The position numbers were made by a program, and so were the translations under genes. A stretch of 39,592 nt of DNA from Solirubrobacterales bacterium. Lineage in GTDB: Bacteria > Actinomycetota > Thermoleophilia > Solirubrobacterales > Solirubrobacteraceae. Positions 1 to 39,592 of this stretch are shown piece after piece. Within the stretch, counting starts at the first letter, position 1; the number at the start of each line of letters is the position of its first letter. Below the pieces are notes generated by a model. The model was given only the letters and a program-made list of their open reading frames with translations, was not told the DNA's origin and made no database searches. The stretch lies in assembly GCA_025964355.1 (NCBI GenBank), contig JAOPZB010000210.1, positions 1 through 39,592 of the forward strand, given 5' to 3'.

Positions 1-1231
1 AGGTGACGATCACGAAGTCGGCCAGGCGCGCGGCGATCTCCCCCATCAGTGGACGCTTGCCGCGGTCGCGATCTCCGCCCGCACCGAATACGCAGATGAC
101 GCGCGCCCTGCCGCCCTCCCCCTCCCCGGCCAGCTCACGCGCCGCACCCAGCACGTTCTCGAGCGAGTCGGGGGTGTGTGCGTAGTCGACCAGGACGGCG
201 AAGTCCTGGCCCTCGTCGACCGGCTCGAAGCGGCCGGGGACGTGCACGCCCTGCTCCAGCGCATCCACGAGCGTGTCGAGGTCGTGGCCGAGCGCATGCG
301 TGGCGGCCACCGCGCCGAGCGCGTTCGCGACGTTGAAGCGGCCGGGCATCGGCAGCGCCACCTCCCGCCCACCCTCGGGCGTTTGCAGCGCGAAGCGGCA
401 GCCGTCGAACTCGCACCGAAGGTTCGTCGCGCTGTAGTCGGCGGGTTGATCCACGGCGAAGCTTCGGACGCCCTCGATCTCGCCCGCCAGCTTGCGGCCG
501 TAGGCGTCGCCGACGTTGACGATGCTGACGCCGGGCGGTTCGCCGACGGCCGGTGCGAACAGCCGCCGCTTGGCCTGAAAGTAATCCTCCATCGTGCCGT
601 GGAAGTCGAGGTGGTCGCGCGTCATGTTGGTGAACACTGCGGCTGCGAACGGGATCGCATCGGTGCGTGCGAGTTCGAGCGCATGCGAGGACACCTCCAT
701 CGCGCAGGCGCGATCGCCTCCCTCCAGCATCGCGCGCAGATCCGCCTGCAGATCGATCGCCTCGGGCGTCGTACGCTGCACGGCGAGCTCGCGCCCGCCG
801 ACGACCGACTTGACGGTGCCGAGCAGCCCGCATTGCAGTCCACTGGCCGCCAGCAGCGCCCGTAGGAGGTAGGTCGTGGTCGTCTTGCCGTTCGTGCCGG
901 TCACGCCGAGCACCTGCAGCTCGCGCGCCGGATCGCCGTAGAAACGAGCCGCGAGGGGAGCCATCGCGGCACGGGCGGAGTTGACCAGGACCTCCGGTAC
1001 GCCGAGGCCGAGAGCGCGCTCGACCACGAGCGCCGCGGCGCCGGCCCGCACGGCCTGAGGGGCGAACTGGTGTCCGTCGACCCGAAGGCCGCCCACGCAG
1101 AAGAACAGGTCTCCGGGGGCCACCGCGCGACTGTCGTAGGCCAACCCGGTGATGTCCACCGATGGCGCCCCGTCGCCCGCGCGGGGGCGCGCGCGGGGGT
1201 CCAGTCCTGCGGTCAACTCGTCGAGCCTCAT
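1..1231 (-). CDS. murE: UDP-N-acetylmuramoyl-tripeptide synthetase MurE, 3' end truncated by window edge
   Basis: Minus-strand open frame from ATG at 1231 off the left edge (absent from ORF track because it has no stop in the window). Translation MRLDELTAGLDPRARP...GLAYDSRAVAPGDLFFCVGG...VTGTNGKTTTTYLLRALL...TPEAIDLQADLRAMLEGGDRACAMEVSSHAL...DHLDFHGTMEDYFQAKRRLF...VLVDYAHTPDSLENVL has Mur ligase motifs; lies next to ftsI. Confidence 0.95.
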   Translation of the reverse strand, partial: MRLDELTAGLDPRARPRAGDGAPSVDITGLAYDSRAVAPGDLFFCVGGLRVDGHQFAPQAVRAGAAALVVERALGLGVPEVLVNSARAAMAPLAARFYGDPARELQVLGVTGTNGKTTTTYLLRALLAASGLQCGLLGTVKSVVGGRELAVQRTTPEAIDLQADLRAMLEGGDRACAMEVSSHALELARTDAIPFAAAVFTNMTRDHLDFHGTMEDYFQAKRRLFAPAVGEPPGVSIVNVGDAYGRKLAGEIEGVRSFAVDQPADYSATNLRCEFDGCRFALQTPEGGREVALPMPGRFNVANALGAVAATHALGHDLDTLVDALEQGVHVPGRFEPVDEGQDFAVLVDYAHTPDSLENVLGAARELAGEGEGGRARVICVFGAGGDRDRGKRPLMGEIAARLADFVIVT

Positions 1232-1292
1232 CGGCAGATTCCCCGCTTGAGCATGCCGATGAGTCTAGTTTCCACCCCCGCTGGAGCCCTCG

Positions 1293-2954
1293 CTAGCCCG
1301 GCGCGATGCCCATATAGGGCAGCGCGAAGCTCATGATCTGACCGAACGCGGGGGCGGCCACGGTCCCCCCGTAGATCGACCCCGTCTGCGGTTCGTCGAC
1401 GACCACGGCGCACAGCAGCTTCGGGTCCGAAGCCGGGGCGAAGCCGATGAACGACGCGATGTATGCGGTCTTGGAGTATTCCCCGGTCGCGGGGTCGATC
1501 TTGCTCGCCGTACCCGTCTTGCCGGCAAGCTGGTAGCCGGGGATCGACACCTCACTGGCGGTGCCGCCCGGTGCGAGCACCCCTTCGAGCATGTGACGCA
1601 CCGCGGCGGCCGTGGCGCTGGAGATCACGCGGCGCCCCGCCGGCTGCGGCCGGGTTCGGCCGTCGATCGCGCTCAGCAGGTGAGGCGGATGCAGAATCCC
1701 GCCGTTGGCGATCGCCGAATAGGCGCTCGCCATCTGAATCGGCGTGACGAGCTCGCCCTGCCCGATCGGCAGATTGCCCATCGAGGAACCCGAGTACTTG
1801 GCCAGCGGGAGCGCCAGACCCCTCTCCTCGCCGGGGAGCTCCACGCCGGTGGGCGTTCCGAACCCGAACCGGTGCACCCAGGAGTTGAAGCGCGTTGCGC
1901 CCTCGAGCAGGCCGATCTTGATCGCGCCGACGTTGCTGGAGCGGGCGAGGATCTGGGAGGTCGTGAGGGTTTCTTCGCCATGTTCGGTGTCGTCGTGGAT
2001 GGTCCGGTCGGCGACGTGTATCTGGTCGGGGATGTTGAAGCCCGTGTCTGGCGTGATCAGGCCTTCCTGGAGGGCACCCGAGATGGTCACCGCCTTGAAC
2101 GTCGAGCCCGGTTCGTAGGCGAAGCCGACGGCACGGTCCTCTTGCGCCGCCGACGACGAGGCGCCAGGGTCGTTGGCGTTCACCTGCGGCCAGTTGGCCA
2201 CGGCCAGCAGGGCGCCGCTGCGGGGATCCATCACGATCGCGGTCGCGTCCTTGGGATTGAAAACGCGCCCGACCGCTCCGAGCACCTCTTCGGTTCGCTG
2301 CTGGATGTTCGTGTCGAGCGTCAGCGCCAGCGACGCGCCGGGCGTCACAGGGCTCGTTTCGGTGATCGAGACCGGCTGGCCGATCGCGTCGCTTACGACG
2401 CGACGCTCGCCGGAGCGTCCACCGAGGAGCTTGTTGCGCGAATACTCGAGCCCCGCCAGGCCCTTGCCTTCGGTGCCTACGAAGCCGAGCACCTGGGCGG
2501 CGAGCGTGCCGCGCGGGTAGACGCGGCGCATGACCGGAGCGCCGCTGACGCCTGGGATCTTCAGCGCCATCACGGCGTCGGCCTGATGCGCCGGGAGCGC
2601 TCTGGCCAGGTACACGAAACCGCTGCGGCGCGTGAGCTTGGTGAGCACGCTGGACTGCGTGGCGCCGAGCAGGGGGGCCAGCCGCCGAGCTGCGCCGAGT
2701 GGGTCGGCGATCAGATAAGGGTCTGCCGAGACGTCGCGTGCGGGCTCGGAGACGGCCAGGTCCACCCCGTTGCGGTCGGCGATGGCTCCGCGCTGCGCGG
2801 TGACCGGTTCGTTTGTCAGCTGCTGAGCGCTGGCCGCCTGGCGCAGTGTCCCGCCGCGCAGCAGGCCGAGGTAGACCGTGCGCCCGGCGGCGAGGACGAG
2901 CAGGAGAAAGAACAGCCCGAAGATCCCCCCGATGCGGCGTTGGACGACGGCCAC
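1293..2954 (-). CDS. ftsI: Peptidoglycan D,D-transpeptidase FtsI / class B penicillin-binding protein
   Basis: 553 aa, N-terminal TM, PBP dimerisation region, SxxK (YEPGSTFKAV), SxN (SSNVGAI), KTG (LAGKTGTASK). Confidence 0.95.
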   Translation of the reverse strand: MAVVQRRIGGIFGLFFLLLVLAAGRTVYLGLLRGGTLRQAASAQQLTNEPVTAQRGAIADRNGVDLAVSEPARDVSADPYLIADPLGAARRLAPLLGATQSSVLTKLTRRSGFVYLARALPAHQADAVMALKIPGVSGAPVMRRVYPRGTLAAQVLGFVGTEGKGLAGLEYSRNKLLGGRSGERRVVSDAIGQPVSITETSPVTPGASLALTLDTNIQQRTEEVLGAVGRVFNPKDATAIVMDPRSGALLAVANWPQVNANDPGASSSAAQEDRAVGFAYEPGSTFKAVTISGALQEGLITPDTGFNIPDQIHVADRTIHDDTEHGEETLTTSQILARSSNVGAIKIGLLEGATRFNSWVHRFGFGTPTGVELPGEERGLALPLAKYSGSSMGNLPIGQGELVTPIQMASAYSAIANGGILHPPHLLSAIDGRTRPQPAGRRVISSATAAAVRHMLEGVLAPGGTASEVSIPGYQLAGKTGTASKIDPATGEYSKTAYIASFIGFAPASDPKLLCAVVVDEPQTGSIYGGTVAAPAFGQIMSFALPYMGIAPG

Positions 2955-2957
2955 CGA

Positions 2958-3803
2958 TTATCCCGTCGGGCCTGCCTGGGTGCCACCGGCGGGCGTCGAT
3001 TCGGTGGAGCCGCCGCCGGTGGCGGCGCCGGGTGGCGGAGCTGGCGAGGCGCCCGACGGCTGCGTGGTGGCGCTCGAAGGCGCGGAGCTCGATTCGCCTG
3101 ACGGCTGTGCGGTCTGACCGGCCGGCGCGCTCGCTTCGCCCGCTGGCGAGGATTCGCCCGACGACGGCGGTTCGGACGCTGACGTGCCGGCCTGTTCGCT
3201 TGCGCCTTGGGGGGCGGCGCTCGCCTGGCTGGCGCCAGCGCCTGCGACCGCTTCGCTTGATCCTTCGCTCGAGGCATGGACGGGCGTCCTCAGCGCGCTG
3301 GCGGCGCGGGCCCCATCGACATGGGGGCGGGCCGTCAGGAAGCGAAACGCCCCGACCGGCACCAGCGACATCCCCAGTTGCGTCGCGCGCGCCTCGACGC
3401 GTTCCCCGGCGGTCAGTTCGGAGTTCTGGATGCTGAGCGCCGCGTTTTCGCGCTGCAGCACGGACTCGCGCTCGAGCGTCCGTCCGATGCTCGAGTTGAG
3501 CTTGAGCAGTCCCAGCTGCAGAGTGACTATCCCGATCAGGGCGAACGCCACCAGGGCGATCGCCGTCCTGCCACGGATCAGCTGATCGAGCAGCCTGTTG
3601 CGGGAAACCCTGTCCAGCAGGCCGAGCAGGCCGATCGCCAGGCCGCCGTCGCGCTCGGATGGGCGCCGCGCGGGCAGCGTGCCTGGGGCGGCGCGTGCCG
3701 GACCTGAGACGCGCCTCGGCCGCACCGGGGCCGTGCGCGGGCGCCCGGGGGCACGGCGACCGGGGTGCACCGCCGGAGCCGCTGCTGCGGCGGGCGGCGT
3801 CAT
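2958..3803 (-). CDS. FtsL-like cell division protein with long extracytoplasmic Pro/Ser/Gly/Ala-rich tail
   Basis: Between rsmH and ftsI; single TM (TAIALVAFALIGIVTLQLGLLKL) followed by coiled-coil (IGRTLERESVLQRENAALSIQNSELTAGERVEARATQLGM). Start set at ATG 3803, overlapping the rsmH stop; ORF track extends it to 3950. Confidence 0.75.
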   Translation of the reverse strand: MTPPAAAAAPAVHPGRRAPGRPRTAPVRPRRVSGPARAAPGTLPARRPSERDGGLAIGLLGLLDRVSRNRLLDQLIRGRTAIALVAFALIGIVTLQLGLLKLNSSIGRTLERESVLQRENAALSIQNSELTAGERVEARATQLGMSLVPVGAFRFLTARPHVDGARAASALRTPVHASSEGSSEAVAGAGASQASAAPQGASEQAGTSASEPPSSGESSPAGEASAPAGQTAQPSGESSSAPSSATTQPSGASPAPPPGAATGGGSTESTPAGGTQAGPTG

Positions 3804-4912
3804 GCCGGCGCTCCCTGCTCGTCCGTGAGCTTCCTGGCGGCGCGCAGACGAGCCGAGGACGCTCGCGGATTGCGCGCGACCTCGTCGGCCGAGGGCGTGA
3901 TCGATCGGCGGCTCAGCAGCGCCGCTTCGGGCTCGCGTCCGCAAGCACACACCGGCAGGTCAGGCGGACAGATGCAGCCGCGCGCCCGCGCCCCGAGGAA
4001 GCGCTTCACGCGCCGATCCTCGAGCGAGTGGAACGAGATGCCGGCCAGCACTCCCCCCTCCCGCAACACGCCCCAGGCGAGCGGCAGGGCGCGATCCAGC
4101 TGACCCAGCTCATCGTTCACCGCGATCCGTAGCGCCTGGAACGAGCGCTTGGCGGGATGCCCGCCGCCGAAGCGGGCGGGCGCCGGGATCGCGGAGTTGA
4201 TCGTGTCGACGAGCTCAAGCGTCGTCGCGATCGGCGTCTGCGCGCGACGCCGGACGATCGCCCGCGCGATCGCGCCGGCGTGGCGCTCCTCGCCGAAATC
4301 CCGCAGCAACTGAGCCAAGCGGCGCTCGTCCCACTCCGAGACGACGTCGCGGGCGCTGAGCGCCTGGGTGGGATCCATGCGCATGTCAAGCGGGGCGTCG
4401 TATGAGTAGGAGAACCCGCGCGTCCGCGTGTCGACCTGCATCGAGGACATGCCCAGGTCGAAGTAGGCCATGTCGGCGCGCACGCCCTCGTCGGAGAGCT
4501 GCTCGAGCGCCTCAGCGTAGCCGGCGCGGATGAAGCGCAGCGAGCATGCGGTCTCGGCCGCGAGCGCCGCGAAGCGCTCCTCCGCCAGCGGATCGCGGTC
4601 GATCGCGACGAGCGTGCCGCGCGGGCCGAGCCGATCGGCGAGCAGCCGAGCATGACCACCATCGCCGAAGGTGCAGTCGATCGCCGTCTGCCCCGGCTGG
4701 GGGTCCAGCAGCTCGAGCAGCTCGTCGGCCAGCACGGGGGTATGCGAGGTGCCCTGGGCGACGCCTGCGGGACCGCCCGCGCTCTGCGGACGCCCCGCTC
4801 GCCGGCCCGACCCGGCCTTGCTGGCCCCGCCGCCCCGGCGCCGCCGCGCAAGATCGGGTGCACGCCCGTCGGCATGCCGGTCGTCCGCGATGTCAAGCAG
4901 CGTCGTCGACAC
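3800..4912 (-). CDS. rsmH: 16S rRNA (cytosine(1402)-N(4))-methyltransferase RsmH (MraW)
   Basis: HTPVLADELLELLDPQPGQTAIDCTFGDGGHARLLADRLG...DLGMSSMQVDTRTRGFSYSYDAPLDMRMDP...FQALRIAVNDEL...ISFHSLEDRRVKRF. Proposed GTG start at 4912 overlapping mraZ end. Confidence 0.93.
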   Translation of the reverse strand: MSTTLLDIADDRHADGRAPDLARRRRGGGASKAGSGRRAGRPQSAGGPAGVAQGTSHTPVLADELLELLDPQPGQTAIDCTFGDGGHARLLADRLGPRGTLVAIDRDPLAEERFAALAAETACSLRFIRAGYAEALEQLSDEGVRADMAYFDLGMSSMQVDTRTRGFSYSYDAPLDMRMDPTQALSARDVVSEWDERRLAQLLRDFGEERHAGAIARAIVRRRAQTPIATTLELVDTINSAIPAPARFGGGHPAKRSFQALRIAVNDELGQLDRALPLAWGVLREGGVLAGISFHSLEDRRVKRFLGARARGCICPPDLPVCACGREPEAALLSRRSITPSADEVARNPRASSARLRAARKLTDEQGAPA

Positions 4913-5336
4913 GTGCCGTGACCTCTGCGACGCCGCTGAGCAGCGCCGATCGATGTTCGTTCCAGGCGGCCTTGTCCCAGAGCTCCAGGCGATCCCCCAC
5001 CCCGACCACGATGACATCCTTGGCCAGCCGCGCGTGCTCGCCGAGGAAGCCGGGGACCATTATGCGCCCGGCGGCGTCGAGCTCGGCGTCATGGGAGCTG
5101 CCGTAGAAGAAGCGTTCGAGCTCGGTCAGGCGCGAGGAGAGCGGCGGCAGCTCGGCGAGCGCCCGCCGTGTGTAGCTCTCGTACTCCTCCGGGCGCCACA
5201 CGCCGACGCACGGCTTCAGGTCGACCGGCATGGCGAGCACGACCCCCTCGGCCAGCGCCGCCCGGTAGCGCGCCGGCACGGTGAGGCGGTTCTTCGCGTC
5301 GAGCGTATGGTCGAAGGTGCCACGGAAGGGTGCCAC
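4893..5336 (-). CDS. mraZ: Transcriptional regulator MraZ
   Basis: FRGTFDHTLDAKNRLTVPARYRAAL...LDAAGRIMVPGFLGEHARLAKDVIVVGVGDRLELWDKAAW, two SpoVT/AbrB-like MraZ repeats; GTG start at 5336. The longer ORF to 5831 is a spurious N-terminal extension. Confidence 0.93.
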   Translation of the reverse strand: MAPFRGTFDHTLDAKNRLTVPARYRAALAEGVVLAMPVDLKPCVGVWRPEEYESYTRRALAELPPLSSRLTELERFFYGSSHDAELDAAGRIMVPGFLGEHARLAKDVIVVGVGDRLELWDKAAWNEHRSALLSGVAEVTARVDDAA

Positions 5337-5411
5337 GGGAGCTCCAGAGTTGTTTACCGAGCCGAGGTGGAGGAGTGGGAGGAGCCCCTCCACCCCGGCT
5401 CGCTGTGCGCG

Positions 5412-5440
5412 AACATACCCCACTTCCCCCCACAATGCAA
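5412..5440 (-). promoter_or_regulatory. Candidate sigma70-like promoter of mraZ (TTGCAT-N17-TATGTT) containing MraZ-box-like TGGGG-N5-TGGGG repeats
   Basis: Minus strand reads TTGCAT TGTGGGGGGAAGTGGGG TATGTT; -35/-10 spacing is 17 nt; TGGGG GGAAG TGGGG lies between them. MraZ is known to bind TGGGN direct repeats upstream of mraZ. Confidence 0.6.
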
Positions 5441-5688
5441 CCCTGATTGCACATCTTTTCCCACAACAGCCCTCGTTGGCGCCCGGGCGCAACGAACTGG
5501 CCGCAAAGCGACCGTTTTCGGCCGCCGCCGGCCGCGCCGCCAGAATCGTTCGGCGATGCAGGATCGCGTGCATATCGCTGAGATGAAACGCTGCTTGCCG
5601 AGCGGCTTCCGACTTGCAAGGACACGCGCCGTGCACGTACCATCGCCTCCCCCGCCGGTCCGACAGGGCCGCTAGAAAGGACGGCCCC

Positions 5689-7440
5689 TTGCTCCGAGTC
5701 CCGAGCCGCCAGCGCTCCACCAGCCACCTGCGTCCACCCGCCGCCGTCATGCGCGGCGGCGCGACGGTCGTGCTGGGGGCCGTCGCCGCGGCGGCGCTCA
5801 CGGGATGCGGCGGCTCGCACGCCAGTGCCACCGCCGCCGACCCCGCCGGTGCCGTCCCTGCCTCGGCGCCGCTTTACGCCGGCGCGACAGTGCGTCCCAC
5901 GGGCGAGCAGAAGACGGCCGCTCTCGCGGTCGGCCGCACGCTCACCCATCAGGCCGACCCCTACCTGCGACTCACGCAGCTGTTGCAGACGCCGGGCTCG
6001 CCGACGCTCAGCTTCTCGCGCGACGTGGCTCCGTGGCTCGGACCGAAGGCCGGCATCTTCCTCACCTCGCTTCAGGCATCGGGCAAGGCGCAGAGCGCGC
6101 TGGTGCTGTCGCTTCTCCAGGGTCTCGGAGGCCCCGCCGCCGGCGGGTTCCCCTTTGGGGGCGCCGGCGCGGGCGCCGCTCAGGGAGCGATCGTGCTCGA
6201 CACCAGCGACACGGGCAAGGCCCGATCGTTCCTGGCGTCCCAGGCTCGCCATGCCGGCGCGCACGCCGCGACCTATCGCGGCGTCTCCTATCAGGCGACC
6301 GCCGCGGGCGTCGCCTTCGCCCTCGTCGGCAAGTTCGCGGTGATCGGCACCGAGAGCGCGGTGCGCAGCGTCATCGAAACCACTCAGGGCGGCCCTGCGC
6401 TCGTGCACGCGAGCGGCTACGCGAGGCTCCTCGCCGGCGCTCCCACGGAAGCGATAGCCCATGTGTACGCGAACGCGGCGGCGGGCGCCAAGGAATCGAC
6501 GGGCCTGCTGCCCCTGCTCATCGGCAGGCGTGAAGCCAACCTCTCACTCGTGGCATCGAAAAGCTCAGTCGCGCTCGACGCCGACACGCTTGCGGCCGGC
6601 TCGGGCGGCGCAGCGGGCGGGCTGCTCGGCGCGGGCGCCGACGGCGCGCAGGCTCTCGGCGAACTACCGGCGGACTCCTGGCTGGCGTTTGGGCTCGGGC
6701 ACCTGGGCGCGAGCCTCGGCGAAGACGTTCGCGCACTGCGGGCGCTGGCTTCCCTGGGGAGCTCGCTGCAGGCGAGCGGCGGGGAAGGCGGGAGCTCGCT
6801 GACGCTCAACCTCAAGAGCCTGCTCGACGCACTGCTGACGCCGCTGGCGGCGCTCGGCGCTGAAACCCCGCAGGCGCGTCAGGACTTCACGCGCTGGATG
6901 GGCTCGGGCGGCATATTCGCCAGCGGTGGCAACCTGCTCGAACTCAAGGGGGCCGTCGTCATCTCCTCGAGCGACCGCGCGGCGTCCCGAGCGGCGGTCG
7001 CAAAGCTCGCCGCGCAGCTGCGCAGGGGCGGGTCTGTGCAGCCGGTTTCGATCGCCGGCACCGATGCAGCCGTCGCAGCCCGGGTGAACGGTCTGCCGCT
7101 GATGCTCGACATCGCGAGCGGCGTTGACTCCAGCGGCCACGCGAAGTTCGTGCTCGGACTCGGCGAAGCATCGGTGACGGCCGCCCTGAGCCCGGCGAGC
7201 GCGCTCGCCGGGGCGCCGTCCACAGCCGCGGCGGCGTCGGCTCTCGGCGAAGGCATCCACCCCAACCTGATCGCCGACGTCCCGACGCTGCTGAGCCTTC
7301 TCGAAGGCGTCGGCCTCACCGAAGATCCGACCCTGTCGAAGGTGCTGCCATACCTGCGCAGCGTCACGACGATCGCCGGAGGGACTCGCGGCCTCGGCGC
7401 AGGCGTGCAACGCGCGCGGGTCGTTCTCGCGCTGCATTAG
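5689..7440 (+). CDS. DUF3352-like putative lipoprotein
   Basis: Signal with lipobox (VVLGAVAAAALTGCGG), repeated beta-rich substrate-binding-like architecture typical of actinobacterial DUF3352 proteins. TTG at 5689 is preceded by GAAAGGA; ATG at 5749 is an alternative start. Confidence 0.65.
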   Translation: MLRVPSRQRSTSHLRPPAAVMRGGATVVLGAVAAAALTGCGGSHASATAADPAGAVPASAPLYAGATVRPTGEQKTAALAVGRTLTHQADPYLRLTQLLQTPGSPTLSFSRDVAPWLGPKAGIFLTSLQASGKAQSALVLSLLQGLGGPAAGGFPFGGAGAGAAQGAIVLDTSDTGKARSFLASQARHAGAHAATYRGVSYQATAAGVAFALVGKFAVIGTESAVRSVIETTQGGPALVHASGYARLLAGAPTEAIAHVYANAAAGAKESTGLLPLLIGRREANLSLVASKSSVALDADTLAAGSGGAAGGLLGAGADGAQALGELPADSWLAFGLGHLGASLGEDVRALRALASLGSSLQASGGEGGSSLTLNLKSLLDALLTPLAALGAETPQARQDFTRWMGSGGIFASGGNLLELKGAVVISSSDRAASRAAVAKLAAQLRRGGSVQPVSIAGTDAAVAARVNGLPLMLDIASGVDSSGHAKFVLGLGEASVTAALSPASALAGAPSTAAAASALGEGIHPNLIADVPTLLSLLEGVGLTEDPTLSKVLPYLRSVTTIAGGTRGLGAGVQRARVVLALH

Positions 7441-7451
7441 TGGCAGCTCGC

Positions 7452-8681
7452 TCAGGGCACGGTCAGCTCGCGGGAGAAGGACGGTCGCCCGCCGACCACG
7501 CGGTCGACGCCATAGCGCGACAGCGTGGTTTCGCCGTCCGGGCGGATCGAGTAGCGCCCGATCACCGAGTCGCGGTTGCGGGTCGAAAAGAAACGGTCGA
7601 TCACGACCTGGCGGTCATTGCCATGAGCGCCGGCGCTGCGAATCGCGTCCAGCACCACGCTCATCGCCTCATAGCCGTACAGCGCGTAGGGTCCGCCTGC
7701 GCTGCCAAAGTCGCGACCGTAGTCACTCAGCACGCGCTGCGCCCGCCCCGGGTAGAGCGCGGTCGACAATGCCGGCGTGGTCAGGTAGGTGTTGGCGCCG
7801 GCGGCGCCGATCTGGGAGGTGAACGCTTCGTCTGCCATCGCGCTCGTGCCGAGCAGCAGCAGTCCCGGGTCGGCGGCGTGCAACTGGCGCCACAGCGAGA
7901 CCGCGCCCAGTCCATCCGAGCCGGCCAGGAAAACGGCCTGCGCGCCGCTCTTGACGATCCTTTCTATCTCGCCCGTGTAGAGGGTGCCCGGTGCAAGCGT
8001 GAGGCTGTCGTGTGCCGCGACAGCGATCCCTGCGCGGGCGGCGCCAGCCGAGACGATGTCCGACAGCGGAAGGTGAAACGGATCCTGATCGTCGATCACG
8101 TAGACGCTGCGCACGCCGAGCAGCCGCATCAGCTTGACCTGCGCGCCACCCTCGATCGAGTCGCCCGGGGGCAGGCGTCCGAACGTGCGCCGGCCGGTCG
8201 GATAGAAACGGCCCGGCTCGTCCTGGCCGGCGTCGAGCGAGGACGTGAGGCCGACATAGGGGCTGCCCGCGCTGACCTGGAGGATCCCGGCCGCGTTGAT
8301 GAGCGGCAGCGAGATCGCCGTCGCCGCGGAGTTGTAGTCGCCGAGGTAGGCGATCGTGCTCGTGTCCTGCGCGGCCGTCTTTGCATCTGAAGCGGTGATG
8401 CCGGGATCCCAGCGCCCGTTCTTGGGGCTCGAGTCATCGAGCGACACGTAGCCGATCTTGAACGCCCCGGCGTGGCCGCCCGCGTCGGCGAGCGCCTGCT
8501 TCTCGCCGTCGACGATCTGGCGGGAGATCGCCGCCGTCGGGCCTTGAAGGGGAAGGCTCGAATAGATGGCGAGCTGATTGCCCGCGGCCTGGGAGGCGCC
8601 TGACACGCCGGTGCCTCCGCAGCCGGCGGCTCCCGGGATAACGGCGGCGAGAGCGGCTAGACCCAGCCAGCGCGCACGCAC
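7452..8681 (-). CDS. Branched-chain amino acid ABC transporter-type substrate-binding lipoprotein (LivK/periplasmic binding protein type 1 fold)
   Basis: Lipobox (VIPGAAGCGGTG), IYSSLPLQGPTAAISRQIVDGEKQAL, YLGDYNSAATAISLPLINAAGILQVSAGSPYVGLT, GAQAVFLAG, YALYGYEAMSVVLDAI. Confidence 0.85.
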   Translation of the reverse strand: MRARWLGLAALAAVIPGAAGCGGTGVSGASQAAGNQLAIYSSLPLQGPTAAISRQIVDGEKQALADAGGHAGAFKIGYVSLDDSSPKNGRWDPGITASDAKTAAQDTSTIAYLGDYNSAATAISLPLINAAGILQVSAGSPYVGLTSSLDAGQDEPGRFYPTGRRTFGRLPPGDSIEGGAQVKLMRLLGVRSVYVIDDQDPFHLPLSDIVSAGAARAGIAVAAHDSLTLAPGTLYTGEIERIVKSGAQAVFLAGSDGLGAVSLWRQLHAADPGLLLLGTSAMADEAFTSQIGAAGANTYLTTPALSTALYPGRAQRVLSDYGRDFGSAGGPYALYGYEAMSVVLDAIRSAGAHGNDRQVVIDRFFSTRNRDSVIGRYSIRPDGETTLSRYGVDRVVGGRPSFSRELTVP

Positions 8682-8688
8682 GCGGCTC

Positions 8689-8850
8689 CTAGCCGCGACG
8701 GCTCGGGAGGTAGCCGGAGAGGATCCGCAGCGCCGCTCCGAGCAGGATGATCGCGGCGGAAAGCATGAACGCGTCGAAGCCTTTGGTGCCGAGCGCCCAC
8801 AAAACGATCCAGACGACGAGGCCCGCGGCGACGGTGAGGATCAGTCCCAT
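8689..8850 (-). CDS. 53-aa putative membrane protein
   Basis: Read by hand below the 60-aa ORF cut-off: MGLILTVAAGLVVWIVLWALGTKGFDAFMLSAAIILLGAALRILSGYLPSRRG; two hydrophobic segments; starts 22 nt after the trpA stop in the same direction. Confidence 0.7.
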   Translation of the reverse strand: MGLILTVAAGLVVWIVLWALGTKGFDAFMLSAAIILLGAALRILSGYLPSRRG

Positions 8851-8871
8851 GCCGGCGGAATCCTAGCTGGC

Positions 8872-9687
8872 CTATCTGCGATCGGTCGGGGCAAGCCCTG
8901 CGGCCAGTTCGCCGACCACCGCGCCCACGGCGGACGCCGGGTCATCGCCTTCGTCGGCGGCGCGGACGAGGCGGGTGCCGACGATCACGCCGTCGGCGCC
9001 TGCGTCGGCCGCTTCGGCGGCCTGCTGGGGCGTGCCGATCCCGAAGCCGAGCGCCACCGGCACGTCGGTGGAGCTCTTGGCTGCAGCGACGACCTCGGCG
9101 AACCGCTCGCCCAGCGCGCGACGCTCTCCGGTGGTGCCGACCACCGAGACGGTGTACAGAAAGCCGCGTGCCCTGCCGCCGATCGACGCAAGACGCTCGC
9201 CCGTCGTGGTCGGCGCCACCAGCGGCACGAGCGCAAGACCGCGCCGATCGCACTCCTCGAGCACCTCCCCTGCCTCGCCCTGCGGCAGGTCGGGCACGAT
9301 CAGCCCGCACGCGCCCGACTGCTCGAGTCGCTCCAGAAAGGCCTCAAGGCCCGGCGCGAAAACCATGTTCGCGTAACACATGAGCACCACCGGCACGCTC
9401 GGAGCCAGAGCACGCGCGACCCCGAGCACCCCGGCCACATTGGCGCCGGCCGCCAGCGCGCGCGTCCCGGCCGCATGGATCACCGGGCCGTCGGCGAGCG
9501 GGTCCGAGTAGGGCATGCCGAGCTCGAGTATGTCGGCGCCGGCGCCGACGCACGCCTCGCCGATCCGAACCGACTCCTGCAACGACGGGAACCCGCCCAT
9601 CACGTAGGGCATCAGGGCCGCGCGCTTGCTCGTGGCAGCGAAGCTCTCCGCGATGCGCTCGATTCCGGTCGTGCGCACAGGGCTCAT
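8872..9687 (-). CDS. trpA: Tryptophan synthase alpha chain
   Basis: [46 protein letters not shown]...[35 protein letters not shown]...[15 protein letters not shown]; start overlaps trpB stop. Confidence 0.96.
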
Positions 9688-10898
9688 GCCCGCTCCCGCC
9701 CCAGAGCCTCCGCGAGATCCTTGTCGCCGCGTCCCGACAGACACACGAGGTCCAGCTCGCCGTCGGGCTGTGCGAGCACCCACGCGAGCGCATGTGCCGT
9801 CTCGAGCGCCGGGATGATGCCCTCCAGCCGTGCGACCTCCCCGAACGCCGCGAGAGCCTCGTCATCGGTGACGGCCACGTATCGCGCTCGCCCGCTGTCT
9901 CGGAGGTGGGCGTGCTGTGGACCTGCACCCGGATAGTCCAGGCCGGCGGAGATCGAGTGCGCCTGGACGATCTGGCCCTCCTCGTCCTGCATCACCGCCG
10001 AGCGCGAGCCGTGCAGGATGCCGGGCCGCCCACCGACGGTCAGCGGAGCCCCGTGATGTCCGGTGTCGATGCCCTCGCCGCCTGCCTCGACTCCCACGAG
10101 CTCCACGGCGGCGTCGTCGATGAAGGCCGTAAAGGTCCCGATCGCGTTCGACCCACCCCCGACGCAGGCGACGACGCGCGCCGGCAGTCTGCCCTCGCGC
10201 TCGAGCATCTGTCGGCGCGCCTCGTCGCCGATGACGCGCTGCAGATCGCGCACCAGCGCCGGGTAGGGAGCCGGACCGACGACGGAGCCGATCACGTAGT
10301 GGGTGCTCTCGACACTGGTGACCCAGTCGCGGATCGCCGCCGAGGTCGCCTCCTTGAGCGTGCTCGCGCCGGCGTCCACCGGCGCCACCGTCGCCCCGAG
10401 CAGCTCCATCCGCTGCACGTTGGGCAGCTGCCTGCGCATGTCCTCGACGCCCATGTAGACGACGCACTCCATCCCGAGCAGGGCGCACACGGTGGCGGTG
10501 GCCACGCCATGCTGCCCCGCGCCGGTCTCGGCGATGATCCGCCGCTTGCCCATGCGCCGGGCGAGGAGCGCCTGGCCGAGCGCGTTGTTGAGCTTGTGCG
10601 AGCCGGTGTGGTTGAGATCCTCGCGCTTGAAGTAGACCCGCCTCCCCACCCGCTCGGAGAGCCGCCGGGCGAGATACAGCGGCGTGGGGCGCCCAGCGAA
10701 GTCGCGCAGCAGCCCGTTGAGCTCGGAGCGGTAGCCCTCGTCCTCTCGAGCCAGCACCCACGCCCGCTCCAGCTCGGCCAGAGCCGGCATCAACGTCTCG
10801 GGCACGAACTGGCCGCCATAGGGGCCGAAGCGGTGCTCGATCGGCAACCCGGAGCCGCCGCGGTCTGGCCGCGCTCCGGGCGCCTCGTCTGCGCTCAC
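9684..10898 (-). CDS. trpB: Tryptophan synthase beta chain
   Basis: [24 protein letters not shown]...[63 protein letters not shown] Lys motif HTGSHKLN. Confidence 0.97.
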
Positions 10899-11611
10899 GC
10901 CGGTTGACCGATCCGCGGCTCCCCCGGCTGGACGTCCGGGGCCTGAGGCGAGACCTCTGGGGAAGGGGCGACGGCCGCCTCGATGAACTCACGCAGCCGC
11001 TTCGGATCCTTGCGTCCGGGAGCCGCCTCGGTGCCGCTCGCGCTGTCCACCGCGAAGGGATGCGTGAGGGCGATCGCCTCGCCGACGTTCCCGGCGTGCA
11101 GACCGCCGCTGAGGATCAGCGGAACCTTCGAGCGCCGAGCGGCGAGCAGCGTCCAGTCGAACGTCTCACCGGTACCTCCTCGCAGCCCGCGGCCATCAGG
11201 CGTGCGCGAGCGAGCGTCGACGAGGTGGAAGTCGACGTGGAAGCGCTCGAGATCGCGAAGGTCGCCGGGGCCGGCCACCTGTGTCGCCTTGACGATCCGC
11301 GCGCCTGTGCGACTGGCCGCCGCGGCACAGTATGAGGGCCCCTCGTCGCCGTGGAACTGGAGCATCGCGAGGCCCAGTGCCTCTGCCGTGTCGACGGCCT
11401 CCTCCAGCGGTGCGTTGACAAAGACGCCGCACATCTGAGCCCTGCGCCGCAGCCGCGCCACGATCCGCTGCGCCTCGACGAGCGAGCACCGGCGCGGGCT
11501 GCCGTCGTAGAAGATCATGCCCACCGCCCAGGCGCCGAGGTCGACCGCCAGCTCAGCGTCCTGCAGGCTGGTGATCCCGCATATCTTGACCTTTGCAGGC
11601 GTGTGCTCCAT
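10895..11611 (-). CDS. trpF: Phosphoribosylanthranilate isomerase
   Basis: [35 protein letters not shown]...[30 protein letters not shown]...[16 protein letters not shown]...[19 protein letters not shown]. Confidence 0.95.
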
Positions 11612-11617
11612 GTGCCA

Positions 11618-11623
11618 ACCGTA
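11618..11623 (-). promoter_or_regulatory. TANNNT-type -10 hexamer (TACGGT) 6 nt upstream of the trpF ATG, candidate leaderless promoter
   Basis: Minus strand TACGGT-TGGCAC-ATG. Confidence 0.4.
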
Positions 11624-11642
11624 GCGAGTCCGATCGCCGGAT

Positions 11643-11659
11643 CCGCCGCGGTTCGGCGG
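11643..11659 (-). terminator. Hairpin downstream of htrA-like gene (CCGCCG-AACCG-CGGCGG)
   Basis: 6-bp perfect GC stem, 5-nt loop, 8 nt after the protease stop; no U tract. Confidence 0.4.
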
Positions 11660-11666
11660 GAGCGGT

Positions 11667-12878
11667 CTAGCCTTCCGGCGTGTTGACGTTCGGCACCGAG
11701 TTTGGCCGGCTGCCCAACGTCGCCTTGACGGTCTTGTGTTCGTAGCCGCCTTTGCCGTTCGCCCGCAGCAGGCCTATGGTGACGGTCTGACCGGCTTTCT
11801 TGGACGCGACGTCGTTGGCGAGGTCTTCGGAGCTCGCGACGGCCTTGCCGTCGACCGAGACGATGATGTCGCCGCCGACCGCTATCTGTCCTGTTTCGGT
11901 CGTGCTGTTGATGGTGCCGGCACGAATTTCCGCCTTGGCAGCGGCGGTTCCCTTCTGCACGGTCTGGACGAGCGCGCCGCTCTTGACCGGCAGGTTCAGC
12001 GCCGACAGCGAGCCGTCGATCGTCAGCGAGGTCAGCCCGAGATAGGCGCCGCGGACGGTCCCGCCTTTCTCGAGCTGCGCGATCTCGGACTTGGCGGTGT
12101 TGATCGGAACGGCGAAGCCGATACCCACGCTGCCGCCACCGCTGCTGGTCTCGATCTGGGAGTTGATTCCGATCACGCGGCCGGCCGCGTCGAGGAGCGG
12201 ACCTCCGGAGTTGCCGGGGTTGATCGGCGCGTCGGTCTGCAGCACGTTGTTGATGGTGAAGCCGTTGGGGGCCTGGATCTGGCGCTGCAGCGCGGAGATC
12301 ACACCGGTGGTGAGCGTGCGTTCGAGATCGAACGGGTTGCCGATCGCGTACACCGGATCGCCGACCTGGGCGCCGGCCGAGTCACCGAGCGTGAGCGGGT
12401 GAAGGGTCAGGCCGTCGGTCCTGATGCGCAGCACGGCCAGATCGTTGGAGGGGTCCTTGCCGACGACCTGGGCTTCGACCGACTTGCCTTTTTCGAAGCT
12501 GACGGTGACCTTGACGGCGTTCTCCACGACGTGGTAATTGGTCAGGATCGTGCCGTTGCCGTCGATCACGATGCCGGAGCCGGTCGCCTGTCCCTGTCGC
12601 TGTGTTTCGCCGCCGCCGAAGAGGTTGAACGGCGATTCGGTTTTCTGCACGATCGTCGACGTCACGAAGGCTACGCCCGGCGCGTCGCGGACATAGACCT
12701 GATGCGGGGTCATACCGGTCGTCCGCTGCGAGGCGTTGGAGGGGGCGATGGGAGCGGCCTGGACCGTGGTGACCGACTTCTGGTTCTGTTCGAGGCCGCC
12801 GAAGGCCGCCACGATGGCCACGACGACACCGCCGCCGAGCAGCGCCGCGAGGAAGGGGATCACGAACATGCGCCTCAT
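11667..12878 (-). CDS. HtrA/DegP-like S1C trypsin-like serine protease with PDZ domain, membrane anchored
   Basis: N-terminal TM, GSGIVIDGNGTILTNYHVVENA (His), DPSNDLAVLRI (Asp), DAPINPGNSGGPLLDAAGRVIGINSQ (Ser), C-terminal PDZ (VGGDIIVSVDGKAVASSEDLANDVASKKAGQTVTIGLLR). Confidence 0.95.
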   Translation of the reverse strand: MRRMFVIPFLAALLGGGVVVAIVAAFGGLEQNQKSVTTVQAAPIAPSNASQRTTGMTPHQVYVRDAPGVAFVTSTIVQKTESPFNLFGGGETQRQGQATGSGIVIDGNGTILTNYHVVENAVKVTVSFEKGKSVEAQVVGKDPSNDLAVLRIRTDGLTLHPLTLGDSAGAQVGDPVYAIGNPFDLERTLTTGVISALQRQIQAPNGFTINNVLQTDAPINPGNSGGPLLDAAGRVIGINSQIETSSGGGSVGIGFAVPINTAKSEIAQLEKGGTVRGAYLGLTSLTIDGSLSALNLPVKSGALVQTVQKGTAAAKAEIRAGTINSTTETGQIAVGGDIIVSVDGKAVASSEDLANDVASKKAGQTVTIGLLRANGKGGYEHKTVKATLGSRPNSVPNVNTPEG

Positions 12879-12913
12879 TGCAGGACAGGATGGTCGGAGG
12901 CCATGAAGGGCAT

Positions 12914-13729
12914 CTAAAGGGTGTCGTGAGCGGGGTTAAAACTTCTCAGGGCCCGCAGCGAGCCCGCGGCATCGGCCGAGCGCATGAGGAACTCTCCCAC
13001 GAGAACCGCCTGCACCCCCTGCTCGTACAGGCTGCGAAGCTGCTCGGCGTTTGCGATCCCTGACTCCGAGACGACGGTGACACCGGGCGGAACGTCGGCC
13101 ATCAGCCGTTCGGTGCGGCGAACGTCCACACTGAAGTCGCGCAGGTCGCGGTTGTTGATTCCGACCAAGTCTGGGTCGAGTGCAAGTGCGCTGGAGAGCT
13201 CGTCGCGGTCGTGCACCTCGACGAGCACGTCCAGGCCCATCGCCCGAGCAGCGCCATGGAGCGAGGCCAGCTCGGGCCGGGGCAGGGCGGCCACGATCAG
13301 CAGCACCGCGTCGGCGCCTGCGGCGATGGACTCGACGAGCTGGTAGTGATCGACGACGAAGTCCTTGCGCAGCAACGGCAGCCCGCAGATGGCGCGAGCG
13401 GCTTGCAGGTCCTCGAGCGACCCGCCGAAGTTCGGCCCCTCGGTGAGGATCGACACGGCGGCCGCGCCGCCGTCGCGATAGGCACCCAGGACCTCCTCGA
13501 CGTCCGGGTCCTCGTGCAGCTCGCCGGCTGAAGGGGATCGCCGCTTGAACTCGGCGATCACCGACATCCCCGGCGCGAGCAGCGCGTCGCGGAACGACGT
13601 CATGCCGGGCGACCGCGCGCCGGCCGCGGCTTCGAGCTGGGCGAGCGGCGCGCGGCGCTTGCGACGCTCGACCTCTTCGCGCGTCTCGGCGAGGATCCGC
13701 GCGAGCACCGTCGGCGCGCCGTCGCTCAC
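12914..13729 (-). CDS. trpC: Indole-3-glycerol phosphate synthase
   Basis: VIAEFKRRSPSAGEL...FGGSLEDLQAARAICGLPLLRKDFVVDHYQLVESIAAGADAVLLIVAAL...LVGINNRDLRDFSVDVRRTERL...VVSESGIANAEQL. Confidence 0.96.
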   Translation of the reverse strand: MSDGAPTVLARILAETREEVERRKRRAPLAQLEAAAGARSPGMTSFRDALLAPGMSVIAEFKRRSPSAGELHEDPDVEEVLGAYRDGGAAAVSILTEGPNFGGSLEDLQAARAICGLPLLRKDFVVDHYQLVESIAAGADAVLLIVAALPRPELASLHGAARAMGLDVLVEVHDRDELSSALALDPDLVGINNRDLRDFSVDVRRTERLMADVPPGVTVVSESGIANAEQLRSLYEQGVQAVLVGEFLMRSADAAGSLRALRSFNPAHDTL

Positions 13730-14793
13730 CGCGCTGCCTCGGCCGGCGCATGCCTCTGGCTGGCCTGCAGGTAACGCTCGAGCGCGGATGCCGCGCGCCC
13801 GTCGGCGAGCGCCTCGCGAGCTGCTTGCACGCCCCCGGCGATCGTGTCAGCGCGACCGGCGGCGTAGATGGCGGCACCCGCGTTGACGACCGCCAGGGAC
13901 TCGCCTGCGGGACGCTTGGCGATCGTTTTCTCACCTTCGAGGATCGCCCGCGTCACCCGAGCGTTCTCCTGCGGCGTTCCCCCTCCCCAGCCGTCGGTGG
14001 CGGCCGCGCCCGGCTCCACGACGCCGAGGTCGTGCGGGTCCAGCACGTATTCGCTGATCTCCTCCCCGTTGACCTCCACCACTTTCGTCGCCGCAGCCGC
14101 CGAGATCTCATCGAGTCCGTCGTCGCTTGAGACGACGAGCGCTCGATCGACCCCGAGCTTGGCCAGCGCGCGCGCGATCCGCTGCAGAAAGCGCGGGTCG
14201 GAGACGCCGATCAGCTGGCGCCGCGCGCCCGCGGGGTTCGTGAGCGGGCCGATCAGGTTGAAGATGGTGCGCACGGCGAGCTCGCGTCGCACGGGGACCA
14301 CAAAACGAGTCGCCTGGTGATGGGCGGGGGCGAACATGAAGCCGAACCCGGCCTCTTCGATGCAGTCGGCGACCGCGTCGGGCCCGAGGTCGATGCGTGC
14401 GCCGAGCGCCTCGAGCAGGTCCGCCGACCCCGATCGGCTCGTGGCCGAGCGGTTGCCGTGCTTGGCCACGGCACAGCCGGCACCGGCGGCGATGAGCGCG
14501 GCAGTCGTCGACACGTTGAAGGTGCTCCGGCCCCCGCCGGTGCCGGCCGTGTCGAGCAGGTCGGCGCGCTCGCTGCGCACGGGCGCCGCGAGCGCCCGCA
14601 TCGTGCGGGCCAGCCCGGTGAGCTCCTCGACGGTCTCTCCCTTGGTCCGCAGGGCGATCAGGAAGCCGGCGATCTGCGTCTCGGAGACCTCGCCGCGCAT
14701 GATCTCCGCGAGGACGTCGGCGGTCTCCTCCGCGCTCAGGTCTCTGCGCGAGGACAGCGCATCGATCGCGGCGCTGAGGATCGCGTTCGGCAT
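13726..14793 (-). CDS. trpD: Anthranilate phosphoribosyltransferase
   Basis: LLDTAGTGGGRSTFNVSTTAALIAAGAGCAVAKHGNRSATSRSGSADLLEALGARIDL...FMFAPAHHQATRFVVPVRRELAVRTIFNLIGPLTNPAGARRQLIGV. Confidence 0.97.
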   Translation of the reverse strand: MPNAILSAAIDALSSRRDLSAEETADVLAEIMRGEVSETQIAGFLIALRTKGETVEELTGLARTMRALAAPVRSERADLLDTAGTGGGRSTFNVSTTAALIAAGAGCAVAKHGNRSATSRSGSADLLEALGARIDLGPDAVADCIEEAGFGFMFAPAHHQATRFVVPVRRELAVRTIFNLIGPLTNPAGARRQLIGVSDPRFLQRIARALAKLGVDRALVVSSDDGLDEISAAAATKVVEVNGEEISEYVLDPHDLGVVEPGAAATDGWGGGTPQENARVTRAILEGEKTIAKRPAGESLAVVNAGAAIYAAGRADTIAGGVQAAREALADGRAASALERYLQASQRHAPAEAAR

Positions 14794-14796
14794 GGC

Positions 14797-15362
<566 letters not shown>

Positions 15363-15366
<4 letters not shown>

Positions 15367-16919
15367 GTCCAGTCAGGGTGTTCGCAGGCGAGGGCGATCG
15401 CGCGCATCGCTGCCGTGGACTTAGCGACGGACTCCTCGTACTCGTAATCGGGCTTCGCGTCCGCGACGGTGCCACCGCCGGCCTGGACGTGGGCGACGCC
15501 GTCCTTGACGACCACCGTGCGGATATGGATCGCCGTGTCGAGGTCCCCGGCGTAGCTCAGGTAGCCGATCGCACCGCCATACCCGCCGCGCTTGACCGGC
15601 TCGAGCTCGTCGATGATCTCCATCGCCCTCACCTTCGGAGCTCCCGACAGCGTGCCGGCGGGAAGCACCGACCGCAGCGCATCCATCGGCCCGACGTCCG
15701 TTGCAAGCGTCCCGGACACCGACGAGACGATGTGCATGACATGGCTGTAGGACTCGATCTCCATGAGCTCGTCAACGGTGACCGTCCCGTACTCGCACAC
15801 CCGGCCGAGATCGTTGCGTCCGAGATCGACGAGCATCACGTGCTCGGCGCGCTCCTTCTCGTCGGCCAGCAGCTCCGCGGCGATCCGCCGGTCCTCCTCC
15901 GGGCTCGCGCCGCGGGGACGGGTCCCGGCGATCGGCTTGGTGCTGACGTGGCGGCCCGTGACTGTCAACAGTGGCTCAGGGCTGGCGCCGGCAACCTGGA
16001 AGTCGCCGAAGTCCAGGAAGTACATGTAGGGGCTTGGGTTGACGGCCCGCAGGCCGCGATAGATGGAGAAGGCCTCGACCGGCACCGCAGCCGACCAGCG
16101 CTGGGACGGCACGACCTGAAACGCGTCCCCGGCGTAGATGTACTCGACGATCCGCCGCACGATCGCTTCGAAGTGCTCGCGGGGCATGTTCGACTCAAAG
16201 GCGGGCAGCTCGCGCGCGGCGCGCTGTCTGACCTCTCCGCGGGGCACGGGACCGGCCAGCACGCGGCGGACCTCGCCGATGGTGCTCGCGGCCCGGTCGT
16301 ATGCCCGCTCGACGTCCGGCTCGGCGTCCAGATCGGCGTTTGCGAGGATCGTCACGGTGTGCTTCAGATGGTCGAAGACGACGAGCGCATCGGACAGCAT
16401 GAGGGCCATGTCCGGGAGGCCCAGGGGGTCCGGCGGCGCCTCGCCGAGCGGCTCGACCGCCCGCACGAGGTCATAGCCGAAATAGCCGACTGCGCCGCCG
16501 GCGAACGGCGGTGCGTCAACCATTGGAGCCTGCCTGAAGCGGGCGACGTGCTCGGCGGCGAGCGCGTAGGGGTCGCCGCCGTCGGAGAGCGCCCAGCGCA
16601 GCACGGCTCGAGGACGGAAGCCGATGAACGACCAGCGGCCGACGCGCTGTCCCTGGTCGGCGGACTCGAGCAGGAAGGCGGGCTCTCCGGGCGCCAGCGC
16701 ACGAAGCTTCAGAAACGCCGACACCGGCGTCTCGCAATCCTCGACGAAGCTGTAGCGCAGCGGGATGAGGTTGTGGGCGTGCGAGAGCTCCATGGCCCGC
16801 TCGAGGCTTGGCTCCAGCGTCACGGCGTCACCGCGCGGGCCATCGCCTTCGCCACCGCGGGGCTCCACGGCCACGGGATCGCCGAGCGGATCGCCGGGAG
16901 CGCTAGGAGCGACGGCCAT
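15363..16919 (-). CDS. trpE: Anthranilate synthase component I
   Basis: [84 protein letters not shown]...[37 protein letters not shown]. Confidence 0.97.
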
Positions 16920-17529
16920 CGAGCACCCGCTCAGCGTCAGCGAGCGACCGGCCGCGGCTTCGCAACAGCACGAGCAGGTGATAGAGCACGTCGGCGGCCT
17001 CCTCGTCGATGCGCTCCTCGGACTCCTCGCGGGCGGCGCGCGCCACCTCCTCGGCCTCCTCCATCACCTTCTCGCCGATCCTGTCGGGATCGTCGAGCAG
17101 CTCGACGGTGTATGAGCCGACGGGGCGCCGGCTCGCGCGCTCGCGCAAGGTTCGCTCCAGCGTGGGCAGCGCCTCATGGGGCGCGGCGGCGTCGAAGTCA
17201 CCCCTGTGGAAGCATGAGCGCTCGCCGGTGTGACAGGCTGGCCCCGCGGGCTCGACCAGCGCCAGAAGGGTGTCGCCGTCGCAGTCCAGGCGCAGCGCAC
17301 GGACGGCCTGGACGTTGCCGCTTGTCTCGCCCTTGTGCCATTGCTCGCCGCGTGAGCGACTCCACAGGTGAAGCTCGCCGGTGGCGCGCGTGCGCTGTAG
17401 CGCCTGCTCGTTCATGTAGGCGAGCGTCAGGACCTCGCCGGTGCTCCAGTCCTGGACGATGCACGGCACGAGGCCCTCGCGGTCGTACTCGACCTGCTGC
17501 TCGATTGATTCCTCGGCGGTGTTGCCCAT
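16903..17529 (-). CDS. hisIE: Bifunctional phosphoribosyl-AMP cyclohydrolase / phosphoribosyl-ATP pyrophosphatase
   Basis: [88 protein letters not shown] (HisI) plus [53 protein letters not shown] (HisE); ATG at 17529 preferred over the track start at 17961. Confidence 0.93.
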
Positions 17530-17535
17530 TGCACG

Positions 17536-17541
17536 ATTGTA
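17536..17541 (-). promoter_or_regulatory. TACAAT -10 hexamer 6 nt upstream of hisIE ATG, candidate leaderless promoter of the his-trp run
   Basis: Minus strand TACAAT-CGTGCA-ATG in a 53-nt divergent intergenic region. Confidence 0.5.
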
Positions 17542-17582
17542 GGTACAGCCCAGCGCTTGCGGTTTTAGACAGACTGCAGGCG

Positions 17583-18614
17583 ATGCAATCTGTGCTCGAA
17601 CGCGAACTCGTCGTGGTAACCGGCAAGGGTGGAGTCGGCAAGACGACGATTTCGGCGGCGATCGGCCTGCTCGCGGCCCAGCGTGGCAAGCGCGTGATCG
17701 TCGTCGAGGTCGGAGATCAGACCCGGCTGCCCGAGCTGTTCGGTCACCCGCCCGGGCAGGCGGGCGCCGAGAGCAGGCTTCAGGAGCGGCTGTCGAGCAT
17801 CTCGATCGACCCCGACCGAGCGCTGCTCGAGTGGCTGCAGACGCTCGGCGGCCGCGTCTCGGGGCGCCTGCTCGCGTCGAGCGGGACGTTCCAGTACTTC
17901 GCCGCCGCTGCCCCCGGCGCCAAGGAGATGGTGAGCATGGTGAAGATCTGGGAGCTGACACAGTCGCGACGCTGGCAGCGCCGTGCCGCGGGTTATGACC
18001 TCGTGGTGCTCGACGCTCCCGCGACCGGCAACGCGCTCGGCATGCTCGGCTCGCCGCAGACGTTTGGCGCGATCGCGCGCGTCGGCCCGGTGGCCGGACA
18101 GGCCGAGCACGTGCGCGATCTGCTCGAGGCTCCCGAGCGCACGGCCTTCGTGGCTGTGGCGATGCCCACCGACATGGCGGTGACTGAGGCGCTCGAGCTG
18201 CAGGACGGCCTGCGCGCCAAGCTCGGGCGCACTTTGGACACGGTCATCGTCAATGGCCTTCTGCCGCAGCGCTTCAGTGCGGCCGAGCTGCGCCTGATCG
18301 ACAGGGCCAGCACAGACGCGGCCGATGGCGCGAGCGCCCGCAACGCGGGGAGCGCCAAGTCGGGGCGGGGTGCCGCGACGGCGCGGAGCGCGATCAAGCC
18401 GACGCGGCGCGACACCGCGACGGACAGTGCGCTGCGACGCTCCGCGGCGCTGGCGGCAAAGACCGTTCACGACCGCGCGCGGTTTCAGCACAACCAACTC
18501 GCGCGGCTGAGACGCCGGGACTTCGCGGTCGCCGGCGTTCCGTTCGTATGGGGCGCCGGCATGGATCTCCCGGCGGTGGAACGCGTCGCCGAGCAGCTCG
18601 GGCGCAGGCTGTAG
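17583..18614 (+). CDS. ArsA-like (anion-transporting/GET3-type) P-loop ATPase
   Basis: [46 protein letters not shown] (deviant Walker A), [48 protein letters not shown] track entry 15378..18614 is an artefactual upstream extension antisense to trpE/hisIE. Confidence 0.9.
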
Positions 18615-18647
18615 AACCCGACGGCGGAGCACGACGGTCACTTCGCC

Positions 18648-19529
18648 CTATGTGATCCCGAGGCGATCGAGCAGGCCGTCGTCGGCACGCCAGTCACGGC
18701 GCACGCGCACTGAGAGGTCGAGGTGAACCTGGTCGCCGAGCTCGCGCTCGATCTCGCGACGCGCCGCGATGCCGATCGCCTTGACCATCCGCCCGTGGGC
18801 GCCGACGAGGATGCCCTTCTGAGAATCGCTCTCGACCCAGATGAGCGCCCGCACGCGAGTGAGTCCCGGCCGCGGCGTCTCGATGTCCTCGACGAGCACC
18901 TCGACTGAATGTGGCACCTCCTGGAAGGTGCGGCGGATGACCGCCTCCCGCACGAGCTCGGCTATCAGCAGCTCAGACGACTGGTCGGATCTCTCACCGG
19001 GCGCGAACAGATGCGGACCCTCGGGCATCAACGTCGCGAGATGCGTGACGAGCGCCTGGACGCCTGACCCGTTGCGCGCGGAGATCGGAAAGACGTCGCC
19101 GTCGACCGCGAGATCGGCGGCGCTCTGCAGCACCGCCAGCAGCTGCGCCCGCGCGAGGCGGTCCACCTTGTTGACGGCGATCGCCACCGGTATGTCCACG
19201 CTCGTCAGGGCGTTGGCGATGAACCGATCGCCCGGTCCGATCCCCTGCTCGCCGTTGAGCATGAGCAGCGCCGCGTCGGAGTCCTCGAGCTCCTGCTGCA
19301 CTCGTCGCGCCATGCGCGAAGTCAGCGGGTCCCGCGGTCGCTGAACCCCGGGTAGGTCGACGAGGATCAGCTGGCAGTCGCCGCTCTCGTGAACCCCTCG
19401 TATCGCACGCCTGGTGGTCTGGGGCTTGTCCGAGACGATCGCGACCTTCTGCCCGACGACCGCGTTGACGAACGTCGACTTGCCGACGTTGGGCCGGCCG
19501 GCCAGCGCGACGAAGCCGGCACGGGTCAC
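18648..19529 (-). CDS. era: GTPase Era
   Basis: AGFVALAGRPNVGKSTFVNAVVGQKVAIVSDKPQTTRRAIRGVHESGDCQLILVDLPGVQRP...NKVDRL, C-terminal KH domain (ESDSQKGILVGAHGRMVKAIGIAARREIERELGDQVHLDLSVRVRRDWR). Confidence 0.96.
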   Translation of the reverse strand: MTRAGFVALAGRPNVGKSTFVNAVVGQKVAIVSDKPQTTRRAIRGVHESGDCQLILVDLPGVQRPRDPLTSRMARRVQQELEDSDAALLMLNGEQGIGPGDRFIANALTSVDIPVAIAVNKVDRLARAQLLAVLQSAADLAVDGDVFPISARNGSGVQALVTHLATLMPEGPHLFAPGERSDQSSELLIAELVREAVIRRTFQEVPHSVEVLVEDIETPRPGLTRVRALIWVESDSQKGILVGAHGRMVKAIGIAARREIERELGDQVHLDLSVRVRRDWRADDGLLDRLGIT

Positions 19530-19981
19530 CGGCCGGCGCGCTGCAGCAGGCTCTGCTGGAGCGCCAGCATCTCGCCGTGGTCTACCTCGTGGTCCATACC
19601 CAGTAGATGGAGCATCCCGTGCACGATTGCCTCGCGCAGGTCGCTCGTGTGGGCGGGACAGATGATCACGTCGCCGAGCTCGCGCGTCGGGTGCCCGTCT
19701 CCCCGGCCGAGCTCCACGGGGCGCGTCGACTCGGTGGGTGACCCTGGGGCGAGGAACGGCTCGGTGCCATCGATCGGAAAGGACAGCACGTCGGTCGGGC
19801 CACGGCGTCCACGATAGGCCGCGTTGAGTTCTGTTATCCGCGGCTCGTCCACGAACTCGATCGCGACATGCCCGTCATGCACGGCCGCCGATGCAGCCGC
19901 CGCGGTGCACAGCCGACGGACCTCGGCCACCGACGGGGCATCGCTGCCGGGCGCGTCTCCGAACACCTCCACGTCGAGCAT
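19526..19981 (-). CDS. ybeY: Endoribonuclease YbeY
   Basis: TELNAAYRGRRGPTDVLSFPID...GDVIICP...EAIVHGMLHLLGMDHE metal-binding motif. Confidence 0.95.
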   Translation of the reverse strand: MLDVEVFGDAPGSDAPSVAEVRRLCTAAAASAAVHDGHVAIEFVDEPRITELNAAYRGRRGPTDVLSFPIDGTEPFLAPGSPTESTRPVELGRGDGHPTRELGDVIICPAHTSDLREAIVHGMLHLLGMDHEVDHGEMLALQQSLLQRAGR

Positions 19982-19987
19982 CGATGC

Positions 19988-21009
<1,022 letters not shown>

Positions 21010-21013
<4 letters not shown>

Positions 21014-21441
21014 CCTTGCAGTGAGGCCCGTACGAGCCCCGATACTCGCTTTCCGTCCGCTCGACCGTCGACAGCCGCCATCGCCTGCTTCATCGCCAGG
21101 CCCATGTCCTTGGGCGACTCGGCACCGCTCTCGCGGATGGCGCGCTCGACGATGACACGCAGATCCTCCTCGGACAGCTCGGCCGGGAGGTAGGCGCTGA
21201 TCAGCTCTGCCTCTGACGCCTCGCCCGTCGCCAGATCCTCTCGCCCGGCCTCGCGATAGGCAGTCGCCGCCTCCAGTCGCCGCTTGCGCTCGCGACGCAG
21301 CACGGCGAGCTCGTCGTCAGAGCCCTCCTTGGACGCCTTCTGCAGCTCCGACATCACCAGTCGCAGGGCGCTGACCTTCTCTTTGTCTCCGGCGCGCATC
21401 GCATCGGTGAGGTCAGCTTTGATCGTGTCGAGCACTTCCAT
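21010..21441 (-). CDS. GatB/YqeY domain-containing protein
   Basis: MEVLDTIKADLTDAMRAGDKEKVSALRLVMSELQKASKEG...ELISAYLPAELSEEDLRVIVERAIRESGAESPKDMGLAMKQAMAAVDGRADGKRVSGLVRASL; track start at 22368 is spurious. Confidence 0.92.
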
Positions 21442-21449
21442 CTCAGACC

Positions 21450-21455
21450 AGGATA
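21450..21455 (-). promoter_or_regulatory. TATCCT -10-like hexamer 8 nt upstream of yqeY-like ATG
   Basis: Minus strand TATCCT-GGTCTGAG-ATG. Confidence 0.35.
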
Positions 21456-21608
21456 CGCCGGTCGCCCGATGCCCGGGGCGCATTCGGCGCGAGGGCCCCC
21501 GCTGGGTGCTCGATCGGCTCCGTGACGCTCCGGCAAACGGGTGGCGCAGCCCCGTACCAGTCACAGCGTCGCCGCAGAGCGTGCGCGAGCATCGATCGTC
21601 GGAGGGAA

Positions 21609-21614
21609 TAGGGT
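21609..21614 (+). promoter_or_regulatory. TAGGGT -10-like hexamer 7 nt upstream of amidohydrolase GTG start
   Basis: TAGGGT-GCACGCC-GTG. Confidence 0.35.
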
Positions 21615-21621
21615 GCACGCC

Positions 21622-22755
21622 GTGAACGACACGCTCTACGCCAACGCTCTCGCGCCTTTCCTGGCCGAGGTGGAGCGCCTTCGACCACCTGACGTCGAAG
21701 TGATCGACGCCCACACCCATCTCGGATTGGACGAGGATGGGCGGTCGCTCACGCTCGCGCAGCTGCTCGAGCAGCTCGATGCCGCCGGGGCGCGCCGCGC
21801 CTGCGTGTTTCCCCTTCACGACCCCGACCGTCACCCGGCCTACCGCGTTCCCAACGACCGCGTTCTGGGCTGGGCGGCCGAGGCCGAGGGCAGGCTCGTT
21901 CCGTTCTGCCGTCTCGACCCAACGGAAGACCCGCTGGCCGAGAGCGAACGCTGCCTGGCGGCTGGAGCGCGCGGGATCAAGCTGCACCCTCGCGCTCAGG
22001 ACTTCGTCTTCGACGGCGGCGAGCTGGACAGCGTCTTCGGCCTCGCCGAATCGGCGCAGGTTCCGATCCTGATCCATGCCGGTCGCGGCCTGCCGCCTCT
22101 GGCCGAGGGGCTGGTCGACCTCGCCCTGCGCCACCCGCGGGCGGTACTGATCCTCGCCCACGGCGCGATCTGCGACCAGGGCATCCTGACCTCGCGGCTC
22201 GCCGACCATCCCGGCGTGCTCTACGACATCTCGTGCTTCTTCCCGCTGGACGTGATGGAGCTCCTGGCGCGCGTCCCTGCGGAGAGGATCGTGTTCGCCT
22301 CCGACCCCCCCTATGGGCTGCCGGCCACGTCGCTCTACATGGCGCTGCGCATGGCCGCGCAGGCACATCTCGACGAGCAGACCACCAGAGCCGTTCTCGG
22401 CGGCACGATGGCCGCGCTGCTAGACGGGCAGGGCCTGCCGCCCGTCTCGGCCCCGCGCCGGGGAGACTCGATCGAGCTGTCGGGCCGACTGGCCCGCGTC
22501 TACGGCTATGCCAGCCTCGTCGGCCCGGCGCTGTTCACCGGCGCCCTGGACCAGGCCCGCGCGATGCTCGACATGGCGCTCGCCGCGTGCCGCGACCCGG
22601 AGCCGGGAACGGTGGGCGAGGCGCTGGACACGATCGGCGCCGCGCTCAGCGCGGCCGATGCCCTGCTCGAAGCCGAGGGCGGCGTGCGTGCTGCGATCGA
22701 CCTCGTATATCGCTCGATCGTCCGAGCGGCGACCGAGATACCCGACACCGCCTGA
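21622..22755 (+). CDS. Amidohydrolase-family (TIM barrel metal-dependent hydrolase) protein
   Basis: VIDAHTHLGLDEDGRSL, AARGIKLHPRAQDFVFD, VPILIHAGRGLPPLAEGLVDLALRHPRAVLILAHGAICDQG, ERIVFASDPPYGLPATSLYMALRMA. GTG starts at 21613 or 21622 preferred. Confidence 0.85.
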   Translation: MNDTLYANALAPFLAEVERLRPPDVEVIDAHTHLGLDEDGRSLTLAQLLEQLDAAGARRACVFPLHDPDRHPAYRVPNDRVLGWAAEAEGRLVPFCRLDPTEDPLAESERCLAAGARGIKLHPRAQDFVFDGGELDSVFGLAESAQVPILIHAGRGLPPLAEGLVDLALRHPRAVLILAHGAICDQGILTSRLADHPGVLYDISCFFPLDVMELLARVPAERIVFASDPPYGLPATSLYMALRMAAQAHLDEQTTRAVLGGTMAALLDGQGLPPVSAPRRGDSIELSGRLARVYGYASLVGPALFTGALDQARAMLDMALAACRDPEPGTVGEALDTIGAALSAADALLEAEGGVRAAIDLVYRSIVRAATEIPDTA

Positions 22756-23652
22756 TCAGGCGCACGCGAGCCAGAGAGCCGCCCACTCGCCGCTCTCGCG
22801 GCGTTCGCGCTCGCGCAGGCCGAGCTCCTTCGCGAACGCCTGCGCGATCTCGTCGGCCTCGCCTATGAGCAGCCCTCCGGCGACGAGATGCCGAGGCGTC
22901 GCCTGCATCGTGCGCGTGAGCTCAAGAAGCAGCGGGCGCAGTAGATTCGCGACGATCACGATCTCGCCGGGGGGCCGCTCGGGCTCGCTCATCCAGGGCA
23001 GTGGCTGTGCACGGAGGTCGAAGCGGCGAACCTCTATCTCCACGCCGTTCCCGGCGGCGTTCTGCCGGGCGGCGAGAACGCTCTCGCGCTCGTGGTCGAG
23101 GCCGAGCACCGGACCAAAGCCCAGTCGTGCCGCCGCGATCGCCAGCACGCCCGAGCCGGTCCCTATGTCGAGCAGCGGTCCGCTCACCGGCGCAGCGGCC
23201 GCGAGCTCCAGCAGCAGTTCCAGGCACATGCGCGTGCTCGCGTGCGCACCTGTCCCGAACGCCTGCCCCGGATCGATCACGATCTCCTCCACGTCGCCGG
23301 GCGGCGAAGACTGCGGCCCTTCCCACGGCGGGCGCACGCGCAGGGCGGGCATCAACTTGGCGCCGGCCACGTGAGCGGCCGGTGCGTCGATGAATACCGG
23401 CCTGTGGAACCGCTTCCAGCGCTCGTCCCAGTCGTCGGCTATCTCGCTCGTCGAGATCGCGACCAGGGCATCGCCGACGGCGGCCTCCAGGTCAGGGAGC
23501 GCGGGAAGCTCGCCCGGCGCCCCGTAGACCGCGAACTCCACGGTGCTCGGCTCGACCTCCCGCTCTTCGACGCCGGCGGGCACCAGCTCCAAGAGCTCCG
23601 CCAGGACCATCTCCGCCTGTTCGCGCGGTACGCGGACCGCGAGCCTGATCAC
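22756..23652 (-). CDS. prmA: Ribosomal protein L11 methyltransferase
   Basis: [26 protein letters not shown]...[45 protein letters not shown]...[13 protein letters not shown]. Confidence 0.92.
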
Positions 23653-24788
23653 GCGGCGCGACTGCCGAGCGCACGGCGGAGCTTCGCGAACATCGATTCC
23701 TCCGAGCGCAGGTTCTCGGCGGTGAGAGTCTCGTTCAAGCGCTCCATCAACTGACGCTGCTCGTCATCGAGGTTGCGCGGCACGAGGACGTTGACGACGA
23801 CGCGCAGGTCTCCGCGCCGCCCGCGTCCGAGCGAGGGCATGCCCTCGCCGTGGACAGTCAGCACCTCGCCCGGCTGCGTCCCGGCCGACAGCTCGACGGC
23901 CGCTATCCCCTCTAGCGTCGCGACCTCGAGCGTTCCGCCGAGGGCAGCGAGCGGAGCGGCGACATCCAGCGAGGTGATGAGGTGATCACCTTCGCGCACG
24001 AAGCGATCGTCGTCGGCGACGTTGACGATCACGTAGAGGTCGCCGGAGGGGGCTCCCGCCTCGCCGGCGTGCCCGCGTCCGCCGAGCCTGATTCGCTGCC
24101 CGTCTGAGATGCCGGCAGGCACGTCCACCTCTAGCTCGCTCCTGTTCGCCAGACGACCGCGGCCGCGACACTCCCGGCAGGGCTGCGTCGCGACACGACC
24201 GTCCCCGTGACAGACGTCGCAGATCATCGTGCGCATCATCTGCCCGAACGGCGTGCGGGTCACCGCCTGCAGCTGCCCGGCGCCACCGCAGCGCTCGCAG
24301 GTCTCTATCGGCGTCCCCGGCTCGGCGCCATTGCCATGACAGCGCTCACAGCGGTCGACCGCCTGAAAGGCGATCTGCCTCTTGACCCCGTTCGCGGCTT
24401 CGACGAGATCAATGTCGAGCGCGACGGCGACGTCCTCTCCCTGCGCCGGCCCTGCAGCGCCGCCGAAGCCGCCGCCGAAGAACGCGTTGAACAGATCTCC
24501 GATCGATCCGAAGCCCTCGAAGTTAGGTGAGTATCCACCCGATCTGAGCCCTTCATGCCCGTAGCGGTCATAAGTGGCGCGGCGATCGGCGTCGGACAGG
24601 ATCTCGTATGCCTCGGCCGCCGTCTTGAACTTCTCCTCGGCATCGGGGTCGTGTGCGTTGACGTCCGGATGCAGCTCCCTGGCGAGCTGGCGAAAGGCTT
24701 TCTTGATCTCCTGCTCAGAGGCGTCCCGGCCCACGCCGAGCACCTCGTAGGGGTCGCGCAGCATGCCGGTCTTGTCAGTTCTCGGCAT
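23649..24788 (-). CDS. dnaJ: Chaperone protein DnaJ
   Basis: J domain ([55 protein letters not shown]), G/F region, four CxxCxGxG zinc-finger repeats. Confidence 0.97.
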
Positions 24789-25803
24789 AGGTGTCTTCGA
24801 CGAAGCGCGACAGCTCGTGGGCTGCCTCCTGCACCGTCGCGATGGCGCCTGCGTAATCCATGCGCACCGGTCCGATCACCGACACCGTCCCCAGCTTGCG
24901 AAGGGGCATGCCGTAGCCGGTCGCGACCACGGCGAGCGAGCGCATGGCGGGAAGCTCGTTCTCCTCGCCGATCCGCACGTACACGCCCTCCTCGCCGAGG
25001 GCAGACCGCAGGATCCGCAGCAGCGCGACGCGCCGCTCGAGCAGGCCAATCAGCTCGTTGACCTGCTCGCTGTCCTCGGTCTGGACGGAGGAGAAGAGCC
25101 GTGCCGTCCCCTCGAAGTAGAGGGCGTCGTCGGTCTCTGACGCCAGGGTGCCAAAGGCGGGCGCGAAGCGCGCCAGGAATGCCAGCTCGGTCACCGAGAG
25201 GCCCGGCTCGGTCAGGCGCTGGTGGATCATGCGCGCGCCGAGGCCGAGGCCGACGAGCCGCTCGTTGAGGTACTCACCGGCCCAGGCGATCAACCCGGGG
25301 TCGACCGAGCGTTCGAACGTAGCGAGCATCTTCGAGACGCCCCCCGTCGAGGTGATGATCACGACCAGAACCACCTGCGGCTGCAGCGCGAGCACCTCGA
25401 TCCGGCGGATCGTCGCCGTGTTCAGCGATGGCGCCGAGACGACCGCGAGCAGGTTCGTCATCTGTGAGAGCGTCTCCGTCGTCGCGCGCATCGCCTCGTC
25501 GACCTCTCGGCGGATCAGCGACAGCTCGAGACGAGGCTCAGGTGGAGCGAGAGCCTGCCCCGAGGTGAGCAGGCGATCGACGAGGTAGCGATGCCCGGCG
25601 TCCGTCGGGACGCGACCGGCGGAGACATGCGGGTGCCCAAGCAACCCGTACTCCTCGAGCAGAGCGAGCTCGTGGCGCACGGTCGACGGGCCGCAGTCGA
25701 GCTCCGGGTCGGCGGCGATCGCGCGGGACGCCACCGGTTGCCCGGTCTGCAGGTAGTCGTCGACCACCTTGCAGAGAATCCGCTCCTGACGAGAGGTCAG
25801 CAT
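24775..25803 (-). CDS. hrcA: Heat-inducible transcription repressor HrcA
   Basis: [79 protein letters not shown]; HrcA winged helix and GAF-like core. Confidence 0.94.
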
Positions 25804-25809
25804 GGACTG

Positions 25810-25815
25810 ATTGTA
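25810..25815 (-). promoter_or_regulatory. TACAAT -10 hexamer 6 nt upstream of hrcA ATG, candidate leaderless promoter
   Basis: Minus strand TACAAT-CAGTCC-ATG; same arrangement as hisIE. Confidence 0.45.
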
Positions 25816-25852
25816 GGCGGCGTGCTGGCGCCGTCGAAGGGCCGCGCCAGGT

Positions 25853-26242
25853 CTAGAGCTCGAGCTCTGCCTCGGCGTTGCGGATGATCTGCGTGCCACT
25901 CTGCTCGGCGACGGTGTCGACAAGCACCCGTCCGTCGCTGACCTCGCGCACCGTCCCCGTCACGAGAACCTCCTGCTCGGGCACGCCCATGCCGCGGAAC
26001 TGGACAGACAGGCGCCGCAGGTGCTCGGGACCGCCCGCCGCATCGGTCTGCGCGCGCGCGACCTGGGCCATCGTCCACAGGCCATGCAGTATCCGCCCGG
26101 GCAACCCGACCGACCGGGCGAACTCCTCGTCGATGTGGATCGGGTTGAAGTCTCCCGACGCGCCGGCATAGCGCGCCGTGAGAAACCTGTCGGGTGTGGT
26201 CCTAAGCTCCGGGATCTGCGCCCCGACATCGAGGTCGGCCAT
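25853..26242 (-). CDS. MaoC-like hydratase/dehydratase (HadB-like)
   Basis: DFNPIHIDEEFARSVGLPGRILHGLWTMAQVAR hotdog MaoC catalytic motif. Confidence 0.85.
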   Translation of the reverse strand: MADLDVGAQIPELRTTPDRFLTARYAGASGDFNPIHIDEEFARSVGLPGRILHGLWTMAQVARAQTDAAGGPEHLRRLSVQFRGMGVPEQEVLVTGTVREVSDGRVLVDTVAEQSGTQIIRNAEAELEL

Positions 26243-26245
26243 CGC

Positions 26246-26686
26246 TCACACTCCTCGCACGATGTTCGTCCACGTTCCGCGGCAGACCTGCTCGTCGCGC
26301 TGGTTGGTCGAGACCGACTCGAACACGTAGTAGCCGCGACCGTCGCGCTCGGAGATGTCCTTGACGTTTGTGGTGGTGGTGACCTCGTCGCCGGCCACGA
26401 CGAGAGGCCCCCAGAGAAACTCCTGACCGCCGTGCACCATCATCGCGAAGTTGAGTTCGATCTCCGGGTCGAATATCGGCGGACCCACCGATGGTGCGCT
26501 GTAGACGACCGCGAACATCGGTGGCGCGACGACGTCGGCGTATCCGGCTGCGCGCGCGGCGTCGACGTCGAGATGAAGGGGATTGGTCTCGCCGACCGCA
26601 CGCGCATACTCCTTGACCTTCTCGCGGCCCACGGCATAGACGGTTGGCTCATACGCCTTGCCGACCGCTTGTGTGTTGACTGGCAT
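26246..26686 (-). CDS. MaoC-like dehydratase N-terminal/FAS1-like domain protein (HadA-like)
   Basis: VGKAYEPTVYAVGREKVKEYARAVGETNPLHLDVDAARAAGYADVVAPPMFAVVYSAP; immediately upstream of the HadB-like gene. ATG at 26686 preferred. Confidence 0.83.
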   Translation of the reverse strand: MPVNTQAVGKAYEPTVYAVGREKVKEYARAVGETNPLHLDVDAARAAGYADVVAPPMFAVVYSAPSVGPPIFDPEIELNFAMMVHGGQEFLWGPLVVAGDEVTTTTNVKDISERDGRGYYVFESVSTNQRDEQVCRGTWTNIVRGV

Positions 26687-26810
26687 TGGAACGGCGCTCC
26701 TTGCGTGCGCTGACGTCGACGGCTCCCCGCGGCGCGCCAGTTTACGCACAGTGCGCCGCGATTTGCGTGCCACACCGTGCGGCGACGCGCTCGCCGCCCC
26801 GTTAACGACG

Positions 26811-26825
26811 AAAACCCCCTGGGGG
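26811..26825 (-). terminator. Candidate intrinsic terminator downstream of ssb (CCCC-CAG-GGGG-TTTT)
   Basis: Minus strand CCCCCAGGGGGTTTT, perfect GC stem followed by four T. Confidence 0.45.
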
Positions 26826-26905
26826 CAGCGACGCGGCGGCGACGCTCTGGGCGTCCCCGCCGCCGGTCCGTGGCGACTGATCGGACCTCGCTGCCAGCCT
26901 TGCGC

Positions 26906-27316
26906 CTAGAAGACGGACTCCTCGGAATCCGAACCCGCGCCGACCCCGACGAGCTCGCCGTCGTCCGCGGCACGGTCACCCGGAGTGTCCAGGAACTGGA
27001 CGGTGTCGGCGACGATGCTGACGGCCTGGCGCTTCTGCTGATCTGTCGTCTCCCACTCGCGCCACTCGAGGCGTCCGTCGATCGCGACTCGGCTTCCCTT
27101 GCGCATGTAGGTCCCCACGCTCTCGCCCGAGGCGCCGTAGACGCTGACGTCGAAGTAGTTCGGGCGCTCGTGATAGTCGCCCTCGGCGTCGCGACGGCTC
27201 CCGTTGCACGCGATTCGCAGAGCGCACACGCTCGTTCCAGACGGCAGCGCCCGCAACTCGGGGTCACGGGTCAGACGTCCTATGAGCACAACACGGTTGA
27301 TGCTTGAGTAGGGCAT
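26906..27316 (-). CDS. Single-stranded DNA-binding protein (SSB, OB fold)
   Basis: INRVVLIGRLTRDPELRALPSGTSVCALRIACN...NYFDVSVYGASGESVGTYMRKGSRVAIDGRLEWREWETTDQQKRQAVSIVADTVQFLD. Confidence 0.95.
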   Translation of the reverse strand: MPYSSINRVVLIGRLTRDPELRALPSGTSVCALRIACNGSRRDAEGDYHERPNYFDVSVYGASGESVGTYMRKGSRVAIDGRLEWREWETTDQQKRQAVSIVADTVQFLDTPGDRAADDGELVGVGAGSDSEESVF

Positions 27317-27360
27317 TCCTGGGTCTCCATCGCTTCGCGGTTGACCCCCCGACGAAGAAC

Positions 27361-28095
27361 CTACGCATCGCCTGGGACGGTTCTCTCAGGCGACGCCGGC
27401 GAGCGCTCGGCCGTGGCTGCCGCGAGCGGGAGGACGATTATCGCCTCGCCGGCGTCGGCCTTGGCGATCGCCCGGCCGAGAGCATGCTCGACCTCGGGCG
27501 CCGCCAGATAGAGCACGCCCTCTACAAGACGGCACCGGGCCCAGGCTCGGCAGATCTCAGCCAGGCGCCGCGGTGACTTGACCGTCAGCTCGACCTCTAC
27601 GGCGATCGGCAGCCGCGCTTGCGGCCCTCTGGGCCAGAGGACGAGGTCTGGCCGATGCAGCAGCGGGCCGCCGTCGGGCGCGTTGCCCAAACGGGCGCTG
27701 GCCAGTGCGGCGCCGGCGAGGCGCTCGTCGCGGCGCAGCTCGCGCTCGCCTACGACGCGGTGATCCTGATAGCAGCGCTCCAACGCGGAGGCCACGCGCA
27801 CGCAGGCGATCGCATGTGGCGCGTTTGCGACGCTGATTCGACATGGCTCGAGTCCCTGCAAGCCGGACGCTCGCAGACCCGCTCGCGTGACGGTGAACAG
27901 CGCCGGCTCGCCTGCCAACGGACGCCGGCGGGTCAACTGCCGGTCACGCTCGGCGGCCAGCAGGCGCGAGCGCGCTGACGCGAGCGTAAAACGCCGGCGG
28001 TCGGCGAGCGCCTGGTCGGTGACGGCACCCATGCGCGCCGTCCATTGCAGGATCTCCACTCGCTCGTGCGAGTACGTGTTGTCTGCTTGGACCAT
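27361..28095 (-). CDS. Replication-relaxation-like family protein (winged HTH plus PD-(D/E)xK-like region)
   Basis: N-terminal wHTH-like MVQADNTYSHERVEILQWTARMGAVTDQALADRRRFTLASARSRLLAAERDRQLTRRRP; C-terminal RPDLVLWPRGPQARLPIAVEVELTVKSPRRLAEICRAW. ATG 28095 has AAGGAGG 5 nt upstream. Confidence 0.65.
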   Translation of the reverse strand: MVQADNTYSHERVEILQWTARMGAVTDQALADRRRFTLASARSRLLAAERDRQLTRRRPLAGEPALFTVTRAGLRASGLQGLEPCRISVANAPHAIACVRVASALERCYQDHRVVGERELRRDERLAGAALASARLGNAPDGGPLLHRPDLVLWPRGPQARLPIAVEVELTVKSPRRLAEICRAWARCRLVEGVLYLAAPEVEHALGRAIAKADAGEAIIVLPLAAATAERSPASPERTVPGDA

Positions 28096-28173
28096 CGGTC
28101 CTCCTTGGTCGTGTGTGTCCATGACTGACCGGGGTTCGCCCGGTTGCTCGTTCGATGCAGTCGAGGCTGTTGC

Positions 28174-29796
28174 TCAGCGGACCTGTAGCGGCGAGAGGAC
28201 GCGCCCGATCGCGACGCCGCCGCCACCGCCGAGCACGATCACCGCCGCCGACCCGGGATCCAGGGTTCTGACCTCGTTGGGATCGAGGATCGGCTCGCTG
28301 GTGCGCGTGCGCGTCGTTCGTCCGTCGCTGTGGCGGGCGACCTTCCAGGCCCCTCTTGATCCGGCGACGCTCGCGATGAGCTCTGCCGAGGCAGGGACCA
28401 CCTGGCGGTGTGCGATCAGCACGGTGAGGTTGCCCATCACCTGCTCGAGCAGCCGCTCCCTGCCTGGCGGTCGCAGATCGGACAGCTCCTGCGTGCCGAG
28501 GAGCAGAGACAGCCCCGCGGACCGCGCGCGTCCGAAGAGCCGCACCACATGCTCGGCAGAGACCGCCGAGAACTCGTCGATTACGACAAGGGTCGGCACC
28601 GGTCGTCCCTGCAGGCTCGCCACGGTGGTCTGGAGGTCCTGGACGATTGCGGCGCCGAGGATCTGCGTGAGCAGTGGCCGGCTATCGGATTGGAGGTTGA
28701 AGTAGACGACCGCACGCGCTCGCGTCGCGCCGAGGAGATCGAACCGCTCTGCAGCGGAGGCCTGCGGATCCAGCCAGGGCCCGACGTCGGACTCGGTGAG
28801 GATCGCCAGACGATCGCGTACTCCCGCCAGGTCGCTCCGCTGGCGGGTCGTGAGCGAATCAAGGTAGGCGTGGGTGGCGGCCGCGTGTGACTCGGGAAGA
28901 GTCCTTGCGAGCGTCTCCAGCCTGTCCGGGTCCAGATGCTCGACGATCGCACAGAGGCTGACCTCGATCGCGTTCTCGCGCAGAGCGCGAACCACGTGAC
29001 CTAGATAGCGCTGCGCCTGGCGCTGGTAGTGAGGCTCGGTGAAGCGCTCGCCGGCAAGCGCCTTGTCAGCGATCTCCGTCTCACCTCCGCAGGCGTAGGG
29101 GTTGTACACGGACGGGCCACCGGGAGTCCACTCGATGAACGGTCTGCCCGCGATGCTCGCCGCGAGACGCAGCTGCTCGCGCATGTCGCAATCGCCCTTC
29201 GGATCGACGATGACAGCACCCATCCCCTGCTCGATGGCCCGCGTGGCGAGCAATGTCTGGGTGACCGTCTTGCCGGAGCCGGTCGCCCCGACGACGAGCA
29301 TGTGCCGGCCGCCACCTTCGCCAGCGAACGGAATCGAGATGGCGCGACCGCGTTCGTCGGCGCCTAGGATCAAGCGGCCGGCGATCCGGCAGGCGTCCGC
29401 TCGACGGGTGCCGCGAGGGTGAAGGTCCACGCCCGCGAACGACGCGCGAAGCAATGAAAGCGGTCCACGGCGGCGAGCGGCGACTCGGGCCAGATCGGCC
29501 CCTGCTGCGATGTCTTCCCGATGCCAGCGCCGCCCGACTTTCGTCGCCGAGAGTCCGGCGAGCATGGCTGCGAGCGTCCAGCTCCCGAGGCTTGCCCGCA
29601 ACAGAAGCAGCGGAACGACGGACGTGGCCGCCCAGCTCCAGTGCAGCTCCCGGGAGCGCAACATTCGTGCAACCGCCATGCCGACCACCAGGCCGAGCAC
29701 GCAGTGAAACGTCGTGTCCAACACCCATCGGGCTAACTGCCCGATGGGCGCGTCCGGTGATGCCGCCGCTTGGGAGAACGGGTTCGATGAGCGCAT
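28174..29796 (-). CDS. VirD4/TraG-type IV secretion coupling ATPase-like protein (FtsK/HerA superfamily)
   Basis: Two N-terminal TM segments, GRHMLVVGATGSGKTVTQTLLATRAIEQGMGAVIVDPKGD (Walker A), VPTLVVIDEFSAVSAEHVVRLFGRARSAGLSLLLGTQELSDL (Walker B and TraG-like motif); GAAAGGA upstream of ATG. Confidence 0.88.
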   Translation of the reverse strand: MRSSNPFSQAAASPDAPIGQLARWVLDTTFHCVLGLVVGMAVARMLRSRELHWSWAATSVVPLLLLRASLGSWTLAAMLAGLSATKVGRRWHREDIAAGADLARVAARRRGPLSLLRASFAGVDLHPRGTRRADACRIAGRLILGADERGRAISIPFAGEGGGRHMLVVGATGSGKTVTQTLLATRAIEQGMGAVIVDPKGDCDMREQLRLAASIAGRPFIEWTPGGPSVYNPYACGGETEIADKALAGERFTEPHYQRQAQRYLGHVVRALRENAIEVSLCAIVEHLDPDRLETLARTLPESHAAATHAYLDSLTTRQRSDLAGVRDRLAILTESDVGPWLDPQASAAERFDLLGATRARAVVYFNLQSDSRPLLTQILGAAIVQDLQTTVASLQGRPVPTLVVIDEFSAVSAEHVVRLFGRARSAGLSLLLGTQELSDLRPPGRERLLEQVMGNLTVLIAHRQVVPASAELIASVAGSRGAWKVARHSDGRTTRTRTSEPILDPNEVRTLDPGSAAVIVLGGGGGVAIGRVLSPLQVR

Positions 29797-29843
29797 TGCG
29801 CGTGTCCTTTCTGCGGATCTGCCCTCGCGGACCGATCGCTGTA

Positions 29844-29861
29844 GGCCGGCGACGGCCGGCC
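29844..29861. repeat. Inverted repeat H1: GGCCGG-N6-CCGGCC
   Basis: Read directly from sequence. Confidence 0.85.
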
Positions 29862-29876
29862 GTGGTCTTTAACGGG

Positions 29877-29904
29877 CTACGGCCGACCCGGAGGTCAGCC
29901 GTAG
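29877..29904. repeat. Inverted repeat H2: CTACGGC-c-GACC-CGGA-GGTC-a-GCCGTAG (11 bp, one mismatch, tetraloop)
   Basis: Read directly from sequence. Confidence 0.9.
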
Positions 29905-29912
29905 TGGTCTCG

Positions 29913-29929
29913 CCGAGCGTTTGGCTCGG
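29913..29929. repeat. Inverted repeat H3: CCGAGC-GTTTG-GCTCGG
   Basis: Read directly from sequence. Confidence 0.88.
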
Positions 29930-29941
29930 TCAAGTTTGCAG

Positions 29942-29966
29942 GCGGCCGGGCGCTGCTTCCGGCCGC
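29942..29966. repeat. Inverted repeat H4: GCGGCCGG-N9-CCGGCCGC
   Basis: Read directly from sequence. Confidence 0.9.
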
Positions 29967-30070
29967 TCGAGTTTCACGTCAGCCGGCAGCCGACCCCCCA
30001 CGCGTCGAGCAGCCGGCGAGCGCTCTGATGTGCCGCGAGCTTGGGACGCAGGCCGGACGGCGCGGCGGCA

Positions 30071-30090
30071 CCGTCGATGACCTCCGACGG
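30071..30090. repeat. Inverted repeat H5: CCGTCG-N8-CGACGG, adjacent to stop of the 30092 gene
   Basis: Read directly from sequence. Confidence 0.75.
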
Positions 30091-30091
30091 C

Positions 30092-31075
30092 TCACGTCAG
30101 TTCCACCTCACGGGGGCTGACTCCAAGCCCGCGACGTGCGATCAGCGCGAGCACGTCGCTGTGAACCCACGGCGTCGGCATGGCCTGGCCCGCCTCGGCG
30201 AGCAGCCCCAGGCGGCGGGCGAGCCAGCTCGTCTCGCCGCTCTCGTTGCCTTTGCGGTCGCGCTTGACGCGCCCGCAGCGGATCGCGATCTCGCTCATGC
30301 TGAGGTGCTGCTGCTCGATCCTGGCGAGCGTAGCTTCTCGCAGCGCCTTGTTGAGCACGATCGGGCTGTTCCGTACGCGTGTCAGCTCCCCGCGCAGGAC
30401 GCTCGTCGATACGTCGGGATCGTCCGCGTGCCGCGCGAGCATACGCAGCGTGAGTCCACAGATCGGCTCATAGCGCTCGAAGCTGGCGACCGCCTCGCGC
30501 ACGCTGATGACCGTTGCGCTCCCGTCGGCCCGTGAACGCCGCCATCGCAGCTCGGGTATCGACATGCTCGTCTGGATTCGCTGCAGCCCGTAGCGATTCC
30601 CGGATTCGTCAATAGGCTCGGAGTCGGTGAGCAGCGCAGCGGCCGCGAGTTGCCTCTCTTCCTCCTCGGCGAACGGCACCGTGCGTGCGTCCTGGGCCGT
30701 GAGGGATCGGCAACGGTACGGGGTTTCACTTGCATGGCCGATGTAGTGACGCGTTAGGAGCACGGCGTTCTCGGCGGGCTCGTCTGCTGCCAGATGGGCG
30801 ATGAGGCGACGGTCTCCCCTGGTTGCGGCGTCTCTGTCCACGACGAGAGCGCTTCCGGCTGCGCCCGGCCTTGCCACGACCTCCCTCGCGCCACCAGTCG
30901 AGTCGATGTAGCGGCCGAGGACGCGGCTTCGGTGCCGACCGGCGCGGCGCTGTGGGGGTAGTCGGTGAGCACTGCGCTCGGGGACGCGACGTCGACGGGA
31001 GATTCGGCGCGCTTGCGAGGGACTGGAGGAGAGGGATGAGGTCATGGCTGGCTCCTGGCCGGTTCTGAGGGACAT
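30092..31075 (-). CDS. Hypothetical protein of the T4CP/replication-relaxation island
   Basis: 327-aa ORF, basic N-terminus, charged body, C-terminal HTH-like segment (HLSMSEIAIRCGRVKRDRKGNESGETSWLARRLGLLAEAG). Start uncertain (ATG 31075 or internal MTSS). No family recognised. Confidence 0.6.
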   Translation of the reverse strand: MSLRTGQEPAMTSSLSSSPSQARRISRRRRVPERSAHRLPPQRRAGRHRSRVLGRYIDSTGGAREVVARPGAAGSALVVDRDAATRGDRRLIAHLAADEPAENAVLLTRHYIGHASETPYRCRSLTAQDARTVPFAEEEERQLAAAALLTDSEPIDESGNRYGLQRIQTSMSIPELRWRRSRADGSATVISVREAVASFERYEPICGLTLRMLARHADDPDVSTSVLRGELTRVRNSPIVLNKALREATLARIEQQHLSMSEIAIRCGRVKRDRKGNESGETSWLARRLGLLAEAGQAMPTPWVHSDVLALIARRGLGVSPREVELT

Positions 31076-31178
31076 CGCCGATGCGCGAGGCAGGGCGAGA
31101 CTTGGGCGGTGCTTGTACGAGCCCGTCCGTCGGGCGTCAAGCGACGCAACTCGACGCGAAACCGGCGCCGAACGTGGT

Positions 31179-31203
31179 CCGAGAACCCCTTAAGGGGTCT
31201 CGG
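31179..31203. repeat. Inverted repeat CCGAG-a-ACCCC-TTAA-GGGGT-CTCGG containing 14-bp perfect palindrome ACCCCTTAAGGGGT
   Basis: Read directly from sequence. Confidence 0.9.
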
Positions 31204-31490
31204 AAAAGGCGCGAGACCCGATCAAGCGCGCCCGAAAGTTGGCGCGAGAACGCTCACCGGGAGCCCACTCGTCGCGGCTGCGGAGGGCCGCCCTGGTCTG
31301 CTTAGGAAGCTCGTCGGCGACAAGCTGTTGATGGCACGGCCGAGGCCGTAGGCGTGGGAAGGCTGAAAAGGAAGGCGGCGAGCGTAGCTGCTCCGCGGCC
31401 GATGATCACCTCGCGAGCGAACTGACGCCGCCCGTTATCGCAGTCGCCCGTCCCGTGAGCCTGCCGTTCCCGCGTCCCTAAGGCGGAGAT

Positions 31491-31572
31491 GGTGCCGGGA
31501 GACACGCAGTCGCGTCCGTCCGGCACCTGAGGGCAACTGCGCTCTGCGACCTCCGCAGGTGCCGGCGACTGC
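31491..31572. repeat. Compound inverted repeat with competing arms (GGTGCCGG / CCGGCACCTG / CAGGTGCCGG and GCAGTCGC / GCGACTGC)
   Basis: GGTGCCGG 31491-31498; GCAGTCGC 31506-31513; CCGGCACCTG 31520-31529; CAGGTGCCGG 31556-31565; GCGACTGC 31565-31572. Confidence 0.85.
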
Positions 31573-31701
31573 ACGGATCGTCAGCGTCTACGCATGTTTC
31601 GCCCGGGCGAATGCGCGGGCGGCGACCCGCCAAAGGGCGCCCGACCAGCTCCACGGGTGCGAACCGGGCATCGGCTGCGGTATGGCTAATCTAAGAGAGC
31701 G

Positions 31702-31986
31702 ATGATGACCACCGCCGAGCCGATGACCGCACGTGGCGCCCACTACACGGCGCTGCTCGAAGCGATTGATCACCAGGGCGCCACGAAGCTGCATACACAA
31801 GAGCGCGAGCAGCTGCTGGAAGCCGCCGACGCCCTGCTGTTCGGCGAGCCTGAGAACCGCCGGCTGCTTCGAGCGGCCGAGGAACTGATCGAGTCGCTGG
31901 AGACGAGTGAGCGCTGGTCGGCCGAGACCTGTGACCAGTTGCGCGAACACTTGTACGGCTGTGACGCTACGCCCGGGATTGCCTGA
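31702..31986 (+). CDS. Small acidic helical hypothetical protein (94 aa)
   Basis: MMTTAEPMTARGAHYTALLEAIDHQGATKLHTQEREQLLEAADALLFGEPENRRLLRAAEELIESLETSERWSAETCDQLREHLYGCDATPGIA; natural-looking amphipathic composition, in an otherwise intergenic stretch. Confidence 0.55.
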   Translation: MMTTAEPMTARGAHYTALLEAIDHQGATKLHTQEREQLLEAADALLFGEPENRRLLRAAEELIESLETSERWSAETCDQLREHLYGCDATPGIA

Positions 31987-32146
31987 GCGCTTGCGCTCCG
32001 CGTGAGGTTCATCGACACGGCCGATTCATCCGGCCCCGAAGTAAGCGAGCGAATCATCCACGAGATCATGGGCGGCAGCAGCGCCGCGCACCACATCTCC
32101 GACTATGCCGAGGTGGCGGGCAGCATGGTCCCCACCAAAGTCACGC

Positions 32147-32656
32147 TCACCTCGCGAGTGCCTCCATCAGGCTGGACACGTCATATGGGCCAAGGTGCAC
32201 TATCCCGTCGATGAACAGAGTTGGCGTTCCCTGCACCTCTCCCGTGGCGATTCCGCTCTCGACGTCGCGGCGAACGCGTCCGAGTACGTCGACGCCGACG
32301 CGATCGCTGTCAAAGAGCGCCACGTCGAGCTCGAGATCGGCTGCGTATCGCCGTAGGTCGTCTTCGTCCAGGGCGCTCTGGCGATGAAAGAGCAGCTCGT
32401 GCATCGCCCAGAACTGCCGTTGTAGTGCCGCGGCCTCTGCTGCAGCCGAAGCGGCGAGTGCATGCGGGTGGATCTCATTCAGGGGGAAGTGCCGGAAGGC
32501 GAAGCGGACCCCGTCGCGAAGTCGCCGCTCGACCTGTTCGATCTCGCGAAACGCTCGCCGCGAGTAGGGGCACTCGTAGTCGCCGTACTCGACGATCAGA
32601 CGGGCCGCCCCAGGGCCGCGCACATGATCGATCGCCTCGTCGAGCGGCTGCATCAT
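32147..32656 (-). CDS. DsbA-family thioredoxin-fold protein with CPYS active-site motif
   Basis: RLIVEYGDYECPYSRRAFREIEQVERRLRDGVRFAFRHFPLNEIHPHALAASAAAEAAALQRQFWAMHELLFHRQ...GEVQGTPTLFIDG; start at ATG 32656. Confidence 0.88.
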   Translation of the reverse strand: MMQPLDEAIDHVRGPGAARLIVEYGDYECPYSRRAFREIEQVERRLRDGVRFAFRHFPLNEIHPHALAASAAAEAAALQRQFWAMHELLFHRQSALDEDDLRRYAADLELDVALFDSDRVGVDVLGRVRRDVESGIATGEVQGTPTLFIDGIVHLGPYDVSSLMEALAR

Positions 32657-32706
32657 CGTTCTAACCCCGTTGTTGTCCCGGCGTAGGATCTTCACGTGTC
32701 GACTCG

Positions 32707-33663
32707 ATGCGAGACGATGCCGCCATGCCCATCCCGTTGATGCTCGCAACTCTGACCGACCGTCGCGACTTCGGCGAGGATTGGGTGCTCGAGCGAAAGC
32801 TCGACGGTGAGCGATGCGTGGCACGCAAGGACGGCATCGACGTGCGGCTGGAGTCGCGCACGGGCAAGGATCTCACGGGCACCTATCCAGAGGTCCATGC
32901 CTCGGTGGCGGCACAACGACCCAGGCAGATGCTGCTCGACGGCGAGGTCGTCGCATACGACGGCGGGCAGACCTCCTTCAGCCGCCTCCAGCAGCGACTT
33001 GGAATCGCCAGGCCCTCTCCCGAGCAGGTCGCCGCATACCCCGTCGTCTACTGCGTGTTCGACCTGCTCGAGCTCGACGACGAGGATCTCACCGATCGAC
33101 CTCTCTTGCAGCGCCGCGCCCGGATGGCGGGGGCGATCCTGCCGACCGGCGCGCTGCAGCTGACCGAAGCCTGGCACGGTGACTCCGAGCGGCGGTTCGC
33201 CGAGGCTTGCCGGTCTGGTTGGGAGGGGCTCATGGCCAAGCGCGTGGATGCGCCCTATACGCGCGGGCGCTCGAAGGATTGGCTGAAGCTGAAGTGCGCT
33301 TGGGAGCAGGAGCTAGTCATCGGCGGCTTCACCGACCCCGCCGGCAGTCGCACGGATTTCGGCGCTCTGCTCGTCGGCTACCACGAAGACGGCCGCCTGC
33401 TGTACGCCGGAAAGGTCGGCACGGGTTATACCGCGGCGACGCTCCGCGACCTCGGTGCCAGGCTCCGCGAGCTGCAGACGCCGCAGTCACCGTTCGTCGA
33501 CGCGCGACCGATTCCGCGCGGCACGCACTGGACCCGCCCCGAACTGGTCGCCCAGGTAGGCTTTGCCGAGTGGACGCACGACGGTCGTCTGCGCCAGTCG
33601 CGCTTCCTCGGACTGCGCGATGACAAGCTCGCGGCCGAGGTCGTCCGAGAGCGGCCGCGGTGA
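32707..33663 (+). CDS. ATP-dependent DNA ligase, LigD/LigC-type catalytic core
   Basis: ERKLDGERCVARK (KxDG nucleotidyltransferase motif), LLDGEVVAYD, CVFDLLELDDEDLTDRPLLQRRA, WEGLMAKRVDAPYTRGRSKDWLKLKC, C-terminal OB fold (GALLVGYHEDGRLLYAGKVGTGYT). Confidence 0.93.
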   Translation: MRDDAAMPIPLMLATLTDRRDFGEDWVLERKLDGERCVARKDGIDVRLESRTGKDLTGTYPEVHASVAAQRPRQMLLDGEVVAYDGGQTSFSRLQQRLGIARPSPEQVAAYPVVYCVFDLLELDDEDLTDRPLLQRRARMAGAILPTGALQLTEAWHGDSERRFAEACRSGWEGLMAKRVDAPYTRGRSKDWLKLKCAWEQELVIGGFTDPAGSRTDFGALLVGYHEDGRLLYAGKVGTGYTAATLRDLGARLRELQTPQSPFVDARPIPRGTHWTRPELVAQVGFAEWTHDGRLRQSRFLGLRDDKLAAEVVRERPR

Positions 33664-33741
33664 GCACCGACGACGGGGCAGTCGCCTCGATCGCCCTCAA
33701 CGAGATCGCCTTCAGGTGCGGCTCATGACGGAGTCTCCCCA

Positions 33742-34413
33742 ATGAGCACCGTTCCCGGATCGCGGCCTGCGCGCGTGTCACCCGCGGCCGCGGCCGACAT
33801 CCTGGCGAGCCGCGACCCGCTCCTCGCGCGCCTGATCGCGGCGGCTGGGCCGATTCGCATCAGCCGGCGAGGCACGGTGTCGCATTTCGCCGCCCTGGTC
33901 GAAGCGATCGTCTACCAGCAGCTCGCCGGCGCCGCCGCGAAAGCAATCCATGGCCGTTTGGTCGCGGCACTCGACGACGATGTGGAGCCCGAAGCGCTGC
34001 TGGCCCTCTCAGACGAGACGCTCCGAGCCGTCGGCCTGTCCGCCAACAAGGCGCTCTCGCTACGCGACCTCGCGACCAAGGTGCTCGATGGGACGGTCGC
34101 CTTGTCGCCGCGTGGCTTACCCCACCGATCGGATGAGCAAGTCATCGCCAGCCTCTCGACTGTCCGCGGCATCGGACCGTGGACCGCCCAGATGTTCCTC
34201 ATCTTCCGGCTCCGGCGTCTGGACGTCTGGCCGGTCGGCGACTTCGGGGTCCGCCAGGGCTACGGCCTTGCGTGGAGAGTGCCGACGCCGACGGCGCGCG
34301 AGCTCGAGCCGCTCGGCGACCCCTACCGTCCCTACCGGACGGTCGTCGCCTGGTACTGCTGGCGCGCCGTCGAGCTCTATGCAGGTGCCGCCGACAGCGC
34401 CCTTACCCGTTAA
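33742..34413 (+). CDS. DNA-3-methyladenine glycosylase II / AlkA-like HhH-GPD protein
   Basis: FAALVEAIVYQQLAGAAAKAIHGRLVAAL...LRAVGLSANKALSLRDLATKV...LSTVRGIGPWTAQMFLIFRLRRLDVWPVGDFGVRQGYGLAW. Confidence 0.9.
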   Translation: MSTVPGSRPARVSPAAAADILASRDPLLARLIAAAGPIRISRRGTVSHFAALVEAIVYQQLAGAAAKAIHGRLVAALDDDVEPEALLALSDETLRAVGLSANKALSLRDLATKVLDGTVALSPRGLPHRSDEQVIASLSTVRGIGPWTAQMFLIFRLRRLDVWPVGDFGVRQGYGLAWRVPTPTARELEPLGDPYRPYRTVVAWYCWRAVELYAGAADSALTR

Positions 34414-34426
34414 CGGGCGCGCGCCC
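34406..34426. terminator. Overlapping palindromes at the alkA-like stop codon (CCCGTTAACGGG and GGGCGCGCGCCC)
   Basis: Two perfect 12-bp palindromes sharing GGG; TAA stop centred in the first. Confidence 0.35.
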
Positions 34427-34573
34427 TGGGCGCCGCCGGCGCCGCAGCCGCGCCTGCGCCCCGGACCCATATCGTCGAGAGTCGTCGCGACATGCGGATA
34501 GCCTCCGGCGTCGAGGCCGCTGGGATCGGCCGCCAGCAGGCGTACTTCAGCGCGAGAAGGGGTACCCCCCATT

Positions 34574-34972
34574 GTGGTGTTGCATACCTCCTATCCAGCC
34601 GTGCCTAGCTCGGTGTCCGTCGCGCGCGATCTCGTTGCTGCGGTGGCCTACAGGGCCGGGGCCAGCGAGGAGCGCCTGGAGTCCGTCCGCCTCGCGGTCT
34701 CGGAGGCGCTCACGAGCGCTGTCGAACGCGACGACGGCGGGGAGGTTCACGTCACGGCGACCGTCGAGGGCGGGCAGCTTGCGGTCGTGGTCGCCGACGA
34801 CGGCGGCGAGCGCCGCCGGATGGGATTCGGCCTGACGCTGATCGCGGCGTGCAGCGATCACTTCATGGTCGGCACGACGCCATCGCGGGGGGTCCAGGTG
34901 GAGATGCGCTTCGACCTCGAAGCCGCCAACCGGGCCCGCGGCCGCGCCAGCGCGTTGGTGTCTGCTGTCTAG
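34574..34972 (+). CDS. RsbW/SpoIIAB-like anti-sigma factor family ATP-binding protein (HATPase_c_2)
   Basis: SVARDLVAAVAYRAGASEERLESVRLAVSEALTSAVERDDGGEVHVTATVEGGQLAVVVADDGGERRRMGFGLTLIAACSDHFMV. Confidence 0.82.
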   Translation: MVLHTSYPAVPSSVSVARDLVAAVAYRAGASEERLESVRLAVSEALTSAVERDDGGEVHVTATVEGGQLAVVVADDGGERRRMGFGLTLIAACSDHFMVGTTPSRGVQVEMRFDLEAANRARGRASALVSAV

Positions 34973-35017
34973 ATCCAGCGTGGGCTCGTCCTCGAGTCGC
35001 TCGCGAGGAGGCCCGCG

Positions 35018-35953
35018 ATGGAGTTGAGGATCTTCGCCGAGCCGCAGGAAGGCGCGAGCTATGACCAGCAGCTCGCGATGGCCCAGGTCGCGGAGTCTCA
35101 CGGCTTCGGTGCGTTCTTCCGCTCTGATCATCTCCTGAGGATCAAACCGGGGTCCGGACTGCCCGGACCGACCGACTCTTGGGTGAGTCTGGGAGCGCTG
35201 GCGCGGGAGACCACCACGATCCGCCTCGGGACGTTGGTTACGTCGGCGACGTTCAGGTTCCCTGGGCTGCTCGCAGTCGCGGTCGCCCAGGTCGACGCGA
35301 TGAGCGACGGCCGAGTGGAGATCGGCGTCGGCACAGGATGGTTCGACGCCGAGCACACCGCATACGGGATCCCGTTCCCCCCGTTCGGTGAGCGCTTCGA
35401 CCGGCTCGAAGAGCAGCTGACGATACTCACCGGCCTGTGGGGCTCGCCTGCAGGCGACCGCTATTCCTTCGACGGGATCTACTACCGGCTCACCGACAGC
35501 CCGGCGCTGCCGAAGCCGCTGCAGCGCCCACATCCGCCGATCATCGTCGGTGGTCTCGGAGCCCGCCGCACTCCTGCCCTGGCCGCAAGGTTCGCGAACG
35601 AGTTCAATGTGCCGTTCGCTCCCGTCGATGTCGCCGCAGAACGTATCCAGGGGGTCAGAACCGCGTGCGAAGCGGCGGGTCGAGATCCCGACGACCTGGT
35701 CTACTCGCACGCGATCACGGTCTGCTGCGGGCGCGACGCATCCGAGCTCGAGCGGCGCGCCGCCGGGATCGGGCGCGAGCTCGACGATCTCCGTAGCTCT
35801 GGCGCCGCCGGAACTCCGCAAGAGGTGACCGCCCGGCTGCAGGAGTACCGGCGGGCGGGCGTCTCCCGCTCCTACCTTCAGGTGATCGACCTCGATGACC
35901 TCGACCACGTCGCGTTGATCGCCGAGGAGGTCATGCCGGGCCTGGCCGACTAA
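35018..35953 (+). CDS. LLM-class F420-dependent oxidoreductase (luciferase-like)
   Basis: MELRIFAEPQEGASYDQQLAMAQVAESHGFGAFFRSDHLLRI...TTIRLGTLVTSATFRFPGLLAVAVAQVDAMSDGRVEIGVGTGWFDAEHTAYGIPFPPFGERFDRLEEQLTILTGLW. Confidence 0.92.
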   Translation: MELRIFAEPQEGASYDQQLAMAQVAESHGFGAFFRSDHLLRIKPGSGLPGPTDSWVSLGALARETTTIRLGTLVTSATFRFPGLLAVAVAQVDAMSDGRVEIGVGTGWFDAEHTAYGIPFPPFGERFDRLEEQLTILTGLWGSPAGDRYSFDGIYYRLTDSPALPKPLQRPHPPIIVGGLGARRTPALAARFANEFNVPFAPVDVAAERIQGVRTACEAAGRDPDDLVYSHAITVCCGRDASELERRAAGIGRELDDLRSSGAAGTPQEVTARLQEYRRAGVSRSYLQVIDLDDLDHVALIAEEVMPGLAD

Positions 35954-36037
35954 GGAGGTCCACAACGCCGGCGGGTCGCGAACCGATTTGCTCGCTGAGG
36001 GCCGACCGACTCCCAATCCGCCGCGCGTTCAGAGAGC

Positions 36038-36400
36038 TCACTCGGTCAGACAGGTGTCCTCGTGCGAGTAGGCAGGCGAGCAGGCGCATATCAGGCGCAG
36101 CGGCTCAACACCGACGCTGAAGACCTTGTGGCGGGCGCCCGGTGGGATCAGCGCACAGTCACCCTTGCTGATGATCCGCTCCTCACCATCGATGATCAGC
36201 CGACCTTGACCAGCGCTGACGAGATAAAGCTCCTCGCTCAGGCGGTGGTAATGCTCTGTCGTCGCGCCACCCACCGGGATCGTCGCCTCGGCCAGGCTTT
36301 GGTTCTGAGCCGGCGCCGCGACTGGCCCCGCCCACTCCCGGATATCCGAGCCGTCGAGTGTGACGAACGGCTTGATCTGCGCGTATGAGCGGACGTGCAT
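36038..36400 (-). CDS. Cupin-domain protein
   Basis: PVGGATTEHYHRLSEELYLVSAGQGRLIIDGEERIISKGDCALIPPGARHKVFSVGVEPLRLICACSP. Confidence 0.88.
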   Translation of the reverse strand: MHVRSYAQIKPFVTLDGSDIREWAGPVAAPAQNQSLAEATIPVGGATTEHYHRLSEELYLVSAGQGRLIIDGEERIISKGDCALIPPGARHKVFSVGVEPLRLICACSPAYSHEDTCLTE

Positions 36401-36436
36401 CGCACAACGAAGCCTAGAGGTTGCCAGGCATGTTTA

Positions 36437-36460
36437 CCTAGTCGATGATGGTCGACTAGG
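36437..36460. repeat. Perfect inverted repeat CCTAGTCGA-N6-TCGACTAGG
   Basis: 9-bp arms, 6-nt spacer TGATGG, in the cupin/VOC intergenic region. Confidence 0.9.
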
Positions 36461-36486
36461 CCTTGCGCTGACGGCGCAGGGCCACG

Positions 36487-36972
36487 TCAGCCGGAGCGCC
36501 TGCTGGCGCGTTCGTTGATCTCCTGAGGTGAGAGGCGCTCGGTGCGCTTGCTGAGCATCCACTGGTGCCCGAAGGGATCTCGCAGCCGCCCGCCACGCTC
36601 ACCGTAGAACTGGTCGGCCAGCTCATAGACCACTTCGGCGCCGGCTGCGACGGCGCGGTTCCAGGCGGCGTCGACGTCCTCCCAATAGGTGGCCATGATT
36701 GCCGTCACTACGCAGTCGAGTGAATCCGGTGACATGGCTGGTCCGCCATCCGCCGCGTCGTCGGTGAGCATGACTACCGAGTCACCGATGCGAATCTCGG
36801 AATGGATCAGCTCACCGCCGGGACCGGTGAACCGCTCGCCGATCTCCTGCGCGGCAAACGCCCTGGCGTAGAAGTCAATCGCGGCACCGCCGTCCCGGAC
36901 GACCAAACGAGGCGTGACGGTGTGAAGGTGCTCCGGGACCGACGTGACCGGCTCGGTGGGATTGTTCGACAC
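36487..36972 (-). CDS. VOC (glyoxalase/PhnB-like) family protein
   Basis: HTVTPRLVVRDGGAAIDFYARAFAAQEIGERFTGPGGELIHSEIRIGDSVVMLTDD...AWNRAVAAGAEVVYELADQFYGERGGRLRDPFGHQWMLSKRTE. GTG 36972 proposed; longer start in track unlikely. Confidence 0.88.
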   Translation of the reverse strand: MSNNPTEPVTSVPEHLHTVTPRLVVRDGGAAIDFYARAFAAQEIGERFTGPGGELIHSEIRIGDSVVMLTDDAADGGPAMSPDSLDCVVTAIMATYWEDVDAAWNRAVAAGAEVVYELADQFYGERGGRLRDPFGHQWMLSKRTERLSPQEINERASRRSG

Positions 36973-37090
36973 GGATCCGCTCCTTGGACGACGACGGGAA
37001 TGCATCATCGCATCGCCGCCTTGCCAGACCCCGCTCCACCGCAGCTCGGGCGATGCGATTTGAAACGCCGCTTCTCCCGATCGTGGTTCT

Positions 37091-37579
37091 GTGTCGCCTA
37101 CCCTGAGTGCCGAGATGTTCGTCCTTGTCCTGTTGGCCGTGCCTGCCGTCGAGGTGTTCGTCTTCATCGAGGTCGGGCTGGCGATCGGCTGGCTCCTGGC
37201 GACTGTGCTGTTGCTCGGGATCTCTCTGCTTGGCGTGCCGCTTCTGCGTATCCAGGGGCGCTCTGCGCTCCGGCGGTTGTCGTTGGCGATGTCTGAGCGC
37301 CGGGCGCCCGGTCGTGCGGCGCTGGACGGCGCACTCGGATTTCTCGGATGCATCCTGCTCGTGGTCCCCGGATTCGTCACGGACGGGCTGGGCGCGCTTC
37401 TTCTGCTTCCGCCCACGCGAGCGCTTGCGCGCGGCTGGCTCTCCCGCCGGCACGCCCGCCGGGTGATGAGCCTTGCTGCAACGGCGGTGCGCTTCAGTCC
37501 ACGCGGCGGTCACGGTGAGTGGTCGGCCGACGTCGAGTCAACCGCGGTAGAGGACGATCGCGACCAGCTCGGCGCGTGA
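37091..37579 (+). CDS. FxsA family membrane protein
   Basis: FVLVLLAVPAVEVFVFIEVGLAIGWLLATVLLLGISLLGVPLLRIQGRSALRRL...DGALGFLGCILLVVPGFVTDGLGALLLLPPTR. Confidence 0.9.
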   Translation: MSPTLSAEMFVLVLLAVPAVEVFVFIEVGLAIGWLLATVLLLGISLLGVPLLRIQGRSALRRLSLAMSERRAPGRAALDGALGFLGCILLVVPGFVTDGLGALLLLPPTRALARGWLSRRHARRVMSLAATAVRFSPRGGHGEWSADVESTAVEDDRDQLGA

Positions 37580-37620
37580 CGTGCGGCGGATCACGCCAGG
37601 CCGTCCGCACGTTCACGCGT

Positions 37621-37711
37621 CTGTGGCCGATCAGTGATCCGCGTGCTCGAGCTGAGTGCCGCCACAGCGGTGTTGCTGATCGCCGAGCAACACTGCGCGA
37701 CGCGGCGGCAC
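37621..37711. repeat. Nested and competing inverted repeats in leader of the cyclase/ATPase gene
   Basis: GTGCCGCC (37656-37663)/GGCGGCAC (37704-37711) enclosing GTGTTGCT (37670-37677)/AGCAACAC (37686-37693); alternative CTGTGGC (37621-37627)/GCCACAG (37661-37667). Confidence 0.85.
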
Positions 37712-37740
37712 GAGTCTTCCGGAAGGCGGATGATGTGTGC

Positions 37741-39592
37741 ATGGGGGGCGCGGGCGTAGAGACGGTCACGATCTTGATCACCGATCTAGTGGGCTCCACG
37801 CAGCTGGAGTCTCGGGTGGGACCGATCGTGGCGGAGGAGCTGCGGGAGGAGCATTTCGGACTCCTCCGGGAGGCCGTCGGGGAGGCAGGCGGACGCGAGG
37901 TGAAGAACACGGGCGATGGCCTGATGGTTGCTTTCCCGAGCGCCGCGGCGGCGGTCTCGTGCGCGGTCTTGATTCAGCAGCGCTTTGAGCGACGCAACCG
38001 GTCGGCTATGGAGACGCTGCTGATCAAGGCGGGTGTGAGCTCGGGCGACGCGAGTACGGCTGGGGGCGATGTCTTTGGCATGCCGGTTATCGAGGCGGCG
38101 CGTCTTTGTGACAGCTGCTCGCCTGGGCAGATCCTCGCGAAGGAGATAGTTGGGCATCTCGCGACGGGACGGGGCCACGTCTTTACGTCTGTGGGCGCGC
38201 TCGAGCTCAAGGGGTTGCCGGAGCCATTGGAAGCGATAGAGGTGGTGTGGGAGCCCGCCTTTGGAAGCGGCATCGCGCTGCCTGAGCGGCTACGTGAGCT
38301 CCCCGCGACGGCGTTCGTGGGCCGAGTGGCGGAGCGCGAGCGACTGGCGGAGCTGTGGGGGCAGACGCGCGATGGGTCGTTGCGCCTTGCGCTGATAAGC
38401 GGGGAGGCGGGTGTGGGTAAGACGCGGCTGTCCATGCATCTGGCGCTGCAGGCGCATGTCGAGGGCGCGACGGTGCTCTATGGGCGCTGTGATGAGGACC
38501 TCGGCGTCCCTTACCAGCCGTGGGTGCAGGCGTTTGGGCACCTGGTCAAGGAGGCACCGGACCGGGTTCTCGATGTCCATGTGGAGCGTTTTGGCGGCGA
38601 CGCGGCGCGCCTCATACCCGCCCTACGCGATCGTGTGCCCGAGCTGCCGTCTGCACGCGGGAATGACCCCGAGACAGACCGCTATTTGCTGTACGCCGCC
38701 GTCGTGAGCCTCCTCGAGGAGGCCTCGAAGCGGGAGCCGCTTCTATTGGTCCTCGATGATTTGCACTGGGCGGATGCGCCGACGGTGTCGCTGCTCCGCC
38801 ACGCAGTCACCGCGGGCCCCTCGATGGCAGTAATGGTCGTGGGGACCTATCGTGACTCTGATCTCTCGCGCGATCACCCGCTGACGGCGCTGTTGGCTGA
38901 CCTTCACCGTGATCGGGGCGGCGAGCGCATGAAGCTCGCCGGCCTTCAGACCGGGGACGTGCTGTCGTTGATCGAGGCTCTGGCCGGTCATGAGCTCGAC
39001 GAGGACGGCTGCGCCCTAGCCGAGGAGATCACGCGCGAGACCGCCGGCAATCCCTTCTTCGCGGGCGAGCTTCTTCGTCACCTGATGGAGGCAGGCGCGA
39101 TCGTGCAAGAGGAGGGCGGGCGGTGGCACGTCGTTGGCGAGGTGGCCGAGCTGGGCTTGCCGCAGAGTGTGCGTGAGGTGATCGGGCGGCGCGTGGAGCG
39201 CCTGGGCTCCGACGCGCGCCGAGCGCTTAGCGCCGCCGCGGTCGTCGGCCGCGATTTCGATCTTGGCGTGCTCTTGGCGGTGGTGGATCTCCCACAGGCG
39301 CAGCTGCTCGATCTGCTCGATGAAGCGGTCGCGGCATCGCTGCTTCAGGAGAGGCCAGAGCGAGCCGGGCGCTTCACCTTCGTTCATGCCCTTGTCGCGC
39401 ACACTTTGTATGAGGATCTCGGCGCCACACGTCGCGCCATGCTTCACCGGCAGGTGGCCGAGGCGCTTGAGGAGCTGTGCAGCGAGGCGCCGGGCGAGCG
39501 GCTCGTGGCCGAATTCTCCGAGGTGATCGGCTCCGCTGGCGGCTCGGCGGCGATCCTTGCCTACCACTGGCGCGAGGCCGGTCACTTAGACC
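37741..39592 (+). CDS. Class III adenylate/guanylate cyclase domain fused to AAA ATPase (signal-transduction NTPase), 3' end truncated by window edge
   Basis: Open frame MGGAGVETVTILITDLVGSTQLESRVG...EVKNTGDGLMVAFPSAAAAVSCAV...GGDVFGMPVIEAARLCDSCSPGQIL, then AFVGRVAERERLAELW...ALISGEAGVGKTRLSMHLALQ (Walker A)...LLLVLDDLHWADAPTVSLLRH (Walker B). Absent from ORF track as it runs off the right edge. Confidence 0.93.
   Translation, partial: MGGAGVETVTILITDLVGSTQLESRVGPIVAEELREEHFGLLREAVGEAGGREVKNTGDGLMVAFPSAAAAVSCAVLIQQRFERRNRSAMETLLIKAGVSSGDASTAGGDVFGMPVIEAARLCDSCSPGQILAKEIVGHLATGRGHVFTSVGALELKGLPEPLEAIEVVWEPAFGSGIALPERLRELPATAFVGRVAERERLAELWGQTRDGSLRLALISGEAGVGKTRLSMHLALQAHVEGATVLYGRCDEDLGVPYQPWVQAFGHLVKEAPDRVLDVHVERFGGDAARLIPALRDRVPELPSARGNDPETDRYLLYAAVVSLLEEASKREPLLLVLDDLHWADAPTVSLLRHAVTAGPSMAVMVVGTYRDSDLSRDHPLTALLADLHRDRGGERMKLAGLQTGDVLSLIEALAGHELDEDGCALAEEITRETAGNPFFAGELLRHLMEAGAIVQEEGGRWHVVGEVAELGLPQSVREVIGRRVERLGSDARRALSAAAVVGRDFDLGVLLAVVDLPQAQLLDLLDEAVAASLLQERPERAGRFTFVHALVAHTLYEDLGATRRAMLHRQVAEALEELCSEAPGERLVAEFSEVIGSAGGSAAILAYHWREAGHLD

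Follow-up and report, generated by a model that had tools for sequence, protein, structure and literature searches.

A hairpin array upstream of a coupling-ATPase gene in a Solirubrobacterales bacterium reads as a conserved structured RNA leader with a terminator-like hairpin

We analysed a 39,592-nt stretch of DNA from a Solirubrobacterales bacterium (contig JAOPZB010000210.1; the whole stretch is called the window) and found that a hairpin array between two of its genes is genuine and appears to form a conserved, structured RNA leader of a known kind that Rfam does not contain, in all likelihood a fairly ordinary RNA control region. The RNA would be the minus-strand 5' leader of a VirD4/TraD-type coupling ATPase, probably of an operon encoding the ATPase, a relaxase-like protein and a single-strand DNA-binding protein (SSB). 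We read it, with slightly better than even confidence, as a structured intercistronic RNA with a terminator-like hairpin that polymerase must read through, that is, an attenuator or a partial terminator. An initial annotation of the sequence had offered three functions for the array: an oriT-like processing region, a structured non-coding RNA or a 5' leader of the ATPase. Synteny, double compensatory changes, coding-strand folding and the position of the hairpins near a strong ribosome-binding site argue for the latter two; the oriT-like function fared less well.

All five hairpins of the initial annotation were found where it had placed them, upstream of what is indeed a VirD4/TraD-type ATPase (Table 1). 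The short tags reported with them were also located: GTGGTCT at 29862-29868 and 29904-29910 (spacing 42 nt), CAAGTTT at 29931-29937 and CGAGTTT at 29968-29974. The hairpin-then-tag layout described on the plus strand held for its elements but not for its orientation. Because both flanking genes lie on the minus strand, the array is to be read on that strand, where the tags stand 5' of the hairpins (AGACCAC-H2, AGACCAC-H1 and AAACTTGA-H3), and a gap between two minus-strand genes makes the hairpins, as we read them, part of the 5' leader of the ATPase. On the plus strand H1 reads GGCCGGC-GACG-GCCGGCC, and H2 has 12 bp with one A-C mismatch that becomes a U-G pair in the minus-strand stem CUACGGCUGACC-UCCG-GGUCGGCCGUAG. 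Several relatives carry the motif beside H3 as GAACTTGAC, ATCTTGAC or AGCTTGAC.

Table 1 Hairpins, signals and neighbouring genes of the leader region
Feature	Position in the window	Strand	Description
SSB	26906-27316	-	single-strand DNA-binding protein; the apparent operon ends with this gene
MOB_C/replication-relaxation-like relaxase candidate	27361-28122	-	winged helix and RPD...EVELTVK motif; next gene after the ATPase
VirD4/TraD-type coupling ATPase	28174-29796	-	downstream of the leader
Ribosome-binding site	29805-29812	-	AGAAAGGA; near-invariant across leaders as GAAAGGAG
H1	29844-29861	-	GGCCGGC-CGTC-GCCGGCC, 7 bp; between H2 and the ribosome-binding site
Tail 3' of H2	29867-29876	-	CCCGTTAAAG in the window; CTCGTTAACC in relatives
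H2	29877-29904	-	perfect 12-bp stem, UCCG loop, one U-G pair; terminator-like
H3	29913-29929	-	CCGAGC-CAAAC-GCTCGG, 6 bp
AACTTGAC motif	29929-29936	-	immediately 5' of H3
H4	29942-29966	-	8 bp; as far as seen, in this genome only
H5	30071-30090	-	6 bp, just past the stop codon of the upstream gene; weak, conservation not established
Upstream gene	30092-31075	-	327 aa, conserved C-terminal stretch SEIAIRCGRVKRD...GETSWLARRLGL

The gene downstream of the leader encodes a VirD4/TraD coupling protein with a P-loop motor domain and a TraG/TraD C-terminal region; it matched PF12696, PF10412 and PF02534 above cut-off and resembles TrwB and DotL in the PDB. The protein encoded upstream had no Pfam match at E<=10, and its C-terminus carries an invariant SEIAxxCGxxKxDxxG...GETSWLARR pattern. 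Elsewhere in the window, positions 36407-36572 form another strongly structured intergenic spot, with CTAGTCGA-CCATCA-TCGACTAG behind a glyoxalase gene.

Perfect hairpins of at least 6 bp were counted with H2 left out, as it is not perfect on the plus strand; the stretch held 4, against a mean of 0.89 in dinucleotide shuffles (p = 0.005 for hairpin number and p = 0.001 for paired bases). This crude count alone is not decisive: the window is GC-rich, and four such hairpins occur in a few further tiles as well. When tiles were folded with pairs restricted to within 40 nt, the minus-strand tile 29767-29930 had the lowest z-score among the 642 tiles of the window, ordinary tiles having a mean z of -0.16. 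The initial annotation had proposed comparing the folding energy with that of shuffled sequence, and in this comparison the leader stood far apart: the 164-nt leader in register gave z = -5.9 on the minus strand versus -3.7 on the plus strand. The full 295-nt gap was less extreme (-3.1 and -1.5, respectively), since its upstream part, with H5 and the TGCCGC/GCGGCA pair that had been listed as a weaker element, is ordinary and contributes little to folding.

Of the 24 same-genus genomes, 22 contained ATPase matches, most of these with about 50-76% identity to the window copy. At these loci the order upstream gene, ATPase, 253-aa gene, SSB and MaoC was largely kept, so that the locus looks vertically inherited and chromosomal, and an orthologue of the upstream gene lies directly upstream at every same-genus locus with a closely related ATPase. 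Most relatives have a response-regulator-like gene (PF00486, PF00072) between the upstream gene and the hairpins, which is missing from this position in the window, G013, G009 and G012; its product in L041 and other relatives combines Trans_reg_C with a weak receiver domain.

When the gap was searched as DNA against 101 relatives, it was recovered whole in none of them; beyond the own genome the matches were short (25-82 nt) and scattered, so the conservation is structural and not at the level of sequence. The ATPase leaders of relatives mostly consist of strong hairpin arrays that end near a strong ribosome-binding site (GAAAGGAG). Fifteen of 23 such leaders had z < -2, and the mean z of the 23 was -2.84 on the coding strand versus -2.17 on the reverse complement (Wilcoxon p = 0.0013). 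They took most of the top ranks among the 86 intergenic leaders of the loci examined; the leaders of G009, G011 and G029 showed little structure by z-score. No Rfam 15 family matched the leader at gathering or relaxed thresholds, and the best sub-threshold match, ASpks (E = 0.25), was taken as chance.

Eight leaders picked for a common H2-linker-H1 layout (the window, G004, G013, G023, G007, G008, G010 and G015) were aligned with MAFFT without structure, and the counts describe that subset: 94.6% of the cells in H2-linker-H1 were paired, and 11 of 19 pairs had changed on both sides. The covariation score of 0.483 compared with 0.196 (SD 0.034) for shuffles, none of 500 scoring as high, and it fell to 0.04-0.12 when the pairing partners were slid. 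RNAalifold recovered the same structure unaided. The preference of the stems for the coding strand showed in G-U over A-C by only 12 to 5 (p = 0.07). The initial annotation had named compensatory changes and conservation in relatives as the check on the array; these double changes were found, and they indicate that the leader is a structured RNA under selection.

H2 is a stable, GC-rich, short-loop hairpin of the kind found in intrinsic terminators, with -21.5 kcal/mol, a 12-bp stem and a UCCG loop. Its tail is TTTCTCGTT in G008 and TTTCTGCGTT in G015, versus the U-poor CCCGTTAAAG in the window. The tail is degenerate in the window. About half the relatives have hairpins that lack a tail of this kind; in G002, G003, G014, G019, G020 and G021 the hairpins come without CGTT. 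A covariance model of H2-linker-H1 found a single strong site in the own genome, namely the leader (77 bits; next match, E = 0.23). The weaker matches in relatives of the family and order were GC-rich hairpins, mostly with NNCGTT tails. Among 22 H2-model matches in related genomes, 14 start 0-36 nt past an open frame's stop codon; four others were unreadable in register. Outside the leaders, a model of H2 plus its tail gave two good matches in the same genus, one in a convergent intergenic region (G003) and one 26 nt past a stop codon (G012); weaker matches lay inside genes and were put down to chance. In the window, a hairpin behind SSB (26774-26905, minus strand) has the tail TTTTCGTCGTTAAC, so that CGTTAAC follows this hairpin too. 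The gap between SSB and MaoC is hairpin-rich in several relatives too. A general rule of a hairpin plus CGTT after stop codons had few cases among 29 hairpins behind genes at the same-genus loci, so the terminator reading is drawn mainly from the related-genome matches, the SSB end and the two same-genus matches. Judged by its sequence, H2 together with the conserved tail CTCGTTAACC has the look of an intrinsic terminator. The earlier view that simple terminators do not explain the array was therefore half right: H2 with this tail is terminator-like and has look-alikes just past stop codons.

Between H2 and the ATPase start codon there are 49-81 nt, largely taken by H1, and a promoter scan of this interval for sigma-70-type sites gave no promoter-like match, so the ATPase message would have to be read through H2. 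Transcription from upstream would pass H4, H3, then H2 with its CGTT tail, and then H1. H2 most likely halts a fraction of the transcripts, which would keep expression of the module low or conditional. H1, just 5' of an accessible Shine-Dalgarno sequence, may protect the 5' end and keep the ribosome-binding site open. As in attenuators, a terminator-like hairpin lies within the leader of the gene to be controlled; the difference is that no conserved antiterminator pairing and no leader peptide were found here. The mutually exclusive antiterminator or sequestering pairing of an attenuator or riboswitch was not seen: an alternative pairing of the H2 5' arm was significant in only 2 of the 8 leaders and is not conserved, and the ribosome-binding site was free. 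Regulation at H2 is for this reason something we infer. Two further candidates were rejected. An upstream open reading frame (ATGCAGCAC...) considered as a leader peptide lacks its ATG in the window and G004 and showed no ribosome-binding site, and a pairing of UUGAC (5' of H3) with GUUAA (3' of H2) fits some leaders by eye and fails in G004 and G023.

The foremost alternative, a minority reading that we nevertheless take seriously, is that the hairpin cluster is simply an unregulated terminator of the upstream transcription unit and that the ATPase has its own undetected promoter overlapping or just past the hairpins. It stays strong because intrinsic termination at hairpin clusters is common and often does without a U-tail (Gupta and Pal 2021, PMC8355165), and because Streptomyces has structured 3' ends that are poor in U (PMC8269248); the strong hairpins at the SSB/MaoC boundary point the same way. 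Like the described clusters, the array consists of several stable hairpins in a row between genes and would need no U-tail. It differs in that it nears the ribosome-binding site of the next gene, and in that 188 nt separate H2 of the window from the stop codon of the upstream gene. The separate promoter that this alternative calls for would have almost no room in G007, G008 and G010, where the 53 nt from H2 to the ATG are mostly H1, and the sigma-70-type scan found none.

The loop (CAAAC) and flanks of H3 are kept in relatives, and three of its stem pairs are swapped on both sides, in a weaker comparison whose six rows include two from one genome. In the ATPase leader of G010 (L052:7688-7866) the H3-type unit forms a tandem array of about seven hairpin copies of 25-27 nt. 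G021 has a different repeat of 65 nt in three copies (L053:7462-7660), and no tandem repeat was found in the window. The linkers AACTTGAC and GCAGCACC recur in the leaders; a linker pattern, CTYGTTAACCACC, searched in the own genome with mismatches, was not specific. It is conceivable, though unlikely, that repeatable H3-type modules set or switch terminator readthrough, thereby controlling a coupling-ATPase/relaxase-like module kept on the chromosome, which would make the leader a new conserved regulatory RNA. More doubtful is a riboregulator that responds to a protein or a ligand, such as an antitermination site in which a protein binds the H3-type hairpins; the regulator encoded 5' of the leader in relatives might be that protein. 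The kept H3 loop and flanks, the roughly seven-fold amplification and the recurring linkers are consistent with it, but there is neither a conserved alternative pairing nor an Rfam match, and the regulator gene is absent beside the leader in the window, G013, G009 and G012.

The array could also be a DNA element, an oriT or a relaxase-binding region; the relaxase would be the MOB_C-like candidate whose gene directly follows the ATPase gene. Orthologues of this 253-aa protein share invariant RPD and E-V-E-L...K residues, and its confident structure model has an N-terminal winged helix. Profile matches were weak (PF13814 in one orthologue, E = 0.0016; only NF041423 for the window protein, E = 0.028), and a fold search gave no match below 0.001. 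The candidate misses Pfam through divergence, and it stands near a VirD4-type ATPase and SSB in a genome where no VirB4 was found. Because the partner gene is such a candidate, oriT function is possible, yet it is less supported than the RNA leader and is not the best account; we judge it improbable. In its favour, a coupling ATPase is paired with a relaxase-like gene, among plasmid-encoded relatives the one nearest to the ATPase (31% identity) is on a plasmid typed MOBC, and the repeats bound by TraX, the MOB_C relaxase of pAD1, lie 70-120 bp from nic (PMC12857230). The likeness to MOB_C mobilisation regions (pAD1 TraX, CloDF13 MobB/MobC) thus lies in a VirD4-type ATPase and MOB_C-like candidate pair with repeats nearby, but here the locus is chromosomal, syntenic and inherited in place across the genus, with no known nic site. 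VirB4 (TIGR00929) had no match in the own genome (83.7% complete) and none over cut-off in the 24 same-genus genomes, which are incomplete. Moreover, the stems fold better as coding-strand RNA, and the kept tail is also found at terminators. Chance palindromes in 70% GC sequence are hardly credible: a few other window tiles hold as many short perfect hairpins, but this stretch has the lowest z-score of the 642 tiles, and covariation in relatives refutes the chance reading.

The structured leader is a covariation-supported RNA element that Rfam lacks and that goes with a single gene module. Were it an attenuator, it would offer a clean handle on how DNA-transfer-type genes, apparently without a secretion channel, are kept and controlled chromosomally across the genus. 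If no more than a terminator cluster, it would illustrate how terminator hairpins can keep their structure as their sequence changes.
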